Shown here: one piece after another, positions 1 through 64,000 of the stretch | How the letters are laid out: each line of letters begins with the position of its first letter | Position numbering within the stretch: position 1 is the first letter of the stretch | Origin: a virus | DNA length: 64,000 bases | IMG/VR virus record: IMGVR_UViG_3300046648_000141 | Coordinates: 1 to 64,000 of that record | Strand: one strand, 5' to 3' | The notes under the pieces: model-generated | Database searches by the model: none | Told to the model about the DNA's origin: nothing | The model's input: the letters and a program-made list of their open reading frames with translations, nothing else | Program-made: the position numbers and the translations under genes

Positions 1-1
1 C

Positions 2-283
2 TTGACGATCGTCCGCGATTCCGGCTGTGACCACAAGCTGACTTGGGTCGGCGGCAAGGTTGTCCGGGCGAACTATCTGATCCGTGAAGGCGAGACTGAG
101 GTCGAATGCGGCCTATGCGGCAAGCACCTGGACCCCATGTTTGTGCTCCTGAACCTCGCCAATGAGGAAACACGCTGGATACGCAACCGGCAGGCATATC
201 AGGAGGAAGCCAAGCGCCTGCAAAGCCGCCGCCGGACCAAGTGCGAGCACTGCCAGAAGATCACGCGAATCAGCTCTTCGTGA
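2..283 (+). CDS. Small cysteine-rich protein, probably cut by window edge
   Basis: The reading frame is open to the edge of the window, so the TTG at base 2 may not be the true start. The 93 residues carry two CxxC pairs, C36/C39 and C81/C84, spaced as in a small zinc-binding fold, and the end is basic (QSRRRTK). It is followed after 17 bases by another small plus-strand gene. I do not recognise a family; a zinc-ribbon or treble-clef protein is a guess from the cysteines alone. Confidence 0.6.
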   Translation: MTIVRDSGCDHKLTWVGGKVVRANYLIREGETEVECGLCGKHLDPMFVLLNLANEETRWIRNRQAYQEEAKRLQSRRRTKCEHCQKITRISSS

Positions 284-300
284 GCGCGGAGAGTTCCCCG

Positions 301-558
301 ATGATGGATGAAACCGAAATCAAAGCGTCGAAGGTCGGGGAGATCGTTGACATGATCAAACCGCATCTGTCCGGTCATGAGCCGGAAGTGCAAGGCGCGG
401 TGATCGCCGACTTGCTTGCCATCTGGCTCGCCGGTCATCCGCCGGAGCTGCGGGACGCGGCGATAGAGTTTCACATGGACATGGTGCGCAAATTGATCGT
501 GGCCGAGGAAGGTTTGATGTTCGGCGCTGACGGCCACCCGGCCAGGACGCAAAAATGA
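301..558 (+). CDS. Hypothetical phage protein, 85 aa
   Basis: Starts at the double ATG at 301, with GGAG about 10 bases upstream; the longer frame from 241 has no such site. The product is acidic and helical (EVQGAVIADLLAIWLAGH), of a type seen in rhizobial prophages without a known role. Its stop overlaps the start of the next gene by four bases (ATGA), so the two are probably translated together. Confidence 0.7.
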   Translation: MMDETEIKASKVGEIVDMIKPHLSGHEPEVQGAVIADLLAIWLAGHPPELRDAAIEFHMDMVRKLIVAEEGLMFGADGHPARTQK

Positions 559-779
559 ATATTCCCGAAGATTACGCGAAGACCGTTTGCAAGATCGGCC
601 AGGGCGCCTTGTGCTGCCGCTATATCGTTGGCGGCCCGCAAGGGCTCGAATGCGCCAAACATGAGCCGGAGCTGGCGGCGCAGATTAACCGCCGGGTCGC
701 CGCCGGGGCGTTCACCGCGCGTGGGGACAATTGCGACGGCATAACGGCCGGAGTGCAGGACCCCGGCCGCGCTATGTGA
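555..779 (+). CDS. Hypothetical protein, 74 aa
   Basis: Overlaps the gene before it by ATGA and ends just before a convergent minus-strand gene. It has several cysteines (C12, C20, C21, C33, C59), which may bind metal, but no motif that I recognise. It is the last gene of the short plus-strand run at the left edge. Confidence 0.6.
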   Translation: MNIPEDYAKTVCKIGQGALCCRYIVGGPQGLECAKHEPELAAQINRRVAAGAFTARGDNCDGITAGVQDPGRAM

Positions 780-791
780 GAGATCGCTTGT

Positions 792-1028
792 TTATTCAGC
801 CGGCGCCTTCGCCGCCTTCTTCAGATGCCGGATCACCTCGGCCAGTTTAACCGACCGCGCCTCGCAGATGCCAAGCAGCTCCTCGATCATCCCCGGTGAA
901 AGATCGGCCGCCCCGGATGCAAGCCGGCGAACATGCCGGTCTGACATGTCCAGATCGCGGGCGATGTCGGATTGCCAGCGAGGCCCGTAAAGGGCCTCAC
1001 CAGTGTCATGAAAAAGTTTCGTGCTCAT
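792..1028 (-). CDS. Helix-turn-helix DNA-binding protein, 78 aa
   Basis: The middle of the protein (QSDIARDLDMSDRHVRRLASG) reads as a helix-turn-helix with the recognition helix at RHVRRLAS. The C-terminal part is a charged helix ending in lysine and alanine. It is the last gene of the minus-strand unit that begins at the 2.5 kb promoter and overlaps its upstream neighbour by 23 bases. A transcription regulator acting on phage DNA is likely; the target is unknown. Confidence 0.65.
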   Translation of the reverse strand: MSTKLFHDTGEALYGPRWQSDIARDLDMSDRHVRRLASGAADLSPGMIEELLGICEARSVKLAEVIRHLKKAAKAPAE

Positions 1029-1275
1029 TCGGTTGCTCCGCTTTTTTGGCTACGATGTCGTTTTTGCTCTGAGTTGATGCGTAGAGACGCCCGGATTTGT
1101 GCCAGCCTTCGCGGATGTCCGGCGAGTATTCCCCCAGGCATCCGAGATCGTGCTTGCTGGACACCACTGAGACCGTGACCGTTTCGCCGCAGCGCGTCAG
1201 GTATTCTCCAGGCTGATCGATGATCGTTGGCAAGGTAATGAGCGGGACGAAGTATGTGGTGTTGCTGCGTGTCAT
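1006..1275 (-). CDS. Hypothetical protein, 89 aa
   Basis: Overlaps the gene upstream by ATGA and the HTH gene downstream by 23 bases, so it sits firmly in the minus-strand operon. The sequence is mostly beta-prone (ETVTVSVVSSKHDLGCLGEYSPDI) and reads like a small barrel or SH3-like domain, but no family is recognised. Confidence 0.6.
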   Translation of the reverse strand: MTRSNTTYFVPLITLPTIIDQPGEYLTRCGETVTVSVVSSKHDLGCLGEYSPDIREGWHKSGRLYASTQSKNDIVAKKAEQPNEHETFS

Positions 1276-1706
1276 TTGCCTGTCTCCGGTACTATGAGCT
1301 TGAGGCGCAAATTGTCGTTCGGCGCCGTTTCAAGCGTGTAGAGATTGCCCTCAAACCGGACCTGCATCCCCACCTGAACGATGACATGCTTGGTCGTGGA
1401 CCGTGGGCCGTTGTGGACAACCGTGCCGGTGCCGAAGATGAATACCAGCTCGTGACCGAAGGACCGGGCACGGTCAACGTCCGCAACCGGGTCTTCGCCC
1501 TTTTCGATCGCGCTCGATACGACCGAGTGGATCATGTAGGTCCGATACAGGAGGCCGTGGCGGCTGGAGTTGAACGGCAGAGCAAGGCGCTCGCCGGCAA
1601 ACAGGTTCACCGCCGGCCGGCGGTCGTTCCAGCCGTGGCCGGGCGCGCGTTCATAGAGATCGCCGATGCCGTTCTGAATTTTGAGAGTGTCAACTGGCTT
1701 CATCAT
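1272..1706 (-). CDS. Hypothetical protein, 144 aa, leader-controlled
   Basis: Begins with a double ATG directly after a copy of the phage hairpin leader (1707-1755), whose loop supplies the AAGGA ribosome site. The product is soluble and beta-rich in its C-terminal half (TTKHVIVQVGMQVRFEGNLYTLE). No known domain is visible. The shared leader suggests that it is expressed together with the genes at 1760, 2132, 4258 and 41848. Confidence 0.65.
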   Translation of the reverse strand: MMKPVDTLKIQNGIGDLYERAPGHGWNDRRPAVNLFAGERLALPFNSSRHGLLYRTYMIHSVVSSAIEKGEDPVADVDRARSFGHELVFIFGTGTVVHNGPRSTTKHVIVQVGMQVRFEGNLYTLETAPNDNLRLKLIVPETGK

Positions 1707-1755
1707 TTTCGGGTCCTTTCCCGGTTATGGGCGGGGCTCATCCCCTGCCCGCATT
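1707..1755 (-). promoter_or_regulatory. Hairpin leader copy L4
   Basis: Read on the minus strand this carries GGGGATGAGCCCCGCCC, then CGGGAAAGGACCCG directly before the start codon. The first part can fold as GGGG/CCCC. The second folds as CGGG/CCCG with the Shine-Dalgarno AAGGA in the loop. It is one of five copies in the window, and it has no promoter palindrome of its own. Confidence 0.75.
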
Positions 1756-1759
1756 TCAG

Positions 1760-2080
1760 TTACTTTGTGCGGAGGTCAAACAGTTCGCCGCGCTGGAAGC
1801 GCTCCCGGATTGCGTCCAGCTTCGCGCGGACGGCCGGAGTGTCGAATTCGATCTTGCCGGTCCAGATGCCCTTGTGGGCGCGCGGGACATCGAAGATATG
1901 CACGCTGATATCGCAGGCGGAGGCACCGGGTTTGGTCGCCAGCGTCGTGAAGACGTAGAAAGAGCGGTAATCCTCAACCGGGCCGCAGGTGATATTTCCG
2001 ATGTAGCCGCAGCTAACGCCCAGATCGGCGTAATCGGCCTTGAGCGCGGCTTCCGGGTCCTTGGCTGTGAGATTTGTCAT
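1760..2080 (-). CDS. Hypothetical protein, 106 aa, leader-controlled
   Basis: The start is taken at MTNLTAKD (2080) because it lies just after a leader copy with AAGGA in the hairpin loop; the longer frame would run through that leader. The product has three cysteines in its first half and a C-terminal helical tail (VRAKLDAIRERFQRGELF). Function unknown. Confidence 0.65.
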   Translation of the reverse strand: MTNLTAKDPEAALKADYADLGVSCGYIGNITCGPVEDYRSFYVFTTLATKPGASACDISVHIFDVPRAHKGIWTGKIEFDTPAVRAKLDAIRERFQRGELFDLRTK

Positions 2081-2125
2081 TGTCGGGTCCTTCCCTGTTT
2101 TCGGCGGGGCCAATCCCCGGCCGCA
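2081..2125 (-). promoter_or_regulatory. Hairpin leader copy L3
   Basis: On the minus strand: GGGGATTGGCCCCGCC, then AGGGAAGGACCCG, then the start codon after ACA. The layout is the same as in the other four leaders. The outer pair of the second hairpin is mismatched here (A against G), which leaves a 3-bp GGG/CCC stem around the ribosome site. Confidence 0.75.
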
Positions 2126-2131
2126 GTTCAT

Positions 2132-2473
2132 TTAGCGAATTCTGATGCCAGTGCGGCGGACGCGGACGCGGATACCTAGCGGCGCTCCGATCTTGTTCAG
2201 CTCGGCGGCAGTCTCTACGGTATGCGCGTTACGCCGCGCAACCTCCGCCGCCGCCTTTTCTACGTCATCCTCGCCGCAAAGCTCTATGCGGTTCAGGCGG
2301 GCAACAATTTGCTGGAAAACCGCGCTGGGAGAAGCGCCGTAGGTCTTCACCCCGTTCACAAGGCCGACATACTGGCCGGGCTGCTCTTTAGACGGCATGA
2401 CCGACCCGATTTTCCCGGAACCCTTCTGAATGGCCCAAGTGGTCTGGCTGGTGCGCTTGAGGTAGTAGCTCAT
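2132..2473 (-). CDS. Hypothetical basic protein, 113 aa, first gene behind promoter P2
   Basis: First gene of the minus-strand transcript from the promoter at about 2530, with a hairpin leader in between. The N-terminal part is rich in lysine and glycine (WAIQKGSGKIGSV). A helical middle is followed by an arginine-rich end (GIRVRVRRTGIRIR). The charge suggests nucleic-acid binding, but no family is recognised. Confidence 0.65.
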   Translation of the reverse strand: MSYYLKRTSQTTWAIQKGSGKIGSVMPSKEQPGQYVGLVNGVKTYGASPSAVFQQIVARLNRIELCGEDDVEKAAAEVARRNAHTVETAAELNKIGAPLGIRVRVRRTGIRIR

Positions 2474-2521
2474 TCCTCGGGTCCTTCCCGGTGCAAGGGC
2501 GGGGCTAAGTCCCCATCCCTA
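2474..2521 (-). promoter_or_regulatory. Hairpin leader copy L2
   Basis: Minus strand: GGGGACTTAGCCCCGCCC followed by CGGGAAGGACCCG and the start codon. It lies directly downstream of the P2 promoter palindrome, so it forms nearly the whole 5' UTR. The first hairpin has a perfect GGGG/CCCC stem, and the second holds the Shine-Dalgarno in its loop. Confidence 0.8.
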
Positions 2522-2557
2522 TGTCCTAAGATTAGGACAGGCTGGCGCCGATTGCAA
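2522..2557 (-). promoter_or_regulatory. Promoter P2 with palindromic operator over the -10
   Basis: On the minus strand the -35 is TTGCAA (2552-2557), then 17 bases, then the -10 TAATCT (2529-2534). The -10 lies inside the perfect palindrome TGTCCTAAGATTAGGACA (2522-2539), with 8-bp arms and a 2-bp centre. A protein bound there would block RNA polymerase directly. The same design recurs at about 4.5 and 41.8 kb. Confidence 0.8.
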
Positions 2558-2572
2558 GCCGAATCTTCGGGG

Positions 2573-2908
2573 TCAAGCCCGAAGGTCCTCCTCCTCAAAG
2601 CCGAACGTGGCAACCACCCATCGCTTGCCGTCCACGATGAAAACGTCCCCCATCATGGAAGATCGAAGCCCCCAGGTCTTGCCCTTGGCATCGACGTGAA
2701 GCGGGGCGACGACTTCCACGGCCGGATTGAAGTCGCCATTCTCATGGCCGCCTTCAAACGTGCGCTCTTTGATCGACCAGCTCCCATCGATGTTATTGGT
2801 CCAGCGATAGGCATATTCCAGCGCCTCCCAGAACTCGGCATAGGGCGCGGTCACCGTAGCGACGTGGGTGAAGCCGATTTGGTCGTAGTGGTGGACTTCG
2901 ATTTTCAT
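2573..2908 (-). CDS. Hypothetical protein, 111 aa
   Basis: Overlaps the upstream gene by ATGA. It is acidic, with many aromatic residues (WEALEYAYRWTNNIDGSWSIKER) and a beta-rich end. It is the last gene of the unit from promoter P1, and P2 starts just beyond its stop. No known family; a small accessory protein of the early region is the best description. Confidence 0.65.
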   Translation of the reverse strand: MKIEVHHYDQIGFTHVATVTAPYAEFWEALEYAYRWTNNIDGSWSIKERTFEGGHENGDFNPAVEVVAPLHVDAKGKTWGLRSSMMGDVFIVDGKRWVVATFGFEEEDLRA

Positions 2909-3165
2909 TTGCCTGTCCCCTCTGGGTTTTGCATGGATTTGCGAATTGCGTTCACGGTTGCCTTCGCGGATGACTTCAAACCGGGTGGCAGTTGGTCCAT
3001 TGCGTCGGACGCATAATATTCGGCGTCCTCCAGCAAGTCCGTCAGCGCCGGGTCGGCATCATCCACGATAATGGCCGCCTTGTTGGACTGGACCATCTCC
3101 GGCGTCGGCAGATCGCGTTCGGAGTGATCGAAGTAGAATTTGCGCGGTAAACTGATCCGGGCCAT
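2905..3165 (-). CDS. Hypothetical protein, 86 aa
   Basis: The start is set at MARISLPRKF (3165), which overlaps the upstream stop by ATGA. A longer frame exists but would lie inside the upstream gene. It is an acidic, mostly helical small protein (DDADPALTDLLEDAEYYASDAMDQL). Function unknown. Confidence 0.65.
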   Translation of the reverse strand: MARISLPRKFYFDHSERDLPTPEMVQSNKAAIIVDDADPALTDLLEDAEYYASDAMDQLPPGLKSSAKATVNAIRKSMQNPEGTGK

Positions 3166-4010
3166 CAGAACCCCCACTTGGTTGCGCAGACTGGGCCGAT
3201 GCCGGCGGCGATGCTGGCCGGGTCCGTCAGCTCCCGACCGCAGCAAGAGCACTGGCCGGTTTTCCGTCCATAGCGCTCGGCCGCCTCTGCCGGGTTTTCC
3301 GCAATGATGCGCAGCGCGGTCTTGTCCTCCTCGCTGGCCTCCCATGCGGCGTTGAACGTTTGCGCCACGACCTTGCCGACATAGGTGCCGTCGCGGCGCT
3401 TCACATAGATCGCTCCGGGATTGGCGGAATTCGGCTTGGCGAGCGACAGCACCAGCCCCTCGGCGCGATATTGCAGCTTGTTCAGGCCGGCGCTTTTCGC
3501 CTTGGCGAACATCGCGTGAATCGGATTGAGATCGACCGGCGTCCGCCGGGCCGCGTCACGGGCCGCCCGTTCGGCGTTCCGCTGCTCATCCAGCACCGCT
3601 ACCTTGGCGCGGGTGGATTGCACGCCCCGGAGCTGCGCCGGATTGAGCGCGCCTTGCTGCCGATAGATTTCCAGCATTTCACGCAGGAAGTTCGACCAGC
3701 CGGCATTCTGAGCCAGGAATTCGGAAACGCCCGGATTGTCGGCGTCAAACACGGCCTGGGCGGTTTCCAGCTTGGCGCGCTTGCGGGCCGCCTCCTGCTG
3801 GCGCCGCTTCATGCGGTCCCCGTGCGATTGGAAGAAAAAGCCCCGGCCGCCGCAAGCGAAGCAGCGGTTATCCTTCTGGTGCCGGCGCGGCTTCAGATAT
3901 CTCCCCGTCCCAACGCAGGACTGGCACGGGAATGTCGGGCGATCCTTTTTGGGCGCCGGCTGATCCGGGCCGGAGCCGGGCAGGTGGTCGAGGTCGGAAA
4001 AGTCAATCAT
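3165..4010 (-). CDS. Zinc-finger protein with DnaJ-like knuckles and DUF6011-like tail, 281 aa
   Basis: The N-terminal 60 residues hold two CxxC pairs (C29/C32 and C50/C53), each followed by GxG as in the DnaJ zinc centre. A charged helical middle (about 65-165) follows. The last 35 residues have CSCCGRELTDPASIAAGIGP followed by VC, the signature I know from DUF6011, a putative metal-binding module of phage proteins. This combination suggests binding to nucleic acid or to a protein partner. It overlaps both neighbours by four bases. Confidence 0.75.
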   Translation of the reverse strand: MIDFSDLDHLPGSGPDQPAPKKDRPTFPCQSCVGTGRYLKPRRHQKDNRCFACGGRGFFFQSHGDRMKRRQQEAARKRAKLETAQAVFDADNPGVSEFLAQNAGWSNFLREMLEIYRQQGALNPAQLRGVQSTRAKVAVLDEQRNAERAARDAARRTPVDLNPIHAMFAKAKSAGLNKLQYRAEGLVLSLAKPNSANPGAIYVKRRDGTYVGKVVAQTFNAAWEASEEDKTALRIIAENPAEAAERYGRKTGQCSCCGRELTDPASIAAGIGPVCATKWGF

Positions 4011-4246
4011 GCCCGTGCCCCTCCCTTTGCCCGGCGTCCGATCTCTGCCTTGATGGCCTCACGAAGCTGCCGCGTTGCCTCATCGGCGCGTTCGCGGATG
4101 TTATCCCCGCCGGTCTTGCGCTTTAGGTGCGTTTGCGCCTTGGCCGCGTATTCCGGGTTCTTGAGGTAAAGCTCGATGTTTTCCAGCATCGCCGCGAGCT
4201 TCGATGTGGGAAGCGTTTTGAGCTGGTCTAGGATTGAAGCGGTCAT
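4007..4246 (-). CDS. Hypothetical helical protein, 79 aa
   Basis: Small, highly charged and helical (EYAAKAQTHLKRKTGGDNIRERADEATRQL). It overlaps the zinc-finger gene downstream by ATGA and lies 11 bases behind the first gene of the P1 transcript. No family is recognised. Confidence 0.6.
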   Translation of the reverse strand: MTASILDQLKTLPTSKLAAMLENIELYLKNPEYAAKAQTHLKRKTGGDNIRERADEATRQLREAIKAEIGRRAKGGARA

Positions 4247-4257
4247 ATCCGGTCCTC

Positions 4258-4431
4258 CTACTCGCCCGAGAAGCGACGATCGAAGGCCCGGCGCATATCC
4301 TGCTCGGCCTGCTCAACCTCGTCCTCATTGTCGGCTTGCTGCATCTGCGCCGCGAACCAGACGTCCCACCAATCGCAAAAGGCGGCGTCATGCATCGCGT
4401 CGAACTCTTCCTGTGAAGGCATCTGGAACAT
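4258..4431 (-). CDS. WW-rich small acidic protein, paralogue of the gene at 41848
   Basis: Starts at MFQMPSQEEF directly after a hairpin leader. Its first 30 residues match those of the gene at 41848: SQEEFDAMHDAAFCDWWDVW here against SQEEFATLDDTAFCNWWQAW there. It has 57 residues, is very acidic and has no known domain. Promoter, operator, leader and protein are all duplicated between the two loci 37 kb apart, so the whole unit was copied. Confidence 0.75.
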   Translation of the reverse strand: MFQMPSQEEFDAMHDAAFCDWWDVWFAAQMQQADNEDEVEQAEQDMRRAFDRRFSGE

Positions 4432-4481
4432 GTATCGGGTCCTTTCCCGGCTTGCGCGGCGGGCCAACCCCTTCCGCTACA
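4432..4481 (-). promoter_or_regulatory. Hairpin leader copy L1
   Basis: Minus strand: GGGGTTGGCCCGCC, then CGGGAAAGGACCCG, then the start codon of the 4258-4431 gene. The second hairpin has a perfect 4-bp stem with AAAGGA in the loop. It lies directly between the P1 palindrome and the first gene. Confidence 0.8.
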
Positions 4482-4517
4482 TGTCCTAATCTTAGGACAA
4501 CGCCGCACCGCTGGCAA
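4482..4517 (-). promoter_or_regulatory. Promoter P1 with palindromic operator over the -10
   Basis: Minus strand: -35 TTGCCA (4512-4517), 17 bases, -10 TAAGAT (4489-4494). The -10 sits inside the palindrome TGTCCTAATCTTAGGACA (4482-4499). Spacing and palindrome match promoters P2 and P3. It drives the minus-strand run 4431 to 2573. Confidence 0.8.
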
Positions 4518-4569
4518 GCTGAAAAGCAAAGCAAAATCAGCCCGGCCCACCGGCAGGGATTTGGCGATT

Positions 4570-4578
4570 TGGTATAAT
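4570..4578 (+). promoter_or_regulatory. Extended -10 promoter
   Basis: TGGTATAAT is a consensus extended -10 (TGn plus TATAAT at 4573-4578), about 40 bases before the plus-strand gene at 4619. No good -35 is seen, which is acceptable for an extended -10. It faces away from P1, making this a divergent control region. It also shows that the ATG at 4577 is part of the promoter and not a start codon. Confidence 0.6.
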
Positions 4579-4618
4579 GGGCTGGCAAGGTGTTTCGCGG
4601 GAAAGGAAGGTCGCCCAG

Positions 4619-5161
4619 ATGGCGAAGAGAAAGCAGACCGACCCCCATCGCTCATTGCGGGTTATCGCCGTTGACAATCCCTATTACAGCCGGGCACATG
4701 CCGGCGCCGCCACCAATCCGAGATATATCGATGCGGTCGTGAACGTCCGAGAAAGTGCTATCACGACCCTCGCCTCTCGCGGCCGGATCGACCCGGCGCA
4801 AGAGGCCGCCGCCAACAAGTTTCGAGCGCTATGGGAAGCGGTCGGCGGAAAAGGCGCCTCGGCGATCGACTACGGCCGGGACCATGTAGACGGCGGCACG
4901 CGATCGGACCCGGTCACGGAACGGCAGATCAACGCCGCTGACGAACTCCGCCGGGCGCACTTGGCGTTGGGCGACAAAGGCTATTGGTTGGTGTCCCGCA
5001 TCTGCGGCGAAGGTTATGCACTGCATGAAGTGACCCAGCCGCCGGGCAGCAAGCGGGCCAAACTGGCCGCCGCCAAGGACCTCCGAACCTACCTGGACCG
5101 GCTTGCGGCAATGTGGGGCCTCACGACCTCTCGAACGTCTCGAAAACCACTAAACACCTGA
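4619..5161 (+). CDS. DUF6456-like protein, 180 aa
   Basis: The start is taken at MAKRKQTDPH with GGAAGG upstream; the ATG at 4577 lies in the promoter. The C-terminal half (DELRRAHLALGDKGYWLVSRICGEGYALHEV followed by a KRAKLAAAKDLRTYLDRLA helix) resembles DUF6456, an alphaproteobacterial domain thought to bind DNA as a helix-turn-helix. Alone on its transcript and divergent from P1, it is a reasonable candidate for the regulator that binds the nearby palindrome, but that is inference only. Confidence 0.6.
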   Translation: MAKRKQTDPHRSLRVIAVDNPYYSRAHAGAATNPRYIDAVVNVRESAITTLASRGRIDPAQEAAANKFRALWEAVGGKGASAIDYGRDHVDGGTRSDPVTERQINAADELRRAHLALGDKGYWLVSRICGEGYALHEVTQPPGSKRAKLAAAKDLRTYLDRLAAMWGLTTSRTSRKPLNT

Positions 5162-5350
5162 TATGTCACGCTTTTTCCGCCTTTTCAGAGGTCAGAAAAA
5201 TACGCATGCCGCGTATTGCCCCATAGAAGCCCCAGGACGCGCGCTAGCTGTTTCCGCTATACCCATATCCCCCGACCCCGTCACGCAATTTGTTCACGGT
5301 CCGTTGCTGTGAACGCAATTCCGGTGTCGTTCACCTACGAGAAACAATCA

Positions 5351-5785
5351 TCAGTGACCCTTGAGCCTGTCGAAGATCGCTATCAGGGACCCCACCCCAT
5401 GACCGGCGATCACCGGCAGGCCGGCGGCCTTCGCCCGCGTGACCATGTCGGCCGTTCCGGTCCCTCCCCGGAAGGCGATCACACCAACCGGCTTGCCCTC
5501 GTCTATCATCTGCTGATTTCGAAGCGGACCCGCGCCCTTGCCGAATGCAGTCCAGTTCGCCGGGAAGGTAAGGCAGGGCCGGCCGCGATCGACCGCCCAC
5601 CGCCACGCCCAATAGTCAGCGCCGCCGATGATAATGCCGGCCTGATCCTTCTGCCGCTGACCACCTTCGATGATGAAGAGCGGGTGCGGCGCCTTGTCCT
5701 CGGCTGCATCCAGGACCCGGAACACCAGTTCCCCGTCGCTGAGATCGCGTCCGCCGCAAATGATAATGCGCAAAAATGCATCCAT
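5351..5785 (-). CDS. SLOG-family (DUF2493/YspA) protein, 144 aa
   Basis: The N-terminal IIICGGRDLSDGELV and the later GVIAFRGGTGTADMVTRAKAAG are the nucleotide-binding motifs of DUF2493, a Rossmann-like SLOG domain. SLOG proteins are believed to bind nucleotide ligands, and phages often carry them without a proven role. The length is usual for the family. It is a single minus-strand gene between two plus-strand genes. Confidence 0.85.
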   Translation of the reverse strand: MDAFLRIIICGGRDLSDGELVFRVLDAAEDKAPHPLFIIEGGQRQKDQAGIIIGGADYWAWRWAVDRGRPCLTFPANWTAFGKGAGPLRNQQMIDEGKPVGVIAFRGGTGTADMVTRAKAAGLPVIAGHGVGSLIAIFDRLKGH

Positions 5786-5907
5786 CGTTTCGATGTAACG
5801 TATCCTTGCCGAATTGACAGTCCGTGACCGAAAGCCATATATAGCTGCTATCTCCCGTCATTGTTGCTACATCCGGCCACCGGCGCCCGCCGAGAGGCAA
5901 TGAACAC

Positions 5908-6297
5908 ATGTCAAAGCTGCGCAGATTGAAAGCTAACGTTGCTCCCCTGGGGCCGCGTCTGGGCTTCCTTGCGCCCGGTGATGAGAAGGACCGGGACAGG
6001 GTCCGCCGAGCCACCCAGCCGTGGCGCGCTTGGTATAACACCCGGCGCTGGAAGGACCTTGCGCAAGCCGTCTTCGTCCGTGACCGCTACACCTGCCAGC
6101 GCTCCGGCATCCTCTGCATCAGCAAGAGCCCGGCACCTGATAGCCCGGTTGCCCATCACAAGGTCCCGCATCAAGGCGACCCGCATCTGTTTTGGGATAT
6201 CGACAACATCCAAACCGTATCGAAGGCCGAGCACGACGGCCCTATCCAACAGGAAGAACGTGCAAGCGGCGCCCGGTCTGGCGGCCCGCGCTGGTGA
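5908..6297 (+). CDS. HNH endonuclease, 129 aa
   Basis: It has the classic order W..R RWKDLAQAVFVRDRYTCQ, then a C..C pair, then VAHHKVPHQGDPHLFWDIDN, then a final H (KAEHDG). These are the zinc-binding and catalytic residues of HNH nucleases. Phage HNH proteins of this size often help terminase with DNA packaging, though this one is 7.7 kb from the terminase genes. It could also be a free-standing homing-type nuclease. Confidence 0.85.
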   Translation: MSKLRRLKANVAPLGPRLGFLAPGDEKDRDRVRRATQPWRAWYNTRRWKDLAQAVFVRDRYTCQRSGILCISKSPAPDSPVAHHKVPHQGDPHLFWDIDNIQTVSKAEHDGPIQQEERASGARSGGPRW

Positions 6298-6337
6298 TGA
6301 GATCGCTGACAAGGGCAGCATCCGTGCAGGAGGCCAC

Positions 6338-6592
6338 ATGCAAATAGCAATGATCGAGGGCGCCACCCGCATCATCGGCAAAGAGCAAGGCTTCAAGGGA
6401 CTGCCGCTTCGGGATGAGTTGATCAACACCAGCGTGACCGGAGACGGCACGCCCTCGATGGTCAGCGCCTGGACCCCGTCCCCTGCCGAGCTTGCCCGCC
6501 TCGTTGCCGGCGCGTCCGTCCACCTTCGGATCATCGGCACCGTCCACCCCCCGGTCAGCATCGATGTGGGCATGCCACCGACCGAGAAGTGA
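6338..6592 (+). CDS. Hypothetical protein, 84 aa
   Basis: Begins at MQIAMIEGATRIIG with a strong AGGAGG six bases upstream, which decides this start over longer frames. The product is soluble and has the form of a small enzyme-like or binding domain (GTPSMVSAWTPSPAELARLV). No family is recognised. It follows the HNH gene in the same direction. Confidence 0.65.
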   Translation: MQIAMIEGATRIIGKEQGFKGLPLRDELINTSVTGDGTPSMVSAWTPSPAELARLVAGASVHLRIIGTVHPPVSIDVGMPPTEK

Positions 6593-6894
6593 CCGCCGAC
6601 CCGTGATCGACCGTCGAACCTGATCCGAAGCTGGTGCTTTGGTGTCAGATCAAGGTGAAACCGACGCATGAACCACGATCGTCATTGAGAATCGTGAAAA
6701 ACGTGAACGAACTGGCAACAAGGTGAGCCCGAATTCGCCTTCGTCAGTGAGAATCGCGAAAAACGTGAACGAAGTGAGAACATGGGGGGGCCATTGGGAC
6801 CAAAAGACCCATCCGGCCAAAAGACCCGCGTGCAACCTCATCCGCAGATTTTTTTCTCGCCGGCAAAACAACGGCTTTCAACGAGACAGGATTT
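6593..6894 (+). repeat. Gene-free stretch with two sets of direct repeats
   Basis: This gap of 302 bases holds a 35-bp direct repeat at 6680-6714 and 6742-6776, with 3 mismatches, ending in AAAAACGTGAACGAA. After it comes an 11-bp repeat, CCAAAAGACCC, at 6800-6810 and 6817-6827. No convincing ORF fills the gap. The repeats lie in front of the ParB-like gene, so they may be an operator, a ParB-type binding array or an iteron-like origin. Confidence 0.7.
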
Positions 6895-7509
6895 TTGACC
6901 TCTATGGATGCAAAAGCTGCAAAGACGGGCAAGGACAAATGGCCGGCCTTCAACATCGAGCGCCGTGCCGTTGCAGACCTGAAGCCCTACGCAAACAATC
7001 CCCGCACGCATACCGAAGAGCAGATTGCGCAGATTGCCGCAAGCATCCGGGAGTGGGGCTGGACCTCACCTATCCTGATTGACCCGGCCGGCGGCGTCAT
7101 TGCCGGGCACGGGCGTTTGCAGGCGGCGAACCTGCTCGGCATCGTAGAGGTGCCGGTCATCATCGCGGACGCCTGGACGGACGCTCAGAAGCGCGCCTAC
7201 GTGATGGCCGACAATCAGCTCGCTATCAACGCCGGCTGGGACGAAAACCTGCTGGCAATCGAGATCGGCGAGCTTGGCGTAGGCGGCTTCGACATCGACC
7301 TTTTGGGGTTTCCGGAGCTGGATTTAGATAGTATCTATACCCCTAACCTGGAGCCCGGAACCGCCGTTGGGCTAGTAACAGCGGGGGATGTAGACAAGAA
7401 GAAAGGTGACCTTGAAAGCAACTTCACCGACATCAGCAAGCAGACAATCATTCCCATTGCTTGCCCGCACTGCGGTGAAATGTTTTCGGTCAACAAGGAC
7501 ACGCTTTGA
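6895..7509 (+). CDS. ParB-like (nuclease fold) domain protein with zinc ribbon, 204 aa
   Basis: Residues 20-150 (LKPYANNPRTHTEEQIAQIA, ILIDPAGGVIAGHGRLQAA, YVMADNQLAINAGWDENLL) match the ParB/Srx-fold domain that is usually joined to an N4/N6 DNA methyltransferase in phage proteins. Here the methyltransferase half is missing and the chain ends in a zinc-ribbon-like CPHCGEMF. Two separate methyltransferase genes follow directly. It may guide or partner them. Confidence 0.8.
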   Translation: MTSMDAKAAKTGKDKWPAFNIERRAVADLKPYANNPRTHTEEQIAQIAASIREWGWTSPILIDPAGGVIAGHGRLQAANLLGIVEVPVIIADAWTDAQKRAYVMADNQLAINAGWDENLLAIEIGELGVGGFDIDLLGFPELDLDSIYTPNLEPGTAVGLVTAGDVDKKKGDLESNFTDISKQTIIPIACPHCGEMFSVNKDTL

Positions 7510-8303
7510 CATTTGAAGACGTGGCAGCAGCGCTCGAACAGAGCGAATGGATATACGCAAAGACCATGCCGCAGTGCCCACATTGGTACACGCTGCGGAA
7601 AAAGTGGTCAGCCCCTGCCCCGTTCGAACCGCTCGTTCAATACATCCGCGATCACGGCTACCGGGAAAAATTCGGGAAGACGTGGTTCACACGGCTGGAC
7701 GTGAACAATTTCAAATATTGGACAATGGGGGCACCTTTGCCGGCGACCATCCTGATTAACCGGGCGGAGATCGACCGGCCGGAACCGTATGACGCCATCG
7801 CCCCGATCTACGATCGCCTGTGGAACACGCCCGAAGCAGAGGCGGAGAACCGGGCGGTCATCGAGTCGCTCGCCTACACCGAGGGCTCCATTCTCGATAT
7901 CGGCTGCGGCAGCGGCCTCCTGCTCGATCTGATCCAGCCGCGCCGCTACCTGGGCATCGATCCAAGCACCGCCATGCTGGACCTCCTCAAATGGAAACAT
8001 CCGCTGGCGGAGACCGTGCATTCCACGTTCGAAGCCTTCTATCCCGGCGAGCGGCGTTTTGATCTCATCGTCGGACTGTTCGCGGCGCCGAGCTATATAG
8101 AGCCGGCCGCGCTGGCCCGCATCCCGTCGCTGTTGAAAACGGGCGGCCGATATTTCCTGATGTTCTATCGGGACGGCTATGAACCGGAGACGCACAAGGC
8201 CGCCGGGGTGGAAATCCCGTTCCACGACTGGCGCCGCGCCGCCAAGGTTCTGCCGGACAGCCAGGTAACGGAGTTCGGCAATTTCATGGTTCTCCGCTCT
8301 TGA
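7506..8303 (+). CDS. Class I SAM-dependent methyltransferase, 265 aa
   Basis: Residues 129-137 (ILDIGCGSG) form the SAM-binding loop, followed by YLGIDPSTAML and an acidic turn, typical of class I methyltransferases. The first 100 residues (PQCPHWYTLRKKW and YWTMGAPLPATILINR) are a separate domain that may bind the substrate. No DPPY-type motif is seen, so the target may be a base hypermodification, protein or small molecule. It overlaps the ParB-like gene by ATGA. Confidence 0.8.
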   Translation: MTFEDVAAALEQSEWIYAKTMPQCPHWYTLRKKWSAPAPFEPLVQYIRDHGYREKFGKTWFTRLDVNNFKYWTMGAPLPATILINRAEIDRPEPYDAIAPIYDRLWNTPEAEAENRAVIESLAYTEGSILDIGCGSGLLLDLIQPRRYLGIDPSTAMLDLLKWKHPLAETVHSTFEAFYPGERRFDLIVGLFAAPSYIEPAALARIPSLLKTGGRYFLMFYRDGYEPETHKAAGVEIPFHDWRRAAKVLPDSQVTEFGNFMVLRS

Positions 8304-8935
8304 TTCGCACCTTCGGGCCTCACCGCGTCAAGCACGGGGACGTGACACGCGGGATAGATGACCTGATGGCCGGCGACCGCGCCGATATCATGTATAGCGA
8401 CCCGCCGTGGGGCGAAGGCAACATCCGCTATTGGGCGACCATGAACCGGAAGATGACCGGCGCCGAGGTGCAACCGGCGCCGCTCCAGAGCTTCCTGGAC
8501 GCGGTCTTCGGGATTGCCGGCCGCTATGTCTCCGGCTTCCTGCTAATCGAGTATGGAGAACGCTGGGCGGCAATGATCCAGCAGCGGGGCAAGCAGGCCG
8601 GTTTCCAGGAGCACGGAATCGTCAAGCTTCGGTATCGTAGCGGCCGGGACCTCCTGCCGCTGGACCTTCATCTCTTCGCCCGGCCCGGCCTCAACTATCC
8701 GCACGGCTACGCCGAAGCCGTCGAAGGCTCTTATGGCTATGACACTCTTCGCCGCGCCGTGCCGCCGCTGGTGTCCGCCGTCAAGAAGCAGATGCGGCCG
8801 ATCATTCTCGACCCATGCTGTGGCATGGGCTACACGGCGCAAGCGGCGATCGACAACGGCCTCGCCTTCCGGGGCAACGAGTTGAACGCCAAGCGCCTGG
8901 AAAAGACCGTCGCGAGGCTGTCCAAGTGTCAATGA
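8300..8935 (+). CDS. DNA methyltransferase-like protein with DPPW, 211 aa
   Basis: TTG start overlapping the previous stop (TTGA). D34-P-P-W37 is the catalytic motif of DNA amino-methyltransferases, and DPCCGMGYTAQAA (from about residue 171) is the SAM-binding motif. The order, catalysis first and SAM loop last, is that of beta-type enzymes and of MT-A70-like proteins. At 211 residues it is short and lacks a large target-recognition domain, so specificity may come from a partner. Confidence 0.8.
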   Translation: MIRTFGPHRVKHGDVTRGIDDLMAGDRADIMYSDPPWGEGNIRYWATMNRKMTGAEVQPAPLQSFLDAVFGIAGRYVSGFLLIEYGERWAAMIQQRGKQAGFQEHGIVKLRYRSGRDLLPLDLHLFARPGLNYPHGYAEAVEGSYGYDTLRRAVPPLVSAVKKQMRPIILDPCCGMGYTAQAAIDNGLAFRGNELNAKRLEKTVARLSKCQ

Positions 8936-10056
8936 AATTTTATCTGGATGAGAACGTCTTCGACGCCGGCATGGCGCGCATGCGCTGGCTGTTCGATGAG
9001 TTCGAAAACATCGTCGTCAATTTCTCCGGCGGCAAGGATTCGACCGTCTGCCTCAACCTCGCCTTGGCGGTCGCGGAAGAGCGCGGCCGGCTCCCGCTCC
9101 CGGTCCTGTTTATCGACCAGGAGGCGGAGTGGCAGAACGTCATCGATTATGTCCGCGTCGTCATGTCCGATCCGCGCGTCAAGCCGCTCTGGCTTCAAGT
9201 GCCGATCAAGATTTTCAATGCCACGTCCACGACCGAGCCCTGGCTCAAATGCTGGGAGCCCGGCCGGGAGTGGGTCCGCGACAAGGAACCGGACAGCCTC
9301 CACGATAACGTCTTCGGGACCGATCGCTTTTCGGAGATGTTCGGCGCCGTCTTCCATCACTTCTTTCCGGATGCTCCGGCGATTCACATTGCCGGTGTCC
9401 GGGCGGAAGAGAGCCCGGCGCGGATGAAGGGCCTGACGTCTTATGAGACCTACAAGGGCGAGACCTGGGGCAAGGTCGAGGACAAGCGGCGCCAGCAGTT
9501 TACGATGTATCCGATTTATGACTGGTCCTACACCGACGTGTGGAAGGCCATCCACGATCACGGCTGGCCCTATTGCAAGCTCTATGACTACATGTATCAG
9601 CACGGCGTCCCCGTGACGAACATGCGCGTTTCGAACGTCCACCATGAGACCGCCGTCCGCCAGCTCTTTTTCCTACAGGAGATCGAAGGCAAGACCTGGG
9701 ACCGCATCGCCTCGCGGCTTTCCGGCATCAACACGGCGGGGCAGCTCCAGGAGCAGTTTTTCACGCCGAAAGAGCTGCCGCCGATGTTCAAGGACTGGTA
9801 CGAATATCGGGACCATCTGCTGGAAAATCTGGTGCCCGACGAAAAAACGCGCGCCTACTTCCGGCGCACCTTCGCCTCATATGACGCGCGCTACACCGAC
9901 GAGGTGCAGAAGACGCTCGTCAAGACCGAGATCGGCTGCATCCTGTCGAATGATTATCACGGCACGAAGCTCTCGGTGTTCGCTGCCGGTCACGGGATGT
10001 ATAGCAAGAACGCCGGCAAGAAGGGTGGGAGGTTCATTGATGGGCTCCGCACATAA
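8932..10056 (+). CDS. PAPS-reductase-family protein, IbrA-like (DUF3440)
   Basis: The start at MKFYLDENVF overlaps the previous gene by ATGA. NFSGGKDSTV (S32 to T38) is the PP-loop that binds ATP or an adenylylated substrate. The later text (LFIDQEAEW, KCWEPGREWVRD, GVRAEES, PIYDWSYTDVWKAI) follows the IbrA family, with a DUF3440-like C-terminal part. IbrA is known from E. coli as a co-regulator together with IbrB, encoded next to it, as here. The chemistry is not established; sulfur transfer to nucleic acid is possible. Confidence 0.85.
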   Translation: MKFYLDENVFDAGMARMRWLFDEFENIVVNFSGGKDSTVCLNLALAVAEERGRLPLPVLFIDQEAEWQNVIDYVRVVMSDPRVKPLWLQVPIKIFNATSTTEPWLKCWEPGREWVRDKEPDSLHDNVFGTDRFSEMFGAVFHHFFPDAPAIHIAGVRAEESPARMKGLTSYETYKGETWGKVEDKRRQQFTMYPIYDWSYTDVWKAIHDHGWPYCKLYDYMYQHGVPVTNMRVSNVHHETAVRQLFFLQEIEGKTWDRIASRLSGINTAGQLQEQFFTPKELPPMFKDWYEYRDHLLENLVPDEKTRAYFRRTFASYDARYTDEVQKTLVKTEIGCILSNDYHGTKLSVFAAGHGMYSKNAGKKGGRFIDGLRT

Positions 10057-10696
10057 GGACGCAATCCGGGCCGCATTTGAGGCGGCCGACGATCCTCTGG
10101 CCTTCATCACGGATTTGCGGGAGTTCATTCATGACCTGTCCCCGCTCAAGAGCCAGCCGGTCGATTATGTGCGCTGGGTGCCGATCGAAAAGGTCACCCC
10201 GAATGACTACAATCCCAATTCGGTCGCCAAGGTCGAAATGAAACTGCTCTACACGTCGATCGCCCACGATGGTTACACGCAACCGGTCGTGACGATCTAT
10301 GACGCGGAGCGCGACAAGTATGTGATCGTGGACGGCTTCCACCGCTACTTCGTTTGCAAGAATAACCCCGACATCTCGGCCCGGAACCAGGGCCGCCTCC
10401 CGGTCGTGGTTATCGACAAGCCGGTAAACGATCGCATGGCCTCAACCGTCCGGCATAACCGGGCGCGCGGCAAGCACTCGGTTGACGGCATGGCGAGCAT
10501 GGTTTTCCAGATGCTGGACAATGGGTGGGACGAAGCGGCGATCTGCAACGAATTGGGCATGGAGCCCGAGGAAGTGCTCCGCCTCAAGCATATCACCGGC
10601 TTTTCGAAGCTGTTTAGCGACGTGGAATATAAGCGGGCTTGGACGACGCGCCGGCAGATGCAGATTCGCCGGGCATTCAAGGAAAAGGCCGCATAG
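10040..10696 (+). CDS. ParB-like partner protein, IbrB-like
   Basis: Starts inside the end of the IbrA-like gene (17-base overlap). The text VPIEKVTPNDYNPNSVAKVE, then YVIVDGFHRYFVCK and NRARGKHSVDGM, is the ParB/Srx-like domain of IbrB. A short helical C-terminal part follows. IbrA and IbrB are paired in other phages and prophages, so the two products very probably act as a complex. Confidence 0.85.
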   Translation: MGSAHKDAIRAAFEAADDPLAFITDLREFIHDLSPLKSQPVDYVRWVPIEKVTPNDYNPNSVAKVEMKLLYTSIAHDGYTQPVVTIYDAERDKYVIVDGFHRYFVCKNNPDISARNQGRLPVVVIDKPVNDRMASTVRHNRARGKHSVDGMASMVFQMLDNGWDEAAICNELGMEPEEVLRLKHITGFSKLFSDVEYKRAWTTRRQMQIRRAFKEKAA

Positions 10697-10699
10697 GGT

Positions 10700-10945
10700 T
10701 TACCACCCGGCCTCCAGCCGGCGGAGCCGCTCACGTTCCGACGCTGTGCCGAGCCGTAGGACCGCATCCTCAAAATCAATGCCGAGATCGGCCGCCAGCA
10801 GGCGGAGTTCGGCAACATGGATATGGCCGTTATCTCTAGCCTCATCCTCGCCCAAGGCGCCGAAAGGATCGTCCAGAAAATTGTCGAGGTAGGTCTCAAA
10901 CGCCTCACGGGCGAAGGCGAGCACTCGGTCAGTTGTCTCAGGCAT
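10700..10945 (-). CDS. Hypothetical acidic protein, 81 aa
   Basis: Last gene of the minus-strand run 13446 to 10700, convergent with IbrB and separated by three bases. The start at MPETTDRVLA overlaps the previous gene by eight bases. It is helical and acidic (DDPFGALGEDEARDNGHIHV). No family is recognised. Confidence 0.6.
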   Translation of the reverse strand: MPETTDRVLAFAREAFETYLDNFLDDPFGALGEDEARDNGHIHVAELRLLAADLGIDFEDAVLRLGTASERERLRRLEAGW

Positions 10946-11123
10946 TGGCTTCCTCCCGGTTGTCCGGTGATCCATACTTTTCGCAAATGTCCTTCACACC
11001 CGCCATGCTCAGGCATTCGTAGACATTGCGCTCTTTGTGCAGCTCCACCCAATTGCCCCTGAGCGTGACGACGAAGCCATAGGCGCGGGCGTAGTGATCG
11101 GCCCATTTCTGAAAACTGTTCAT
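10938..11123 (-). CDS. Hypothetical protein, 61 aa
   Basis: Overlaps its upstream neighbour by ATGA and its downstream neighbour by eight bases. MNSFQKWADHYARAYGFVV at the start and a small beta/helix mix give no family match. Its place inside the overlapping gene string is the main support. Confidence 0.55.
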   Translation of the reverse strand: MNSFQKWADHYARAYGFVVTLRGNWVELHKERNVYECLSMAGVKDICEKYGSPDNREEANA

Positions 11124-11467
11124 GCCGTTTCCTCCGGCTCGTTACCAGCATGCGCCCGGCGGGCATCTGCCAGCGTTTGGTAACATTCGCTGCGGTCGAT
11201 CTGATCCGGATCAAACCCGCCGAGACGCATACCGACCTGCATGATCTGGTTGGGCTCATCGGCATTCAGAAGCAGGCCCATCAGGCCGGCGCATTGCTGC
11301 GGCTTGTCTCCCGGCGCCGGCTCATCGTCCGAATAATCGACGGTCTTGTGACACTGAAAAGCCGGGGCGGCGAAGATTTCGGTCAGCCGCTCCGGATGCA
11401 GTCGAAATCGAGAGCCGACGCCCTTCTTGAAGGGACAGGTCACGCAAGGCGTCTTGAGCTTGAACAT
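11120..11467 (-). CDS. DUF6283-like cysteine protein, 115 aa
   Basis: Opens with TPCVTCPFKKG, the CxxCPF start that I associate with DUF6283, and has further cysteines and a histidine (FQCHKTVDY, PQQCAGLM). These could bind zinc or an iron-sulfur centre. The middle (DEPAPGDKPQQCAGLMGLLLN) fits the family pattern. Biochemical role unknown; it is common in phages and actinobacterial or proteobacterial prophages. Confidence 0.7.
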   Translation of the reverse strand: MFKLKTPCVTCPFKKGVGSRFRLHPERLTEIFAAPAFQCHKTVDYSDDEPAPGDKPQQCAGLMGLLLNADEPNQIMQVGMRLGGFDPDQIDRSECYQTLADARRAHAGNEPEETA

Positions 11468-11676
11468 CAGGCGGCGTTCCTGGGCCAGTCTTCCGGGCGG
11501 TAGCCGGCATCGTAGGCCCGCATCAGGCGGGCGACATGAACCGGGACCTCGCGGGGATTGGATGAGCGCTCGAATTCGGAGACCCGCATGGGCGAGCCGT
11601 AATCGAGCACGCGGGCCAGTTCGCCTTGGGTGAGCCCAAGGCGCTGGCGGATGGCTTTGAATTCGGTGCCGGTCAT
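11467..11676 (-). CDS. XRE-family HTH protein, 69 aa
   Basis: IRQRLGLTQGELARVLDYGSPMRVSEFERS is a helix-turn-helix of the XRE or antitoxin type. The rest of the protein (VARLMRAYDAGYRPEDWP) is a short tail. It is likely to regulate its own operon; no matching operator was found by eye. Confidence 0.8.
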   Translation of the reverse strand: MTGTEFKAIRQRLGLTQGELARVLDYGSPMRVSEFERSSNPREVPVHVARLMRAYDAGYRPEDWPRNAA

Positions 11677-11849
11677 GGTTGTTTCAAAAGCCCCATTTGT
11701 TGAAGGTCGCGGTTGACCCTTTCCACCCGCCTCTCGACTTCGCTCATGGTGTAGGCCCTTCTGTCAGATTGATCCTGCCAGAAAAAATAGACCGCGATGG
11801 CCGTGACGATCACGGCGCAAAAGCAGATTGTGGCGTGAAAGGGGTTCAT
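11673..11849 (-). CDS. Single-pass membrane protein, 58 aa
   Basis: A 58-codon frame starting at MNPFHATICF, with a hydrophobic stretch at residues 5-23 (HATICFCAVIVTAIAVYFFW) and then a charged amphipathic tail (SEVERRVERVNRDLQQ). It overlaps the next gene by ATGA and the previous gene by four bases, which supports real coding. Probable inner-membrane protein with a cytoplasmic coiled tail. Confidence 0.65.
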   Translation of the reverse strand: MNPFHATICFCAVIVTAIAVYFFWQDQSDRRAYTMSEVERRVERVNRDLQQMGLLKQP

Positions 11850-12100
11850 AGGACCAGCGCCTTTGCGAGATGTTTGAAATAGCCGTTGCAGTCAGCGTTG
11901 ATGAAGTCGAGCTTGACCAGCATAGCCTTGATTGCCTCCTGTTCACTTGCCGGCGCCGCCTTCATTGCGGCAGCGACGACACCAAGCGGGATGAAGTTGG
12001 GGCCAGACGGGCCTTCTACTTCGAAGATGCGTTCAGGATCGAGACCCTTCTCTTCCACGAAGGTGTCAAGCCAGACGGCGAATCGGAAGTCATTCCTCAT
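11846..12100 (-). CDS. Hypothetical protein, 84 aa
   Basis: Sits in the overlapping minus-strand chain. The text (VWLDTFVEEKGLDPERIFEV, then SGPNFIPLGVVAAAMKAAPASEQ) resembles small phage proteins with a PNxIPLGVV motif that I have seen in prophages without a function. Soluble and acidic. Confidence 0.6.
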   Translation of the reverse strand: MRNDFRFAVWLDTFVEEKGLDPERIFEVEGPSGPNFIPLGVVAAAMKAAPASEQEAIKAMLVKLDFINADCNGYFKHLAKALVL

Positions 12101-12305
12101 GGGAGAACACCACGGTTTCGCCGTCGATGGTATATGGCGCGGTCCCGGAAAGCAGCGCCTTGGCGGCGGCCTCCGGCACGCCCCAGCTCATGACGGCGTC
12201 AAGAACAGTCCGGCGGTCTTCTTCGAAGTGGTAACCGCTGATAGCCCACCGGACGACGTTGGGCGCATAGACAAAATTGTTGGAGCCGAGACGGTACGTT
12301 TTCAT
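12090..12305 (-). CDS. Hypothetical protein, 71 aa
   Basis: The start at MKTYRLGSNNFVY (12305) overlaps the upstream stop by ATGA; the longer frame runs antisense through that gene. It is a small alpha/beta protein (RTVLDAVMSWGVPEAAAKAL). No family is recognised. Confidence 0.55.
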   Translation of the reverse strand: MKTYRLGSNNFVYAPNVVRWAISGYHFEEDRRTVLDAVMSWGVPEAAAKALLSGTAPYTIDGETVVFSHEE

Positions 12306-12484
12306 CGGTCGCCTGCCTCCATCTTGCGCTGCCGGACCATGTCGGCGGCTTTGAATACCTGAGCCTTGCGCTCGCCGCGCTGGTCCTTCCGCATCGCCAC
12401 TTGCGGGTCCGCCATCCACCATTCGGCGGAAAGGACGGCGGCTTCCAGCGCTTCAAGATAGCGCGTCATAACGGTTGTCATCAT
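12302..12484 (-). CDS. Hypothetical helical protein, 60 aa
   Basis: MMTTVMTRYLEALEAAVLSA followed by a charged helix (RKDQRGERKAQVFKAADMVR). It overlaps both neighbours by four bases, typical of translational coupling in this operon. Function unknown. Confidence 0.55.
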   Translation of the reverse strand: MMTTVMTRYLEALEAAVLSAEWWMADPQVAMRKDQRGERKAQVFKAADMVRQRKMEAGDR

Positions 12485-12885
12485 TGAACTGTCTCCTTGA
12501 CGGTCAAGCGCTGCCAGCCACCTTCACCGACGGTGGCGGCCATGACGGACTGTTGCAGGGCTGAAAGTGGGATGGTGCAGGAAAGCGTATTGCCATTGCG
12601 ATCTGAAGGACCGAGGAACAGCACGTTCCCGGCCAGCGGGTCCGGATGACCGCCATTGATAAAAACGAAGTGCTGCGGGTCATTGATCAGGCCCTCATCA
12701 TCGACCCACGCGGTATTGTTGCCGGGCAGGCGGACGCAGTCGAAGCAGGTGCAACCGATAAGCTCATACATCTTCTGCATATGGTCGTTGGTCCGGAACG
12801 GCAGCGTGACGGGCTCAATGGTCTTGTTGGCGGCGTTCACCAGAAAGCCGGTGATCGTCCGTTTCGGTTTTTCGGTCTTTGTCAT
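12481..12885 (-). CDS. DUF3846-like protein, 134 aa
   Basis: The first half has TITGFLVNAANKTIEPVTLP, then MYELIGCTCFDCVRLP, then WVDDEGLINDP. This is the pattern of DUF3846, a phage domain with a D-E-G-L turn. The second half (NVLFLGPSDRNGNTLSC) continues in the same style. No activity is known for the family. Confidence in the family name is moderate. Confidence 0.55.
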   Translation of the reverse strand: MTKTEKPKRTITGFLVNAANKTIEPVTLPFRTNDHMQKMYELIGCTCFDCVRLPGNNTAWVDDEGLINDPQHFVFINGGHPDPLAGNVLFLGPSDRNGNTLSCTIPLSALQQSVMAATVGEGGWQRLTVKETVQ

Positions 12886-12896
12886 GTCCGGGCTCC

Positions 12897-12974
12897 TCAG
12901 AGGTAAATGTCTTTAAGAAGGAAGCCCAAAGCCAGGGCTACGATGATGAGGACGAAGGGGATAAGCATTTCCAT
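12897..12974 (-). CDS. 25-residue membrane peptide
   Basis: A 26-codon frame (MEMLIPFVLIIVALALGFLL, then KDIYL) is almost wholly one transmembrane helix. It has a very good ribosome site on the minus strand (AAGGAG, six bases before ATG). Position and ribosome site make it a real microprotein candidate, perhaps acting on a membrane target. Confidence 0.55.
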   Translation of the reverse strand: MEMLIPFVLIIVALALGFLLKDIYL

Positions 12975-12988
12975 TTTTCGACTCCTTG

Positions 12989-13198
12989 TCAGGCGTAATT
13001 GTTAACAATCAGGAACTGGATCAGCTCGGCGCGGGTGCCCTCCCGGTACTCCCCGCCGAAAGGCCAGATGTAGAAAACGGGGCGGCCTTCGCGGGCAATC
13101 TCCCCGATCATCGTGGCGGCCACGGCCTCCCGATCGGCCATGTATTTCTCTTGGAGTTGTGCGCGGAGACGGGCGGCGGCTTTTGCGGCGTTGCTCAT
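12989..13198 (-). CDS. Hypothetical protein, 69 aa
   Basis: The start is set at MSNAAKAAARLRAQL (13198), eight bases after the previous stop. The first half is a basic helix (QLQEKYMADREAVAATM). The end (YIWPFGGEYREGTRAELIQF) is more structured. Unknown function. Confidence 0.55.
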   Translation of the reverse strand: MSNAAKAAARLRAQLQEKYMADREAVAATMIGEIAREGRPVFYIWPFGGEYREGTRAELIQFLIVNNYA

Positions 13199-13206
13199 GG
13201 CGGCGC

Positions 13207-13446
13207 TCACTTCTGGCGCCGCATAGCCGCAACTTCGCGGCGCTGATCGGCCTCCGCCTTGCGGCGCTGCTCTTCCAGCTCCACGTCGATGATGGAGACG
13301 GAAGACACATGCACGCCCATTCCGCACGGGTCGGAATAGTGGCGCATGTAGCTGTCAGCCTCGCGGCTGGCGGCGGACTGGGACGGGAACCGTCCGTCCA
13401 GGTTGACGGAGAACCCGTCTGAAAGAGTAGCTTGCAATCTGAACAT
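13207..13446 (-). CDS. Hypothetical protein, 79 aa, first gene of minus-strand run
   Basis: First gene of the minus-strand string that ends at 10700, divergent from the terminase operon. The N-terminal half (MFRLQATLSDGFSVNLDGRF) is beta-rich and the end is a charged helix (ELEEQRRKAEADQRREVAAM). No family is recognised. Confidence 0.6.
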   Translation of the reverse strand: MFRLQATLSDGFSVNLDGRFPSQSAASREADSYMRHYSDPCGMGVHVSSVSIIDVELEEQRRKAEADQRREVAAMRRQK

Positions 13447-13518
13447 GGCGCGGCCTCCCCGGTTAAGCCATTGGCAGGACAGGTGAAATTACCTCCGCCT
13501 AACCCATAACACTAGCGC

Positions 13519-13539
13519 GCTTGCGTTACTCTCGCAAGC
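13519..13539. promoter_or_regulatory. Palindrome in the divergent region before terminase
   Basis: GCTTGCG and CGCAAGC form perfect 7-bp arms around a 7-base centre. It lies between the minus-strand run and the start of the late operon at 13571. An operator for the late promoter or for the divergent genes is possible. No clean -35/-10 pair could be fixed. Confidence 0.4.
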
Positions 13540-13570
13540 TGAAAACATAGGATCAGCAAGGAAATCTGAC

Positions 13571-13972
13571 ATGAAAAGTCCCGGACGCCCGGCGCACAAG
13601 CCGACGGATCAGAGCCGGCGCACGGTCGAAGTCTTGGCCGGCATGGCAATCCCCAGTGACAGGATTGCCGACGCTCTGGATATCGCCAAGGGAACACTGC
13701 GGAAGCACTACCGGCGAGAGCTGGATGTTGGCGCCGCGAAGGTGGAGGCAAAGCTCGTTGGCGGTCTGCTGGCGATTGCCGGCGGCAAGGACGCCACGGC
13801 CCTGAAAGCGATCATGTTTACGCTGCAATCCCGCTTCGGCTGGTCCGCCTACGTGCCGCGACCTGTTTCGCCGAGCGATGAGCACCCGCGCCAGCTCGGC
13901 AAAAAAGAGATGCAGCAAATCGAGGCCGAGACCGGTCATCATAAATCGGAATGGGGCACCTTGCTCCAGTGA
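13571..13972 (+). CDS. Terminase small subunit-like protein, 133 aa
   Basis: The N-terminal part (PTDQSRRTVEVLAGMAIPSD, IADALDIAKGTLRKHYRREL) is a helix-turn-helix as used by small terminase subunits to bind the packaging site. A helical middle (VGGLLAIAGGKDATALKAIM) may form the oligomer core. It directly precedes and overlaps the large subunit, the normal arrangement. It recognises phage DNA and hands it to the motor. Confidence 0.8.
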   Translation: MKSPGRPAHKPTDQSRRTVEVLAGMAIPSDRIADALDIAKGTLRKHYRRELDVGAAKVEAKLVGGLLAIAGGKDATALKAIMFTLQSRFGWSAYVPRPVSPSDEHPRQLGKKEMQQIEAETGHHKSEWGTLLQ

Positions 13973-15639
13973 CAGCCTGGGCCTTTGCCTGCCCGGACTG
14001 GGAGGAGCGACTCCTCACCGGGAAATCACTGATCCCGGACCTTCCGCTGGATGAGAGCGAGGCCCGGCGCGCGGTCTCTATTTTCGACAAGCTGCGTTTG
14101 CCTGACGTTCCCGGCCAGCCGCTATTGCGCGACGCCGCCGGCAACTGGCAGCGGGATATCGTCCGCGCGATCTTCGGCTCATTGATCGACGGCGTCCGCA
14201 TGGTGGGCGAAGTCTTTTGCATGGTGCCGAAGAAGAATTCGAAAACGACCGGCGGCGCCGCGATCACACTCACCGCTTTCCTGATGAATGCCCGGCCGCG
14301 CGCCGAACTGATCTATGTCGGGCCGACGCAGGAAGTGGCTGACCTCGCCTTTCAGCAGACCGTGGGCATGATTGAGGCCGACGAATACCTCGCGGCGCGC
14401 TTTCATGTGGCGCACCACACGAAGACCATCCTGGACCGCCGCAACAAGGCCCGGCTGAAGATCAAGACGTTCGACATGAAGGTGATCACCGGCTCGAAGC
14501 CGGTCTTCGTCCTCCTGGACGAGCTGCATCTGATGGCGACGATCAACGGCGCCGCGCGGATTATCGGTCAGATTAGGGGCGGTCTCCTGCCTAACCCGGA
14601 GGCGGTCCTGATCATGATCACGACGCAATCGGATGAACCGCCGGCCGGCGCCTTCAAAGCCGAACTGCAATATGCCAGGGCAATCCGCGATGGCCGCGTC
14701 AAGGGCTCGGTGCTGCCGATCCTCTATGAGTTCCCCGAAGCCATGCAGAAGCGGGCGGATTGGCGCGAGCCCGGAAACTGGCCGATGGTCCTACCCAATC
14801 TCGGGCGCTCAATCACCATCGACCGCCTTGTCAGCGACTACAGCGCGGCGCGGGAAAAGGGCGAAGAGGAAGAGCGCCGCTGGGCAAGCCAGCATCTGAA
14901 CGTCGAGATCGGTGTCGCCTTGCATAGCGACCGCTGGATTGGCGCCGACTATTGGATGAGTGCAGCGGACCCGGTCATCACCATCGACTCGCTGATTGAA
15001 GATTCCGACTGCGTTGTCTTCGGCATCGACGGTGGCGGCCTGGATGATCTTTACGGCCTCGCGGCGATCGGCCGGCACAAGGTCACCCGTGATTGGCGCC
15101 TATGGACGCACGCCTGGGCTCACACCGACGTCCTCAAGCTCCGGAAGGAAATTGCCGAACGCCTTCGGGATTTCGAGCGGGACGGCGATCTGACTATTTG
15201 CGAGCACCCGACGCAGGACGTTCGGGACATCGCTGACGTCATCCAACGCGCCCGCGATGCCGGCGTCCTGCCTGAGAAGGCCGGCGTGGGTCTCGATCCG
15301 GTCGGCGTCTCCGCAATGGTCGATGAGCTTGCCGTGCGCGGCATCACCGGCGAACAGGTCGTTGCCATTGCTCAGGGCTACCGGCTTTCCGGCGCCGTGT
15401 GGGGCATGGAGCGAAAGCTGAAGGACGGCACGCTCTGGCATGACGGTTCACCGATGATGGCGTGGTGCGTCGGCAACGCCAAGGTCGAGCAGCGCGGCAA
15501 TGCCGTGGTCATCACCAAACAGGCATCAGGCAAAGCAAAAATTGATCCGCTCGTCGCCGCCTTCGACGCGGCCATGCTGATGAGCCGGAACCCCGAGCCC
15601 CAACGGCAACCGACCTACCAAATGGTTTTCGTCGGATAA
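13951..15639 (+). CDS. terL: Terminase large subunit
   Basis: The ATPase and nuclease motor that packages DNA into proheads. VPKKNSKTT (92-100) is the deviant Walker A, VFVLLDELH (from 185) is Walker B with the catalytic E191, and FGIDGGGLDD places the first nuclease aspartate at D360. The C-terminal AAFDAAM carries a further acidic residue. It belongs to the Terminase_1 type common with HK97-like heads. A GTG at 13969 that overlaps the small-subunit stop (GTGA) may be the real start; the coordinates use the ATG. Confidence 0.93.
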   Translation: MGHLAPVTAWAFACPDWEERLLTGKSLIPDLPLDESEARRAVSIFDKLRLPDVPGQPLLRDAAGNWQRDIVRAIFGSLIDGVRMVGEVFCMVPKKNSKTTGGAAITLTAFLMNARPRAELIYVGPTQEVADLAFQQTVGMIEADEYLAARFHVAHHTKTILDRRNKARLKIKTFDMKVITGSKPVFVLLDELHLMATINGAARIIGQIRGGLLPNPEAVLIMITTQSDEPPAGAFKAELQYARAIRDGRVKGSVLPILYEFPEAMQKRADWREPGNWPMVLPNLGRSITIDRLVSDYSAAREKGEEEERRWASQHLNVEIGVALHSDRWIGADYWMSAADPVITIDSLIEDSDCVVFGIDGGGLDDLYGLAAIGRHKVTRDWRLWTHAWAHTDVLKLRKEIAERLRDFERDGDLTICEHPTQDVRDIADVIQRARDAGVLPEKAGVGLDPVGVSAMVDELAVRGITGEQVVAIAQGYRLSGAVWGMERKLKDGTLWHDGSPMMAWCVGNAKVEQRGNAVVITKQASGKAKIDPLVAAFDAAMLMSRNPEPQRQPTYQMVFVG

Positions 15640-15657
15640 CACCAGGACCAACCAGCC

Positions 15658-17628
15658 ATGAACAGAGCCTATTCAATCCTGACCGTGAAGGCGGTCGAGG
15701 ACGAGCAGCGCGTGATCCGGGGCACGGCGACCACGCCGACGCCCGACAGAATGGGCGACATCGTGGAGCCGCTGGGCGTCAAGTTCACAAACCCGATGCC
15801 GCTCCTGTGGCAGCACAAGAGCGACAAGCCGGTGGGCACCGTCACCTTCGACAAGCCGACGAAGAACGGCATCTCGTTCGAGGCCAAGCTGCCGAAGATC
15901 GAAGAGCCGGGCGCGCTGAAGGACCGCATCGACGAGGCATGGCAGTCGCTCAAGGCCGGACTTGTCACCGCCGTGTCGATCGGCTTCCGCACCATCGAAT
16001 ACGCCTTCATCGAAGCCACCGGCGGCATTCACTTCACCGAGACCGAAGTCCTGGAGCTGTCGCTGGTCACCATCCCGGCCCAGGCCGACGCAACCATTTC
16101 CCAAATCAAGTCGATTGATGCGCCCTTGCTAGCCGCGACTGGCAAACAGCCAAAGGCGTCAGATCGACCCGTCCCTCCCGGCGTCACGGGAAAATCCAAA
16201 CCCGTAAACCTGAAAGAGACATCAGCCATGAAAACGCTGGCAGAACAGATCGCCGCGCTTGAAGCCAAGCGCGCCGCGAACACCTCCCGCATGGAAGAGG
16301 TGATGCAGAAGAGCATCGAAGAAGGCCGCTCGACCGATGAGGCCGAGCAGGAGGAGTTCGACACGCTTGGGCAGGAAGTCGATGCAATCGACAAGGACCT
16401 CAAGCGCCTCAAGCTCCTGGAAAAGGCGAAGGCCAATTCCGCCACGCCGGTCACGCCGAAGGCTGAAACCGGCAAGGAAGCCTCCACCCTCCGCGCTGGC
16501 GTGTCCGTCAAGAACACCCAGAAGGCCGAGCCCGGCATCCAGTTCGCCCGCATCGCCAAGTGCATCGGCATGGCGAAGGGCAACATGATGCAGGCGGAGC
16601 AGATTGCCATCCAGCGCTATGGCGATCAGGACGTGGTCGTGAATGCGATCAAGGCCGCCGTCGCGGCCGGCGCGAACGTCAGCGGCAACTGGGCCGAAGA
16701 CCTCGTTGGCGACACCACCTCGGCGTTTGCCGACTTTGTCGAGTTCCTTCGTCCCCAGACGATCATCGGCAAGTTCGGCACCAACGGGATTCCCTCCCTC
16801 CGCCGGGTGCCGTTCCGCGTTCCTCTGATCGGCCAGACCGCCGGGGGTGACGGCTACTGGGTGGGTGAAGGGAAGCCGAAGCCGCTGACCGCGTTCGACT
16901 TCTCGCGCAACACGCTGGAGCCGCTGAAGGTGGCGAACATCGCCGTCGTCACTATGGAAGTCCTTCGCGACTCCAGCCCTTCGGCTGAGATGATCGTGCG
17001 CGACTCCCTGGCGGCAGCGCTCCGCGAACGTCTCGATACCGACTTCATCAATCCGGCCAAGGCCGCCTCTGCTGGCGTGTCCCCGGCCTCGATTACCAAT
17101 GGAGTCGCCGCGCCGAACTCGGCCGGCAATGATGCGGACTCCATCCGTGAGGACATCCGCACCATCTTCGGGACTTTCATCGCGGCCAACAACGCTCCGA
17201 CCTCGGGCGTGTGGATCATGGCAGCAACGACGGCCCTCTCGCTGTCGCTGATGCAGAATCCGCTCGGCCAGTCGGAGTTCCCCGGCATCAGCATGAACGG
17301 CGGCACGCTGTTCGGCCTGCCGGTGATCGTGTCCGAGTATGTCCCGACCGTCTCGGCCGGCGGCTATGTCTTCCTCGTCAACGCCCAGGACATCTATCTG
17401 GCAGACGAAGGCGGCATCACCCTCGACATGAGCCGCGAAGCCTCGCTGCAAATGAACGATGCTCCGACCACTCAGGATGCCACGACCGGCACCGGCACTT
17501 CGCTGGTCTCGCTGTGGCAGACCAACGCGGTCGGCTTCCTCGCCGAACGGACCATCAACTGGGCCAAGCGGCGTGCGAGCGCGGTCGCAGCGATCGACAC
17601 CGTGAATTGGGGCCAGCCCGGCTCCTGA
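15658..17628 (+). CDS. Prohead protease fused to major capsid protein, 656 aa
   Basis: Residues 1-165 are an HK97-type prohead protease: H53 in LLWQHKS, S107 in AVSIGFRT, and LELSLVTIPAQA after it. A linker and a coiled region (190-265, the scaffold-like delta domain) lead to the HK97 capsid fold (about 290-656; VGEGKPKPLTAFDFS, WIMAATT, LFGLPVIVSEYVP). Normally these are two genes. An internal ATG at 16228 (residue 191), with an AAAGAGA-type site, could give free capsid protein. Assembled capsid needs many copies, so internal initiation or cleavage is expected. Confidence 0.92.
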   Translation: MNRAYSILTVKAVEDEQRVIRGTATTPTPDRMGDIVEPLGVKFTNPMPLLWQHKSDKPVGTVTFDKPTKNGISFEAKLPKIEEPGALKDRIDEAWQSLKAGLVTAVSIGFRTIEYAFIEATGGIHFTETEVLELSLVTIPAQADATISQIKSIDAPLLAATGKQPKASDRPVPPGVTGKSKPVNLKETSAMKTLAEQIAALEAKRAANTSRMEEVMQKSIEEGRSTDEAEQEEFDTLGQEVDAIDKDLKRLKLLEKAKANSATPVTPKAETGKEASTLRAGVSVKNTQKAEPGIQFARIAKCIGMAKGNMMQAEQIAIQRYGDQDVVVNAIKAAVAAGANVSGNWAEDLVGDTTSAFADFVEFLRPQTIIGKFGTNGIPSLRRVPFRVPLIGQTAGGDGYWVGEGKPKPLTAFDFSRNTLEPLKVANIAVVTMEVLRDSSPSAEMIVRDSLAAALRERLDTDFINPAKAASAGVSPASITNGVAAPNSAGNDADSIREDIRTIFGTFIAANNAPTSGVWIMAATTALSLSLMQNPLGQSEFPGISMNGGTLFGLPVIVSEYVPTVSAGGYVFLVNAQDIYLADEGGITLDMSREASLQMNDAPTTQDATTGTGTSLVSLWQTNAVGFLAERTINWAKRRASAVAAIDTVNWGQPGS

Positions 17629-17635
17629 TCCTGAT

Positions 17636-17668
17636 CTGGCCGCGCTCTTCCGGGCGCGGCCAGTTTTT
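17636..17668 (+). terminator. Rho-independent terminator after the capsid gene
   Basis: Perfect 10-bp stem CTGGCCGCGC (17636-17645) with GCGCGGCCAG (17654-17663), an 8-base loop, then TTTTT. Such a stop directly after the capsid gene would raise the ratio of capsid to portal and tail transcripts by ending many messages here. Confidence 0.85.
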
Positions 17669-17714
17669 CCGTTTGTGGCGCCTCCGGCCTGAAACTCGCA
17701 AAGGACCCCCCGCT

Positions 17715-18044
17715 ATGAAATCTCAAGGCTACCTGACCCGCGCCATGCAGTCGTCCGATCCGCGTTATCTTCAGGTGTTGCTTCGGCTCGGTTATGTCAT
17801 TCCCTCCGCGCCAATGCCCGGCGGCCAAGCCGCTCCCGCTCCCGTACCGGCCGCACCAGTCGCAACCGCACCAGCCCCGGAGCCTGAAGAGACCGAAGAG
17901 GAAAAGGAGCTGAAGAAGGTCCGCGACGATTATGAGCGCGTGACCGGCAAACGCCCGTATTACGCCTGGGACGCGGCCGAGCTGCGGCGCCGCATTGCGG
18001 ACTTCCGGAAAGCGGAAGCCCATTCGCAGGGCAACCAGGGATAA
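17715..18044 (+). CDS. Hypothetical head-region protein, 109 aa
   Basis: The start at MKSQGYLTRA has AAGGA eight bases upstream. A proline/alanine-rich linker (about 35-60) is followed by a charged module (KKVRDDYERVTGKRPYYAWD, AAELRRRIADF) that looks like a small HeH/SAP-type fold. It lies between capsid and portal. It may be a head accessory protein; the family is not known to me. Confidence 0.65.
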   Translation: MKSQGYLTRAMQSSDPRYLQVLLRLGYVIPSAPMPGGQAAPAPVPAAPVATAPAPEPEETEEEKELKKVRDDYERVTGKRPYYAWDAAELRRRIADFRKAEAHSQGNQG

Positions 18045-18050
18045 ATCAAG

Positions 18051-19412
18051 GTGCGGCTATTCGGAATCCCCCTCCCGTTCACCGGCGAGCGCAAGGCGCT
18101 TTCGTCCGTCACTGAAAACCGCGCCGGCTGGTTTCGTGTCTTCGAAAGCTTCTCCGGCGCGTGGCAGCAGAACATCACGGTCGATCGCGACCTCGTGCTG
18201 TCCTATCACGCTATTTACGCCTGCATGACGCTGATCGCGGCGGACATCTCCAAGCTGCGCATCAAGCTCGTCCAGCAGGACCCCGATACCGGCATCTGGA
18301 GCGAAATCAGGAATAACGCCTACACGCCCGTGCTCCGCAAACCGAACCCCTATCAGAACCGCATCCAGTTCCTTGAAAACTGGATTTTGTCGAAGCTCAT
18401 TCGCGGCAACACTTACGTCCTGAAGGTGCGCGACAATCGCGGCGTGGTCACCGGCATGTATGTGCTGGACCCTAACCGGGTCACGCCGTTGGTCTCGGAT
18501 AGCGGCGAGGTGTTCTATCAGCTCATGACCGACAATCTGGCGGCGATCGAAAGCGATATCGTCGTGCCGGCGCGGGAGATCATCCATGACCGGATGAACT
18601 GCCTGTTTCACCCGCTTGTCGGCGTGTCGCCAATCTTCGCGGCCGGCGTCGCCGCCACACAGGGCCTCCGCATCCAGAATAACTCGGCCAACTTCTTCGG
18701 CAACAATAGCCAGCCGGGCGGCATCCTGACGGCGGCGGGCGCGATTTCCGATGACACGGCGGCACGGCTAAAGGCGGCCTGGGAATCCGGCTACACGGGC
18801 AAGAATGCCGGCAAGATCGCCGTTGTCGGCGACGGGCTGGAGTTCAAGCAGCTCACGCTGACGGCGGAAGACAGCCAGTTGATCGAGCAATTGCGCTGGA
18901 CCTCCGAAGTGGTTTGCTCGGTCTTTCACGTTCCGCCCTACAAGATCGGCGTCGGCCCAATGCCGACCTACAACAATATTCAGTCACTGAACGTAGAATA
19001 TTATTCTCAGTGCCTGCAAAAGCTGATCGAGGACGCCGAGCTGTGCCTTGATGAAGGGCTACAGACGAAAGAGGGGGTCGGCACCGAGTTTGACCTCAAG
19101 GGCCTTCTGCGGATGGACAGCGTCACGCAGATGGAAATGCTGGACAAGGGCATCAAGGCCGGTTTGCTTTCACCCGACGAAGGCCGCCGCGATCTTGATT
19201 TGCCCCCGGTTCCCGGCGGTAACACGCCATACCTTCAGCAGCAAAACTACTCGCTTGCCGCCCTGGCGAAGCGTGATGCCCAGGAGAACCCATTCGGCGC
19301 ATCCAAGCCGGCACCAGCACCGGCAGAAGAACCGGCACCACCGGCGAATGACAATGCAATTGAGGCCGAGGCCCGCGCCGCTCTCATCGAACTCTACAAG
19401 GGACTCCGCTGA
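18051..19412 (+). CDS. Portal protein (HK97 family)
   Basis: GTG start six bases after the previous stop. The text YHAIYACMTLIAADISKLRI, KPNPYQNRIQFLENWILSKL, GNTYVLKVRDNRGVV and VFHVPPYKIGVG is typical of HK97-like portals, the dodecameric channel at the capsid vertex. The C-terminal 60 residues are a proline/alanine-rich tail. In most HK97-type phages portal comes before protease and capsid; here it comes after. Confidence 0.92.
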   Translation: MRLFGIPLPFTGERKALSSVTENRAGWFRVFESFSGAWQQNITVDRDLVLSYHAIYACMTLIAADISKLRIKLVQQDPDTGIWSEIRNNAYTPVLRKPNPYQNRIQFLENWILSKLIRGNTYVLKVRDNRGVVTGMYVLDPNRVTPLVSDSGEVFYQLMTDNLAAIESDIVVPAREIIHDRMNCLFHPLVGVSPIFAAGVAATQGLRIQNNSANFFGNNSQPGGILTAAGAISDDTAARLKAAWESGYTGKNAGKIAVVGDGLEFKQLTLTAEDSQLIEQLRWTSEVVCSVFHVPPYKIGVGPMPTYNNIQSLNVEYYSQCLQKLIEDAELCLDEGLQTKEGVGTEFDLKGLLRMDSVTQMEMLDKGIKAGLLSPDEGRRDLDLPPVPGGNTPYLQQQNYSLAALAKRDAQENPFGASKPAPAPAEEPAPPANDNAIEAEARAALIELYKGLR

Positions 19413-20707
19413 TGGCCGGTTTCGATTTCGACGGAAAGGCGTTTGGCGTGGAAATCGTCAGCGTCGTGAAGGATTATCTTGAGCGAAACCTTTCCCCGGT
19501 GATCGTTCGGCTTGATGCGCTGGAAAAGCGCCTGGCAGAGCAACCGGCTCCAAAGAACGGAGTCGACGGCAAGGATGGACAGGCAGGCAAGGACGGCGCC
19601 GACGCTGACCCGGAAATCGTCGCGGAGCTGGCACGGCAGAAGATCGCCGGCGAGCTGGCGGAGCTACGGGCGACGGTCGAAGCCATCCCGCCGGCACCGG
19701 AACTGCCGGACGTGGCCGCAATGATCGAGCGCGCCGTGAATGCGCTTCCCACTGAGGAAACCGTCGCGGCGATGATCGAAAAGCGCGTTTCAGAGCTGCC
19801 GGAGCCGCCGGCACTGCCAGAGCCGCCGGATGTCGGCGCAATGATCGAAAACGCCATGCTTCCCTATGAGAAAGCCGTCGAGGCGCTGATCGAGAAGCAT
19901 ATCGCGGAGCTGCCGCCGTTGCCGGAGCTGCCGGAGCTACCGGACGTAGAAGGCATGATCAAAGCAGCGATCGAGACGGTTCCCACGGTCGATGAGGCCG
20001 CTATCCGGACCATGATCGAAGCTCAGATCGCGGAGCTGCCGAAGCCGCAGGACGGCAAAAGCGTGACCGTCGAGGACGTGACGCCGCTCATTGATGAGAA
20101 GGTCGCCAAGGCTGTTGCTGCGATCCCGGTGCCGAAGGACGGCGCACCGGGCAAGGATGGAATCGACGGTAAAGAGGGCGCCCCCGGCAAGGATGGCGTC
20201 GGCTTCGCCGGTGCGATCATCGACCGCTCCGGCCACCTGAACATGACCCTCACCGACGGTCAGACACGCGACCTCGGCCCGGTCGTCGGCAAGGATGGCA
20301 AGGACGGCGAGCCCGGCAAGGATGGAGCTCCAGGCGAAGACGGCCTGGGCTTCGAAGAGATGGACGAAATCCTGGACGAAGACGGCCGGACCATCATCCG
20401 CCGCTATTCGCGCGACGGCCGGATCAAGGAATATCGTCACACCTTCGGCGTCGTGCTGGATAAAGGCGTCTTCAAGGACGGCACTGAATATCAGCGCGGC
20501 GACGGCGTGTCCTATGGCGGTTCCTTCTGGATCGCTCAGGGCACGACCACGGACAAGCCGGACGACAAAACCGAAACCGGGCGGAAGAGCTGGCGGCTTG
20601 CCGTCAAACGCGGCCGGGATGGCAAGGACGGCATCGTGAAGGCCGAAAAGAAGGTGGAGCCGATCAAGGTCGGCGTTCCTTCGAAGGATGGTGGCGATGA
20701 CGATTAA
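19412..20707 (+). CDS. Collagen-like repeat protein, 431 aa
   Basis: Overlaps the portal stop by one base. Three blocks of Gly-X-Y triplets (GKDGQAGKDGADA near 55; GAPGKDGIDGKEGAPGKDG near 245; GKDGKDGEPGKDGAPGEDG near 290) are linked by acidic proline-rich coils (ELPEPPALPEPPDV). The end (EYQRGDGVSYGGSFWIAQGT) resembles a chitin-binding CBM5/12 module. It is probably a trimeric virion fibre that binds sugar, placed at the head or neck judging from its neighbours. Confidence 0.8.
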   Translation: MAGFDFDGKAFGVEIVSVVKDYLERNLSPVIVRLDALEKRLAEQPAPKNGVDGKDGQAGKDGADADPEIVAELARQKIAGELAELRATVEAIPPAPELPDVAAMIERAVNALPTEETVAAMIEKRVSELPEPPALPEPPDVGAMIENAMLPYEKAVEALIEKHIAELPPLPELPELPDVEGMIKAAIETVPTVDEAAIRTMIEAQIAELPKPQDGKSVTVEDVTPLIDEKVAKAVAAIPVPKDGAPGKDGIDGKEGAPGKDGVGFAGAIIDRSGHLNMTLTDGQTRDLGPVVGKDGKDGEPGKDGAPGEDGLGFEEMDEILDEDGRTIIRRYSRDGRIKEYRHTFGVVLDKGVFKDGTEYQRGDGVSYGGSFWIAQGTTTDKPDDKTETGRKSWRLAVKRGRDGKDGIVKAEKKVEPIKVGVPSKDGGDDD

Positions 20708-21035
20708 GCTGGTCTCACTGGCAAGGGTCAAAAGCGCCCTCCGCATTGACACCAACATCGATGATGAGCTGCTTGACGCCTACATCGCGGCGGCGTCGGC
20801 GGCCGTGGTCAATTATCTCAAGGCGCAAGCCGAGGTATTGCTCGATCTGGATAGCGGCGGTGAAATGCCGTCCGGCACCGAAGTGCCAGCGGAGATCGAA
20901 ATCGCCACGATCATCCTTGTCGGGCATTTCTACAAGGAACCGGACGGGGACGCCGAAGGGGCGTTCGAGCGGGGCTATTTGCCGAAGAAGGTGACGGCCC
21001 TCCTCTATCCCTTGCGTGATCCTGCCTTTGTATGA
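20697..21035 (+). CDS. Head-tail connector protein (gp6-like), 112 aa
   Basis: The start at MTIKLVSLARVKSAL has AAGGATGG upstream. The text LRIDTNIDDELLDAYIAAASAAVVNYL and FYKEPDGDAEGAFERGYLPK is the all-helical gp6-like connector that forms a ring under the portal. It overlaps the stop of the collagen-like gene. Confidence 0.85.
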   Translation: MTIKLVSLARVKSALRIDTNIDDELLDAYIAAASAAVVNYLKAQAEVLLDLDSGGEMPSGTEVPAEIEIATIILVGHFYKEPDGDAEGAFERGYLPKKVTALLYPLRDPAFV

Positions 21036-21664
21036 GCGACCGTGGGCGGCGGCCGGACTGGTTCCCTGATTGGTCAGGGCAGACATGCGTCATCGTCGCT
21101 TCCGGACCGTCCGCGAAGGACGCGCCGATTGAAGCCGCGATCGACCGGGCGCGCTTCATGGTGATCAACACCTCCTGGAGGTTGGCGCCGTGGGCCGACA
21201 TCCTCTTCGCCTGTGACGCGGCGTGGTGGAACCATTCCCAAGGTTGCAAGGCGTTCAAGGGCATGAAGGTCACCACCGACAAGGTGGCGGCCCGCACCTT
21301 CCCGGATATCCATCTGGTCGAATGCCTCAAGCCCGACGATCGCCTGATCCTCAAGCCGGTCGGGACGATCGGATGGGGCGGCAATAGCGGTTTTCACTGC
21401 CTCAATCTCGCGGTGCAGGCCCAATGCGCCAAGATCATCCTTGTCGGCTACGACATGACGCTCACCGGCGGTCTGCATTGGCACGGGGCGCACCCGGACG
21501 GCATGAGCAACCCGAGGTCCGGCAACGTCGAGCGCTGGCGCCGGGCGGTCGATGCAGCGGCAAAGGTCATCAAGCCGCTGGGTATCAAGGTCATCAACTG
21601 CTCGCCGGTTTCGATGCTCCAGAACTATCCGAAAATGACATTCGAGGAAGCGCTGGAAGCATGA
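21032..21664 (+). CDS. DUF115/MptE-like glycosyl- or pyrophosphotransferase-like protein
   Basis: CVIVASGPSAKDAPIEAA followed by VINTSWRLAPWADILFACDA and IILVGYDMTL is the Rossmann-like pattern of DUF115 (6-hydroxymethylpterin pyrophosphokinase MptE-like), a fold related to sialyl- and other glycosyltransferases. It forms an overlapping trio with the next two genes. Action on a sugar nucleotide is likely; acceptor unknown. Confidence 0.7.
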   Translation: MSDRGRRPDWFPDWSGQTCVIVASGPSAKDAPIEAAIDRARFMVINTSWRLAPWADILFACDAAWWNHSQGCKAFKGMKVTTDKVAARTFPDIHLVECLKPDDRLILKPVGTIGWGGNSGFHCLNLAVQAQCAKIILVGYDMTLTGGLHWHGAHPDGMSNPRSGNVERWRRAVDAAAKVIKPLGIKVINCSPVSMLQNYPKMTFEEALEA

Positions 21665-22263
21665 CGAAAGTGAAGACGGTTGCTTGTGTCCTCCGCTCCG
21701 GGGGCGAATACGCGCCGCACCACGTCACGCGATTGCGCGATCAGGTGGCGGAGCATTTGCCCGGCGCCGATTTTCGCTGCCTGTCCGACACAAGCGTTTC
21801 CGGAATCGAATGCATCCCGCTTCGCTACACGTGGCCGGGATGGTGGGCGAAGATGGAGCTTTTCCGTCCGGACCTTCCTGACGACTGGCTCTTCTTCGAC
21901 CTGGACACAAGCATCGTCGGCAGTCTCGCGGACATGGCGGCGGTCGAGGGGCCGGTGATCATGCGTGACGTTTACCGGCCGGGCGGCTGGCAAAGCAGCG
22001 TCATGGCAATTCCGCATGAGATCAAGGCCACGATCTGGGAGGCTTTCACCGTCGCGCCGGAGAGCCGGATGCGGTTCGCGGTCGGCGGAGATCAGGTTTT
22101 TCTTGAGCGCTGCAAAGGCGTCGATTGGCGGCTGTGGCAGGACGTTTTGCCCGGTCAATTGTGCTCGTACAAGGCGGACGTGCGCCGGCTCGGTCGCAAG
22201 CCGCGCGGCGTCCGGGCGGTGATCTTCCACGGCAAACCGCGACCCTGGGAGGTAGGATGGTGA
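21661..22263 (+). CDS. Putative GT-A type glycosyltransferase, 200 aa
   Basis: The start at MTKVKTVACVLRSGGEYAP overlaps the previous gene by ATGA. WLFFDLDTSIVGSLADM holds a DxD motif (DLDT) as used to bind a metal and nucleotide-sugar, preceded by FRCLSDTSVSGIECIPL, typical of small GT-A enzymes. It is placed among head-tail genes, so a virion protein or the host surface may be the acceptor. Confidence 0.72.
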   Translation: MTKVKTVACVLRSGGEYAPHHVTRLRDQVAEHLPGADFRCLSDTSVSGIECIPLRYTWPGWWAKMELFRPDLPDDWLFFDLDTSIVGSLADMAAVEGPVIMRDVYRPGGWQSSVMAIPHEIKATIWEAFTVAPESRMRFAVGGDQVFLERCKGVDWRLWQDVLPGQLCSYKADVRRLGRKPRGVRAVIFHGKPRPWEVGW

Positions 22264-22820
22264 AGCCCTTCGAACAGCGCGGCGGCGCAATCATCCGCCG
22301 CCTGCCGCAGAACGCGCGTGTGGCCGAGGTCGGCGTGCTGATCGGCATCTTGTCCGAGTATCTGCTCCGCAACCGGACGGATATCACTCTTTACATGGTC
22401 GATAGCTGGCTTGAGGCCGGCGAACAGCCCGATCAATACCGCGCCACCGGCGACGTGCACGCCAACCATAATCGCAAGATCGTCCGCGATCATCGCGCCC
22501 AGGCGGAGAACCGCGCCCGGCATTTTCACGGTCGCGCGCAAGTCATGGCGGTGCCCTCGCTTGCGGCTGCGACCCGGTTTAATGACGCCGAACTCGATCT
22601 GGTCTTCCTGGATGCTGATCACAGCTATGCCGGCGTCAGGGCTGACATCGCGGCGTGGCTACCGAAGGTTAAGCCGGGCGGCTGGATCGGCGGCCATGAT
22701 TACAAGAACCCCGATCCGGCGTTCCGCTTCGGCGTCACGGAAGCGGTCGATGAATGGGCCGAGGCGACCGGGCGCAAGATCGAAACCGACGCCAATTTCA
22801 CTTGGTTTGCGAGGGTGTGA
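22257..22820 (+). CDS. SAM-dependent methyltransferase (Methyltransf_24-like), 187 aa
   Basis: The start at MVKPFEQRGG has GGGAGG upstream and overlaps the glycosyltransferase stop. RVAEVGVLIGILSEYLL is the SAM loop in the AEVGV variant. DLVFLDADHSYAGVRADIAAWLP and GGWIGGHDY are typical of the sugar/O-methyltransferase group (Methyltransf_24). With its two neighbours it makes a small glycan-modifying cassette. Confidence 0.8.
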   Translation: MVKPFEQRGGAIIRRLPQNARVAEVGVLIGILSEYLLRNRTDITLYMVDSWLEAGEQPDQYRATGDVHANHNRKIVRDHRAQAENRARHFHGRAQVMAVPSLAAATRFNDAELDLVFLDADHSYAGVRADIAAWLPKVKPGGWIGGHDYKNPDPAFRFGVTEAVDEWAEATGRKIETDANFTWFARV

Positions 22821-23035
22821 TGGCTCCAGTTTCTCCGAAGACGGCCCGGCTGGAAATCAGGGTGGATCAGCGTGGCAAGTTCCGCGCCTACTATGACGGC
22901 GAGCCTATGAGGGGCGTCGTCGCCGTCGATCTCAATCACCAATACGGCCAGCTCGCGACCACGACCGTGACCTTCGCCGGCGTGGCTACCCGGCTGGCGA
23001 CCGAAGTTACAGATGAGGTTGAAGATGGCGACTAA
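22820..23035 (+). CDS. Hypothetical protein, 71 aa
   Basis: Starts one base into the previous stop (TGATG). It is beta-rich (LEIRVDQRGKFRAYYDGEPM, TTVTFAGVATRLATEV) and precedes the head-tail adaptor gene, which it overlaps. It may be a small structural or accessory protein; no family name. Confidence 0.6.
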   Translation: MAPVSPKTARLEIRVDQRGKFRAYYDGEPMRGVVAVDLNHQYGQLATTTVTFAGVATRLATEVTDEVEDGD

Positions 23036-23405
23036 GGGTGCCGGCCACCTCTATGAGAAAGTCGCCTTTGATGAGCGGCAACTCGCCAGCGACGGATACG
23101 GCAACACTGAAGCCGGCTTCGCTGAAATCCTCTCCTGCCGCGCCGGCTTCACCTATCTGCGTGGCTCTGAGGCGGTGATCGCGGCGCGCTTGGAAGGCCG
23201 GCAACCGATCGTCGTCCGGGTCCGCGCGACCCCGGACACGTGGCAAATTCAGCCGGATTGGCGGATGCGTGATTTGCAGAACGGGACCTGGGAGGACAGC
23301 GCCGAAACCGTCTGGTCCGGCCCGGTCTACGCGGTGCGCTCGATCGCAGAGACCGAGGACCGGCAATGGATCGATGTGATGGTGGAAAGCGGCGTGGCCG
23401 CATGA
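23025..23405 (+). CDS. Head-tail adaptor (SPP1 gp16-like), 126 aa
   Basis: The text HLYEKVAFDERQLASDGYGN, AEILSCRAGFTYLRGSEAVI, VVRVRATPDTWQIQPDWRM and YAVRSIAETEDRQWIDVMVE fits the head-tail joining (head closure) family, a small beta barrel that forms a ring under the connector. The start at MATKGAG is inside the previous gene. Confidence 0.85.
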   Translation: MATKGAGHLYEKVAFDERQLASDGYGNTEAGFAEILSCRAGFTYLRGSEAVIAARLEGRQPIVVRVRATPDTWQIQPDWRMRDLQNGTWEDSAETVWSGPVYAVRSIAETEDRQWIDVMVESGVAA

Positions 23406-23415
23406 GGAAGAGCTA

Positions 23416-23619
23416 ATGGCCTGGGTACGTTTCAAGCGCAATTACGACTGGAAGCCGACGTCGCAAACCACGATCGCCTACAAGGCCGGCATGGAGGCTA
23501 ACGTCAAGGCCGCATGTGCGGAGATGGCGGTCAATGCCGGCGCCGCCGTGCGTTTGCAGAAGGGCAACCGGGACGCGGAGCCGGTCGAAGAGACCGCGCC
23601 GGACGCAAGTGGCGAGTAA
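23416..23619 (+). CDS. Small head-tail region protein, 67 aa
   Basis: MAWVRFKRNYDWKPTSQTTI followed by AYKAGMEANVKAACAEMAV is a short protein seen between the adaptor and gp10-like genes in rhizobial phages. No activity is known. The 11-base overlap with the next gene supports it. Confidence 0.65.
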   Translation: MAWVRFKRNYDWKPTSQTTIAYKAGMEANVKAACAEMAVNAGAAVRLQKGNRDAEPVEETAPDASGE

Positions 23620-24043
23620 AATCCTCGGCCTTGCCCGCCTAGACGCGAAGCTGGCGCGGATGCCGGCAGCGGCGAAGGCGGAGATCAAGAAGGCGATGGA
23701 GGCGGCGGCCACGGACATGGTGGCAACCATGAAAAGTCTCGTGCCGGTCTCCTCCGGTCCCCACGGCGGCACGCTTCGGGACAGCATCGGCTGGACCTGG
23801 GGCAAGGCGCCGAAGGGCGCCGGCATTGTCGCGCTGGGCAGGTCCATGCTCGGCGCCGACCTTACGCTGACTGTCTATGCCGGCAATGAGGAAGCCTTTT
23901 ACGGCCGCTGGCAGGAGTTCGGCACCGTCAAGCAGGCGGCCCAGCCGTTCTTTTTCGTGTCCTACCGGGCGCACCGGCGTGAGGCCAAGCGGCGAATTCG
24001 CGCCGCCACCAACCGGGCCGCCAAGAGGGTAGCCGCACCATGA
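23609..24043 (+). CDS. HK97 gp10-family tail completion protein, 144 aa
   Basis: GTG start inside the previous gene. MKSLVPVSSGPHGGTLRDSI followed by GWTWG and then YGRWQEFGTVKQAAQPFFFV is the hallmark of the HK97 gp10 family, in which LRDSI and the FGT-Q-A-P-F motif are conserved. It is needed to complete the head-tail interface. The C-terminal end is strongly basic. Confidence 0.88.
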   Translation: MASKILGLARLDAKLARMPAAAKAEIKKAMEAAATDMVATMKSLVPVSSGPHGGTLRDSIGWTWGKAPKGAGIVALGRSMLGADLTLTVYAGNEEAFYGRWQEFGTVKQAAQPFFFVSYRAHRREAKRRIRAATNRAAKRVAAP

Positions 24044-24444
24044 CATCGCCGTCACTTGAAATTCAGGGCGCGATTCTCTCGGTCCTCAGAAGCGATAGCG
24101 CCGTAGTCGCGATCATCGGGCAGCGGTCCTATGACAGCGTGCCGCCGACCCCGGTCTTCCCCTACACGTCATTCGGTCCCAGCGATGAGACCAGCGACGA
24201 CGCGGACTGCATCACCGGCTTTGAAATCTCATTCCAGATCGATTGCTGGTCCCGCAAGCCCGGCTATCCTGAGGTCCGCGCGCTGGCCGACGCGGTGCGG
24301 AAGGCAATCCACGGTCAGGAGTTTGACCTGTCCGTCAACAAGCTTGTGCTGTTTGAGCATCGTCAGACCCGGTTCCTCCGCGATTCCGATGGCCTCACGT
24401 CGCATGCCGCCATGACGTTCACGGCCTTCGTCGAGGCCGCCTAA
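24040..24444 (+). CDS. Tail terminator (DUF3168), 134 aa
   Basis: LEIQGAILSVLRSDSAVVAI, then VFPYTSFGPSDETSDDADC, then SFQIDCWSRKPGYPEVRALA and ADAVRKAIHG match DUF3168. These form a ring that caps the tail tube and meets the head. It overlaps the gp10-like gene by ATGA. Confidence 0.88.
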   Translation: MTSPSLEIQGAILSVLRSDSAVVAIIGQRSYDSVPPTPVFPYTSFGPSDETSDDADCITGFEISFQIDCWSRKPGYPEVRALADAVRKAIHGQEFDLSVNKLVLFEHRQTRFLRDSDGLTSHAAMTFTAFVEAA

Positions 24445-24473
24445 CCCAAAACCAAGACCCGAAATCCACCCAT

Positions 24474-24499
24474 CCTCGTCCGCGCCTGGACGGGGTTTT
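24474..24499 (+). terminator. Possible weak terminator before the major tail gene
   Basis: CCTCGTCC (24474-24481) pairs with GGACGGGG (24488-24495) with one G-U, followed by TTTT. It lies in the 88-base gap before the major tail protein. It may stop some transcripts, or may mark an RNA processing point that separates head from tail expression. Confidence 0.5.
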
Positions 24500-24532
24500 C
24501 TGCGCTGCCTGTGCTTTGAAAGGAAAACCACA

Positions 24533-24976
24533 ATGGCACCTCCTACCACTGCCAAATTTGGCAAGTTCCGCGTGCTTCTCGGCAACGGGGCTTCGCCGGA
24601 AGTGTTCGCCGCGCCTTGCGGTTTCACTTCAAAATCGCTCGCCCTGAGCAAGAACCTCACCGACGTGAGCCTTCCGGATTGTGATGACCCGGACGCGCCC
24701 GCGTGGGTGGGCCGCGACGTCGAAAGCCTGACGGCTTCGATTACCGGTGAAGGGGTCATGGCGGCGGAATCCGCTGCTGATTGGATGGACGCTTTCGAGA
24801 GCACTTCATCGATCAGCGTCAAGGTGGAAATCGAGTTCCCGGCCGTCACCTGGACCTACACCGGCAAGATGCATATCTCGTCCATGACGCTCAGCGCTGA
24901 ACAGGGCGGGCGCGTCACGAACAACGTCGAGATGCAGAGCGACGGCGAACTGGTCAGGAGCATGGCGACCACGTGA
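24533..24976 (+). CDS. Major tail (tube) protein, 147 aa
   Basis: A beta-rich protein (VLLGNGASPEVFAAPCGFTS, KNLTDVSLPDCDDPDAPAWV, TWTYTGKMHISSMTLSAEQG) of the phage tail tube type (Phage_tail_2). It has a good ribosome site (AAAGGAAAA) and its own leader gap, as expected for an abundant structural protein. It polymerises into the non-contractile tail tube. Confidence 0.85.
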   Translation: MAPPTTAKFGKFRVLLGNGASPEVFAAPCGFTSKSLALSKNLTDVSLPDCDDPDAPAWVGRDVESLTASITGEGVMAAESAADWMDAFESTSSISVKVEIEFPAVTWTYTGKMHISSMTLSAEQGGRVTNNVEMQSDGELVRSMATT

Positions 24977-25389
24977 GCCGGAGCGCTTCAATCACGCTGG
25001 CATGGGCAGACGGAGATTATCATTTCCGTCTGGCATGGGGCGAAATCATACAGGTGCAGGAGGCGACGGATGCTGGGCCATTCGTCGTCCTCGGCCGCCT
25101 ACAAGATGGCACGTGGCGCGTGGAGGATATTTCCTCGGTCATTCGCCTCGGCCTGATCGGCGGCGGCCTTGAACCTCCCAAGGCGCTAAAGCTGACGCGG
25201 ACCTATGTCGAAAGCCGTCCGCCGGTCGAAAACTTGCTCATCGCGATTGCAATTCTTCAGGCCGGCCTCATGGGGGCGCCGGACGAAGAAGAGATAAAAA
25301 AAAACGAAAGCCAGATGATGGCGACCGCCTCGACAATCTCCCCAACGGAAAATTTCGCTTCGGACCCATTTACGGAGCGGGCGCAGTAA
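24973..25389 (+). CDS. Tail assembly chaperone, GTA gp10-like (zero frame), 138 aa
   Basis: GTG start overlapping the tail-tube stop. RSASITLAWADGDYHFRLAW, GEIIQVQEATDAGPFVVLGR and DISSVIRLGLIGGG match the GTA gp10-type tail protein found between tube and tape measure. Near the end lies a run of nine A (25296-25304) with the heptamer A AAA AAC. A -1 slip there continues into the next frame and joins the gene at 25389, as in lambda G/GT. Confidence 0.85.
   Translation: MSRSASITLAWADGDYHFRLAWGEIIQVQEATDAGPFVVLGRLQDGTWRVEDISSVIRLGLIGGGLEPPKALKLTRTYVESRPPVENLLIAIAILQAGLMGAPDEEEIKKNESQMMATASTISPTENFASDPFTERAQ
25299..25305 (+). promoter_or_regulatory. Slippery site for -1 ribosomal frameshift
   Basis: The heptamer A AAA AAC lies in the zero-frame phase needed for a -1 slip (codons AAA 25300-25302, AAC 25303-25305). 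After the slip the frame stays open and reads RKPDDGDRLDNLPNGKFRFG, then PIYGAGAVMGFSPAEVDRM, straight into the chaperone T domain to 25544. Such frameshifts are the rule in siphophage tail chaperones. Confidence 0.8.
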
Positions 25390-25544
25390 TGGGCTTCTCG
25401 CCTGCCGAGGTGGACCGCATGAGCATGTGGCAATTCTCGGAAGCCCTGGCCGGATACGTCAAGGCAAACGATCCTGACGCGGCCAAGGAACTGTCATCAG
25501 CGGAAGCCGACGACATTTGGAAATGGATGCAGACAAAGCATTGA
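25389..25544 (+). CDS. Tail assembly chaperone C-terminal (T) part, 51 aa
   Basis: MGFSPAEVDRMSMWQFSEAL, then AGYVKANDPDAAKEL and ADDIWKWMQ, is the small tail chaperone seen after gp10 in alphaproteobacterial phages and GTAs. It can start at its own ATG, which overlaps the previous TAA, but the same frame is also reached by the -1 slip at 25299. The fusion product (24973-25544) is likely to be the tape-measure-binding form. Confidence 0.8.
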   Translation: MGFSPAEVDRMSMWQFSEALAGYVKANDPDAAKELSSAEADDIWKWMQTKH

Positions 25545-25600
25545 CGGCCCTCCCCCCAGTCTTTCCTCCCTCATAACCCACGCCTTCCGGAGTTCTGATT

Positions 25601-28600
25601 TTGGCAACCGATCTTGAGCGTCTTGTTGTTCAGCTAAGCGCAGACGTGAAGGGCTACGAGCGCGGGCTAGCCCGTGCGCGTGGCGTGACCAACCGCGAAT
25701 TCAACGGCATCGAAAAGCGCGCCACGACGCTGAACCGCAAGCTGAACGATATCGGCAAAGGCGCGGGACGCTCGTTTGCCGCGCCGGTGGCCGGCATTGG
25801 TTCCGCCCTCGCCATTGCAGAGGTGATCAAATACGCCGACGCCTGGACGACAGCGGAGAACAAGATCGCGGCGGCCGGAGCGGTTGCCGGCCGGGCAGGA
25901 CGGGACCTTTCGGGGATCACCGACATAGCGAACGCGACGCGCGCCGGCATCACCGAGACGGCCGACCTTTACGCCAAGCTGCTTCGTTCCACCAAGGACG
26001 TTGCGAAGAATGAGGAGGAAGTCGCCAGGGCGACGGAGATCGTCAATAAGGCGTTCAAGGCCGGCGGCGCGGCTGCTCAGGAGCAAGCGGCGGGCGTCCT
26101 GCAATTGGGACAGGCCCTTGGCTCCGGCGTGCTTCAGGGTGACGAACTGCGGTCTATTCGTGAGAACGCGCCGCTGATCGCGCAAGCCATTGCCGACGAA
26201 TTCGGCGTCACCATCGGCAAGTTGAAAGACCTTGGGGCGGAAGGCGCGCTTACGTCCGATCGCGTTTTCAAGGCTATCCTGAAAGCCCAGCCGCAAATCG
26301 AAAAGGCGTTCTCGGTCACCAACGCGACCATTGCGGACAGCTTCACCAAGATCGAAAACCAGTTCATCCGCTACATCGGCCAGACCAACGAAGGTCTCGG
26401 CGCCTCAAAGCGGCTGACAGCCGGGCTCAACTTGCTGGCCGACAATTTCGATGCGACGGCCGACACCGCCATCGCCTTCGCCAGCATCCTCGGCGCTGCG
26501 CTCCTCGGCCGTTCGATCGGCAACATGATTGCTTCCATCGGGCTGGGAATCGGAGCGCTCAAGAAGCTCTATAGCGCATTCAAGGCGCTGCGCACGGTTG
26601 GCGCTGCCGGCCTCCTCGGGGCTACTTCGGGTGCGGCCGGACCAATTGGCGCTGCGATCGCCGTGGGTGCCTTGGCTGCGGGTGCCGCGATCACGCATTT
26701 CCAGCTCAAGGCGGCAGAAGCCGAAGAGCGGTCCAAGCGCGTAGCGGCCGAAATGGAAAAGATGGGCATCACCTCCCATCAGGCCGCCGCAGGTGTGGAT
26801 GAAACCGCCTTATCCCTGGAAAAGATTTCGAAAGGCGATGCGGCGCGGTCACTTCGGGACATCAATGATGAGCTGGACCGCATGCGTGGCGGCGGCCTTC
26901 CGGGGAGCCTGGGCAACGAGCTGGGCTCCATTGCAGAGAAGGCGCGCGCCCAGACACGCGGACTTGTCGGCTTTTTCTCTACCTCCGCGATCGACAACAC
27001 GGCGCTGGATCAGATCGCCAAACTCGCCGACGATGTGCGTGACGGCAAGATCGCGGCCGATGAAGCGTTGAAGACGCTTCAAGCAATGGCGGATACCGAG
27101 ATCAGCCGCCCGGTCTATGACCTGAACAAGGCGCTCCAGGTGTCGATCGCACTTTTTCGAGACCTCCAGACCGCTCAGAAGATGAAGGCTGAGACGCCCG
27201 GCGTCCGGGTGCTTACGCTCAGCAAGCAACTTGAGAAAGACACGAAAGATTATGCCGCTGCCGCCGATCAGGTGCGCAAGGCCGCCCAGGATGCGCTGGA
27301 CCGTCTCAACCAAGTCCGCGATGTCTTTGGCAATGATCCAGCCTTCCAGGCCCAGGTAACGGCGCTGGAGACCGTCCGCGACTCGCTTGACGGAACCGCC
27401 GAAGGATCAAACAAGGCGAAAGCAGCGCTACAGGCGCTCGCTGATAGTGACCCAGGCTTTGCCGGTCTTGCCGCCAAACTCAATCCCCTCCTCGATAGGC
27501 TTGGCGAAATCGGTGCTGCCATAAAGACGGCGGCCGAAGGCTTGTTCCAGCTAAACCGCGTTGACGGTCCCACCAAATTCATGCCGCGCGAAGGCGTCCA
27601 GGCGGAGCAAGAAGCGCGCAAGCAGGCCCAGACCACGAATTTTCTCCGTGAAAGGACGGCAAAATCGGCCGGCAAATATGAGGCGTGGACCGTCATCGGC
27701 AGGACGTCGGAAGGCCGGTTGATCGTCGTCAATCCCGACGAAGGCTTGTCAACCGAACTCACGCAGACCGTCGAAGACCCGCGCGGCGGCTTCATGAACG
27801 TGCCGACGCTGTTCTCCGGCAAGCCGGTGCCGATCGAGGAGGCAGTCGATAAGATTATCAAGAACGGCTTCAAAGACCCTGAAACCGGGAGGGCGATCGA
27901 GAATTTCAAAACGGTCGATGCGGCTGTCAAGGCGGCTCAGGCGCGGAGCGCGTCTCTGTCAAGCGACCCCAAATTCATCGAGGCCGATCGCAAATATACC
28001 GAGGTAACCGACCCTGATCTTGCGGAGCGGACCCAGAAAATCCTGAAGGCCGCCGAAGAGGTCGGCGTGGCGATCAGCGAAGCGGCTGCAAAAATCCAAG
28101 CCGAGTCAGAGCTTGCCGCTGAAAAAGCAGCGAAGGATATTCAGAAATCGGCGGAAGCATCGACCGAGGCCGCCTTCAAGCTGATCGCCGACCGCGAGTC
28201 GTTCCGTTCGACCCCCTACAAGGACAATGACGGCAAGCTGCGCGTCGGCTTCGGCTCGGACACCGTGACGCTGTCGGACAATTCAATCCAAAAAGTCGTT
28301 TCAGGCATGACGATCACGATGGCCGACGCCACCCGTGACCTTGATCGCCGGATTGAAGAATTCCAAAGGGGCATCAAAAGCGATATCGGCGCCCCGCGCT
28401 TCTCGGAGTTCAACGACGATCAGCAAGCCGTCCTCACCAGCATCGCCTACAATTACGGCTCGCTGCCGGATCGCATCATCAAGGCGATCAAGGAGGGAAC
28501 CACCGAGGACATCTATAACGCCATCAAGGGCCTTGGCGGCGACAATCAGGGCATCAATCGAAACCGCCGGAACGCCGAGGCCGAGCAATTCCTGTCCGGG

Positions 28601-29506
28601 GCACCGGCCGGCATCCGCGAAGAGATCACCCAGCGCCAAGAGCAACTGAAATACATCCAGGAATCGTCGGCGGCGCGCGCCGAGGAAACCGCCGGCATCA
28701 ACGCCGAAACCTCGATGATGAGCGCTTCCAATGCGGAGCGGGAGCGGGAGCGGTTTGTTCGCGAAGCGCTGAACGATCTTCAGAAGCAAGGCATCGTCGT
28801 CACCGACGAAATGCGCGCTTCCATCGAGGCTGAAGCCGATGCCCGCTTCAATGCGGTTTCCGCCTATGATGCGGCAACGGAAGCGGCCGACCGCCTGAAG
28901 GAGAAGCAGGAGGAGCTGAAAGCGGTTCAGGAGGAGGTGTCTTATGCCTTCCAGGGCGCGCTCAAGGGATTCATTTCCGATCTCGTTCACGGCAAGTCAG
29001 CGACCGAGGCGCTTTATAACGCCGTCTCGCAATTGGCCGATCGCCTGCTTGACATCGCCCTCGACCAAATCTTCAAGTCGCTGTTCAGCGGCGGCACCGG
29101 GGCGGCCGGCGGACTCCTCGGTGGCTTGTTCGGCGGCTTCGCGGCCGGCGGCTACACCGGCGACGGCGGCAAGAACCAGCCGAAGGGTGTGGTTCATGGC
29201 GGCGAGTATGTCTTCTCGAAAAAGGCGACAAACCGGATCGGCGTTGCCAATCTGGAAGCGATGCACAAGGCCGCCCGGCGCGGCTACGCCCAAGGCGGAT
29301 ACGTCCTGCCCCGGATTGGCGGGGCCGGCGGCATGGCGCAAGCCGGAGCCGCCGCGCCGAACGTCGATGCCCGGACGACGGTCATCAATCGTTTTGACGC
29401 TCCATCGTTCCTTTCGGAAGCGCTGGCGCACCCGGACGGGGCGAAGACCATCCTCAATGTTATCCGGGCGCAACCTGCCGTATTCCGGCAGGCGTTGCAG
29501 GGCTAA
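25601..29506 (+). CDS. Tape measure protein with embedded GH24 lysozyme domain, 1301 aa
   Basis: TTG start with GGAG upstream. Residues 1-260 are the tape-measure N-terminal domain (LVVQLSADVKGYERGLARAR; GVLQLGQALGSGVLQGDELR). A hydrophobic stretch (about 295-370) follows. A T4-lysozyme-like GH24 domain lies at about 858-1005, with catalytic E866 in DRESFRSTPYKD and GKLRVGFGSDT, then NDDQQAVLTSIAYNYGSLP. The C-terminal part is coiled, then glycine-rich. It sets tail length and cuts peptidoglycan during DNA entry. Confidence 0.92.
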   Translation: MATDLERLVVQLSADVKGYERGLARARGVTNREFNGIEKRATTLNRKLNDIGKGAGRSFAAPVAGIGSALAIAEVIKYADAWTTAENKIAAAGAVAGRAGRDLSGITDIANATRAGITETADLYAKLLRSTKDVAKNEEEVARATEIVNKAFKAGGAAAQEQAAGVLQLGQALGSGVLQGDELRSIRENAPLIAQAIADEFGVTIGKLKDLGAEGALTSDRVFKAILKAQPQIEKAFSVTNATIADSFTKIENQFIRYIGQTNEGLGASKRLTAGLNLLADNFDATADTAIAFASILGAALLGRSIGNMIASIGLGIGALKKLYSAFKALRTVGAAGLLGATSGAAGPIGAAIAVGALAAGAAITHFQLKAAEAEERSKRVAAEMEKMGITSHQAAAGVDETALSLEKISKGDAARSLRDINDELDRMRGGGLPGSLGNELGSIAEKARAQTRGLVGFFSTSAIDNTALDQIAKLADDVRDGKIAADEALKTLQAMADTEISRPVYDLNKALQVSIALFRDLQTAQKMKAETPGVRVLTLSKQLEKDTKDYAAAADQVRKAAQDALDRLNQVRDVFGNDPAFQAQVTALETVRDSLDGTAEGSNKAKAALQALADSDPGFAGLAAKLNPLLDRLGEIGAAIKTAAEGLFQLNRVDGPTKFMPREGVQAEQEARKQAQTTNFLRERTAKSAGKYEAWTVIGRTSEGRLIVVNPDEGLSTELTQTVEDPRGGFMNVPTLFSGKPVPIEEAVDKIIKNGFKDPETGRAIENFKTVDAAVKAAQARSASLSSDPKFIEADRKYTEVTDPDLAERTQKILKAAEEVGVAISEAAAKIQAESELAAEKAAKDIQKSAEASTEAAFKLIADRESFRSTPYKDNDGKLRVGFGSDTVTLSDNSIQKVVSGMTITMADATRDLDRRIEEFQRGIKSDIGAPRFSEFNDDQQAVLTSIAYNYGSLPDRIIKAIKEGTTEDIYNAIKGLGGDNQGINRNRRNAEAEQFLSGAPAGIREEITQRQEQLKYIQESSAARAEETAGINAETSMMSASNAERERERFVREALNDLQKQGIVVTDEMRASIEAEADARFNAVSAYDAATEAADRLKEKQEELKAVQEEVSYAFQGALKGFISDLVHGKSATEALYNAVSQLADRLLDIALDQIFKSLFSGGTGAAGGLLGGLFGGFAAGGYTGDGGKNQPKGVVHGGEYVFSKKATNRIGVANLEAMHKAARRGYAQGGYVLPRIGGAGGMAQAGAAAPNVDARTTVINRFDAPSFLSEALAHPDGAKTILNVIRAQPAVFRQALQG

Positions 29507-29512
29507 TCGATC

Positions 29513-30709
29513 ATGGCGACGATCTGGCCCTACCTGCCGAACATCCGGCGTCAGGCTTATCTCGTGACGCGGGAGTATCGCACCGACATCATCACCTCCC
29601 GCAATGGCAAGGAACAGCGGCGCGCGCTTCGGCAAACGCCACGCAAGCGGGTGGAATACCTGACCGGCGTTGCCGGGGACTGCCTCCGGGAGTTCGACCG
29701 CTCGATGGTCTCCGCCCAGCGGGAGTTGCTGGCTATTCCGGATCGCGTCCGCTTCGTAGTCCTGCCCGATGGGCTTGAGGGCGATGCCACGACCGTGGAG
29801 CTCTCCCCCGTTCCGACCTGGATTGCTGACGGGGTGGAATTGCTGCTGGTGTCCGGTTCCCGCGTGGCGGCCCGCACGGTCGAAAGCGTGGACTCCGGCG
29901 GAACGGTCACCTTCACCGACTCCGAGGCGGCGTCCTGGCCGGCCGGGACGCGGCTTTATCCATCGCTCCACGGCTACCTCAATTCGGACATCAAAGCGCC
30001 CATCATCTCACCACGCGGCGTGGTGGATATCGCAGTGTCTTTCGAGGTGGATGTCGGCACTGAGCTGGCCGAGGAAGTAGGCGCGGCACCCGTGACCTTT
30101 GCCGATCGCGAGGTTTTCCTGAAACGTCCTAACCGCTGGCGTCCGATCAGCCTTGGACGGTTGCAGGAGGGCGCCGCCGATGTCGATTATGGCTTCGGCC
30201 GGGTCCGCCGGTTCTTCCCCATCTCGTTCGCGACCCGCGTCTGGGGCGGAGATTATACCGGCTGCGACTTCACCCATGCGGAAGTCATCCGGCAATTCTT
30301 CGATCGCATGAAAGGCCGGCAGGGCGAGTTTTACATGCCGACGTGGCAGGCGGATTTCAAACCGGTTGCCGGGGTCACAGCGGCCGGCACGACATTGACC
30401 GTCGAGGGCGCGCTTTCATCCTTTACCGGTGACACAGTCTTCAAGGCGATCGCCCTCCGCAAGAAGAGCGACGGCGCTTGGTTGCTGCGCACGGTCAACT
30501 CGATCGCGCCCTCCGGCGGGTCGAATAGCGTGCTCACGGTTAACGCCGCCTGGGGCGAAACGATCGCGCTCGCCGGCATCGACATGGTGTCGTGGTTGCC
30601 GGTCTGGCGGTTCGCGACCGACATCCTGGCAATGAGCTGGCCGCGCGAGGACGTAGCCGAGATCAATCTGTCTTTTCAGATGCTCGAAAACCTGCCGGCC
30701 GAAATCTAG
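29513..30709 (+). CDS. Distal tail/baseplate protein, 398 aa
   Basis: WPYLPNIRRQAYLVTREYRT at the start, then SVDSGGTVTFTDSEAASWPA followed by GTRLYPSLHGYL, and near the end WPREDVAEINLSFQMLENLP. Proteins like this sit just after the tape measure in alphaproteobacterial siphophages and take the place of the GTA gp12-type distal tail protein. The role as a tail-end hub rests mainly on position and beta-rich composition. Confidence 0.75.
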   Translation: MATIWPYLPNIRRQAYLVTREYRTDIITSRNGKEQRRALRQTPRKRVEYLTGVAGDCLREFDRSMVSAQRELLAIPDRVRFVVLPDGLEGDATTVELSPVPTWIADGVELLLVSGSRVAARTVESVDSGGTVTFTDSEAASWPAGTRLYPSLHGYLNSDIKAPIISPRGVVDIAVSFEVDVGTELAEEVGAAPVTFADREVFLKRPNRWRPISLGRLQEGAADVDYGFGRVRRFFPISFATRVWGGDYTGCDFTHAEVIRQFFDRMKGRQGEFYMPTWQADFKPVAGVTAAGTTLTVEGALSSFTGDTVFKAIALRKKSDGAWLLRTVNSIAPSGGSNSVLTVNAAWGETIALAGIDMVSWLPVWRFATDILAMSWPREDVAEINLSFQMLENLPAEI

Positions 30710-30915
30710 TCCTTCTCGAACTCGATCACATAGCTGTCGATGCCGCCACTCCCCGGCCCGTGCGATGCGCCGTGTTTGAGTTCGGATTCGATCGCGGCCT
30801 TCACAAACGCATCGGTGCAGTCATTGCAGTCCTGGGGCCGACCGGCCGGCACGCACGTGCATCCTTTCAGAAACTCGCGGGCGATCCGCAGAAGCTCGGA
30901 ATCTCGTTCATTCAT
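30706..30915 (-). CDS. Antisense-oriented small gene in tail operon, 69 aa
   Basis: The only minus-strand gene in the late region. MNERDSELLRIAREFLKGCT followed by CVPAGRPQDCNDCTDAFVKA has four clustered cysteines. An AGGAGG lies eight bases before the ATG on the minus strand, and the neighbouring plus-strand genes leave a gap exactly for it. It looks like a separately expressed extra gene (moron), possibly made in the lysogen. Confidence 0.7.
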   Translation of the reverse strand: MNERDSELLRIAREFLKGCTCVPAGRPQDCNDCTDAFVKAAIESELKHGASHGPGSGGIDSYVIEFEKD

Positions 30916-30955
30916 TGGGCGGGCCTCCTGGATTCGATAATGGGTTAGAGGTCAT

Positions 30956-31813
30956 ATGCCATTCGCATCGATCGAAACAAGCCGGCACCGGGGACAACCG
31001 GTCACGCTCTATCTCTTCATCTACAGCGAAACCGCCTACTTCGCCTACACCGACGCTGAAAACCCGATCACCCGGACTGGCGAAATCGCCTCGGGCGAAG
31101 ACGTGATTTATGAGCCTATCCCCATCATGCGGGATGCCATCGTGTCCTCCGGCACTATGGACAAGTCGGCGCTGGCGATCCGCATGCCGCGTGACGTCGA
31201 GCTGGGCGATCTCTTCCGCGTCTATCCGCCGGCCCAGGTGGTGACCCTGATTATTCGACAAGGGCACCTTTCCGACACCGATGACCCGCCGGAGTTCCTG
31301 GTCATCTGGTCCGGCCGCGTCCTGTCCGTTGCCCGTGAAGGTGACGAATGCGTGGTCTCCTGTGAGCCCGTCTCGTCCTCTCTGCGGCGGCCGGGCTTGC
31401 GCCGGCATTATCAATTCGGATGCCCGCATGTTCTCTACGGGCCGCAGTGCAGCGCGAACAAGGCCACTCATTCGGTTTCGACCACGGTCAGCGCCCTCTC
31501 CGGCACTTCTATCACCCTGCCCGGCGGCTGGAACGGCTCTTTCGATTCATCGAAATTCGTTGAGGGCGTCGTGGAGTGGATCAACGACGCTGGCGGAACG
31601 GAGCGCCGGAAAATCCTCAAGGTGACCGGCAACGTCCTCCTGCTCGGCGGCTTGCTCCGCGACCTTGATGTGGGCGCGACGATCACGGCGGCGCTCGGCT
31701 GCAATCATCAAATGTCCGACTGCCAGAACCTGTTTGCCAACATCCAGAACTTCGGCGGTTGCCCGTGGATTCCAACGGAAAACCCGATCGGTCCCCGCAA
31801 CAATTATTACTGA
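30956..31813 (+). CDS. Tail protein of the BR0599/GTA gp13 type, 285 aa
   Basis: LYLFIYSETAYFAYTDAENP at the start, VIWSGRVLSVAREGDECVVS in the middle, and the end FGCPHVLYGPQCSANK then GCNHQMSDCQNLFANIQNFG and GCPWIP with six cysteines. This is the Phage_BR0599/DUF2163 pattern. GTA gp13 of this kind holds an iron-sulfur cluster in the baseplate, which fits the cysteines. Confidence 0.88.
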   Translation: MPFASIETSRHRGQPVTLYLFIYSETAYFAYTDAENPITRTGEIASGEDVIYEPIPIMRDAIVSSGTMDKSALAIRMPRDVELGDLFRVYPPAQVVTLIIRQGHLSDTDDPPEFLVIWSGRVLSVAREGDECVVSCEPVSSSLRRPGLRRHYQFGCPHVLYGPQCSANKATHSVSTTVSALSGTSITLPGGWNGSFDSSKFVEGVVEWINDAGGTERRKILKVTGNVLLLGGLLRDLDVGATITAALGCNHQMSDCQNLFANIQNFGGCPWIPTENPIGPRNNYY

Positions 31814-31822
31814 GGCCCACAC

Positions 31823-32050
31823 ATGGCGTGGTTCATCCCGCTCCTGCTGGCGATCATTTTCAATGTCATCGCCTATCTGCTCGCGCCCAAGCCCAAGAAG
31901 GCGAAGCCGCCGGAAGTCAAGGACATGGACAATCCCACGGCCGACGCCGGTCGGCCTGTCCCGGTTGTCTTCGGCACGGTCACGGTCAAGGGCCTGAACG
32001 TCCTCTGGTACGGCGACAAGTCCAAGCAGACGAAGAAGGTGAAGGCATGA
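31823..32050 (+). CDS. Small tail-tip protein with membrane helix, 75 aa
   Basis: The first 20 residues (AWFIPLLLAIIFNVIAYLLA) are hydrophobic, followed by PKPKKAKPPEVKDMDNPTAD and VPVVFGTVTVKG. Proteins like this precede the large tip protein in rhizobial phages, and the N-terminal helix may be released or inserted in the membrane. Role inferred from place. Confidence 0.7.
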   Translation: MAWFIPLLLAIIFNVIAYLLAPKPKKAKPPEVKDMDNPTADAGRPVPVVFGTVTVKGLNVLWYGDKSKQTKKVKA

Positions 32051-32247
32051 GCCGGATCACCATCACCGATGTTCGAGACGCCGGCCATTGCGTGCGCGGC
32101 ACGCGGGAGTGGTTCGAGCGGCACGGCTTGGATTTCCGGGCCTTCCTCAAAGATGGCATCTCCGAGGAGGACTTCCTCGCCACCGGCGACGCCATTGCCG
32201 GCGAGGTCGTGAAGAGCAAGAATCGAAGGGAGCGCCCGCGTGGGTAA
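32047..32247 (+). CDS. Small tail-region protein, 66 aa
   Basis: MSRITITDVRDAGHCVRGTR followed by EWFERHGLDFRAFLKDGISE is a compact motif that I know as a conserved unnamed protein next to the tail tip gene in alphaproteobacterial phages. It overlaps both neighbours. It probably helps to assemble the tip. Confidence 0.7.
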   Translation: MSRITITDVRDAGHCVRGTREWFERHGLDFRAFLKDGISEEDFLATGDAIAGEVVKSKNRRERPRG

Positions 32248-35200
32248 AAAATCAAAGCCCAAGATTGAGGTGACGCTCTACTACATGTCGGAGCACTTCG
32301 GCATCTGCCACGGGCCGCTTGATTTCATCTCCGAGATCAAGGTTTCTGAAAAGGTTGCCTGGACCGGCACGAAGTCCACACAGGGCGACATCACTATCAA
32401 TGAACCGGAGCTGTTCGGCGGCGCCAAGAAAGAGGGCGGCGTCCAGGGCTCGGTGCATTTCCTGCCGGGCAACTATACGCAGACCATCCCGGAAACGATC
32501 GCGGCAAAGCATGGGCGCACGACGGCGACGATGCCGGCCTATCGCGGCATCGCCTCGGCGTTCTTCTATAACGGGCCGGGCGGGAGTGGGTTTTACTGGT
32601 CCGCCAACTCGCCCTACCTCCCGCCCGTCTGGATCAAGGCCGCGCGGGCGTCCGTGGCGCTGAGCGAGGAATACGCTCGCATCTGGCGCGGCGCGGAGCG
32701 CTCCACCCGGACGATCTCCAACATCAATGTCGGCTTCACGGACACCGGCCGGAAGCTGTGGGACGTCGCCGGCTCCTATCTGGTGCACGCATCAACCGAC
32801 CACACGCAGGTGATAATCGAAGACCTCCGCACGGGCTCGGTGCGCGCCACGATCAATCTCGGCTACACGCCGGTCTGGGTTTACATCAGCGAATCCGCAA
32901 GTCAGGTCCTGGTCCTCGCGATCGACGGCACGATGCACGCCTACAACATGTTCGGCAGTGAAGTCACCTCGGTCGATACCCCGGACCCCACGCTCAGCGG
33001 GGCTGATGCAACCGCCAGCCTAACAATGGCGCCAACCGAGATTGTCGTTGACGGCGCCACCTATCTGTTCTGGATGCGCTTCAATGACGTCGTCTGTTGC
33101 ACATACTCGGGCGGCGGCTGGGGCCTTAACTGGTATGGGCATCCGTGGGGTACGTTCGGAGTCGTCGGCGGCGTCATCGCCGCATCACCTGACCACCTGG
33201 TTATTCGCATGCCGTTCGGCGGCTGCTACTACGTGTTGTGGTCGCCTATCGCGCTCGACACCGTCTTTACCAATATCGATTTCCTGGGGCTCCTCGGTTG
33301 GCACGTCACGTCGTCTGACCCGATTCAGAGCGTTTCATATGTGCCGGACACCGGTACGTGGTTTTTCACAATCGGCGGCGGATTTGACGCCACTCTCAAT
33401 TCCGATTGTACTGCCGTCGTTGCACAAGGCGTTACCGGCGTATCGTTTGGTACCGACACATCGCTTGCTCAGCCGGTTAAATCCCGTCGCATCCTGGACG
33501 GCTCAACCGCTGCCGCGTTTATCTCCTCGGCCGACGCCTATTTCGTTGACGTCACATCAGGCGACGTGATCGACAGCATCGCCTTTTCCGAGTTCGGTAT
33601 AGCTAACGCGATTACGCTGGACGCAGGCTGGTCCGAGGAAGAGCGCGCCTTTGTCCTCAAAACCCCCACCGCCGCCTATGTGCTCTTTCTGCCGACCAAC
33701 GCCTTTGACAGTAACCCGGCGCACATCATCTTTGATAGCCTTACGAACACCGACTGGGGCATGGGTTCGCCCACGACCGCCATTGACGTCGATAGCTTTC
33801 ACAGCGCGGCAGCGGTGCTTTACGGCGAGCAGTTCGGTCTATCGATGATCTGGACGAAGCAATCCACCATCGAAAGCTTCATCGGCGAGGTTCTGGATCA
33901 CATCGAGGCGGTACTGTTCGTCAACCCGGCAACCGGTCTGCTGACCCTCAAGCTGATCCGCAATGATTACGACCCGGACGATCTGCCGATCTTCACGCCT
34001 GACAATTGCGTCGTGACCAGCTTCGGCCGGAAGCTGTGGGGTGAAACGATCAATGAGATCGTCGTCACCTTCACCAACCCGGCGAATGAGGAGGACCAGA
34101 CGGTTATCGCCCAGGACCTCGCCAACATCGAGGCCCAGGGCGGCATCGTTTCCGATGGCCGCAATTACTACGGGGTGCGGGTCCGGTCGCTTGCCGCCGC
34201 CCTCGCCCAGCGTGACCTCCGGGCCGCCGCGACGCCGCTCGCCTCCTGTGACATCGACGCCAACCGTGAAGCGTGGGATTTGCTTCCCGGCGGGGTGCTG
34301 AAAATCCATTCCCCGGACGACGGCGTGGACAGCATCATCATGCGGGTTGGGCGAGTCGACTACGGCAAACCGGGTGAAGCCAGGGTCCGCGCCTCCCTCG
34401 TTGAAGACATCTTTTCGCTGCCGCTGGCCGACTACACCATCCCGCCGGACAGCGAATGGGAACCGGTGTCGGAAGAGCCGGCGCCGGCCGCTTCCACGCT
34501 CGTCTTCACCCTCCCCTATTATGTAATGATCAATGAGGTTGACGCCATCGTCCTGCTGACCGGGATTGAATATCCGGAGACCTTCGCCGGAGTGCTTGCC
34601 GCCCAGACCGGTCAAGACACGGCGGAGTTCGAGCTTTATGAAGCGGACGGCGATGACATCGGGACCAAGACCATCGTCAGCCGTGACGTGCTTGCGGCGG
34701 ACATTCCGGCAGAGGTGGAAACGACGCTGCCGACCTTCCCTGACCGGACGCAAGGCGACGCGCCGACGGTCGGCGGCATGATCCTGATCGAAGGCGCGGA
34801 TGATACCGAAACCGAGCTTTGCCTGATTACCGCCGGGAGCACGACCACGGGCTGGACGATCACACGCGGCGTGCTTGATACCGTCCCGCGCGCATGGCCG
34901 GCCGGCACGCCGGTCTGGTTCATCGATGAGAACCTTGAGAACACCGACGACACCATCCGATCGGAAGCGGAGACGGTCGATTACAAGGTGCTGACGCGGA
35001 CTTCGCTCGGCCTGCTGGATTTCGGCGCCGCGCCGACCGTCTCCGCCACGCTTTCGGCCCGCCCGCATCTGCCGTCGCGGCCGGCTGACGTCAAGGTCGA
35101 TGGCGATGACGGCTTCTCCGGCGCCGCAGTAGATGAGCGCGGCGTCGATCCCATCCCGGTCACATGGGCAAATCGAAACCGGCTGACCGAAGACACGGTT

Positions 35201-35476
35201 TTGCTCGCCTGGGATGCCGGCGACGTGACCGCCGAGGACGGCCAGACCACTCGCATTGACATCCTCGATGCGTCTGGAACAGTGCTGACAACGCATGATG
35301 ATTTGCCCGGCACCAGCTTCGACGTTCCCGCTGCATCGTTCTCCGGAGTAGCGACCGGCAGGATCAAGGTCAGTGCCAAGCGCGATGATCTGATCTCCCT
35401 ACAAGGGTACGAAATCGCGGTGATGATCGACTCCGGCTACGGCGATGGCTACGGCTACAATTATGGAGGGGCCTGA
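32240..35476 (+). CDS. Tail tip / host-specificity protein (GTA gp15-like), 1078 aa
   Basis: GTG start. The N-terminal 110 residues (KIEVTLYYMSEHFGICHGPL; VHFLPGNYTQTIPETIAAKH) match rhizobial phage tail tip proteins. The middle (about 160-560) is a beta-rich repeat region. The C-terminal half has tip-protein text (TIESFIGEVLDHIEAVLFVN; RDLRAAATPLASCDID) and fibronectin-like strands near the end. This central tip fibre contacts the host. Confidence 0.85.
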   Translation: MGKKSKPKIEVTLYYMSEHFGICHGPLDFISEIKVSEKVAWTGTKSTQGDITINEPELFGGAKKEGGVQGSVHFLPGNYTQTIPETIAAKHGRTTATMPAYRGIASAFFYNGPGGSGFYWSANSPYLPPVWIKAARASVALSEEYARIWRGAERSTRTISNINVGFTDTGRKLWDVAGSYLVHASTDHTQVIIEDLRTGSVRATINLGYTPVWVYISESASQVLVLAIDGTMHAYNMFGSEVTSVDTPDPTLSGADATASLTMAPTEIVVDGATYLFWMRFNDVVCCTYSGGGWGLNWYGHPWGTFGVVGGVIAASPDHLVIRMPFGGCYYVLWSPIALDTVFTNIDFLGLLGWHVTSSDPIQSVSYVPDTGTWFFTIGGGFDATLNSDCTAVVAQGVTGVSFGTDTSLAQPVKSRRILDGSTAAAFISSADAYFVDVTSGDVIDSIAFSEFGIANAITLDAGWSEEERAFVLKTPTAAYVLFLPTNAFDSNPAHIIFDSLTNTDWGMGSPTTAIDVDSFHSAAAVLYGEQFGLSMIWTKQSTIESFIGEVLDHIEAVLFVNPATGLLTLKLIRNDYDPDDLPIFTPDNCVVTSFGRKLWGETINEIVVTFTNPANEEDQTVIAQDLANIEAQGGIVSDGRNYYGVRVRSLAAALAQRDLRAAATPLASCDIDANREAWDLLPGGVLKIHSPDDGVDSIIMRVGRVDYGKPGEARVRASLVEDIFSLPLADYTIPPDSEWEPVSEEPAPAASTLVFTLPYYVMINEVDAIVLLTGIEYPETFAGVLAAQTGQDTAEFELYEADGDDIGTKTIVSRDVLAADIPAEVETTLPTFPDRTQGDAPTVGGMILIEGADDTETELCLITAGSTTTGWTITRGVLDTVPRAWPAGTPVWFIDENLENTDDTIRSEAETVDYKVLTRTSLGLLDFGAAPTVSATLSARPHLPSRPADVKVDGDDGFSGAAVDERGVDPIPVTWANRNRLTEDTVLLAWDAGDVTAEDGQTTRIDILDASGTVLTTHDDLPGTSFDVPAASFSGVATGRIKVSAKRDDLISLQGYEIAVMIDSGYGDGYGYNYGGA

Positions 35477-36294
35477 TGGCTCAGAGAACACTTCCCGGCA
35501 TTGGCCTCACCGGCTTCTGGCCGCTAGGATACGACGGCTGGAATACCGAGAATGACGTCAATCTCCGGCTCCTCTCCGCGCTTGTCCAGGCGCGGGCGAT
35601 CAGCCGCACCACGGCGCTCCCCGGCTCCCCAACTGACGGTGACATTTACATCGTCCCGGACGGCGCCGGCAGTCACCCGAATGAGATTGCTATCCGTGAT
35701 AACGGCGCCTGGGTCTACGTGGTGCCCGAGGAAGGCTTCAGGTTCTACGTCGATGACGACAATGAAAACATCCAGTTCGACGGCACGAATTGGATAGGAT
35801 TTGCCGCCGGCCTTTCTGACGCGCCGAGTGACGGCACGATTTACGGGCGAAAGGACGCGGCCTGGGAAGCGGTGCCGAGCGGTCTCTCCGATGCTCCCAG
35901 CGATGGCACGATCTATGGGCGGAAAGACGCCGCTTGGGAGGCTGTGCCGGGCATCACCAGAATAGCCCTTTCGTTTTTCGCGGGCGGGACGCTCCTCGCC
36001 AACGAGGTGCTTTATCGCTATCAGGCGACGGAAGGTTTCACCATTCCCGCCGGAATGACCGGCTCGCTTGGATCGTCCGGCACGGCGGCGACCGCCACAC
36101 CGGCGCTATCGATCAAGAAAAACGGCGCTTCGGTTGGCACGGCCACGTGGTCAGCAGCGGGCACCACGGCCACGCTGGCGATGGCATCGCCTACGGCTAT
36201 GGTTGCGGGCGATATCCTGACCGTCGTCGCGCCCGCTTCGCCCGACGCCACCCTCGCCGATGTGTCCCTTACCATGCTCGGAGATTTGACATGA
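35476..36294 (+). CDS. DUF2793 tail fibre protein, 272 aa
   Basis: LPGIGLTGFWPLGYDGWNTE, then GSPTDGDIYIVPDGAGSHPN and FDGTNWIGFA, is the DUF2793 type of fibre head. Two exact copies of GLSDAPSDGTIYGRKDAAWE followed by AVP lie at 115-160. The end is a beta-rich, alanine/threonine-rich domain. Probable side or tip fibre involved in receptor contact. Confidence 0.8.
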   Translation: MAQRTLPGIGLTGFWPLGYDGWNTENDVNLRLLSALVQARAISRTTALPGSPTDGDIYIVPDGAGSHPNEIAIRDNGAWVYVVPEEGFRFYVDDDNENIQFDGTNWIGFAAGLSDAPSDGTIYGRKDAAWEAVPSGLSDAPSDGTIYGRKDAAWEAVPGITRIALSFFAGGTLLANEVLYRYQATEGFTIPAGMTGSLGSSGTAATATPALSIKKNGASVGTATWSAAGTTATLAMASPTAMVAGDILTVVAPASPDATLADVSLTMLGDLT

Positions 36295-37280
36295 GTATCC
36301 TTGCCGCCGCCACGTCCCGCGCCGACTTCTACACGGTGGGAACGGCTGCCGCCATCACGACGGCGGCCAAGATCGCGCCTTATGCCAAAGAGGGCGTTAC
36401 CGTTTCGGATTTGTCAAGTTACGCGCGCCTTCTGTTTCCAGCCTTGGCCGAGGGCTGGATTCGGTTTCATGTAAACGTCAATGTCGCCATGTCAGCCAGC
36501 GTTACCGGGCAAATGTTCCGCCTCAAGAGCGGCGAAGCCGGTCAAGCATTGTTCCAGTTGGACTTCGACGGGACCGCAGGGAATGCCCTCGAATACTGGA
36601 ACGGCAGCGCGTTTGTCGAACTCGCCGGAGAGACGGTCACTTTCAGCGTCGCTCGCTTTAAGATCGATATCCAGTTCAAGATGGACGATTCGGCGGGGTA
36701 CGTGCGTGTTTATGTGAACGACACCCTTATTCACGAGATGACGGGTGACACGATATTTACGGCAGCAACGACGCTGGACACTATCGAGCTTTCATCCCCT
36801 TGCGTCGTCGGTCTTGGCAGCGGGCAATATGATTTTTCGGGGCTCATCATCGCCGACGAAGACACCCGATCAATGGTGTTCCATCAGGGGCAGGCGACGG
36901 CCAACGGAGCGGACACGGCTTGGACAGGCGTATATACCGACGTCACGAAGCTTGATCGAAACGACAACACGTTCATCGAGTCCGGCACGGCGGCTCAACT
37001 TGAAACATACGTCATGGATGACGTGCATACCGATCTCGCGGCTTACGTCCCGCGCGCAGTGGTTCTCTCCACCCGCACCCGGCGCGGCGCAACCGGCCCG
37101 CAGAATATGCAGGGCGTCGTCCGCCAGAGCGGCAGCGATTTCACCACCTCGAACATCTCCGGGATCAACACGGCTTACGGAACACGACAGGCGGTGATGG
37201 GCACCAACCCGGCGACCAGCGCGGCGTGGACGATAGCCGAAATCAACGCGGCTGAGTTCGGGGTTAAATCGATCGCATGA
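36291..37280 (+). CDS. Fibre protein with lectin-like (LamG-type) fold, 329 aa
   Basis: The start at MSILAAATSR overlaps the DUF2793 stop by ATGA. ARLLFPALAEGWIRFHVNVN, then LFQLDFDGTAGNALEYWNGS and FKIDIQFKMDDSAGYVRVYV, reads as a concanavalin-like jelly roll that binds sugar. The C-terminal part (MDDVHTDLAAYVPRAVVLST) is conserved-looking in fibres of this kind. Receptor binding is likely. Confidence 0.75.
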   Translation: MSILAAATSRADFYTVGTAAAITTAAKIAPYAKEGVTVSDLSSYARLLFPALAEGWIRFHVNVNVAMSASVTGQMFRLKSGEAGQALFQLDFDGTAGNALEYWNGSAFVELAGETVTFSVARFKIDIQFKMDDSAGYVRVYVNDTLIHEMTGDTIFTAATTLDTIELSSPCVVGLGSGQYDFSGLIIADEDTRSMVFHQGQATANGADTAWTGVYTDVTKLDRNDNTFIESGTAAQLETYVMDDVHTDLAAYVPRAVVLSTRTRRGATGPQNMQGVVRQSGSDFTTSNISGINTAYGTRQAVMGTNPATSAAWTIAEINAAEFGVKSIA

Positions 37281-38206
37281 CCTCTCCATCGCCTTTCACG
37301 TTTGTAGGCCTCAGCAGCGCGGCAGAGGTCGCAAGCGGCAACCTGACACTGGTCACGACCGGCGTCACGATCCAGACCGGCGATCTGGTCGTTGCCTGCA
37401 TCGCCGCTCGCGGCAACGCGGCATTCTCGGCTCCAGATGCCAACTGGACGCTTGTTGAGCAGCAAAGCAGCGGCAACACCGATCTGACCGCCGCTACGGC
37501 CATCGCTTCCGGCGCGATGTTCGTCTGCCAATCATGGCCTGCCAGCGCCCCAAGCCTAGTCTTTACCCGAACCGCTGGCGATGTCGGGCGCGGCGTGCTG
37601 ATGGTCTATCGCGGGCAGAAGGCTTCCGGCTCGCTGAACGTGCATAGTTCGAATACGCCCGGAGCGGCTACCACCACGCCGACGACCACGTCGATCTCCA
37701 CGACGACCGAGGAAGAACTGATCGTCGCTATGGTCGCGGGCGCAGACAATGTGTCTATAGGACCATTCGTCGCGACGGACCCGTCCGTAGCAACCGGGGC
37801 GGTCACGACGGATGATCTCGGGTGGGAACAGCAGTGGCTTTTGCGACATGCCAGCAATACCACTACCGGGGCCGACACTTCCCTCGGTGTAGCCGACGCC
37901 ACAAAAACAGCCACGGGTGCTACCGGTGCGGTCCAGTGCACTATGTCGGTTGCGTCCCGGCACGTGATGATCGCGGCGTCGTTCAAGAGTTCAGCCCAAG
38001 ACCGCAGCACCGAGCAAGTCTCGAAGGCGTCCCGGTATGACGTGATGAAGCCGAATGACGGCGCGGTCAGCGTGACCAAGCTGTCGCGCTATGACGTCCT
38101 CATGGCTGTCGGCGTGGTGTCCACTACCAAATTCTCCCGCTACGACATCCTCGTTCCGGGCGAGAGCACGGTCAAACGGCGCGTCCAGAACGTCAACTAT
38201 CTCTAA
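37277..38206 (+). CDS. Fibre-like protein, 309 aa
   Basis: Beta-rich throughout (LTLVTTGVTIQTGDLVVACI; ILVMV-type strands around 140). It ends with three related motifs KASRYDVM, KLSRYDVL and KFSRYDIL, each 16 to 18 residues apart. Short repeated ends like these are seen in fibre tips that hold a trimer together. It overlaps its neighbour by ATGA. Confidence 0.7.
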   Translation: MTSPSPFTFVGLSSAAEVASGNLTLVTTGVTIQTGDLVVACIAARGNAAFSAPDANWTLVEQQSSGNTDLTAATAIASGAMFVCQSWPASAPSLVFTRTAGDVGRGVLMVYRGQKASGSLNVHSSNTPGAATTTPTTTSISTTTEEELIVAMVAGADNVSIGPFVATDPSVATGAVTTDDLGWEQQWLLRHASNTTTGADTSLGVADATKTATGATGAVQCTMSVASRHVMIAASFKSSAQDRSTEQVSKASRYDVMKPNDGAVSVTKLSRYDVLMAVGVVSTTKFSRYDILVPGESTVKRRVQNVNYL

Positions 38207-38232
38207 TCCCCGAACATCAGGAGCGCCGGACG

Positions 38233-39093
38233 ATGGCGGCCAAGAATTTTGATGACTGCCTCGCGAGGGTGCTTGTCCACGAGGGCGGCTATGTCGATGA
38301 CCCCAGGGACCCCGGCGGGGCGACAAATCAGGGCATCACCCAGCGGACTTATGACGCCTACCGGCGGAGCAAGAGGCAGTCCACCCGCGCCGTGCGGTTG
38401 ATGACGCCGCCGGAGCGCAATGAGATTTACCGGCGGCAATACTGGGACGCGGTGCAGGGCGACACGTTGCCGGACGGACTCGATTCCGTTCTGTTTGACG
38501 GCGCCGTGCATAGCGGCCCGAAGCAGTCGATCAAATGGCTACAGCGAGCGCTCGGCAACTCCTACCACGGGACGATTGATGGAGTGATCGGCCTCGCCAC
38601 CTTCGCGGCGCTGGAGTCGACCACGAACTATTCCCAGCTTATCGATCGGATTTGCGATCGGCGGCTGGCCTTTCTCCGGACACTCGACGGCTGGGCGCAC
38701 TTCGGCAAAGGCTGGAAGCGGCGCGTTGACAATGTCCGGGCGGTCGCCAAGGCCGACGTTCTGGATATCAAGAATCCGTCCACGGTCCTTGCCGTCCCGT
38801 TGCCCGGCGGCGAGGCAAAGGCGAGGATCGAGGACGCGCGCCGGGCACCATCGAAAGCGCCCGGAGATGCGGCAACCGGCGGCGGGCTCGGCGGCCTCGG
38901 GATTGCCGGCGTCCTACAAGGGCTTCAAGAGCAACTGACACCATACAGCATCGCCGGCGGCTGGATTGGAAAGCTCGTGATTATCCTGGCCGTCAGCGGC
39001 GCGCTATTCACCATCGGCGGCATCGCCTACCGCTGGTATGCGAAGCGGCAGCAAGCCAAGATCGCCGACGCGCTCGACGCGGTGCCGGCATGA
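38233..39093 (+). CDS. Endolysin, glycoside hydrolase 108 family, with C-terminal membrane helix
   Basis: LVHEGGYVDDPRDPGGATNQ (catalytic E17 in the EGGY motif) followed by GITQRTYDAY and the PG_binding_3-like DSVLFDGAVHSGPKQSIKWL marks a GH108 lysozyme of about 180 residues. A linker and a transmembrane helix (about 243-265, LVIILAVSGALFTIGGIAYR) follow, then a basic tail. The membrane anchor at the C-terminus is unusual for an endolysin and would hold it at the membrane until lysis. Confidence 0.88.
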   Translation: MAAKNFDDCLARVLVHEGGYVDDPRDPGGATNQGITQRTYDAYRRSKRQSTRAVRLMTPPERNEIYRRQYWDAVQGDTLPDGLDSVLFDGAVHSGPKQSIKWLQRALGNSYHGTIDGVIGLATFAALESTTNYSQLIDRICDRRLAFLRTLDGWAHFGKGWKRRVDNVRAVAKADVLDIKNPSTVLAVPLPGGEAKARIEDARRAPSKAPGDAATGGGLGGLGIAGVLQGLQEQLTPYSIAGGWIGKLVIILAVSGALFTIGGIAYRWYAKRQQAKIADALDAVPA

Positions 39094-39356
39094 TCGCCTA
39101 CCTTGCAAGTCCGATCGGCAAGATTGCCGCCGCCATCATCGTCGCCGCCGTGCTTGTCGGCGCCGGCTACATCAAGGGCCGGGAAGACGGCAAGCTCCGG
39201 CAAATGAAGGACACAGTCGAGGCGGTTCAAAATCGCGGGGTGATCAACAATGAAGTTAGCAAACTTCCTGATTATAGCTTGTGCATCCGTCTTGGCGGCC
39301 TGCCAGACGACTGCGCTCAATTGCGCGGGATGGACGCCACCCCCCAAGGCAAATAA
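39090..39356 (+). CDS. Inner-membrane spanin (Rz-like), 88 aa
   Basis: A short N-terminal membrane helix (about 9-27, IGKIAAAIIVAAVLVGAGYI) is followed by a periplasmic charged helix. It lies straight after the endolysin, and an outer-membrane lipoprotein frame begins inside it (39250), the classic Rz/Rz1 layout. Together they fuse the two membranes in the last step of lysis. Confidence 0.82.
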   Translation: MIAYLASPIGKIAAAIIVAAVLVGAGYIKGREDGKLRQMKDTVEAVQNRGVINNEVSKLPDYSLCIRLGGLPDDCAQLRGMDATPQGK

Positions 39357-39447
39357 CCCGGTGCGGCTGGTGCAGGAGGAACAAGGTCTTTCCCGCTGGA
39401 TCATCGCAACCGATCAGTTCGGAAAGAAACAAGGTTGCTGGAAATAG
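39250..39447 (+). CDS. Outer-membrane spanin lipoprotein (Rz1-like), 65 aa
   Basis: MKLANFLIIACASVLAAC is a lipoprotein signal with lipobox LAAC (C18). The mature part is about 48 residues long, with two prolines in a row and more (WTPPPKANNP). It begins inside the Rz-like gene in another frame and runs past its end, as overlapping Rz1 genes do. Confidence 0.82.
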   Translation: MKLANFLIIACASVLAACQTTALNCAGWTPPPKANNPVRLVQEEQGLSRWIIATDQFGKKQGCWK

Positions 39448-39458
39448 GAGAAATTCCG

Positions 39459-39662
39459 ATGCCGCTTTTGCAGATGCTTTTGGTGATCTTGGTCATCTCG
39501 CTTGTCGCCGCCCTTGTTGCCGGCGTGCTTGTCTTCCTGATCCGGAGCGCGCCCTTCCTGCCTGAACCTTATAAGGCGTGGGCAGTATGGGCGGTCATCG
39601 CGATCGTCGCGCTGGTCGCGCTGATCAAGATTTTGCCGGCAGTGGGAGTGCCCACCTATTGA
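39459..39662 (+). CDS. Holin-like membrane protein, 67 aa
   Basis: Starts at MPLLQMLLVILVI with AGGAG upstream. It has two transmembrane helices (about 3-28 and 40-62) joined by a short loop with a proline pair (FLPEPYKAW). Size, topology and place beside the endolysin suit a small holin that makes the membrane hole. Other nearby membrane proteins could also fill that role. Confidence 0.65.
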   Translation: MPLLQMLLVILVISLVAALVAGVLVFLIRSAPFLPEPYKAWAVWAVIAIVALVALIKILPAVGVPTY

Positions 39663-40126
39663 ACGTGCGCGCCGCTCTTGCCATTGGGTGGCGCTGGTTT
39701 GCCCACGCATCCGGCGTCATCCTCATCGCCGGGGCAATCTCCTTCGGCGTCCTGCATCTCTTCTCGATCAATGGCCCCGTCGTTACCGTGACCGAGGGGC
39801 CGGGCTACATTTCCAGCGTCGTGCCCTACCGAGGGGTCCTGACCTACAAGATTTCGACCGAGCGCCACGCCTCCTGTCCCGGCCGGGTGATCGTCAGTTT
39901 TACCTTCCAGGGCGGGGGTCCGCCGGTTACCGTGCTCTTGAGCCGGCCGATCCTTTCCACCGAGATCAAGCAGACTGACGACGCCACTATTTATTTTCAA
40001 CTGCCGGAGAACGTTTACCCCGGCCGCTGGTTATTCCGGTCAGTTGTGGACAGCACATGTCCGACCTATTCGCGCCAGGATGTAACCGCACAATTCCCGT
40101 TCGAGGTGACCCACAATGTGGACTGA
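39659..40126 (+). CDS. Membrane-anchored protein of lysis region, 155 aa
   Basis: TTG start overlapping the previous stop by TTGA (GTG at 39665 is possible). One N-terminal helix (about 10-32, WFAHASGVILIAGAISFGVL) is followed by a beta-rich domain with two cysteines (C63, C139) that could form a disulfide outside the membrane. The fold looks immunoglobulin-like, but no family is recognised. Confidence 0.7.
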   Translation: MNVRAALAIGWRWFAHASGVILIAGAISFGVLHLFSINGPVVTVTEGPGYISSVVPYRGVLTYKISTERHASCPGRVIVSFTFQGGGPPVTVLLSRPILSTEIKQTDDATIYFQLPENVYPGRWLFRSVVDSTCPTYSRQDVTAQFPFEVTHNVD

Positions 40127-40490
40127 CATCCTCAATTTCTTCGGCGCCGAACGCTATTCCCAGCACTCCATCTGCCTGACCAATGATCCGGTCATGATCT
40201 TCCTCTATGTGCTGTCTGATCTTTCCACCTTCGCGTCTTATTTCGCGATCGGCCTTTCACTGATTATCATAGCGCGCGTTCCGCCCATCCGCGTGAGGCC
40301 AACGATGCGGCTCTTGTTCGGGTCTTTCATCTTCCTATGCGGTCTTTCCCATCTCACAAGCGTAATTACCCTCTTCACCGGCGTCTATCGTCTCGACATC
40401 CTTGTCAGAGCCGCGATGGCCGCCGTCTCGGTCATGACCGCAATCGCCGTTGTAAACGACTATTTCCGTCAACAGCCGAAGAGCACGTGA
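40116..40490 (+). CDS. Ethylene-receptor-like three-helix membrane protein, 124 aa
   Basis: Three transmembrane helices (about 27-53, 63-88, 93-113). The residues that bind copper and ethylene in plant ETR1 have counterparts at the same spacing: D35, Y42, I45, I72, C75 and H79 here match D25, Y32, I35, I62, C65 and H69 there, with D to C 40 residues apart in both. P36 of ETR1 is G46 here. No kinase or GAF part follows. A small metal- or ligand-binding sensor is suggested by homology; its job in a phage lysis region is unknown. Confidence 0.75.
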   Translation: MWTDILNFFGAERYSQHSICLTNDPVMIFLYVLSDLSTFASYFAIGLSLIIIARVPPIRVRPTMRLLFGSFIFLCGLSHLTSVITLFTGVYRLDILVRAAMAAVSVMTAIAVVNDYFRQQPKST

Positions 40491-40491
40491 G

Positions 40492-40695
40492 ATGGATGCG
40501 GAGGCGTTCTTGACCGTCACGGCAACATTCCTCATCGCCATCAGTTGCGGCGTCATCACGTATCGGGTTTCCATCCGGCAAGCGAAACAGGAGATCGACG
40601 CGGCCTTCCAGCAGCACATTGAGCGGATGCACCACGAGCATCGCCAGTTCGTTGAAGAGGTTGCGGAGACGGTCGAGCAAGAACCGAAGGACTGA
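40492..40695 (+). CDS. Small membrane protein with coiled tail, 67 aa
   Basis: A membrane helix at residues 5-24 (AFLTVTATFLIAISCGVITY) is followed by a charged helical tail (RQAKQEIDAAFQQHIERMHH). It lies one base after the previous stop. It may modulate holin or endolysin; role unknown. Confidence 0.65.
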   Translation: MDAEAFLTVTATFLIAISCGVITYRVSIRQAKQEIDAAFQQHIERMHHEHRQFVEEVAETVEQEPKD

Positions 40696-40698
40696 GAT

Positions 40699-41025
40699 GT
40701 GGACCTCGCACCTTTTCTCACGTTCGGCGGAGCCGTCCTGACGGCTGTGTTCACGGTCATCGGTACTATCTATGTCGCCCGCTCCCGGACGAAGACCGAT
40801 CTTGGCGCTTCCATCACCAGCGGCTTCCGGGAATTGACCGATCAGCTCCAGGAGGAGCGCAGCCAGTTGAGCGAGATCATCAAGCGGCAGCGGGAGGAGT
40901 TGGCGGACGTCGAAAAGGTGACGGACAGGCAAGAGCACACAATTCGGCGAATGCGCCGCCGTGTGGCCCTCCTGGAAAACAAACTGGCAAAGGCCGGGCT
41001 AGATATACCGCCCGGCGATCAATAG
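40699..41025 (+). CDS. Membrane-anchored coiled-coil protein, 108 aa
   Basis: GTG start. One helix (5-26, PFLTFGGAVLTAVFTVIGTI) is followed by a long coiled coil (ELTDQLQEERSQLSEIIKRQ; VALLENKLAKAGL). It is the last gene of the late operon. The layout is like an antiholin or spanin-like partner, but it carries no clear signature. Confidence 0.65.
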   Translation: MDLAPFLTFGGAVLTAVFTVIGTIYVARSRTKTDLGASITSGFRELTDQLQEERSQLSEIIKRQREELADVEKVTDRQEHTIRRMRRRVALLENKLAKAGLDIPPGDQ

Positions 41026-41031
41026 CGTTCC

Positions 41032-41370
41032 TTAACGAAATTCGGGCGGCTTGCGGACATTGTCCGGAGCGTCCGCGAACATCGGCGCGATCTGAGCCGG
41101 GGTGTAGCCGGCGAGGCCGCACCCGATCGCCGTGAGATTGAATGTCAGCTCCGGGTGATTGCGCGCGAACTCCAGGAAGCGCTCGACATGCATCCGAATG
41201 TTATCCAGGTGCAGCGTCCGAATATAATGGTCCTTCGTCGGAATGCCGTAAGACCTCCCTTGAAGGCCCTCACCCCGCCCGTAAATCGCCCCGTGATTTT
41301 TGAGGGCAAACAACGCCGCGCCCTTCCCGTGCCGGCCGGCGAGATTGCTCCCGAAGACGAAGATATTCAT
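41032..41370 (-). CDS. A1S_2505-family phage protein (macro-like), 112 aa
   Basis: MNIFVFGSNLAGRHGKGAAL followed by FALKNHGAIYGRGEGLQGRS and YGIPTKD is the A1S_2505 phage non-structural family, which resembles macro-domain folds that bind ADP-ribose-like ligands. The start at 41370 matches the family's first residues. It is on the minus strand, facing the late operon. Confidence 0.85.
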   Translation of the reverse strand: MNIFVFGSNLAGRHGKGAALFALKNHGAIYGRGEGLQGRSYGIPTKDHYIRTLHLDNIRMHVERFLEFARNHPELTFNLTAIGCGLAGYTPAQIAPMFADAPDNVRKPPEFR

Positions 41371-41633
41371 AGCGGGTCTATCCCTTCTCTGACGGCGGCC
41401 CAAATCCACGCTGAGATCGCCGCCCGGCTCGTCAGACCGTCGATCGATCTGCGCAGCTCCTCAACCTTTTCACCTTCCCAGAGCGGCCCGGCAATCCACT
41501 GCCGGAGATAGGCGCGCATCGCCGCGACGTGCTCCGGCGACATCTCCCCGCCGCTCAGATACGCCTCGACGGCCGGCCGCAATACGCCGCTCGTTTCATT
41601 CATCCAATAGGCGGGCTGGTGAATGATCTTCAA
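41367..41633 (-). CDS. Hypothetical protein, 88 aa, TTG start
   Basis: A TTG (minus strand) eight bases after AGGAG gives MKIIHQPAYWMNETSGVL. The product is helical with tryptophans (AYLRQWIAGPLWEGEKVEEL). It overlaps the next gene by ATGA. No known family. Confidence 0.6.
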   Translation of the reverse strand: MKIIHQPAYWMNETSGVLRPAVEAYLSGGEMSPEHVAAMRAYLRQWIAGPLWEGEKVEELRRSIDGLTSRAAISAWIWAAVREGIDPL

Positions 41634-41702
41634 TCTCGATACTCCTGATGTTCCCTCCCGGCGCGGGCTGGAACTCCTGACCAACGGCGCCCGCGCCCAC
41701 CT

Positions 41703-41731
41703 GCCCCGCCCTCACCGGCGGGGCTTTTTTT
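41703..41731 (+). terminator. Strong rho-independent terminator
   Basis: GCCCCGCC (41703-41710) pairs perfectly with GGCGGGGC (41717-41724) over a 6-base loop, then seven T. It points in the late direction and would end late transcripts that have read antisense through the two minus-strand genes. It also shields promoter P3 just downstream. Confidence 0.9.
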
Positions 41732-41765
41732 ATGCCTTGGCGCGGCCTCGCTAGCCAGTATGCGC

Positions 41766-41801
41766 TTGCAATAAATCGCTTTTTGGCCTAAATTTAGGAC
41801 A
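41766..41801 (+). promoter_or_regulatory. Promoter P3 with palindromic operator over the -10
   Basis: -35 TTGCAA (41766-41771), 17 bases, -10 TAAATT (41789-41794) inside TGGCCTAAATTTAGGACA (41784-41801), a palindrome with one mismatch. This is the third copy of the P1/P2 design and is on the plus strand. It drives the single small gene at 41848. Confidence 0.8.
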
Positions 41802-41847
41802 TAGACGGAAGGGGATGGCCCCGCCGCAAAACAGGGAGAAGACCCTA
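41802..41847 (+). promoter_or_regulatory. Hairpin leader copy L5
   Basis: GGGGATGGCCCCGCC, then AGGGAGAAGACCCT before the ATG. The second hairpin has an outer A-T pair where L1, L2 and L4 have C-G. This compensating change supports a real RNA stem. The loop holds AGAAGA in place of AAGGA. Confidence 0.8.
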
Positions 41848-42069
41848 ATGACCGACATGCTTTCTCAGGAAGAATTTGCCACTCTGGACGATACCGCCTT
41901 CTGCAACTGGTGGCAGGCTTGGTACGCCCAGAAGCTGGACGGACCTAACCCTTGCTCTACGGAAGAACTCGCCGCCCATACCGCAACTGTCCGGGAAGTG
42001 TTCCGGCAACGGTGGGGGGCCAAGGGGGGCGACTACATGCTCTTCCGGCTCGTCACCATGTTTAGCTGA
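41848..42069 (+). CDS. WW-rich small acidic protein, paralogue of the gene at 4258
   Basis: MTDMLSQEEFATLDDTAFCN followed by WWQAWYAQKL matches the start of the protein at 4258-4431. This copy is 73 residues with a different, longer end. It is a single-gene unit with its own promoter, leader and terminator. Strong and separate control suggests a small regulatory or anti-host protein, but no function is known. Confidence 0.75.
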   Translation: MTDMLSQEEFATLDDTAFCNWWQAWYAQKLDGPNPCSTEELAAHTATVREVFRQRWGAKGGDYMLFRLVTMFS

Positions 42070-42084
42070 GAACGGCAGGAAGCC

Positions 42085-42116
42085 GCCCCCGCCCCTCACC
42101 GGGTGGGGGCTTTTTT
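42085..42116 (+). terminator. Terminator after the P3 gene
   Basis: GCCCCC (42085-42090) pairs with GGGGGC (42105-42110), with a G/C-rich inner loop, followed by six T. It ends the short P3 transcript right after its single gene. Confidence 0.8.
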
Positions 42117-42119
42117 GTT

Positions 42120-42300
42120 TTTGGAAACTAAAACCTTTGGAAACCCTTGGAAACAAAGCATGAAGGTTTTCCAAAAATAATCGTTATTTTACGGTTACTT
42201 GCACCGGCCCTCCGGGCCTACCAATCTTCTTGTTTTTATTGAGGTTTTTACCGGGTTTTCCAAATTGATTTGGAAAACCTTTTTGGAAAACCTTCCGGGC
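42120..42300. repeat. TTGGAAAAC-type repeats, candidate attP/arm region
   Basis: Seven copies of TTGGAAAC or TTGGAAAAC or their complements lie between the P3 gene and the integrase (near 42121, 42137, 42147, 42165, 42255, 42269 and 42281). Two form the palindrome GTTTTCCAAA-TTGA-TTTGGAAAAC (42255-42278). The position next to the integrase and the A/T-rich composition suit integrase arm sites around an attP core. The core itself could not be fixed without host sequence. Confidence 0.5.
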
Positions 42301-42307
42301 AAAAAAA

Positions 42308-42326
42308 GGGGCGGCCTAGCCGCCCC
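42308..42326 (-). terminator. Terminator after the integrase gene
   Basis: GGGGCGGC (42308-42315) and GCCGCCCC (42319-42326) form a perfect 8-bp stem with a 3-base loop. On the minus strand it is followed by seven T. It ends integrase transcripts and may stop readthrough from either side. Confidence 0.88.
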
Positions 42327-42330
42327 GTTT

Positions 42331-43542
42331 TCACTCTCCGATGATTCGCAATCGCGGCGGTTTGCGTTGTGCTCCGAATCGTTCCTCCAAGAGCTTTGCG
42401 GCGGCGGTGGTGGTTTTCATTTTATCCAGACCCTTCGCATAGAGAACCACTTGCTGCATGGTCGTGTGACCAAGCATATCCTTCTGCATCTGGAACGAAG
42501 CGCCGCTGACGGCAACCATCTGGGCGTAGGATTTCCGCAAACCATGCAGGGTATAGCCGGCCGGGATGTCGGCTTGCTTGCACCAATGCGCCATCATGCC
42601 GGTCAGGCTCTTTTCCGAGAACGGCTTACCATAGGCCGTCTTGAGAACCGTGCCCTCATCCCGCGTGAGCGGCTCCAGCGCATCGGCTAGCATCGTCGTC
42701 AGCGGCCGGAACTGTTCCATGTCCTCGTCATTCTGGACGCGCTTCCGCTGCTCAAAATAAAAGCCGGTCACCAGCTCCCCGTCGATCTCGACGGTAATGA
42801 GCTGGGGCCAGCTCAGGTGCGCGATGTCTCCGCGCCGGTTGCCCAACCATTTTGCGAGGGCGTAGCAGGTGCGCGCCGCCGTCCCGATCGCATGTCTTGC
42901 TTCAAATTTTAGTTGGATTGGTTCCGGCCATGATTTCCAGCCGACATAACCGCCGTTCTTGCCGGCCCCACGCTTCCATTTGACAAGCTCGGTCGGATCG
43001 TCGTCGCGCATCTTCTTTCGCCGGGCGATGTAGAAAATTTTCCGCAGCATTACTTTCATGTGCCACGGCTTCGATGGTGCGAGTGCCGCCCAGCGGTCCC
43101 GGAGCTTTTCAAGATGTTCAAAGGTCATTTGGCTGACCGGAACGTCTCCCCATTTCAGCGGCTTATTGGGATTGATGGGCATGCCCAAAAATTCCTTCGC
43201 CATTCGCTCATTCTTGCTCTGGCTTTGCGCGTCCAGGTCCTTCCACTCCGCCGTCGCAAGAACCAGCTTCCACGCGTGCCGGAAGGTCTGCGGCAACGAC
43301 GCGGTGGGTATCTCAATCACATCAGCTTTCGCCACCGCCGGCCGGGCCTGAACGATCGCCTCATAGGCGTCATCAAATGCGCCAGTGTACGGTTCGAGGC
43401 CCATCGCGATCAGTTGCGGCTTGAGACCGGTTTTGCGCACCCGGTAACGGGTTTTCCCGTGCCGATCCTCCCAAACGCCAATTCCCGGATACTTCGCCTT
43501 GAGCGCGGCGGGCGTTTTCCCTTTGGCCTTTTGCTTAGACAT
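42331..43542 (-). CDS. int: Tyrosine recombinase integrase, 403 aa
   Basis: The C-terminal catalytic domain has R236 (GNRRGD), H333-G-L-R336 (HGLRKSYA), L357-G-H359 (MLGHTT) and the nucleophile Y368 (VVLYAKG), the full set for a tyrosine recombinase. The N-terminal part (about 85-180) is the core-binding domain, and residues 1-50 look like an arm-binding domain (WEDRHGKTRYRVRKTG). It integrates and excises the phage; candidate sites lie just downstream at 42120-42300. Confidence 0.93.
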   Translation of the reverse strand: MSKQKAKGKTPAALKAKYPGIGVWEDRHGKTRYRVRKTGLKPQLIAMGLEPYTGAFDDAYEAIVQARPAVAKADVIEIPTASLPQTFRHAWKLVLATAEWKDLDAQSQSKNERMAKEFLGMPINPNKPLKWGDVPVSQMTFEHLEKLRDRWAALAPSKPWHMKVMLRKIFYIARRKKMRDDDPTELVKWKRGAGKNGGYVGWKSWPEPIQLKFEARHAIGTAARTCYALAKWLGNRRGDIAHLSWPQLITVEIDGELVTGFYFEQRKRVQNDEDMEQFRPLTTMLADALEPLTRDEGTVLKTAYGKPFSEKSLTGMMAHWCKQADIPAGYTLHGLRKSYAQMVAVSGASFQMQKDMLGHTTMQQVVLYAKGLDKMKTTTAAAKLLEERFGAQRKPPRLRIIGE

Positions 43543-43732
43543 TGGCGGAGCCCTTCTTTGCGTCCATAACGATCTTCAGCATGAGGGGATAGGAGAAGCC
43601 GCGCCCAGCCTCTATTCCTTCATAGGTGCGCCACGGGATGCCGATGAGCGCCGCCGCTTCCTTCATGGTCAGGTCCCCGCGCCATGTTCGCAGGGCCTTT
43701 GCAAGTTCTTCCTTCTCTGATGGTGTTTGCAT
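43535..43732 (-). CDS. Small HTH regulator, 65 aa
   Basis: The start at MQTPSEKEELAKALRTW, just after GGAGG. TMKEAAALIGIPWRTYEGIE is a helix-turn-helix. It overlaps the integrase start by eight bases, so the two are co-expressed. A palindrome inside its promoter (43767-43779) suggests that it controls its own and the integrase message. Confidence 0.75.
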   Translation of the reverse strand: MQTPSEKEELAKALRTWRGDLTMKEAAALIGIPWRTYEGIEAGRGFSYPLMLKIVMDAKKGSANV

Positions 43733-43760
43733 TGCATTGCCTCCCCTTTCGGTAAAGAGA

Positions 43761-43789
43761 CAATACCGCACGGTGCGGAATTACGCAAT
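43761..43789 (-). promoter_or_regulatory. Promoter of HTH-integrase unit with operator in the spacer
   Basis: Minus strand: -35 TTGCGT (43784-43789), 17 bases, -10 TATTGT (43761-43766). The spacer holds the perfect palindrome CCGCACGGTGCGG (43767-43779). A repressor bound there would sit between the two promoter boxes. Confidence 0.65.
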
Positions 43790-43803
43790 ATGCGGGGTGG
43801 CGT

Positions 43804-44058
43804 TCAGTCATCCCTAAGTGACTCCTCCAGCGCCTTTTGAATGTCCGTTTTCACTTCCTGATGCGGCAGTGTCGAAAAGGCCATGTCGATCTCGACGCGA
43901 TCCCAAACCGTCCGCATATCCACTTGCCGAGGCTTCGGCATCCGCCGATCGCGGACCATTTCATCAAATTTGCCGGTGCTCACTCCGACATACCGTGCCG
44001 CTTCCTCGCGGCTGAGACCGCGCGGTGGGTAGCTTAATGGATCGGGTTTCAAAGTCAT
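43804..44058 (-). CDS. AlpA/excisionase-like HTH protein, 84 aa
   Basis: The start at MTLKPDPLSYPPRG is the likely one. RGLSREEAARYVGVSTGKFD followed by EMVRDRRMPKPRQVDMRTVW is a MerR-type winged HTH as in AlpA and excisionases. Next to the integrase it may act as Xis or as an activator of int. The C-terminal tail is acidic. Confidence 0.75.
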   Translation of the reverse strand: MTLKPDPLSYPPRGLSREEAARYVGVSTGKFDEMVRDRRMPKPRQVDMRTVWDRVEIDMAFSTLPHQEVKTDIQKALEESLRDD

Positions 44059-44092
44059 TGCCGTCATCCCGGTTACACCTGAACTGCATTTC

Positions 44093-44355
44093 ACCTTGCT
44101 TCGCCGTGCCCTGCTTTGCCCCGCCCCGCCCAGCCGTGCCTAACCGTGCCACGTCATCGCCGTTCGAAAATTCACAAACCTCAATCCTTGCTTTGCCTAG
44201 CCCTGCCCCGCCTTGCCCGGCGCTGCCAGGCCCCGCGTCGCCCAGCCGAGCCTAGCCTTGCCTCGCCTTGCCCGGCCGTTAGAAATTCTCAAACTTCAAT
44301 CCTTGCTTCGCCGTGCCGGGCCTTTCCCGGCCTGACCTTGCCGTGCCGTGCCAGG
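44093..44355 (-). repeat. Pentanucleotide-repeat array A
   Basis: This is the gap between the genes at 44058 and 44362 (about 300 bases). Plus-strand text falls into 5-base units of the form CCNNG (CCTTG, CTTCG, CCGTG, CCCAG and so on). On the transcribed minus strand this reads GGCNN repeats. Three runs are parted by two copies (44166-44191 and 44282-44306) of a shared element GAAATTC-N2-AAAC-N-TCAATCCTTGC. No gene is visible. Confidence 0.85.
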
Positions 44356-44361
44356 GGAATC

Positions 44362-44625
44362 TCACTCGCGGCTTTGGAGCACATCAGCCACGAAGGCGGC
44401 GCACTCGTCGTGCAGCATGTCCAAGGCGATCTGAATAGGGTGGCCCAGCTCTTCCGTCATCGTCAGCAAACGCTGAGCGGCGACGCATCCGGAATAAAAA
44501 CTGCGACGGATTTCCTGGTACTGGACGGAGTCGGCCGCCAGCCCGTCGTCGTAACACGCCTTGATGTAGCTCTGGTAAAGCTGCTCAATGAAGTGCGTCC
44601 GCTCCGGATTTTCATTGTCGTTCAT
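44362..44625 (-). CDS. Hypothetical protein, 87 aa
   Basis: Last gene of the recombination operon before array A. It is helical and acidic (FIEQLYQSYIKACYDDGLAA; QIALDMLHDECAAFVADVLQ). It overlaps the next gene upstream by ATGA. No family is recognised. Confidence 0.6.
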   Translation of the reverse strand: MNDNENPERTHFIEQLYQSYIKACYDDGLAADSVQYQEIRRSFYSGCVAAQRLLTMTEELGHPIQIALDMLHDECAAFVADVLQSRE

Positions 44626-45200
44626 GCCGGTGTCCTCCCGATCCGGTCTGCCAGGACCGCGCGTTCGATCTCAGTCAAATCCCAGGCGCCGCAGACCAGC
44701 CACGTGTCGCCACGGCCTATCCTCCGGAGCAACATCGGGTCCGGGGGAATGTCTTTCCAGTTGGCCTCAAACAGGATGTGATAGTTCGCCAGACCGCGCG
44801 CCGGGCGGATATCCGGCGGGATATGTGGAACCATCGCTTCGGCGGCTCGATGGCGGGCCGGGAAAGTGCCATCCGGGAATTCGATGTAGCGGCTCTTGGC
44901 GGTATTGCCGGTGATCCATTTCAGGTCGGACGCCATGCGGGCGGAGCCGTCGTAGCGGATGGTCAGATGGCAGCGGGCGGCGTCGGCGCGGGCGATGCCG
45001 AGGAGCGGCAGACCGAACTCATTGACGCCGGCCGCCTTGATTGAAGCGAGCGCCCGAACGACCTTCCGGCCTTTCGAGATGAGATAGTAAATCCGTTCAA
45101 TCTCCTGATCGATCGGCGTGGAATGGGCGCGATGCTCCCGGTACTTCCGGTACAGTCGGGCCGCCTCGCCAACATCGAGGTCAAGCGTCTGGGTCTCCAT
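44622..45200 (-). CDS. Hypothetical protein, 192 aa
   Basis: The N-terminal third is a charged helix with IDQEIERIYYLISKGRKVVR. The middle is beta-rich (HLTIRYDGSARMASD, TAKSRYIEFPDGTF), and the end has WLVCGAWDLTEIERAVLADR. It looks like a phage protein of the Bet operon but is not recognised. It overlaps both neighbours. Confidence 0.6.
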   Translation of the reverse strand: METQTLDLDVGEAARLYRKYREHRAHSTPIDQEIERIYYLISKGRKVVRALASIKAAGVNEFGLPLLGIARADAARCHLTIRYDGSARMASDLKWITGNTAKSRYIEFPDGTFPARHRAAEAMVPHIPPDIRPARGLANYHILFEANWKDIPPDPMLLRRIGRGDTWLVCGAWDLTEIERAVLADRIGRTPA

Positions 45201-45969
45201 TGCCTTTCTCCCTTTTGCCAGAGGCGAGCGCGTCGAGATAACGCCGGGCCTCTGCTAACTTCATTGTTCCATCGGCAACCTTGCCGGCGATCTCGCCGCA
45301 CTTCCGGACGAAGGGCTCATCGTCCGGCAGCGTCTTCGTCCACGCGCTTGCCAGCCATTTCAGTCCGTCATGCCGGGCTTCGACGGTCAGGCTTTCATCG
45401 GTCGCATAATGCAGGAATTTGGTGACCGCCTCCGGCTTGAGCGAAGGCGGTTCAGGTGATCGCGGCAGCGACGCCGGTCTATGGGCCGTTGCACCGGCGC
45501 CGCTGCCTTCATCGACGCCGCTGGAGGCCGGCGCCGACGGTTCCTGATCTTTTCCCGGATCAGCCGATTCCTTGGAAAGCGTCTCGGGATCAACGCCGGT
45601 CATGCGATGGAGGAGCAACATCGCCCCTTCATAAAATTCCTCAAACTCCGGCTCTTCCAGATCGGTCAGGCTGCGAGGATAGACAACCTGAGCGCCGCCG
45701 ACCGTCCGGCCGTCCTCGATGACGCCGAGGAGGCGCTTGAGTTCATTGTTCAAACCATCGACCGTGCGAAACTTGGTGGGGCAATCCTTCACCACGCGGG
45801 CGAGGATCGCGAAATACTTCCGGCGCTTCCAGGTCTGATCGGCCGCCGGCTTGAGCGTCATGATCGTACCATTGCGGAAGCTGTCCAGGCGCTCCTCGGT
45901 AAACGGGTCGGCCGGCGTCAATTTGCCGGGACCGACGACCATGCGCAGCGGGGGAAATTCGCTCTTCAT
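45181..45969 (-). CDS. DUF1367-like (NinB-type) protein, 262 aa
   Basis: The first 110 residues (ERLDSFRNGTIMTLKPAADQ, TWKRRKYFAILARVVKDCPT, VDGLNNELKRLLGVI) resemble DUF1367, a phage domain related in context to NinB/Orf recombination mediators. A low-complexity linker (about 135-185) and a helical end follow. It may help to load or organise recombination proteins on ssDNA. Confidence 0.6.
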   Translation of the reverse strand: MKSEFPPLRMVVGPGKLTPADPFTEERLDSFRNGTIMTLKPAADQTWKRRKYFAILARVVKDCPTKFRTVDGLNNELKRLLGVIEDGRTVGGAQVVYPRSLTDLEEPEFEEFYEGAMLLLHRMTGVDPETLSKESADPGKDQEPSAPASSGVDEGSGAGATAHRPASLPRSPEPPSLKPEAVTKFLHYATDESLTVEARHDGLKWLASAWTKTLPDDEPFVRKCGEIAGKVADGTMKLAEARRYLDALASGKREKGNGDPDA

Positions 45970-46610
45970 GCCGGCACCTTCACAGCGAGTAGTTTCTCGA
46001 AATCATGAAACATCTTCATCAGCTCCCTGATCCCGGCGAGGCCATCACTCCGGGCCGCCTCCGCAAGCAGAGGGAAACCGGAGTTGATCGAAGCATCAAC
46101 CTCGGCGCGGGTCGCCCGGCGTGCCTTGGCGTAAAACTCAATCTCTGTCGGATCACCGATGCGGAAGAGCACGCCGTTATGAACGTCCATCCGATCATAG
46201 GAGTCCGTGACCCAGATTGCGCAGACGCCCGGATTGCGATCGATCATCTGACCGGCGACATGCCTGTCCTTCGGCAGATCGCGCTCATTGCGCTTCGCCA
46301 TCGGCTGCGTGAGGAACGGGCAATTCTTCGCCGCGAACCGGGCGCACGTGTAGTGGCTCGGCGGTTCAGACGACACCCGGTTGATGCAACACATGGGGCC
46401 GATCACGAAAGCCTTGTGTCGGCCCATCGTGTCACCGCATAGCCAGCAGAGCTTGCGGCGGTAACAGTCCGATACCCAGCCGGGCTTGACCAGACGGAAG
46501 TCCGGGATGCCGTCACGGGTGTGAACGAACCTCGGGACAGGGAACCCGCGCGCATCGCGGGGTAGTCGTTCGATGCGCGCGGGCATGTCCGTGAACAGAC
46601 GGTCAATCAT
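45966..46610 (-). CDS. Cysteine-containing phage protein, 214 aa
   Basis: The start at MIDRLFTDMPARIERLP overlaps the upstream gene by ATGA. CWLCGDTMGRHKAFVIGPMC followed by C, then HYTCARFAAKNCPFLTQPMA, is a cysteine-rich conserved core that may bind zinc. This family occurs in phage early operons without a known function. It is near the Bet gene. Confidence 0.7.
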   Translation of the reverse strand: MIDRLFTDMPARIERLPRDARGFPVPRFVHTRDGIPDFRLVKPGWVSDCYRRKLCWLCGDTMGRHKAFVIGPMCCINRVSSEPPSHYTCARFAAKNCPFLTQPMAKRNERDLPKDRHVAGQMIDRNPGVCAIWVTDSYDRMDVHNGVLFRIGDPTEIEFYAKARRATRAEVDASINSGFPLLAEAARSDGLAGIRELMKMFHDFEKLLAVKVPA

Positions 46611-46879
46611 GCCAGGACCTCTTTTGCTCGCTGGAGGGCGGCGCCGAATGTCCACGGGCCTTTCCTGGCGATTTCATTCCAGCCGTCCGGCAGGACCGAC
46701 ACGGACGAGCGGCCCGGCAAGACGGCCACCTTGCTGTCAACCGCCGCGTCTTTGACGCCGCGAAATTGCAGATACTGCGCAATCAGGCAGCATGAACCGT
46801 CCATGTAGTCGTAGCGCTTGGCGGGGTCCTTCCTGCCGAGAAATTCAATCAGGCTTCTATTGTCGAAGATCGGTCTCAT
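46607..46879 (-). CDS. Hypothetical protein, 90 aa
   Basis: The start at MRPIFDNRSLIEFLGRK has AAGGAGG upstream on the minus strand. Two adjacent cysteines (GSCCLIAQYLQFRGVKD) are followed by a helical end (WTFGAALQRAKEVLA). It lies directly after Bet. Unknown function. Confidence 0.65.
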   Translation of the reverse strand: MRPIFDNRSLIEFLGRKDPAKRYDYMDGSCCLIAQYLQFRGVKDAAVDSKVAVLPGRSSVSVLPDGWNEIARKGPWTFGAALQRAKEVLA

Positions 46880-46905
46880 TGCACGTCCTCCTTCTGGGGT
46901 TGGGG

Positions 46906-47844
46906 TCATTCCTGGACTGCGACACCGAGCGCCCGAAGGCGCCGGTTCTTGATATTCAGGCAAAGCTTCTGATCATCCTCGGACGCCTGGAAGCGGGCCA
47001 TAGGGTCCATTTCGGTCCAGATTTCTTCGACCGTCTCCGCGTCCGGCGCCTCAGTGAGACGGTCACGCAGCTGATCGAAGAAGGACCAGTCAACATCCGG
47101 ATCGGTCTCAGCACCGGATGTTTCCTCGGCGCCGGCCACGGACGTTTCCTCAACCACACCGTCGATCATCGGGCCTTCGTCTTGTTCCGCCTCCTCGGCG
47201 GGCGTTTCCGTTCCGGCGGGCAATGCATCCGGCCGTGGCGGGCGCGGCGCCTGACGGACATCTGGGAGCGGCGTGAGCCGGTTCTCCGCGACTCGCTGCC
47301 CTTCCTCTTCATCGAAGATGCCGGCAAAGCCGAAAGCATAGCGTGCGCACTGGATCAGCGACTTGTGCCGGAGCATCCGGTGGGCCATCTTCCACGGGTC
47401 AGTATCGCGCCAACACTCGGACAGATATTCGGTGACCGCCGTGGGGTGGGTCCGGTCCTTGCGATAGATCGTGCACTCGCACGAATACAGCTTGCCGTTA
47501 TCCTCATGCACCTCATCGAATTTGAAGCCGTCGCACGCCGGGTGCGAGTTGACGAGGTTTACCCATCCGTCGATCGAGACGATCGGGACAACGCCGCCGC
47601 CGCGTTTCGGATAGGCGAAGATTTCGCGGGTGATCGGATTGAGTTTGTACTCCCGCGCGACCAGCAGGAAGGCGGCAAACTCTTCGCGGGTCAGCGGCCG
47701 GAACTGCTCCCCCTTCTTCGGTGCCGGCGAACATGTCGCCCGGACGGTTAGCTCAAACGCTTGTGGTTCCATGCCGAAGCGGGCGGCCATGTCGTGAAGG
47801 ACCGAGCGCGGTTGGTCCTGTCTGGTTGCGATTGCGGTATTCAT
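46906..47844 (-). CDS. bet: Bet/RecT-family single-strand annealing protein, 312 aa
   Basis: Residues 40-200 have FAAFLLVAREYKLNPITREI followed by FAYPKRGGGVVPIVSIDGWV and WKMAHRMLRHKSLIQCARYA, the Bet/RecT core that anneals complementary ssDNA. A long acidic tail (about 205-300, EEAEQDEGPMIDGVVEETSV) may bind a partner such as SSB. No clear partner exonuclease is seen next to it. Repeat array B lies straight upstream. Confidence 0.9.
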   Translation of the reverse strand: MNTAIATRQDQPRSVLHDMAARFGMEPQAFELTVRATCSPAPKKGEQFRPLTREEFAAFLLVAREYKLNPITREIFAYPKRGGGVVPIVSIDGWVNLVNSHPACDGFKFDEVHEDNGKLYSCECTIYRKDRTHPTAVTEYLSECWRDTDPWKMAHRMLRHKSLIQCARYAFGFAGIFDEEEGQRVAENRLTPLPDVRQAPRPPRPDALPAGTETPAEEAEQDEGPMIDGVVEETSVAGAEETSGAETDPDVDWSFFDQLRDRLTEAPDAETVEEIWTEMDPMARFQASEDDQKLCLNIKNRRLRALGVAVQE

Positions 47845-47852
47845 TGCATTGC

Positions 47853-48200
47853 CTTTCTTTGCCTCACCGAGCCTAGCCTAGCGCCACCTAGCAACGCCTA
47901 GCCTCACTGTTCCACGCCTAGCCTTGCCGTTCGAAGCCCCGCCCCGCCATGCCGTTGCCGGCCTTGCCCTGGGCAAAATTTTCAAACATCAATCCTTGCC
48001 TCGCTCGGCCGTGCTACGCCTTGCCCGGCTCAGCCTATCCTCGCAATGCCACGCCGTTCCGTGCCAAGCCTCGCCCATCACTGCCCTGCTGAGTTTCGAA
48101 ATTCATAAAACTCAATCCTTGCCTTGCCTCGCTTCGCCGCACCGCGCCAAGCCGCGCCTTGCCTCACCATGCCCAGCCACGCCTTGCCCCGTTCGGGGTG
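47853..48200 (-). repeat. Pentanucleotide-repeat array B
   Basis: About 350 bases without a gene, between the RAMP-like gene and bet. Plus-strand CCNNG units (GCCTAG, GCCTTG and the like, period 5) run through it, parted by two copies of the shared element at 47974-47999 and 48097-48122. It forms the long untranslated leader of bet in the operon message. Confidence 0.85.
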
Positions 48201-48201
48201 T

Positions 48202-48810
48202 TTAAGCTGCCTGGGGCAGGCGAACCGGCTCCTCCCGCTCCTCTTCCCATTTCACGACGACGAAGCGGCCGAAGGGTCCTTTCGTCGCCGGCCGGAAGTC
48301 TCCCAGGCCGATGCGCTTGCCGGCGTCATCAATGATCTGACGCATCAGCTTTTGGCTCATGATTGAAATGTCGAGATCGAGCACGAAATCTAGCCGCCAA
48401 TCATCGAACAACGGTCTATGGGACAGGATGCGTCCGCCGGTCGAAGGGATGCGGACGGGCCGCGTATCAACCCGCCAGGGCTGCTCATGGATGATCGGAA
48501 TTGTCGCACCTTCGACATCGACGCAGGAGAAGAGCATGGATGATTTTTGCGTCGTCACTTGGCTCTTGCCAACCTTGTGGAAGCGTCCGCCTTCGACAAG
48601 GCAGCGCAGCAAGTTCGGCTGGGGAATGACCAGTTCACCCTCAAGCCCGTGATAGAGTTTTGAGGACGCGATCTCCAAAGGTGTCCCGCGATCCGTCGTT
48701 GCTATTGAGGAGCGAGTCCCGCTCGTCGCTGCCTCGGCCGCCTCATCCGTGAAGCGATTGCAGAGGAGTGGTGTGATGCCTTCAATGTTGACTTGGATTT
48801 TCACGTTCAT
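48202..48810 (-). CDS. RAMP/Cas7-like fold protein of recombination operon, 202 aa
   Basis: It opens with KIQVNIEGITPLLCNRF and contains TRPVRIPSTGGRILSHRPLF followed by DDWRLDFVLDLDISI, and near the end RIGLGDFRPATKGPFGRFVV. The opening strand with GITPLL and the glycine-rich GLGDFR..GPFGRF loop resemble RRM-like RAMP (Cas7-type) proteins. No CRISPR array or other cas gene is near. A nucleic-acid-coating role beside Bet is likely; the exact family name is not certain. Confidence 0.65.
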   Translation of the reverse strand: MNVKIQVNIEGITPLLCNRFTDEAAEAATSGTRSSIATTDRGTPLEIASSKLYHGLEGELVIPQPNLLRCLVEGGRFHKVGKSQVTTQKSSMLFSCVDVEGATIPIIHEQPWRVDTRPVRIPSTGGRILSHRPLFDDWRLDFVLDLDISIMSQKLMRQIIDDAGKRIGLGDFRPATKGPFGRFVVVKWEEEREEPVRLPQAA

Positions 48811-48835
48811 TCTCCGTTTTGGTTGCCGTGCTTTC

Positions 48836-48917
48836 AGTTTTCCTTGCTTTGCCTCGCCTTGCCGAGCCCTACCTCGCCAGTCCCAGCGTCGCCGAACCCC
48901 GCCCTGCCACGCCTCGT
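48836..48917 (-). repeat. Pentanucleotide-repeat array C
   Basis: A short array of CCNNG units on the plus strand (CCTTG CTTTG CCTCG CCTTG CCGAG CCCTA CCTCG and onward), between the small membrane protein and the RAMP-like gene. It has no copy of the shared spacer element. Confidence 0.8.
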
Positions 48918-49139
48918 TTATCGTCTCGGCGGCGGCGGCCTCTCTTCAGAGTGCCGCGTCGAAATCACCGGCCCGCGTTCTTTCCGGCCGGGATATGCTA
49001 GTGAGAAAGCCCACATCATCGGGACCAGTAAGACCATCGCAGTGACGCACAAGGCTGCGGGCAGGGTGCCGGTTAGGTAGGCGGCGGTGATCAAGAGGCC
49101 GGCCGCCGTGGTGTATATCGTCCAGGCCAGCACCTTCAC
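48918..49139 (-). CDS. Small membrane protein, 73 aa
   Basis: Two hydrophobic helices (about 5-25, AWTIYTTAAGLLITAAYLTG; 28-48, AALCVTAMVLLVPMMWAFSL) and a basic, proline-rich end. It overlaps the upstream stop by ATGA. Unknown role. Confidence 0.6.
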   Translation of the reverse strand: MKVLAWTIYTTAAGLLITAAYLTGTLPAALCVTAMVLLVPMMWAFSLAYPGRKERGPVISTRHSEERPPPPRR

Positions 49140-50086
49140 GACCCGCGCTCCTTGGGCATTTGCCGGCCGGCGCGAAACTTCCTGGCCTTATCTATCCACC
49201 ACGAAAAGCGGTTCTCACCGACCATTTTGATGGCGCCGCCGCCGACGACATACAAGCGATCCTCGCGGAAAGCCTCATAAGCCGAGATCGCAATCCGCAA
49301 GATGGCTGCGTGGTTATCGTGACCGACTGTCTTCCCGTCGCGGCCTAGTCGATATATCCGCTCCTGAAACGCCTGAACCGCATCCATCTCGCCTTCTATC
49401 TTGGTGCCTTTGCCGGTCGCGTAGGTTGACCAGAACGCTTTCGCATCGGTGCCGTGGCGGCGAAACGTCAGCAGGGCCGCCGCCATTACGGGAGAGATGA
49501 ATTTGTGACGTGTGGGACCGCACTCATCGAGCAGTGTCAACTCGGGTAGCCAGTCGAACAGCATTTCATAAAAGCCCCGTCCGCGAATCTTGCCCTTGAC
49601 GTTGCCGTAAAGCGTTTCCTGGGCGATCCGCATAGCGGCGCTGAACCGCCCGCTTTGCATCAGCTCGGATTGGAACCTGACGTTCTTCTCCTTCAGGCCG
49701 CCGAAAACCCGGTCGGCTGCATTCTCAACCGCGTCCTGGCTGTCGAACGTCATGTAGAGGTCTTTGGCGTCCTCCTCGGTCCGGCAATCCCACACGTCGG
49801 CATAGATCACGTCCGGTGCCGGAACCTCGCCGGCCGTCCACAGGAACGAGCGTGAGTGACCGTCAAGCTTCATCAGCGTCCCGTCCGGAAACCGGGCGAT
49901 ATTGACCTTCTGATGGGAGGGGTGAAGCGTGCGCAGATGATAAGCCCGCCGCGCCCGGCTTTCGGTGTCGCGCTGCCGGGTGTTATCCGGGATAGCCGCG
50001 AACGATGCCTTATCGAGAGTGACCACACCACCGTAGCGGACCCGCTCGTCCGGCGTGAAGCCCGTGTTGAACGTTTCGATTTTCAT
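49136..50086 (-). CDS. ParB/Srx-fold-like phage protein, 316 aa
   Basis: The start at MKIETFNTGFTPDE has AGGAGG upstream; the longer frame runs antisense through other text. IARFPDGTLMKLDGHSRSFL followed by WTAGEVP is the ParB-like GHxR signature region, in a protein with a long helical rest (QAVQAFQERIYRLGRDGKTV). ParB-fold proteins of this type occur in phage early operons. Role unknown. Confidence 0.65.
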   Translation of the reverse strand: MKIETFNTGFTPDERVRYGGVVTLDKASFAAIPDNTRQRDTESRARRAYHLRTLHPSHQKVNIARFPDGTLMKLDGHSRSFLWTAGEVPAPDVIYADVWDCRTEEDAKDLYMTFDSQDAVENAADRVFGGLKEKNVRFQSELMQSGRFSAAMRIAQETLYGNVKGKIRGRGFYEMLFDWLPELTLLDECGPTRHKFISPVMAAALLTFRRHGTDAKAFWSTYATGKGTKIEGEMDAVQAFQERIYRLGRDGKTVGHDNHAAILRIAISAYEAFREDRLYVVGGGAIKMVGENRFSWWIDKARKFRAGRQMPKERGS

Positions 50087-50111
50087 GCCGTCCTCCTGTT
50101 TCCCACGCATC

Positions 50112-50429
50112 TCAATATCCCCTCGGCGGAACGTAGAGGCAGAGGGTCCTGGACGTGTCCAAGCCGCCGAGGCTACACCAGTGGAATTCACCGTCCGGCG
50201 ATTCCCTGATGCGGGAGTCGCGGTAGCTGAGCACTTCGCCGGTGCTGGAAATCTGGTAGCCCATCGGCGTCTCTTTGACCCGGACGCCGGGATCATGATT
50301 GACCTCGCGGCAATCGATGCCGGAGCAGCATCGGAGGTCATACCGCCAGCCGGCGGGAGCGTCGTGAGCCTGAACCGTGCCGGCGATGAGACCGGCGGCG
50401 ATGATGAAACTGCAATTCATTCCAAGCAT
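50112..50429 (-). CDS. Secreted/periplasmic protein with conserved cysteines, 105 aa
   Basis: MLGMNCSFIIAAGLIAGTVQA is a signal peptide, with cleavage expected after VQA. The mature part starts HDAPAGWRYDLRCCSGIDCR and has further cysteines (HWCSLGG, TLCLY), fitting a disulfide-rich periplasmic protein common in alphaproteobacteria and their phages. It could protect the host cell surface during lysogeny; that is inference. Confidence 0.75.
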   Translation of the reverse strand: MLGMNCSFIIAAGLIAGTVQAHDAPAGWRYDLRCCSGIDCREVNHDPGVRVKETPMGYQISSTGEVLSYRDSRIRESPDGEFHWCSLGGLDTSRTLCLYVPPRGY

Positions 50430-50447
50430 TCCAGCACCTCCTGAAAC

Positions 50448-50508
50448 CACGCTTTGCTTCCGCTTTGCCCTGCCCCGCCACGCCCAGCTCCGCCGAGCCA
50501 AGCCAAGG
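50448..50508 (-). repeat. Pentanucleotide-repeat array D
   Basis: The gap between the 51519-50509 and 50429-50112 genes carries CCNNG units on the plus strand (CTTTG CCCTG CCCCG CCACG CCCAG CTCCG CCGAG CCAAG). It is the first array met by a transcript from the operon start. Confidence 0.75.
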
Positions 50509-51519
50509 TCAGACGGCTCGTTTTTCCTCGATGATCTCCATGCCGGCGACGGTCTTCTCCAGCCGCGCGTACCGATTGGCAATCCGCTGGGCCGTCTCCT
50601 TTAATTCTTCTTCATCCATGATCGCGGCCAGGAACGCTTCGAAGTCCGTTATCATTCCCGTGCGATAGGTCCGGAGCGACGTCTTCTCGCCGGTCGGCCC
50701 GGCCTGGGGACGCTGAAACTCCGCTTCCCGCTCCGCTTCCTTGGCGGCGGCTACCTTGGCGCCGGCTTCGCGCTGAGCGTCCGGGCTGTTGGCTTTCCGC
50801 GCTTCCTCTTCAGCCTCCAGCCGCAACCGCTCGGCCTCCATAGCTTTCTTGGCAGCGCGTTCGCGTTCAAGCCGCTCTTGTTCCTTGAGCCAGACCGTCG
50901 CGCGTTTCTTGAGCAGTTGCGCGTAGCCGGCCGGTTGCTCACGCAGCTCCCGCCAGCGCGCATCGACCTTTTTGCCGGCGACGATCAGAGGGGCCTTCTC
51001 GACGGCGTGAAGGTTGTCCGCACGGTTGCCGATGCCCCGGAGACGCTTCAACAAGACGGCCTCGCTGTCGGCCTGATCCTTGGTCGTGAGTGGCGCTTTC
51101 AACGCGGTTTCGACCAGCGCCTTTTCACCGATGAACTCAGCCATCAGCTCATCGTGCGGGTCGGCCTCCCCGGCGGCGGCGGAGTTGTGCCCGATGCCGG
51201 TAGGCGTGACTTTCTCCGGCTGATCGGCCCAGCCGTTGCCGGCTACCGCCCGGTCAAAGGCTTCCTCGGTGATCGGGTTTTTGCAGGCCCACAGCCAGAG
51301 GTCCGGAATGGCTTCCGGGGTTACAGCATGCCCGGAGCGGGCGGCGCACCAGACGCCGGTTTCGTCCTGCCAGAACTGGACGGGCTCCCAGGCTTCACCC
51401 TTCCGGCGGACCCGGAAAAATCCAGTCCACGGAAGTCCGTCATGAATGGCGAGCGGGCCTTTCCCGATCTTGGAAGGATCGGCGAGCGCAAGCCGCCACT
51501 TTTCCCAGGGGTCTGACAT
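50509..51519 (-). CDS. Coiled-coil phage protein with IGHNS motif, 336 aa
   Basis: The first 90 residues have PWTGFFRVRRKGEAWEPVQF, a small folded domain. TGIGHNSAAAGEA follows (IGHNS is found in rhizobial phage proteins), then a long charged coiled coil (about 130-280, KKRATVWLKEQERLERERAA). It is the first large gene of the recombination operon. Not recognised as an enzyme; it may bind the recombination complex. Confidence 0.65.
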   Translation of the reverse strand: MSDPWEKWRLALADPSKIGKGPLAIHDGLPWTGFFRVRRKGEAWEPVQFWQDETGVWCAARSGHAVTPEAIPDLWLWACKNPITEEAFDRAVAGNGWADQPEKVTPTGIGHNSAAAGEADPHDELMAEFIGEKALVETALKAPLTTKDQADSEAVLLKRLRGIGNRADNLHAVEKAPLIVAGKKVDARWRELREQPAGYAQLLKKRATVWLKEQERLERERAAKKAMEAERLRLEAEEEARKANSPDAQREAGAKVAAAKEAEREAEFQRPQAGPTGEKTSLRTYRTGMITDFEAFLAAIMDEEELKETAQRIANRYARLEKTVAGMEIIEEKRAV

Positions 51520-51707
51520 CTGGAAGCTTCTCCCGTTTTCATCTCAATTACTGTTGATGGCTTCATGAAAGCAAATCTTGCTCGCCCCGACAAGTGGGTC
51601 GGCAAGAAAAAATTGCACAAACGGGTTAAGTCGTTTGTTAGCTGCATAAATTTTATTGGAAGGGCGGCCGAGGGGCTATTGCCACGCCTCGGCCGGGAGA
51701 TGGGTGA
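51520..51707. other. Gap with no clear feature
   Basis: This 188-base gap between two minus-strand genes carries no frame, repeat or hairpin that I can support. It includes an A/T-rich piece (about 51600-51660) that may hold a promoter for the operon downstream on the minus strand, but no clean -35/-10 pair was fixed. Confidence 0.4.
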
Positions 51708-52142
51708 TTATAATACTGTTAGGCTAGTAACGCGGGCCGCTTCCTGCTTGGCGCGGATGACATCAATGTCCTCTTCCGTGAGCAGGACGGGGACGGGAGC
51801 GCGGTTGGGGAATTGAAGCAAATACCGATACGACTTGGTGGCCGGATCATATTGGACGAGGCTGTTTTCCACGTCCGGCCGGGAGCCGCGCCGGAGCATC
51901 ATAGCCACCTGCCGCGCATGCAAGGATGATAGCCGGGATTGGAGCACCATCTTCGCGGCGCCCTGGCTTGCCTCATGGAAAACCCAGGCGGCTACATCGA
52001 CAAGCCGAATTAGCGCGGACATCTGTTGTCCGTCTTCAGTCTCAACACGCATGAGCGCTTCGCCGCTCCGCAAGCTCGTGATACGAAAAGCCGCCAACGG
52101 TGACACGACGTCAGGCGACTGCAAACTACACCTCTGTCCCAT
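51708..52142 (-). CDS. Hypothetical protein, 144 aa
   Basis: Follows the repressor gene by three bases. The text (LIRLVDVAAWVFHEASQGAA, SLVQYDPATKSYRYLLQFPN) is a mix of helix and strand with no motif that I know. Co-expressed with the CI-like gene, so it may be made in the lysogen. Confidence 0.6.
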   Translation of the reverse strand: MGQRCSLQSPDVVSPLAAFRITSLRSGEALMRVETEDGQQMSALIRLVDVAAWVFHEASQGAAKMVLQSRLSSLHARQVAMMLRRGSRPDVENSLVQYDPATKSYRYLLQFPNRAPVPVLLTEEDIDVIRAKQEAARVTSLTVL

Positions 52143-52145
52143 AGC

Positions 52146-52616
52146 TCATTGATCCTCTTGCCGTTTGGGGTTTTTGCCCTTCAGTTTCGACTGCGCTTTC
52201 CGTGCCTCCAGTGACCGTAGGCGGTTATCGATCATCGCTTGGAAATGCTCATAGAGGGGGTCGTATTCTTCTGGGGGCAGCAATTCCAATCTTGCATCAA
52301 TGCTTGGCTTAGCCACGGGGCTACCTGCCCCGGTCGTGAGCCATGCTATTGAAATAGTGAAGGTCTCTGCTATCCGTTCGAGATTGGCGCGCTTGACGCC
52401 TTTCCCTACCTCCCAATTCCCCACGGCTCCGCGCGTAACGCCGAGCCGGGCTGCGAAATCGGCCTGTCGGTCGATCCCCAATATCTCGGTGCGGAGATAA
52501 CAAACGCGCTTGCCGAGTTCGATGTCGGCTTGCGGATTAGTCTCCCGCGTTCTTCCTGTTTTTTTAGCCGCTGGTGCGTCGGCGCGGCCACTGCCGAGAG
52601 GTTTCCCGCTCGCCAT
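52146..52616 (-). CDS. CI-like phage repressor, XRE family, 156 aa
   Basis: A basic N-terminal tail, then an HTH domain at about 33-95 (RQADFAARLGVTRGAVGNWE followed by VGKGVKRANLERIAETFTIS) typical of XRE/CI repressors. No LexA-type peptidase domain follows; the rest is a helical tail. Divergent from a Cro-like gene around palindromic operators, so it most probably keeps the lytic genes off. Confidence 0.85.
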   Translation of the reverse strand: MASGKPLGSGRADAPAAKKTGRTRETNPQADIELGKRVCYLRTEILGIDRQADFAARLGVTRGAVGNWEVGKGVKRANLERIAETFTISIAWLTTGAGSPVAKPSIDARLELLPPEEYDPLYEHFQAMIDNRLRSLEARKAQSKLKGKNPKRQEDQ

Positions 52617-52643
52617 ACAGTTTTATTTCCCTCTAATTAATCA

Positions 52644-52669
52644 ACTTGCCACAAGCAAGGTTACCTTGC
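52644..52669. promoter_or_regulatory. CI/Cro operator region
   Basis: Two overlapping inverted repeats lie between the divergent genes: CTTGC-CACAA-GCAAG (52645-52659) and GCAAGGT-T-ACCTTGC (52655-52669), the second perfect. They share the TTGC/GCAA half-site. The repressor and Cro-like protein probably compete here for control of both directions. Confidence 0.7.
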
Positions 52670-52720
52670 CAATCAGATTTTTACAAAAAAAGATTGAACT
52701 CTTGAGAAACGTTTGCTTTC

Positions 52721-53077
52721 ATGGCGCGCATGGAACAGCGCCACGAAACATTACCCGATGACCCCCGAGAACTTGCCTGGGCAGAAGCGCGGGCACGGCT
52801 GGGCGGCCTCAAGCCACTTGCCGCCAAGCTGGGGATATCCCGGCAGGCGATCAGCGTCTGGAAGATCGTCCCCAGCAAGCATGCCGTCAAAGTATCGGAA
52901 GAGACCGGCGTTTCACTCCATGAATTGCGCCCGGATATCTATCCGGACCTCTATGGGCCGAAGGCCGAAGAGCGGGCATCCAGACCGGAAAAGGCTGAGC
53001 CCGTCGAAGAATCCACGAAAGCAGTTAGCGAGACGACGGGCTTGCTCCGCCGTCTCATCACGTTCCCGCGCCGGTGA
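52721..53077 (+). CDS. Cro-like HTH protein (YdaS-type), 118 aa
   Basis: AWAEARARLGGLKPLAAKLG followed by ISRQAISVWKIVPSKHAVKV and SEETGVSLHELRPDIYP is the Cro/YdaS HTH with its LRPDIYP ending, well known in Cro-type proteins. A charged tail of about 40 residues follows. Divergent from the CI-like gene; it starts the lytic direction. Confidence 0.85.
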   Translation: MARMEQRHETLPDDPRELAWAEARARLGGLKPLAAKLGISRQAISVWKIVPSKHAVKVSEETGVSLHELRPDIYPDLYGPKAEERASRPEKAEPVEESTKAVSETTGLLRRLITFPRR

Positions 53078-53103
53078 TGGTGGCACCTAAGCCGGCCGGG
53101 AAT

Positions 53104-53152
53104 TAGCCACCGCACCCTTACCCTTCTCGGGCTCACGCGGGTGCGGTGGCTA
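53104..53152 (+). repeat. Long inverted repeat before the 53176 gene
   Basis: TAGCCACCGCACCC (53104-53117) and GGGTGCGGTGGCTA (53139-53152) are perfect 14-bp arms around a 21-base loop. The structure ends 24 bases before the next start codon. There is no T-run, so it is not a normal terminator. It may control translation or mRNA stability. Confidence 0.75.
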
Positions 53153-53175
53153 CCAAATCCGAACAAGGAGCACCC

Positions 53176-53742
53176 ATGCACGCAAAAATCGGAGACAATT
53201 CGCACGAGCTGACGCCGGCCGAGACCAAGGCGCTGTTCATGCACCACTTCGACAAGGTCCTGAAACAGACCGAAATTTGCAAAGCCGAAAACGCTATCCG
53301 GCAGAAGCTTCGCAAAGAGGCCAAGGCGGACGGCATCATCCTATCCGACATCGATTTCGGGCTCCGCTGCGCTCAGATCGAAGACCCCCAGATCATCATC
53401 GATGAGCAGAAGCGGCGCGCTGAAATCGGCAGGTTCTTCGCCCTCCCGATCGGAGCGCAAACCGACATGGACTTCGACCGCATGCCGGCGATCGATCGCG
53501 CCCGAGAATTGGGCGAGGCTGCCGGATATGCCAGCAAGAACACGGACACGGTTCCCTATGACGAAAACTCCGATCAAGGCCGGGCATGGCTCGAAGGGTG
53601 GAAGACCGGGAACATGCGGCTCGCGGAAGATTTCGAGACTGCCCACCAAAAAAAGAGCGCTAGCCGTAACGATGCCGACACCGCCGCAGATGACGGTGAA
53701 AACGACCCTGACAATGATGATGAGCCCGATGAGGCGGCATAG
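53176..53742 (+). CDS. Phage protein with RMF-like region, 188 aa
   Basis: The start at MHAKIGDNSHELTP has AAGGAG upstream. KIGDNS and the helical first half (MHHFDKVLKQTEICKAENAI) are of a known rhizobial phage type. Residues about 120-145 (GYASKNTDTVPYDENSDQGR, then AWLEGWKTG) resemble ribosome modulation factor, which has AGxxAG...P...W..GW. The tail is very acidic (DDGENDPDNDDEPDEA). It may act on ribosomes or transcription; unproven. Confidence 0.65.
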   Translation: MHAKIGDNSHELTPAETKALFMHHFDKVLKQTEICKAENAIRQKLRKEAKADGIILSDIDFGLRCAQIEDPQIIIDEQKRRAEIGRFFALPIGAQTDMDFDRMPAIDRARELGEAAGYASKNTDTVPYDENSDQGRAWLEGWKTGNMRLAEDFETAHQKKSASRNDADTAADDGENDPDNDDEPDEAA

Positions 53743-53750
53743 GCGTCGCC

Positions 53751-54182
53751 ATGACCCATCCTGACCATGATGAAGGGAGCAAGTGGAATGATGCCGATCG
53801 GGGCCGCGTGGCGGCGATGCTCAAGCAAGGTATGTCGCGCCGTCAGATCGCCCTCAAGATGGGCATCACCCGCAACACTTGCGCAGGCCGGATTCATCGC
53901 GACGATGATTTGCGCGCCGTCGCGCCGGGCCGCCTCCCGCCCAGTCCGAAGAGGGTCGCGCCAGTGATGCCTCCCCGAGACATCCCCCCGCCGGTCATGC
54001 GCCGGGTGCCGTTGAAAGACGTCGGCCAGGACGAGTGCACTTGGCCGGTCACTACGGTCCCAGATCGCAAGGTGATCGGCGCCTTTCTCTTCTGCGGAGC
54101 CGAGACGGAACCGTTGGCGATGTGGTGCCCCTATCACGGGCAGCTTGGATATGCGCCACCTCGGGAGCGTCGTCATGGGTGA
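53751..54182 (+). CDS. GcrA-like cell-cycle regulator, 143 aa
   Basis: W12 with an HTH (VAAMLKQGMSRRQIALKMGI followed by TRNTCAGRIHR) at 12-50, a linker, then DECTWPV (C96, W98, P99), FLFCGA (C115) and WCPYHGQLGYAP (C126, H129) match GcrA. In alphaproteobacteria GcrA activates sigma70 promoters that carry methylated GANTC sites. A phage copy directly followed by a methyltransferase suggests a way to read or copy this signal. Confidence 0.85.
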   Translation: MTHPDHDEGSKWNDADRGRVAAMLKQGMSRRQIALKMGITRNTCAGRIHRDDDLRAVAPGRLPPSPKRVAPVMPPRDIPPPVMRRVPLKDVGQDECTWPVTTVPDRKVIGAFLFCGAETEPLAMWCPYHGQLGYAPPRERRHG

Positions 54183-55434
54183 TAGGCGAACATTCCTTGA
54201 CGGTCGCGTGACGCTGCATTGCGGCGACTGCCTACAAGTGCTCGCCGGCATGCCCGACGCTTGCGTCGACTCGGTGGTGACCGATCCGCCCTATGCCCTG
54301 GTATCGATCGTCAAACGGTTCGGCAAGGCGAACGCCGCGCCGGCAAAGGGCAACGAAGCGTATATGCGCGCCTCGGCTGGCTTCATGGGCAAGCAATGGG
54401 ATAACGGCGAAACCGCTTTCGCGGTCGCGTTTTGGTCCGAGGTCTTGCGCGTTCTCAAGCCGGGCGGCCATGTCGTCGCCTTCTCCGGCACGCGCACTTA
54501 TCACCGCCTAGCGATCGCGATCGAGGATGCAGGATTCGAAATCCGCGATCAGCTCGCATGGGTTTACGGTTCGGGCTTTCCGAAATCGCACGACGTTAGC
54601 AAGGCGATCGACAAGGCGGCCGGAGCGGTAAGGGACGTCTTAGGCGAAAAACGCGCCGGGCTTGCACGAAAAGCGCGCGCAGGCGGCGAGATGGCTGGCG
54701 GCGAGCCAAGCTTTGAACATCTTCGCCGCGCTGACATCACAGCCCCAGCCACAGAAGACGCCGCCACCTGGGAAGGATGGGGAACGGCGCTAAAGCCGGC
54801 ATGGGAACCGATCGTGTTAGCGCGCAAGCCGCTTATCGGCACGGTCGCGACCAACGTCTTACGCTTCGGAACCGGTGCCCTCAATATCGACGCGTGCCGC
54901 GTTGAATCGGACATGCCAAGGCCGGATCGAGTCAAGATCGGCGCCAATTCCAACGGCATTTACGGCAACGGTCTTAATAATTCACGCGCCGTTGATGACA
55001 CTACGCGCGGTCGATGGCCCGCGAACCTTGTGCATGATGGTAGCGGCGAGGTCGTGTCATTCTTTCCCCTCGAAATCGCCGGCTCGGCCGCGCGCTTCTT
55101 CTATACCGCCAAGGCCGACGCCGACGACCGGATCGGCTCGAAACATCCCACGGTCAAGCCGGTCGATCTGATGCAATGGCTTGTCCGCATGGTGACGCCA
55201 CCGGGCGGCATTGTGCTTGATCCCTTCGCCGGCACCGGCACGACGGCCGAGGCCGCTTGGCGCGAAGGCATGCGATGCATCCTTGTCGAGCGCGAAACCG
55301 ATTATCAGGCCGATATTGCCCGGCGGATGGAATTGGCCGTTTACCCCACGAAGCGCGCCGCCGTCACCAAGAGCAAAGGTAAGCTGCGCGGCGCCGAGGG
55401 CACACCGCTTTTTCCGGAGGCCGGCGAATGCTGA
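54175..55434 (+). CDS. Site-specific DNA methyltransferase, 419 aa
   Basis: The start at MGDRRTFLDGRVTLHCGDCL lies inside the gcrA-like end. TDPPYAL (D37-P-P-Y40) is the catalytic motif and DPFAGTGTTAEAA (near 349) the SAM site, the order of beta-class N4/N6 methyltransferases. KHPTVKPVDLMQWLVRMVTP is typical of these. The middle insert (about 145-300) would read the target sequence. It could protect phage DNA or mimic CcrM; the target is not known. Confidence 0.9.
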   Translation: MGDRRTFLDGRVTLHCGDCLQVLAGMPDACVDSVVTDPPYALVSIVKRFGKANAAPAKGNEAYMRASAGFMGKQWDNGETAFAVAFWSEVLRVLKPGGHVVAFSGTRTYHRLAIAIEDAGFEIRDQLAWVYGSGFPKSHDVSKAIDKAAGAVRDVLGEKRAGLARKARAGGEMAGGEPSFEHLRRADITAPATEDAATWEGWGTALKPAWEPIVLARKPLIGTVATNVLRFGTGALNIDACRVESDMPRPDRVKIGANSNGIYGNGLNNSRAVDDTTRGRWPANLVHDGSGEVVSFFPLEIAGSAARFFYTAKADADDRIGSKHPTVKPVDLMQWLVRMVTPPGGIVLDPFAGTGTTAEAAWREGMRCILVERETDYQADIARRMELAVYPTKRAAVTKSKGKLRGAEGTPLFPEAGEC

Positions 55435-55486
55435 TCTTCGGCTGGTCCTCAAATCAAATCGAAAAAAGTTACGCGGAGGTAGCGGC

Positions 55487-56374
55487 ATGAACGTTCACCC
55501 ATTAGCAGCGATGTTTCCCATGCTGCCAGATGATGAACTTGACGCGCTTGCGACAAGCATCAAGGAGCACGGGCAACGTCACCCTATCCTGATCGCCGAT
55601 ATGCAAGTGGACGGTGGCGAGTTGATCGAAGTCATCGTGGACGGGCGTAATCGTTTTGAAGCGTGCCGGCGTGCGAAGGTCGAGCCGAAATTCGAGCGGC
55701 TGAATGGCGTTGACATCGCCGCGCTGATCCTCGCCGAAAACGTTGAAAGGCGGAACCTATCGGCCGGGCAGCGGGCAATGGCGAGGGCGATGCTGACGAG
55801 AGATGTCAAGCAGGGTAGCCGAACGGACTTGGCCGAAGAAGACCTCGGCCAATTGGCCGATGTTGCTGAACGATCAGTTCGCCGCGCCCGATTCGTCCTC
55901 CGTCAGGATGAAGCTCTTGCGCAATCCGTGATGAACGGCGTGGAGTCATTAAACGCCGCCTATGAAACCGCTAAGGCCAGCGCCACCGCTAAGGACCGCG
56001 CGGCCGAGGCGGAAAAAGCGCGGCGTGAACAGCTAGACACGTTGCGGCAACGATATCCGGACCTCGCGCGCAAGGTAGAGGATGGCGAGATTGGCGTTGC
56101 TGCCGCGCTTGTGGAAGCGCGGGAGAAAGACACCCAAGCGAGAAGCCAGCGGGACACGATCTTTCGAGCGTTTAAAAGCGCGGTCGAAGGTCTCGCTATC
56201 CTGGCATTCGAAACGGAATCCGTCGCCGCGCTCGCGAAGGAACACCGTAGCGAGTTCGAACAGATTTTCCCGCTTGGTTCCGGCCGCCTCAAGGAGTGCG
56301 CCAGCCATGCCCAGAAGGGCACTGCCAAGCTGCTTGAAATCATCGACACCATGAGAAAGGACCGCCTGCTATGA
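55487..56374 (+). CDS. ParB-like protein, 295 aa
   Basis: The start at MNVHPLAAMFPMLP has GGAGG upstream. LDALATSIKEHGQRHPILIA, then LIEVIVDGRNRFEACRRAKV and ALILAENVERRNLSAGQRAM, is the ParB N-terminal domain plus the start of the HTH. A long charged helix (about 165-230) follows. It probably binds phage DNA as a replication or partition-type factor. Confidence 0.85.
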   Translation: MNVHPLAAMFPMLPDDELDALATSIKEHGQRHPILIADMQVDGGELIEVIVDGRNRFEACRRAKVEPKFERLNGVDIAALILAENVERRNLSAGQRAMARAMLTRDVKQGSRTDLAEEDLGQLADVAERSVRRARFVLRQDEALAQSVMNGVESLNAAYETAKASATAKDRAAEAEKARREQLDTLRQRYPDLARKVEDGEIGVAAALVEAREKDTQARSQRDTIFRAFKSAVEGLAILAFETESVAALAKEHRSEFEQIFPLGSGRLKECASHAQKGTAKLLEIIDTMRKDRLL

Positions 56375-56901
56375 GTGGCGACAAGAGAAGACGTGGACCG
56401 AAAATCACTGATCCGACGAGGCCATTCCTGCGTCGGCTCAAGGATCGATATCTGGACGCGGTCAAATCCGATGGCGGTTTCTTGGAGGAATGGAAGCGCC
56501 AAGTCCATGATCAAGCGCGCGAGGACCCAAATTTCTTCAAGCCGCTGCATTCGGGGCTGCTCGATATAGCAATGGAAGACGTCTGGCGGGATCACGCAAA
56601 AAAGACCACGGATGACGACGACGATGACGAGGATGACGATGATCAGCGCGACCTGTTTCAAATCGCCGGCATCAACATCAAGCCGGAGCTACGGTTTCGT
56701 GATGATGACGTGCCGGGTGGGCACCGAACCGCGCTCAGGAAATACGCCACCGTCGCACACCTATTCAGCCAAGCCGAGATAACCGCTGAAAAAGCCCGTC
56801 AAAATTCCGAGGCCGCTGAGCGACAATTAAAGGCGGCCAATGAGGCGTTGCGAAGGGCTAAAGGCCGCTCCGCCGAGCTGTTGGTCAACGTGCGGGATTA
56901 A
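56371..56901 (+). CDS. Hypothetical protein with acidic run, 176 aa
   Basis: Overlaps the ParB-like gene by ATGA. The first 80 residues are basic and helical; a run of aspartates (KKTTDDDDDDEDDDDQRDLF) follows, and the end is a coiled coil. It may be the partner of the ParB-like protein. The acidic run may imitate DNA or bind metal, but nothing is proven. Confidence 0.65.
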   Translation: MSGDKRRRGPKITDPTRPFLRRLKDRYLDAVKSDGGFLEEWKRQVHDQAREDPNFFKPLHSGLLDIAMEDVWRDHAKKTTDDDDDDEDDDDQRDLFQIAGINIKPELRFRDDDVPGGHRTALRKYATVAHLFSQAEITAEKARQNSEAAERQLKAANEALRRAKGRSAELLVNVRD

Positions 56902-56909
56902 ATCTGATC

Positions 56910-57092
56910 ATGATCGATGCCGCAAAGGACCGGGCCGTAGAGGAGTTTATTAGGTCGCATAGCCGCGATTTCCTCATCGGCTATTTCACGGCGCAAAGGA
57001 TCGCTAGGGGCGAGGACCCGGTTGATGCCGAGGCTAACGCTACGTTGCTTGTAGATATCGGCAAGCGCATCGCCTCGGAGATTGCGCAATGA
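56910..57092 (+). CDS. Hypothetical helical protein, 60 aa
   Basis: MIDAAKDRAVEEFIRSHSRD followed by FLIGYFTAQRIARGEDPVDA is a small helical protein before the RuvC-like gene, which it overlaps by ATGA. No family is known. Confidence 0.6.
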   Translation: MIDAAKDRAVEEFIRSHSRDFLIGYFTAQRIARGEDPVDAEANATLLVDIGKRIASEIAQ

Positions 57093-57667
57093 TTATCCTT
57101 GGCCTCGATCAGTCGATAACCCGGACAGGCTGGGCGCTTTATCGCTTCCCCGGCGATGAGCGGCACATGAGGTGCGGCTCGTTCTCCTGTTCGGATGAGG
57201 CCGACGCCGACGCCAAGTGTGAGCGCTTCGCCCGTGAGATTAAGCGGCTGGTCGGACCCCAGGAAACGCGGCCGGACTTCATTTGCTGGGAGAAGGCCAA
57301 GCGGCAAATCTCCGCCTACCCCAAGAAGCCGAACGCCGATCTGCTCGGCCTGGGCGGCCAGGACGTTTGGACGGTCAACGCCGATCAGCTCCTCCTCCCC
57401 GAAATTCAGGGCATCATCCGGGCGGCGACCGTCTTCTATCGCGTGCCGCACGAGTCGGTATCGCCGGCGACATGGCGGGCTGCGATTTACGGCAAGGGCG
57501 GCGGCAAACTATCGCGCGTCGATGCCAAGGCGCGGGCCAAGGAATACTGCCAGGCCCTCGGTATCAAGTTCAGCGGCGACGATCAGGCGGAAGCCGCGTG
57601 CATCGCCCGGTGGGCCGCGACGTGCTCTATCGCCTTCCGGATGCTTATGGCGAGGGCGGCGGCATGA
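57089..57667 (+). CDS. RuvC-like Holliday junction resolvase, 192 aa
   Basis: D7 (ILGLDQSITRTGW), E68 (FICWEK), D164/D165 and E168 (SGDDQAEA) are the acidic residues of the RuvC/RNase H fold, in the order expected. The length fits. It cuts branched DNA formed in replication and recombination and may also be needed before packaging. Overlaps its neighbours. Confidence 0.88.
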   Translation: MIILGLDQSITRTGWALYRFPGDERHMRCGSFSCSDEADADAKCERFAREIKRLVGPQETRPDFICWEKAKRQISAYPKKPNADLLGLGGQDVWTVNADQLLLPEIQGIIRAATVFYRVPHESVSPATWRAAIYGKGGGKLSRVDAKARAKEYCQALGIKFSGDDQAEAACIARWAATCSIAFRMLMARAAA

Positions 57668-58485
57668 TCCAGTTGCGCGTCCTGTCCCTCGGTGCCGGCG
57701 TCCAATCGACCACGATGGCGCTTATGGCCGCTCATGGCGAAATAGGCCCGATGCCAGACGCCGCGATATTCGCGGACACCGGGGCAGAACCGAAGCCGGT
57801 CTATGATCATCTCACATGGCTGATGTCGGCCAACGTGCTCCCCTTCCCCGTCTATGTCGTCAGCGCCGGGAACCTCCGGGACATCCTTACGGGCAACGCC
57901 CACTGGAAGGGCGGCAATGACGGCCGGCCGCCGTTCTACGTTGTCAACGACAAGGGCGAGGCCGGCACGCTCAACCGCCAATGCACCCGTCATTTCAAGA
58001 TTGATCCGATCCGCCGGAAGGTGCGCGAGCTGCTCGGCCTGAAGCACGGGCAGCGCGGACCCAAGACCGCAGCGGCGGAGCAATGGATTGGCATTAGCCT
58101 TGACGAAGCCACCCGCATGAAGCCGTCGCGTGACCGCTACATCGAAAGCCGGTGGCCGTTGATCGAAAAGCGGATGACGCGCCGGGACTGCCTGAAATGG
58201 CTTCAGGCTCATGACTATCCGCTGCCGGCAAAGTCGGCCTGTACTTTCTGCCCGTTCCGCAATGAAATCGGCTGGCGCGACCTACGCGACAATGACCCGG
58301 CTTCATTCGCCGACGCCGTTGCCATCGACAAGATCATCCGGGACGGGATGCCCGGCGTGAACCGCTCCCAGGTGTTCATCCATCGGTCGCTCAAGCCGCT
58401 CGATGAGGTCGATCTATCGACCGCCGAGGAGCGCGGCCAGCTCAATCTCTTCATCAATGAGTGCGAAGGGATGTGTGGCGTATGA
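57664..58485 (+). CDS. PP-loop (PAPS-reductase-like) protein with cysteine clusters, 273 aa
   Basis: The start at MIQLRVLSLGAGVQSTTMAL overlaps the RuvC-like stop. SLGAGVQSTTM (8-18) is a PP-loop that binds ATP. FADTGAEPKPVYDHLTWL follows the PAPS-reductase fold. Later LNRQCTRHFK and SACTFCPFRNE supply cysteines that could hold an iron-sulfur cluster or act in sulfur transfer. A nucleotide- or tRNA-thiolation type reaction is possible. It is the second such family member in the phage. Confidence 0.8.
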   Translation: MIQLRVLSLGAGVQSTTMALMAAHGEIGPMPDAAIFADTGAEPKPVYDHLTWLMSANVLPFPVYVVSAGNLRDILTGNAHWKGGNDGRPPFYVVNDKGEAGTLNRQCTRHFKIDPIRRKVRELLGLKHGQRGPKTAAAEQWIGISLDEATRMKPSRDRYIESRWPLIEKRMTRRDCLKWLQAHDYPLPAKSACTFCPFRNEIGWRDLRDNDPASFADAVAIDKIIRDGMPGVNRSQVFIHRSLKPLDEVDLSTAEERGQLNLFINECEGMCGV

Positions 58486-59075
58486 CGGCCGAGCGATGGA
58501 TGAAATTCTTTCCCTCCGACTGGATGAGCGACCCGGCCTTGCGGACATGCAGCGAGGGCGCACGCGGCATTTGGATCGACATGCTTTGCCTGATGGACGG
58601 CGCCAGCCCACGCGGCCACCTCAAACTCGGGCGCAAAAATATCGACCTTCCGACGCTCGCCGGCCTGCTGAGAATCCCGCTGAAGCGGCTCGAAAAGTAC
58701 CTCGACGAATTGCGCGCGGCCGGCGTTTTCAGCGTCACAAATCGAGGCATGATTTACAGTCGAAAAATGGTTCGGGAGGAAAAGTGGAGGAAAATGGGAG
58801 CGAAAGCGGCGGCGCGACGGTGGTCGCAAGACCCTGAAAAAAAAGGCGAAATTGAAAAGCGCATTACCCCCCCTACGACTCCAGAATCCAGAATCCAGAA
58901 TCGAAAATCTTTTCCCTCTGGACTCGTGGCTATGCGTGATCCTCCGCCGAAGTCCCGGCCGCCCGTCAAACACCACGACCCCCCCGACTACAGCAACGAC
59001 CCCGTCGAACCAACGCAGGCGTTGCTGCGAACGCGCATCGTCCAACACAGCATCGGAAAAGGAGAAAAGTCATGA
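58482..59075 (+). CDS. DUF1376-like replication protein, 197 aa
   Basis: The start at MTAERWMKFFPSDWMSDPAL overlaps by ATGA. The text MKFFPSDWMSDPALRTCSEG followed by ARGIWIDMLCLMDGASPRG is the DUF1376/replisome-organiser N-terminal domain, a winged helix that binds the origin. The end is proline-rich and basic, and may recruit a helicase. No helicase gene is seen nearby, so it likely borrows the host's. Confidence 0.8.
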   Translation: MTAERWMKFFPSDWMSDPALRTCSEGARGIWIDMLCLMDGASPRGHLKLGRKNIDLPTLAGLLRIPLKRLEKYLDELRAAGVFSVTNRGMIYSRKMVREEKWRKMGAKAAARRWSQDPEKKGEIEKRITPPTTPESRIQNRKSFPSGLVAMRDPPPKSRPPVKHHDPPDYSNDPVEPTQALLRTRIVQHSIGKGEKS

Positions 59076-59350
59076 ACGAAGTTGGTTTTGCTACACCCAT
59101 CAGGATGATCACCGAACGCGGCCCGTCGCATGCTCGCCTCACTCAAACGCTCCGGGACGTCCGGACGGTGGAACGGCAGCTTGGCGAACTGGCCCTGGCT
59201 CTGACCGGCTCCCGGCCGGAAGGCGTCGCGGCAGTAACCACGGAAACGCCCCAGGGCTTGTTCCCCCGCCTGGAAGGAACCATCCGTGAGATCGAGTCCG
59301 AGATCGCCGCCATGCGTGCCGTTCTCGAACACATCAAGCGGCAAATCTGA
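59072..59350 (+). CDS. Hypothetical coiled protein, 92 aa
   Basis: Overlaps the DUF1376-like gene by ATGA. A helical chain (HARLTQTLRDVRTVERQLGE followed by LALALTGSRPEGVAAVTTET, then EIESEIAAMRAVLEHIKRQI) suggests two coils. Unknown function. Confidence 0.65.
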   Translation: MNEVGFATPIRMITERGPSHARLTQTLRDVRTVERQLGELALALTGSRPEGVAAVTTETPQGLFPRLEGTIREIESEIAAMRAVLEHIKRQI

Positions 59351-59457
59351 TGATCGGAAAAGACCCGCGCCCGTTCGATCGATGGCAAGCCATCATCCAG
59401 CGTGGCGCGGTCATTCTGGCCTTCGCGTTCGTTCTCGCGATCATGATTGGGCTGTGA
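59350..59457 (+). CDS. 35-residue membrane peptide
   Basis: A 36-codon frame overlapping the previous stop (TGATG). The basic head (MIGKDPRPFDRWQAIIQR) is followed by a membrane helix (GAVILAFAFVLAIMIGL). The tight coupling and the charge pattern (positive inside) support a real membrane peptide. Confidence 0.55.
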   Translation: MIGKDPRPFDRWQAIIQRGAVILAFAFVLAIMIGL

Positions 59458-59487
59458 TGAAATTCGAAAACCAGGAAAGGGATTACC

Positions 59488-59784
59488 ATGCACACGAAAG
59501 ACATCCTGGCCGCCGAGCTGGAAGCGGTCGGCCTGACCGAGATGGCGGAGAACGCCCGGAAGGGCCTCTATCACGACTTCCTGTCGCCGCTTGAATTTCC
59601 GGAGCTACGGCTCGACGCGGAGCTGGCGGCAGCGATCAAGGAAGGCAACGTCGGCGCCATCGGCATCCGCCGCCGGCACCACAACGGCGACTATGACGCC
59701 TCTGTGGAGGAAAGCGAGGAATGGGCAAAGAGCCCCGAAGGCCGGGCCGCCTTTGCCATGATTGCCAGGAGGCCAAACTCATGA
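59488..59784 (+). CDS. Hypothetical acidic protein, 98 aa
   Basis: MHTKDILAAELEAVGLTEMA followed by ENARKGLYHDFLSPLEFPEL is a small helical protein of a type common in rhizobial prophages. The end (EESEEWAKSPEGRAAFAMIA) is amphipathic. Role unknown. Confidence 0.65.
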   Translation: MHTKDILAAELEAVGLTEMAENARKGLYHDFLSPLEFPELRLDAELAAAIKEGNVGAIGIRRRHHNGDYDASVEESEEWAKSPEGRAAFAMIARRPNS

Positions 59785-60218
59785 CCCACGCCTGGAAAGA
59801 ACACCATCCGGAAAGCGAAGTCTTCAGCGTTTCATGGATCATCGACGCACCCTGGGCGCACCCATTGTGGTCGCAATATCTGGTCCTCCTCTATGACCTG
59901 ACCACACCACATGAGGGCGAGCCGCCGAAGTTATACCTCAAGGATGTGACCCACGAATTTCTGGTCTACGCGCTGGACCCGGCGCACAAGGTCCCGAGGA
60001 ACACGCCGCCATCAAAGGCCAAGCTCGCCATGCTGCAACCGCCGAACTATGGGTATCAGTTCGCGGCGGCCTCGAATGAGGAGGCAGAGGAGCGCATCCA
60101 GGAGCTGGTCAACGGCATCGTCGGCGAAAAGATCAGCCCGGACACCGACTTTCGGTCACTGTGGAACAAGCTCCTGCCGGACATGTATCCGCTCGTTCAC
60201 TCCGGGCTGATCCTATGA
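59781..60218 (+). CDS. Hypothetical protein, 145 aa
   Basis: The start at MTHAWKEHHPESEVFSVSWI overlaps by ATGA. WSQYLVLLYDLTTPHEGEPP followed by KLYLKDVTHEFLVYALDPAH suggests a beta-rich small protein. No family is known. Confidence 0.65.
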   Translation: MTHAWKEHHPESEVFSVSWIIDAPWAHPLWSQYLVLLYDLTTPHEGEPPKLYLKDVTHEFLVYALDPAHKVPRNTPPSKAKLAMLQPPNYGYQFAAASNEEAEERIQELVNGIVGEKISPDTDFRSLWNKLLPDMYPLVHSGLIL

Positions 60219-60466
60219 GCGGCGAGCTTCCTATCCTCTGGCGACGGCCGCCAGATCACACGGTCGCGGTGTTTTACGAGTCCGGACCGCCCGGCCGCTT
60301 CCGCGTTGCCGTCTGGCACAAGTCGGGACTGACGGCGACCGTCTGGTTCCGTGCCAACCACGAGCCGACATGGGGCGTGGACAGTGAAGACATGGATATC
60401 ATCGAGGACCATGTGACGACGATCCTTCATGACCTCGATCTCGCCGCCGGAGACCTGCAACAATGA
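60215..60466 (+). CDS. Hypothetical protein, 83 aa
   Basis: The start at MSGELPILWRRPPDHTVAVF overlaps by ATGA. It is beta-rich (FRVAVWHKSGLTATVWFRAN), with a helical end. It sits in the overlapping string of small genes between replication and the HNH gene. No match. Confidence 0.6.
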   Translation: MSGELPILWRRPPDHTVAVFYESGPPGRFRVAVWHKSGLTATVWFRANHEPTWGVDSEDMDIIEDHVTTILHDLDLAAGDLQQ

Positions 60467-60678
60467 CGACGACGCTGAAAGTGAGCCTGTTCACATGCGC
60501 CCTCTGCGGAGAGACTTTCCGCGAGACCTCGACCCCGGAGCAAACGCGCGCTGAATATGAAAACACCTGGGGGCGGCCCTGGAAGTCCGAGGAGACCGAC
60601 TCGCTTTGCGATGACTGCTATGGGTTCGCCCTCACCCGGCTTGTGCAGCTCGGGCAGAACCCCGGCGGCCGGGCATGA
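60463..60678 (+). CDS. Zinc-finger protein, 71 aa
   Basis: FTCALCGETFRETSTPEQTR and later LCDDCYGF give two CxxC pairs, a typical treble-clef or zinc-ribbon arrangement. It overlaps by ATGA. It may bind DNA or a partner of the HNH nuclease that follows. Confidence 0.7.
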   Translation: MTTTLKVSLFTCALCGETFRETSTPEQTRAEYENTWGRPWKSEETDSLCDDCYGFALTRLVQLGQNPGGRA

Positions 60679-60682
60679 CGCC

Positions 60683-61084
60683 ATGCCGCGCGCTGTTCCG
60701 GAATGGATAGGCAAACATCCTGACCAGAAGGTCCCTCCTCGGGTCAGGCTTCGCGTCCTGGAGCGGTTTGACCGTACCTGCTACCTATCTAGCCGGCCGA
60801 TCAGAGACGGCGATCCTTGGGAGCTTGAGCACATCAAGCCACTGATCCTCGGCGGGGAGCATCGCGAAAGCAACATGGCGCCGGCATTGGTGGAGCCGCA
60901 CAAGGCCAAGACGGCGATTGAAAAGAAGATCAAATCGAAGATCGCCAGGACGGCGAAGCGCGCCGCCGGCATCAAGAAAAAATCCAGCCTATCGCACCCG
61001 TATCTGAAGCGCCGCATGGACGGCACGGTCATCGACAAGCGGACAGGCAAGATCGTGGGCGGGAAAGATGGTGGCCGAGCCTGA
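60683..61084 (+). CDS. HNH endonuclease, 133 aa
   Basis: RVRLRVLERFDRTCYLSSRP followed by WELEHIKPLILGGEHRESNM and EPHKAKT is the HNH pattern (histidine pair, asparagine, final histidine). The C-terminal third is lysine-rich. It is the second HNH protein of the phage. It may nick DNA during packaging or act on rival phage DNA. Confidence 0.82.
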   Translation: MPRAVPEWIGKHPDQKVPPRVRLRVLERFDRTCYLSSRPIRDGDPWELEHIKPLILGGEHRESNMAPALVEPHKAKTAIEKKIKSKIARTAKRAAGIKKKSSLSHPYLKRRMDGTVIDKRTGKIVGGKDGGRA

Positions 61085-61121
61085 CAGGCACCGGGGGACG
61101 GGATGTCAGGCTCGGCCTTTC
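61073..61121 (+). terminator. Terminator overlapping the HNH stop
   Basis: GGCCGAGCCTGACA (61073-61086) and TGTCAGGCTCGGCC (61104-61117) form a perfect 14-bp stem with a 17-base G-rich loop, followed by TTTCC. The HNH stop codon lies inside the stem. It likely ends the plus-strand early transcript. Confidence 0.7.
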
Positions 61122-61275
61122 CAGGCGCACCATAGTCGGCCCTCACCGGAGGTGCCAAGGGTGGCGGGCTACGTGGGATTTCCCCCGCCGTTTAACCGAC
61201 TGACGTGACGTTCTTTCGCAGGTTTTCATCACGCTCGGCTGCGATCCGCCGCCCGGAAACTCATTTGAAAAGGAC

Positions 61276-61317
61276 GGGCAGCGCCATAGGACCGGGGGGC
61301 TTTTGATGGCGCTGCCC
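61276..61317 (-). terminator. Terminator for the minus-strand operon
   Basis: GGGCAGCGCCAT (61276-61287) and ATGGCGCTGCCC (61306-61317) form a perfect 12-bp stem with an 18-base loop. On the minus strand it is followed by CCTTTTC. It faces the terminator at 61073 across a 160-base gap, so the two close convergent operons. The rest of this 272-base gap holds no gene that I can support. Confidence 0.65.
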
Positions 61318-61356
61318 TATTCCGTTGCTGCTTGAGGGTTCGCAACGGAAATTTCA

Positions 61357-61620
61357 TCAAAGTATCTTCATCGCTTCCGCGACCTCAAGCATGGTAGGCA
61401 TCTCTATCGCCTTCACCTTGCACCATTGTTCACGTTCGAGGATGTCATCCCAGATGCGCGGACCCATGCGCTCCGGCAATTCGTTGTGGATAAGCACGAT
61501 ATCAAAGCCCGTGCTTCCGATAGTCTTCACAAAGGTTGCGACCCGGAGCCCGGCCCACGGCTCATCGGCCGGGGAATAGATAAACCACAGCTCCCGCTCA
61601 CTTTCACCGATCGTCGTCAT
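61357..61620 (-). CDS. Hypothetical protein, 87 aa
   Basis: ELWFIYSPADEPWAGLRVAT followed by FVKTIGSTGFDIVLIHNELP looks like a small alpha/beta fold of a metabolic type. Last gene of a four- or five-gene minus operon. Not recognised. Confidence 0.6.
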   Translation of the reverse strand: MTTIGESERELWFIYSPADEPWAGLRVATFVKTIGSTGFDIVLIHNELPERMGPRIWDDILEREQWCKVKAIEMPTMLEVAEAMKIL

Positions 61621-61836
61621 TCATCCCCCCAACGCTATCAGCCGTTCAACGATCAACATGTTGACGATCGCCATTACCAGAAGCAGGAACACCAGAAGCG
61701 AAGTCAGCCGTTCCAGCGCCCGCACCCGGAGCCGCAACATGCCGACGCAATCGACCATGTGCCCAACGCTCGTAATGATGCGGGTCATGTGTTGCGGGTC
61801 CGCCTCGGACTGATCGGCCCTCTGCAATTGGCTCAT
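61621..61836 (-). CDS. Single-pass membrane protein, 71 aa
   Basis: The C-terminal half is a strong membrane helix (about 46-66, LLVFLLLVMAIVNMLIVERL) after a basic segment (RLRVRALERL). It overlaps its neighbour by ATGA. Unknown role. Confidence 0.6.
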   Translation of the reverse strand: MSQLQRADQSEADPQHMTRIITSVGHMVDCVGMLRLRVRALERLTSLLVFLLLVMAIVNMLIVERLIALGG

Positions 61837-62213
61837 GTCAGAAAGCCCTCCTTGACGGTCCTGGCGGCGTCAGCCTCGGTTTTCAGGATGCGGCTAACCG
61901 TCGCCCGGTGCCCGGCCTCGGCGTCATCCCATGAGGAGTAGCGGAAACAGTCGAACGACTCATGAACCTCCATCGTCCAGCCGAACACAGTGCTTGGATG
62001 GGAATCCCGCGCGAAAACCATTGTCTCAAACAGGATCGGCGGACCCTTGCGGGAGAAGCTGTGATCGAGGCCCATGAAGATGGTGCTGATAATGTGCAAC
62101 TCGGTCTCGGTTTTCGCCACGTCCCGGTCAGCGGTTTCAAACCATGTGGCCCATTCCATCAGATCGGGCACCTCGGCGATCATTCGATTCGGCAGGAGGA
62201 TGTAGTGTTTCAT
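61833..62213 (-). CDS. Conserved phage protein, 126 aa
   Basis: The text LMEWATWFETADRDVAKTET followed by HSFSRKGPPILFETMVFARD and SSWDDAEAGHRATVSRI is a pattern seen in many phage hypothetical proteins of Gram-negative hosts. Function unknown. It overlaps both neighbours. Confidence 0.75.
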   Translation of the reverse strand: MKHYILLPNRMIAEVPDLMEWATWFETADRDVAKTETELHIISTIFMGLDHSFSRKGPPILFETMVFARDSHPSTVFGWTMEVHESFDCFRYSSWDDAEAGHRATVSRILKTEADAARTVKEGFLT

Positions 62214-62458
62214 TTGGGTTGGGCCGCTTCTCGGGCCTCATCTATAGCGTGCAGATATTTCTGCGCCGCCGGCAGGGCTTGAACGAATGGCAGTGATTCG
62301 AGAACTCGCGCGACGGTATCGATTGAGTTGCGCCGGTCGCGCAGATCGGCGTTCCGGGAATAGCACTCCATCACCAATCCACAGGTAACGCCGGCCAACA
62401 GCGCAAGCTGCGATTCGAGCGCATTGATCCGCTCGGCGGCTTCCTCGTTCTCTGCCAT
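62210..62458 (-). CDS. Hypothetical protein, 82 aa
   Basis: The start at MAENEEAAERINALESQLAL is set by the overlap with the HTH gene upstream. A short coil with cysteines (LLAGVTCGLVMECYSRNADL) is followed by LPFVQALPAAQKYL. No match. Confidence 0.6.
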   Translation of the reverse strand: MAENEEAAERINALESQLALLAGVTCGLVMECYSRNADLRDRRNSIDTVARVLESLPFVQALPAAQKYLHAIDEAREAAQPK

Positions 62459-62637
62459 TATGCTGCCTCCTTTTGCTTGCCGGCCAGGGCTTCCAGGGCA
62501 AGCGCGATGTGCAGCGGCGCCCCTTGCGTGGCGTAGCGCTGTGACGTGCGGTAGCCAATTCCAAGCGCCTTCGCCGCCTGCCGGTGGGTCAGGTTGAGGG
62601 CGCTGAGTGCGATTTTGTATTGTGCTGCGGTCATCAT
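62458..62637 (-). CDS. Small HTH regulator, 59 aa
   Basis: MMTAAQYKIALSALNLTHRQ followed by AAKALGIGYRTSQRYATQGA is a compact helix-turn-helix. It is first in the minus operon and divergent from another HTH gene. Two identical operator motifs lie in the gap. It overlaps the next gene by one base. Confidence 0.75.
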   Translation of the reverse strand: MMTAAQYKIALSALNLTHRQAAKALGIGYRTSQRYATQGAPLHIALALEALAGKQKEAA

Positions 62638-62653
62638 GGGTTAACAACTTAAA

Positions 62654-62724
62654 CGCCATATTGGCGATATACAATATTGACACGTGAGAAAAAAACGCAA
62701 CTATTGATGGACGCCAACATGGCG
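62654..62724. promoter_or_regulatory. Divergent control region with paired operators
   Basis: CGCCATATTGGCG (62654-62666) and CGCCAACATGGCG (62712-62724) share the form CGCCA-N3-TGGCG. Between them a plus-strand promoter is likely: TTGACA (62677-62682), 17 bases, ACTATT (62700-62705). The operators flank that promoter, so a bound dimer could loop or block it. Confidence 0.65.
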
Positions 62725-62794
62725 GTAAATGCAACTGGCTCTGCAACCGTGGGGCCGCTTACTCCCAAAAAATAAAGGGTGGAGGAATAGCAAA

Positions 62795-63073
62795 ATGCAG
62801 GTGGTTTCGTTTGAATCAGCACGGCGTTTCAAGGCTGCTCAACAGCGGGCAGGCATACAGGAATACAGTTTTCGCGATGAATACGAGCTATGCGCCTTTG
62901 TCGCGGGCGAAATCCGATCTTCAAAAATCAAATATACGAAACTGGCCGATAAGTCCGGCGTCTGCGCTTCGACAATCTCAAACCTTGCGCACGACATCAC
63001 CAAGTCGCCGCGCGCCGCAACCCTCCTCAAAATCTTGAAAGCCCTCGGCTTCGAAATCTTCGTCAGAGGCTGA
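62795..63073 (+). CDS. XRE-family HTH protein, 92 aa
   Basis: The start at MQVVSFESARRFKAAQQRAG has GGAGG upstream. KYTKLADKSGVCASTISNLA followed by HDITKSPRAATLLKILKALG is an XRE helix-turn-helix. Facing the 62458-62637 regulator, it may form a second genetic switch beside CI/Cro. Confidence 0.8.
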   Translation: MQVVSFESARRFKAAQQRAGIQEYSFRDEYELCAFVAGEIRSSKIKYTKLADKSGVCASTISNLAHDITKSPRAATLLKILKALGFEIFVRG

Positions 63074-63078
63074 AGCCG

Positions 63079-63588
63079 ATGGATATCACCGAAAAAATAC
63101 TGGAGCAGATCGCGCACCATCGCGCGGAAATCCTCCGGCTCGAATCGGCGCTCGACGTCATTGCCCAGGTGAGCGGCAAGCCGATCAAGAAGGATGCGCC
63201 GCTGATCACTATCCGGAGAACGGTGCCGGCCGTGTCCGACGACCAGCCGCCGGTGCAGATGAAACCGAAACGGGCTTCACCGAAGCCGGGGACGATGAAG
63301 AAGCGCTCCATGCAACTTGCTGACAATCGGCGTGCGAGAATAACGCTCCTCACCGCATTGAAAGCCAGCGGCCCGGCCCTGTCGCGTGACTTGGCTGTAA
63401 CTATCGGATTCAAGGCGGGCGAGGATATTCAGCCCGTCTATCAGCGGCTCTACGAACTCAAGCGCGACGGCTTGGCGGAGAAGGGCGATGACAGCCGTTA
63501 CAGCGTAACCACCGCCGGACTGGCAGCGCTGGCAGATGTGGTGCAGGAGGCGGACGGCGACGCCGGAGCTTCCGAACAAGCGGCTTGA
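63079..63588 (+). CDS. Coiled-coil plus winged-helix protein, 169 aa
   Basis: A coil at the start (EKILEQIAHHRAEILRLESA), a basic linker, then LLTALKASGPALSRDLAVTI with YQRLYELKRDGLAEKGDDSR, which reads like a winged-helix fold. It may regulate or bind DNA as a dimer. Five bases after the XRE gene. Confidence 0.7.
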   Translation: MDITEKILEQIAHHRAEILRLESALDVIAQVSGKPIKKDAPLITIRRTVPAVSDDQPPVQMKPKRASPKPGTMKKRSMQLADNRRARITLLTALKASGPALSRDLAVTIGFKAGEDIQPVYQRLYELKRDGLAEKGDDSRYSVTTAGLAALADVVQEADGDAGASEQAA

Positions 63589-63610
63589 GCAACCAGAGCC
63601 GCGCACCATA

Positions 63611-63652
63611 GGCGATGGCGGGGAGCCCCCGCCGCAAGCGCCCGCCATCGCC
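63611..63652 (+). terminator. Inverted repeat, possible terminator
   Basis: GGCGATGGCGGG (63611-63622) and CCCGCCATCGCC (63641-63652) are perfect 12-bp arms with an 18-base loop. A T-run (GGTTTTTG) follows after about ten bases. It lies between two small plus-strand genes and may end the regulator transcript. Confidence 0.55.
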
Positions 63653-63670
63653 AATCGACGGTTTTTGAAA

Positions 63671-63838
63671 ATGCGACAATGTCCTGTGGTTTTTGAAGAT
63701 TGTGATGACCCCGGCTGTCCAGGTCCGTTCCGCTGCGTGCTAACAGACCCCGAGAAATTGCTGCGCTGGATTCGGCGCAACCCGAAACATCCATTAGCCG
63801 GCAAGGTCCTGATGGAAGCGTTTGACCCCTGCATCTGA
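63671..63838 (+). CDS. Small cysteine protein, 55 aa
   Basis: The frame reads MRQCPVVFEDCDDPGCPGPF followed by RCVLTDPEKLLRWIRRNPKH. Four cysteines in the first 22 residues may bind zinc. The ribosome site is weak. The next gene is also cysteine-rich. Confidence 0.5.
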   Translation: MRQCPVVFEDCDDPGCPGPFRCVLTDPEKLLRWIRRNPKHPLAGKVLMEAFDPCI

Positions 63839-63848
63839 GGTATTCACC

Positions 63849-64000
63849 GTGAAACGAACCTGTGGCGAATGCACACTCTGTTGCAAGCTCCTGCCCGTCC
63901 GGGAGCTGGACAAGCTCGCCGGCATGCGTTGCCCGCATCAGCGCCACGGGAAGGGCTGCGGCATCTATGGCCGGCATCCGCCGAGCTGCCGCGTGTGGTC
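63849..64000 (+). CDS. YkgJ-family cysteine cluster protein, cut by window end
   Basis: GTG start. KRTCGECTLCCKLLPVRELD followed by MRCPHQRHGKGCGIYGRHP and SCRVW is the YkgJ/UPF0153 pattern, with the cysteines that may bind zinc or an iron-sulfur cluster. Only the first 50 residues are inside the window. Confidence 0.8.
   Translation, partial: MKRTCGECTLCCKLLPVRELDKLAGMRCPHQRHGKGCGIYGRHPPSCRVW

Follow-up and report, generated by a model that had tools for sequence, protein, structure and literature searches.

The 64,000-nucleotide stretch of viral DNA analysed here (positions 1 to 64,000 of IMG/VR record IMGVR_UViG_3300046648_000141, hereafter the window) carries, among the lysis genes of a phage, a gene for a 124-residue protein whose sequence places it firmly within the ethylene-receptor sensor family (ETR1_N). 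Ethylene-binding domains (EBDs) serve as kinase input modules in plants, cyanobacteria and other bacteria. The window protein, which has neither a GAF nor a kinase domain, belongs to this domain family but falls short of a full ethylene receptor. The placement of EBDs in phage lysis cassettes is genuine and recurrent, and it appears to be undescribed: we found no paper in the open-licence literature that links EBDs to phages, an absence that is not proof, and the paper on the Maribacter phages discussed below describes proteins with 1–4 transmembrane domains (TMDs) near the lysins, with ethylene unmentioned (PMC8776804). The existence of separate EBD proteins in lysis cassettes implies that the module is able to work in the absence of a kinase. 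It also implies that a virus may be equipped with a membrane sensor based on a metal, with which copper or a small molecule may be detected in the control of lysis.

The full IMG/VR record (67,913 bp) contains terminase, capsid, portal, tape-measure and tail genes together with an integrase, and we therefore take it to represent a temperate tailed phage. Since phages of rhizobia and agrobacteria are among its nearest relatives by capsid and endolysin, the host is likely, on these sequence relationships, to be alphaproteobacterial. The lysis cassette and its edge are laid out as follows.

38233–39093, plus strand: endolysin with GH108 and PG_binding_3 domains (Pfam E = 4.9e-27 and 1.4e-7; PHROG 315 endolysin, E = 1.2e-48)
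39090–39356, plus strand: i-spanin, Rz-like (PHROG 12535, E = 4.6e-12; PHROG 1026 Rz-like, E = 3.5e-4)
39250–39447, plus strand: o-spanin, Rz1-like, overlapping the i-spanin (lipobox LAAC in the sequence; order as in phage Milano)
39459–39662, plus strand: small protein with two transmembrane (TM) segments, holin-like by size and place only (gene call; uncalled in the relative L007)
39659–40126, plus strand: membrane-anchored Ig-like protein, overlapping the start of the EBD gene (alignment, AlphaFold2 model, gene calls)
40116–40490, plus strand: stand-alone ETR1_N (EBD) protein, 124 aa (PF25487, E = 7.2e-19; AlphaFold2; residue table)
40492–40695, plus strand: small one-TM protein with a charged C-terminal helix (gene call; weak counterparts in L133 and L017)
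40699–41025, plus strand: one-TM and coiled-coil protein (PHROG 2658 "hol-like chemotaxis", E = 1.4e-8)
42331–43542, minus strand: tyrosine integrase, at the module edge (PF00589, E = 5.7e-8; PHROG 1 integrase)

From the endolysin through the coiled-coil gene, all genes lie on one strand, with frames overlapping or abutting. The first-pass annotation of this DNA had proposed a 124-residue protein encoded at 40116–40490, standing alone without kinase or GAF domain among holin-like and spanin genes of a lysis cassette, and most of this description is upheld. Translation of the plus-strand frame gives a 124-aa, three-helix membrane protein, codon usage calls the frame as coding, and the protein stops at residue 124, after helix 3; no kinase match was obtained among the window neighbours scanned against Pfam and PHROGs, and Pfam finds no HisKA or HATPase domain in the adjacent genes at 40492–41025. 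The lysis setting is also correct, and recurs in other phages, as shown below. As for the neighbours, the spanins stand (one has a PHROG Rz-like match, the other a visible lipobox), whereas the holin-like assignment does not extend beyond size and place, as the frame at 39459–39662 matches no family. The dN/dS ratio of the EBD gene against four relatives is 0.08–0.25, and the gene is therefore under purifying selection. Its upstream neighbour, the Ig-like protein, combines an N-terminal TM helix with a β-sandwich and two conserved Cys residues (AlphaFold2 pLDDT 81), and its BFVD fold matches are phage proteins, all at ≤17% identity. We note separately that the C-terminal TM segment of the endolysin is weakly similar to Phage_holin_10 (E = 0.02, below the cut-off); this tail, resembling the Pam3 gp28 holin family below the cut-off, could make the protein an endolysin–holin fusion or a membrane-anchored endolysin.

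The case for family membership rests on two comparisons. Pfam PF25487 (ETR1_N) matches residues 27–113 with 68.3 bits (E = 7.2e-19), far above the curated cut-off of 27 bits, so that the resemblance to the ethylene-binding domain noticed in the first reading is borne out as homology, and hhalign of a phage-only profile (six sequences) against a bacteria-only profile (16 sequences) gives 99.8%, with E = 1.2e-28 over 109 columns. Taken together, the two rule out a chance likeness of a three-TM protein. AlphaFold2, run on 69 aligned sequences (L013 and a few other rows left out), confidently predicts a fold of three long TM helices (residues 25–51, 62–88 and 91–119; pLDDT 88.9, pTM 0.77). C75 and H79 fall on the same face of the continuous predicted helix 62–88, one helical turn apart (40 degrees on an ideal helical wheel), in agreement with the geometry expected of them at the outset, and ideal wheels place D35, Y42 and G46 on one face of helix 1. 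At E ≤ 1e-3, BFVD yields a single match, to a viral protein of 289 aa (TMq 0.73), equal in length to the Maribacter phage protein Molly1_65 (see below), and no PHROGs family matches the window protein. A search of the PDB by sequence or fold returned nothing significant, and the 124-aa protein thus offers a short, naturally isolated form of a domain for which we found no solved structure.

The residues around the copper site provide a finer comparison. In an alignment with Arabidopsis ETR1, D35, Y42, I45, I72, C75 and H79 of the window protein correspond to D25, Y32, I35, I62, C65 and H69, G46 to P36, and R98, as a conservative counterpart, to K91; both the spacing and the P36-to-glycine replacement given in the first-pass annotation are thereby reproduced, and R98 adds a correspondence that it had overlooked. 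The numbering of the locus L014 protein agrees with this alignment, as does that of AzoEtr1, the ethylene receptor of Azospirillum brasilense (PMC11819568). The latter aligns with the window protein without gaps over ~120 residues (about 32% identity), has D35, C75 and H79 at the same numbers, K98 where the window protein has R98, and an N-terminal HxxC, a motif overlooked in the first reading but present in the window protein (H17, C20) and in bacterial sensors. It differs in being a two-component kinase with the proline kept, whereas the window protein ends after helix 3 and has G46. Likewise, the likeness to the Arabidopsis ETR1 sensor domain extends to the three helices, the Cu(I) ligands C65 and H69, and D25, Y32, I35 and I62, whereas the window protein lacks the GAF, kinase and receiver domains and has glycine for P36 and arginine for K91.

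In ETR1, Y32 is required for ethylene binding. I35, P36, I62, C65, H69 and D25 are needed as well (PMC6586836, PMC11819568). Six of these seven residues are kept in the window protein, and the full set is broken at G46. The ETR1 TMD binds Cu(I), one ion per monomer, and acts as a dimer, with C65 and H69 modelled at the dimer interface (PMC6586836). A review reports a conserved Asp–Lys salt bridge in an AlphaFold model, and that replacing the Asp by Asn leaves the receptor functional with about 100-fold lower affinity (PMC13012798); a role in linking binding with output has been suggested for the pair (PMC13012798, PMC11819568). In the window protein, D35 with R98 is a conservative change of this pair.

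Across the 12 phage copies, the equivalents of C65, H69, Y32, I35 and I62 are invariant, whereas P36 is replaced by G in eight and S in three and is retained in one, the D25 equivalent is kept in six, and the K91 equivalent is R in six and K in none. The bacterial copies keep P36 in 86 of 90 cases, D25 in 85 and K91 in 85, and have D paired to K or R in 85; these loci were mostly fetched by an LF-FI-CG pattern, by which conservation at window positions 67, 68, 71, 72, 75 and 76 was partly selected, and positions 35, 42, 46, 79 and 98 lie outside that pattern. In the phage lineages, the D25–K91 pair behaves as a unit that is either kept or lost: the window clade and Chelatococcus both have the acid–base pair (D with R), which the remaining six lineages have lost (GH, NV, YL, HV, NC, ND). 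These natural variants separate copper ligation, which is always kept, from the Asp–Lys pair and P36, which are often lost. On this pattern of conservation, Cu(I) binding is likely retained in the phage copies; we infer that ethylene affinity and coupling would be altered, and ethylene binding by the window protein itself is uncertain.

Close EBD relatives (77–92% identity) are found on the IMG/VR contigs L001/L005, L002/L006, L003 and L007, and more distant ones on L008, L017 and L022 (~50% identity) and on L023/L135 and L024/L136. In Chelatococcus reniformis, one copy is intact and prophage-like (L026/L133), and a second in the same genome has decayed, with internal stops (L027/L134, G001:C7:61119-61385). 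The isolated Maribacter phages Molly and Colly also carry an EBD protein. These were matched in INPHARED with the L008 protein as the query only; the window protein as query retrieved no EBD relative there, and a core-profile search for further carriers returned known contigs only. An N-terminal DNA pattern added one new contig, L146, which was discarded as a chance match without an ETR1_N match. Among 397 genomes of the order, this pattern was found in Chelatococcus only. In bacteria, the EBD usually stands at the head of a protein of ~390–900 aa, and 28 of the 385 genomes sampled from the class of Chelatococcus have one, nearly all in long frames. A viral-classed contig with the EBD in a 389-aa kinase-like frame (L025:5812-6981) was set aside as probable host DNA; it would otherwise be a phage-borne EBD kinase.

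The tree joins the window clade to Chelatococcus at 98%, and recovers a wider phage group, which includes one bacterial stand-alone copy, at 53–75% support. L023, L024 and Molly are placed outside this weakly supported group, and phages have therefore likely acquired the EBD several times. We reject a recent pickup from a host kinase gene, both by the identity of only ~25–45% between phage copies and bacterial histidine kinase-linked copies and by the N-terminal stretch ERYSQHxxCLTNDP, which the closer phage copies share and the bacterial copies lack.

The link to lysis holds in most of these lineages. An endolysin lies within 2 kb of the EBD gene in seven of eight, at gaps of a few bases to about 1,900, and belongs to six unrelated types: GH108 in the window, a PF11860 muramidase in L008 and L133, a phage tail lysozyme in L017, GH19 in L022, VanY/M15 in L136, and an Amidase_3 directly downstream of the EBD gene in Molly. 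In the eighth lineage, L135, no recognised endolysin lies near the EBD gene. A homologous one-TM coiled-coil gene follows the EBD gene in five lineages (the window, L133, L022, L017 and L008; z 12.8–19.7 against the window gene), and the TM coiled-coil genes of L135, L136 and Molly have a like layout, with homology to the window gene not demonstrable. In L017, L022 and the Chelatococcus locus L133, an Ig-like homologue precedes the EBD gene, and the order Ig-like, EBD, coiled-coil recurs. Because five of the lineages may share one ancestral module (tree support 53–75%), the co-occurrences of EBD and lysis genes are not all independent. Agrobacterium phage Milano has an endolysin 48% identical to that of the window, in a cassette annotated with endolysin, i-spanin and o-spanin only, without any EBD-type protein. 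The EBD block is thus an addition to a seemingly complete cassette, and the EBD, as an accessory, need not act on lysis.

Also among the nearest known systems is Molly1_65 of Maribacter phage Molly_1 (QQO97550.1, L012:6890-7759), annotated as hypothetical, which matches ETR1_N at E = 1.5e-16. Its gene lies directly after a TM coiled-coil gene and directly upstream of the amidase; it differs from the window protein (about 23% identity) in its 289-aa length, with an extra C-terminal part of ~160 aa, and in having N and D at the D25 and K91 equivalents. In three bacterial operons (L128:5332-7175, L129:4693-7156 and L130:4391-6528), a stand-alone EBD of 135–140 aa is directly followed by a separate TM histidine kinase, with CHASE3 in one and a weak Cache domain in another, whereas the phage partner is a short TM coiled-coil protein. 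These three genomes of the class thus contain natural split ethylene-receptor-like systems, a precedent for a split sensor; the window has no adjacent separate histidine kinase that would make it a split two-component system of this kind. The T4 antiholin RI, a lysis protein believed to sense an envelope signal and delay lysis, is a functional parallel only; it is unrelated to the EBD, being periplasmic and believed to sense phage DNA (PMC8385771).

Building on the observed family, copper ligands, purifying selection and neighbourhood of the window EBD, our preferred reading, which we consider plausible though still short of an even chance, is that the kinase-less EBD acts as sensory subunit in a small membrane module produced late in infection together with the lysis proteins. 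The EBD protein would likely form dimers in the inner membrane, in which C75 and H79 hold Cu(I) between them; the conserved H17-x-x-C20 would likely lie near the outer face. The subsequent steps are uncertain: a change at the site, be it in the amount of Cu(I), in redox state or in a small ligand (an alkene, for instance), may move helices 1 and 3 via D35–R98, lateral transfer of the signal to the neighbouring TM coiled-coil protein (40699–41025), a candidate partner, may follow, and lysis may be delayed or advanced. The lateral signalling is modelled on the stand-alone bacterial EBDs, whose presumed receiver is the separate TM histidine kinase encoded next door. The partner, the ligand and the effect on lysis are thus put forward less firmly than copper binding, and as six lineages lost the D/K pair, conservation of the coupling mechanism cannot be taken for granted. 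The wider proposition, that phages of at least two bacterial phyla recruited a kinase-stripped EBD as an environmental sensor (of copper, redox state or an unsaturated gas) for timing lysis, we regard as somewhat unlikely. Whether phages consult a chemical signal before deciding to lyse also becomes testable.

Among the alternatives, the gene could be a moron, serving superinfection exclusion or envelope stress beside the lysis genes without a role in lysis. Its site between the lysis genes and the integrase is a common one for morons, and the adjoining Ig-like membrane protein is in keeping with such a function. However, the gene shares the strand of the late genes, with frames overlapping or abutting, neither the EBD nor the Ig-like protein matches a defence family, and an EBD gene also lies beside a lysis gene in phage Molly, which has no integrase (PMC8776804), all of which makes this unlikely in our view.

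The EBD protein could itself be the holin or pinholin, its copper site being a relic or a structural brace, but we think this less likely. The size of ~124 aa, the three TM helices and the place in a late lysis operon would suit a holin, and the window has no clearly identified separate one. Nevertheless, no holin family in Pfam, PHROGs or NCBIfam matches the EBD protein, its BFVD fold list contains holins at E > 2 only, and the Chelatococcus cassette has its own separate Phage_holin_10 (L133:8889-9209, E = 2.3e-11). The C-terminal TM segment of the window endolysin and the Milano endolysin–spanin cassette annotated without an EBD also speak against it, and invariant copper ligands in all 12 phage copies would be unexpected in a mere pore.

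Less likely again is that the protein serves as a decoy or dominant-negative subunit, pairing with the EBD histidine kinases of the host, or with the partners of these, and so rewiring the signalling of the infected cell. The dimeric state of the ETR1 TMD (PMC6586836) would allow such pairing, and groups that probably include hosts do contain EBD proteins: P0001 has relatives in 65 of 397 genomes of the Chelatococcus family, and a 509-aa frame with an EBD is also present in the Chelatococcus genome that bears the prophage. Most of the sampled genomes of the class nevertheless lack an EBD, and a gene for host signalling needs no fixed place in the lysis cassettes of unrelated phages. Finally, a true ethylene or alkene sensor by which phages of plant-associated bacteria time lysis would fit the six retained binding residues, the D35–R98 pair of the window clade and the rhizobial and agrobacterial phage relatives, but with G46 in place of P36 and the D lost in marine Maribacter phages and others, it is the least likely of these possibilities.

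Elsewhere in the window, we note a ParB-like gene at 6904–7509 (PHROG 620, E = 3.3e-51), a PAPS-reductase-like gene at 8932–10056 (PHROG 2302, E = 4.7e-84), three genes at 21032–22820, of glycosyltransferase and methyltransferase type by reading, between the head and tail genes, and a tape-measure protein at 25685–29506, part of which matches endolysin families (PHROG 3572, E = 1.8e-21).

Follow-up and report, generated by a model that had tools for sequence, protein, structure and literature searches.

The window analysed here is a 64,000-nucleotide stretch of DNA (positions 1 to 64,000 of the IMG/VR virus record IMGVR_UViG_3300046648_000141). On its minus strand, a recombination operon contains a putative recombination exonuclease gene (50509..51519; phrog_10477, E 7.4e-21, without a Pfam match), followed by the gene of a 202-residue protein with a predicted RAMP fold (vipr, 48202..48810; phrog_4652, a family of unknown function), a Bet/RecT annealing protein gene (46906..47844; PF03837, E 1.1e-19; phrog_252, E 4.2e-58) and an HTH/excisionase-like regulator gene (43804..44094; phrog_25900, E 8.2e-16). 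A scan of the window located plus-strand period-5 GCC-NN runs, which are GGC-NN in the minus-strand RNA, at 44103-44354, 47861-48190, 48851-48915 and 50467-50506; no such run was found in the opposite orientation or elsewhere within the 64 kb. The four tracts score 21-45, against a maximum of 12 in 100 dinucleotide-preserving shuffles. The degenerate arrays that the initial annotation had described in four gaps of the Bet operon are therefore real, and the surrounding genes, as it had also stated, do not share the period. Over the entire 67.9-kb record, the search pattern occurs 25 times on the minus strand and never on the plus strand, and a reversed control pattern has no match.

The four tracts resolve into eight minus-strand NN-GGY runs of 9, 14, 14, 16, 22, 9, 18 and 12 units (g1 to g8; 114 units in total). 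Within them the identity at lag 5 is 0.50-0.70, as compared with 0.12-0.41 at lags 3, 4 and 6, and the reported variability of the units is greatest in part of each unit: the G, G and Y positions have entropies of 0.83, 0.07 and 0.75 bits, as against 1.87 and 1.93 bits at the two N positions. Array g1 (50462..50506, 9 units) has no canonical tail, and g2 (48846..48915, 14 units), upstream of vipr, has a non-canonical end, AAGGAAAACTG. Between vipr and bet, g3 (48121..48190, 14 units) and g4 (47998..48077, 16 units) are followed by tails at 48095..48120 (conserved tail alignment A2) and 47972..47997, and g5 (47861..47970, 22 units), which may comprise two guides separated by a TTCGA remnant, stops just ahead of the bet start. 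Similarly, g6 (44310..44354, 9 units) and g7 (44190..44279, 18 units) have tails at 44280..44304 and 44163..44189, and g8 (44093..44152, 12 units) extends into the start region of the regulator gene downstream. Thus an AU-rich conserved tail follows four of the eight arrays, and six of the eight have 9-16 units, the remaining two having 18 and 22. The tail alignment yielded no consensus structure. No Rfam match was obtained in the window at gathering scores, so hammerhead-interspersed arrays are not indicated.

Judged by homology and by its predicted model, the 48202-48810 protein is a Vipr with a Cas7/Csm3 RAMP fold. Its family profile matches the PDB entry 36pp ("SUSP1 Vipr protein") at E 3.7e-38, a single-sequence search finds the same entry at E 9.2e-8, and the HMM of the window family retrieves SUSP1 Vipr at E 6.8e-40. 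The predicted model (pLDDT 89.8, pTM 0.83) superposes on Csm3 with a Z of 12.9 and an rmsd of 4.2 over 163 residues, and its best Foldseek rows are Cas7/Csm3-type subunits (E 5.7e-7). In an alignment of 60 sequences, G168 is invariant and G164, G170, R173 and P174 are conserved at 90% or more; the stretch G164-P174 probably forms a glycine-rich G-loop.

The arrays travel with Vipr, not with Bet. A Vipr homologue is present at 83 of 120 array loci and Bet at 3; the other 37 loci lack Vipr in the stretch examined, some of these stretches being short. All 366 array-Vipr pairs lie within 3 kb of each other, 351 of them on the same strand, and the 13 Vipr loci examined that had been found by other means than their arrays all carry arrays on the vipr strand. 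Among 23 Bet relatives, 22 have neither array nor Vipr in the stretch examined, the only array-bearing one also carries Vipr, and neither arrays nor Vipr occur in 712 kb drawn from 13 records of Bet relatives. As a positive control, the array scanner recovered the four arrays published for SUSP1, of which one lies upstream of its Vipr and three lie downstream (PMC13142463).

A 2026 preprint describes VIPR as a system related to CRISPR and carried by phages, with a small protein that finds DNA via repeat-coded RNAs (PMC13142463); this is the only VIPR paper among the matches listed in our literature search. The published arrays are NN-GGY (YNNGG) runs of 9-16 repeats beside vipr, each followed by an invariable 3' tail that is structured, as reported for the SUSP1 clade; a vap accessory gene is typical (PMC13142463). 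The vrRNAs are produced and co-purify with Vipr in SUSP1 and P. fulva, the targets are DNA sites in mobile elements read with a 1-nt skip, and the skip and repression are reported for SUSP1 (PMC13142463). The initial annotation knew of no established function for such tracts, and in this respect it is superseded; its suggestion that they may serve the 48202 RAMP-like protein as RNA is backed by homology, fold and co-occurrence.

Based on the results presented above, the window arrays are, with high probability, guide RNA (vrRNA) genes of a VIPR system. This reading follows from the homology of the protein to the solved SUSP1 Vipr and its RAMP fold, from the co-occurrence of arrays and Vipr, including the 13 independent loci, together with the array-free 712 kb, from the retention of GGY while NN varies, and from guides that are replaced, added or fused in a sister phage with 87-91% identical flanks and shortened in a third relative. 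Weighing against it are the lack of a convincing target, of a vap1-like gene in the window and of a canonical tail after four arrays, as well as the 18- and 22-unit arrays beyond the published range, the missing tail structure and the 37 array loci without Vipr. The window arrays are probably expressed from the recombination operon and processed, and by analogy the window Vipr would be functionally equivalent to the published one. The operon transcript would be cut into vrRNAs of ~70-115 nt, each a repeat run with a 3' tail where one is present; Vipr subunits would coat the repeats and keep the GGY triplets unpaired, so that the NN pairs could be offered to duplex DNA with one base skipped per unit, and the resulting RNP may bind, and thereby repress, the DNA of a competing mobile element, the presumed target of the window guides.

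The window system very probably belongs to the VIPR systems already described (PMC13142463), with its own tail and operon setting. The window phage resembles SUSP1 (KT454805; type II in PMC13142463) in its Vipr, which is homologous, in the placing of the NN-GGY arrays, on the same strand as vipr and in intergenic gaps next to it, and in the repeated tail behind arrays. Unlike SUSP1, it has eight arrays rather than four, distributed over four gaps and 6 kb of a Bet/exonuclease operon, the tail is missing after half of them and differs in sequence (AAGGATTGAnGTTTGnGAATTT), the GGY triplet is GGC rather than mostly GGT, and no vap1-like gene occurs in the window (12 loci in the same search carry one). 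Class 1 CRISPR-Cas systems share with the window the Cas7/Csm3 RAMP fold and, presumably, an oligomer on a guide RNA, but VIPR specificity would come from NN pairs (PMC13142463) and not from a contiguous spacer. The tandem-repeat list of the window contains only period-5 runs and no CRISPR repeat-spacer array, and no Cas family was found among ten operon proteins with Pfam and PADLOC or among ten with PHROGs; the one weak PADLOC match links the exonuclease gene to the candidate model PDC-M02B (E 0.0024). The window thus contributes the Vipr of a temperate siphophage that perhaps infects alphaproteobacteria, and it suggests that a five-base hypervariable array can be read in raw sequence as the mark of an RNA-guided system.

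The comparison with the sister phage (L146) shows that guides are largely swapped despite similar flanks. At the g1 site GGY positions are kept in 24 of 27 cases and NN positions in only 7 of 18, g8 is identical in the two phages, and the new guides of the sister phage have tails; a tail-pattern scan found this phage and two contigs, neither of which shows arrays or Vipr. Guide gain and swap are not addressed in the main text of the preprint (PMC13142463), and the sister pair offers a way to study them. These data also bear on the explanation that the locus is a decayed VIPR remnant, in which vipr is retained and unused guides drift. The want of a convincing target, the four missing tails and the shortened g1 of the third relative (L173) speak for decay, but the vipr frame is intact, with a protein 98% identical in one relative, GGY is held at g1 while NN changes, and the sister phage carries new, tailed guides; we consider a remnant unlikely.

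No convincing target emerged under the 1-nt-skip rule from the target searches, which had no positive control. When 17 guides from the window and the sister phage were run against the locus set with one shuffle each, the arrays themselves were matched at skip 3. Beyond these self-matches, a score of 20 of 24 letters was obtained with g3 at skip 2 and, at skip 1, with a sister guide of 26 units, whose match lies in SUSP1; the shuffles of both gave no reportable score. For R_g4, a sister guide of 10 units, the score was 16 of 20 at skip 0 as well as at skip 1; its shuffle scored 16 at skips 0, 2 and 3 and had no reportable score at skip 1. All of these matches are taken as chance. A second search used 320 guides sampled from 404 unique ones (37 of the 320 being too short to score); the best scores were 19 of 20 letters at skip 1 (twice), 20 at skip 0, 18 at skip 2 and 18 for shuffled guides, and since skip 1 is near the others, no convincing target is indicated. 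Large collections were searched with g3, g4, g7 and g8. Among viral contigs, g7 and g3 as 10-unit patterns had no match. The 8-unit patterns of g4 and g8 had six and three matches; in the remaining units of these, 37 of 122 letters agree for g4 and 10 of 30 for g8, which is close to the chance level. One of these matches, extending to 10 units (L189) in a record without a match to the window's terminase, is likewise attributed to chance. In the order that includes Neorhizobium, 392 genomes had no match to g8 or g7 at 12 units with up to 3 mismatches, and g4 had none in 23 virus records, of which 21 had been retrieved with Bet and 2 with Vipr. In DNA of related phages and other sources (1.38 Mb), shuffles were exceeded only at loci pre-selected by 8-unit patterns.

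As in a lambda Red-like operon, Bet and putative exonuclease genes are present, here flanking vipr, but 22 of the 23 Bet relatives show neither vipr nor arrays in the stretch examined. One conceivable, though quite improbable, explanation is that the recombination genes are VIPR accessories: Vipr-vrRNA would open or mark chosen duplex DNA at which Bet and the exonuclease, expressed from the operon they share with it, recombine, and adjacent arrays could double as mRNA leaders of downstream genes. If so, the locus would amount to a module for RNA-guided recombination. That Bet uses the arrays as DNA or RNA sites, or that they are recombination substrates, with Vipr a bystander, is very improbable; their position in Bet-operon gaps and the annealing-protein genes adjoining some other Vipr loci would fit, but neither binding sites nor substrates are supported by the survey of Bet regions, in which the sole relative with arrays in the stretch examined also has Vipr. 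Neutral slippage at a microsatellite in a GC-rich genome would account for the tandem period itself but is extremely improbable, given the strand bias, the variable NN inside conserved GGY, the tails, the confinement to operon gaps and the absence from the 712 kb of related phages. The similar tracts that the initial annotation mentioned near annealing-protein genes have some basis beside Vipr: an uncontrolled count of 227 flanking ORFs at 85 Vipr loci gave 9 matches to AAA_24 (Sak4-like), 4 to RecT and at least 2 to ERF. Together with the Bet/exonuclease operon of the window, these neighbours raise the question of whether recombination rewrites the guides or joins in their action.

Strict 5-base GGC runs were confirmed in the window on one strand, the minus strand, and exclusively in the four gaps of the Bet/exonuclease operon (between 44093 and 50506) that the initial annotation had named; in a strict-period scan of the window, they scored 21-45, and 100 dinucleotide shuffles gave no score above 12. 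Across the full 67,913-base record, all 25 matches to the GGC pattern are on the minus strand and inside the four gaps, and the reversed control pattern gave 0 matches. The four tracts resolve into eight arrays (g1-g8) with 114 units in total, and the unit is NN-GGY, with entropies of 0.83, 0.07 and 0.75 bits at the GGY positions and 1.87 and 1.93 bits at the N positions. Arrays g3, g4, g6 and g7 are followed on the 3' side by a conserved AU-rich tail, with the consensus GCAAGGATTGAGGTTTGTGAATTTT (n = 7 tails, window and sister phage IMGVR_UViG_3300046460_000148). The other four arrays stop just upstream of the start of the next gene, which for g1 is a likely start, and have a GCAAAG- or GCAAGG-like end.

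The ORF at 48202-48810 (minus strand) encodes a 202-aa protein that has no Pfam match and that matches phrog_4652 in PHROGs, annotated as of unknown function. A 60-sequence profile (the window protein and 59 homologues) matches the solved structure 36pp, the "SUSP1 Vipr protein", at E 3.7e-38, and the single sequence matches it at E 9.2e-8. The predicted structure (pLDDT 89.8, pTM 0.83) resembles Cas7/Csm3-type subunits of type VII and type III CRISPR complexes in Foldseek, whose library runs to 2026-04-08 and in which 36pp is absent among the matches listed; the best Z is 12.9, with an rmsd of 4.2 and 163 aligned residues. VIPR systems were described in a 2026 preprint, in which 667 representative systems fall into seven types (PMC13142463). 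The Vipr proteins have a RAMP fold and are mostly virus-borne, and the RNAs consist of 9-16 YNNGG repeats closed by a tail on the 3' side; double-stranded DNA is read through the NN pairs, one base being skipped, and competing phages and satellites are indicated by the natural targets inferred there (PMC13142463). The system of the window is very probably a VIPR of this kind, in an unusual operon setting, and by homology its Vipr would be expected to function likewise in this phage. The tail differs from that of the VIPR of Escherichia phage SUSP1 (KT454805), and the gene downstream in SUSP1, taken as the accessory gene vap1, has no homologue in the window and is present in 12 of the loci searched. 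No consensus fold was obtained for the window and sister tails, and the guides that were searched yielded no convincing target.

A scan of viral contigs for seven perfect GGC units gave at least 120 stretches; among the 120 listed, a Vipr homologue was found in 83 (82 distinct sequences) and a Bet homologue in 3. These listed stretches give 366 array-Vipr pairs, of which 351 have array and gene on the same strand; no pair is more than 3 kb apart. The remaining 37 stretches (e.g., L030, L100, L101 and L130), in which no Vipr was seen in the DNA examined, may be truncated, contain divergent Viprs or be orphans; some have very long arrays (up to 340 bases in L101). In the reverse direction, 13 Vipr loci were reached independently of arrays, 12 by protein search (L170, L172, L173, L179, L183-L186 and L240-L243) and SUSP1 (L182) by accession; L173, a near relative of the window, was included, and L169 (sister phage, with arrays) and L171 (Vipr as in L170) were left out. 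The loci from protein searches are a selection of the matches obtained: among 105 phage records with a match, four were examined (H41, H42, H43 and H51). All 13 loci carry array stretches on the vipr strand, with one short stretch each in L184 and L186 (9 and 7 units). In SUSP1, the scanner called one array upstream of Vipr and three downstream, four in all, in agreement with the published description (PMC13142463). The same scanner and the Vipr HMM found no array and no Vipr in 712,079 bases of 13 Bet-relative records. Among 23 Bet relatives found by protein, the sister phage (L146) alone has Vipr and arrays; the other 22 have neither in the stretch examined. Based on these co-occurrence, reverse-test and Bet-relative counts, the arrays belong to Vipr and not to Bet (46906-47844, minus strand), and the proposed tie to the annealing protein was not borne out.

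Of the 397 genomes searched from the order of Neorhizobium, four carry a Vipr homologue with adjoining arrays (L183-L186; six array stretches in L183), and the loci L240-L243 place Vipr with arrays in Gordonia phages MakoManhole and Trine, Pseudomonas phage LESphi2 and a Paenibacillus plasmid record. In the three phage records Vipr is listed as hypothetical, and the MakoManhole gene that follows it bears the annotation DNA binding protein. From 85 Vipr loci, 227 flanking ORFs of 150 aa or longer were collected, all on the same strand and no more than 4 kb away; the Pfam matches listed include 9 AAA_24, 4 RecT, at least 2 ERF and 3 YqaJ, and a PHROGs search with 140 of these ORFs gave seven Sak4-like proteins. 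These neighbours, as counts without a baseline, indicate that Vipr occurs in recombination modules more than once. In L065 and L073, Vipr adjoins genes for a YqaJ-type exonuclease and for RecT- or ERF-like proteins, with families assigned by ORF reading.

In the sister phage, the flanking blocks are 87-91% identical to the window, and nine array stretches are present in the DNA examined. At the g1 site, with common flanks, the GGY positions are the same in 24 of 27 cases and the NN positions in 7 of 18. The g3-g5 gap of the sister holds a fusion of the g3 start to the g5 end, and its g6-g8 gap holds five arrays vs three in the window. Its g8 and the preceding tail are identical to those of the window over 113 bases, and in a third relative, L173, g2 is unaltered and g1 is shortened; some guides stay fixed while others change. 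Replacement, fusion and shortening within shared flanks therefore indicate that guides change by replacement and recombination while the flanks are stable.

The phage looks temperate, with an integrase, a CI-like repressor, a terminase, and tape-measure and other tail genes. The terminase has its nearest matches in four cyanophages, first a Nostoc phage (62%), followed mostly by phages of alphaproteobacteria. Among named phages, Bet best matches Synechococcus phages (46.5%), and its five relatives in named genomes are from four rhizobia or their relatives (Neorhizobium, Aminobacter, Allorhizobium and Shinella) and one Nitrospirae MAG. Together, these matches weakly suggest an alphaproteobacterial host. 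The window also holds a weak NinB/Orf recombination mediator match at 45181-45969 (E 0.0046) and, at 57283-58485, an auxiliary metabolic gene of the phosphoadenosine phosphosulfate reductase-like kind.
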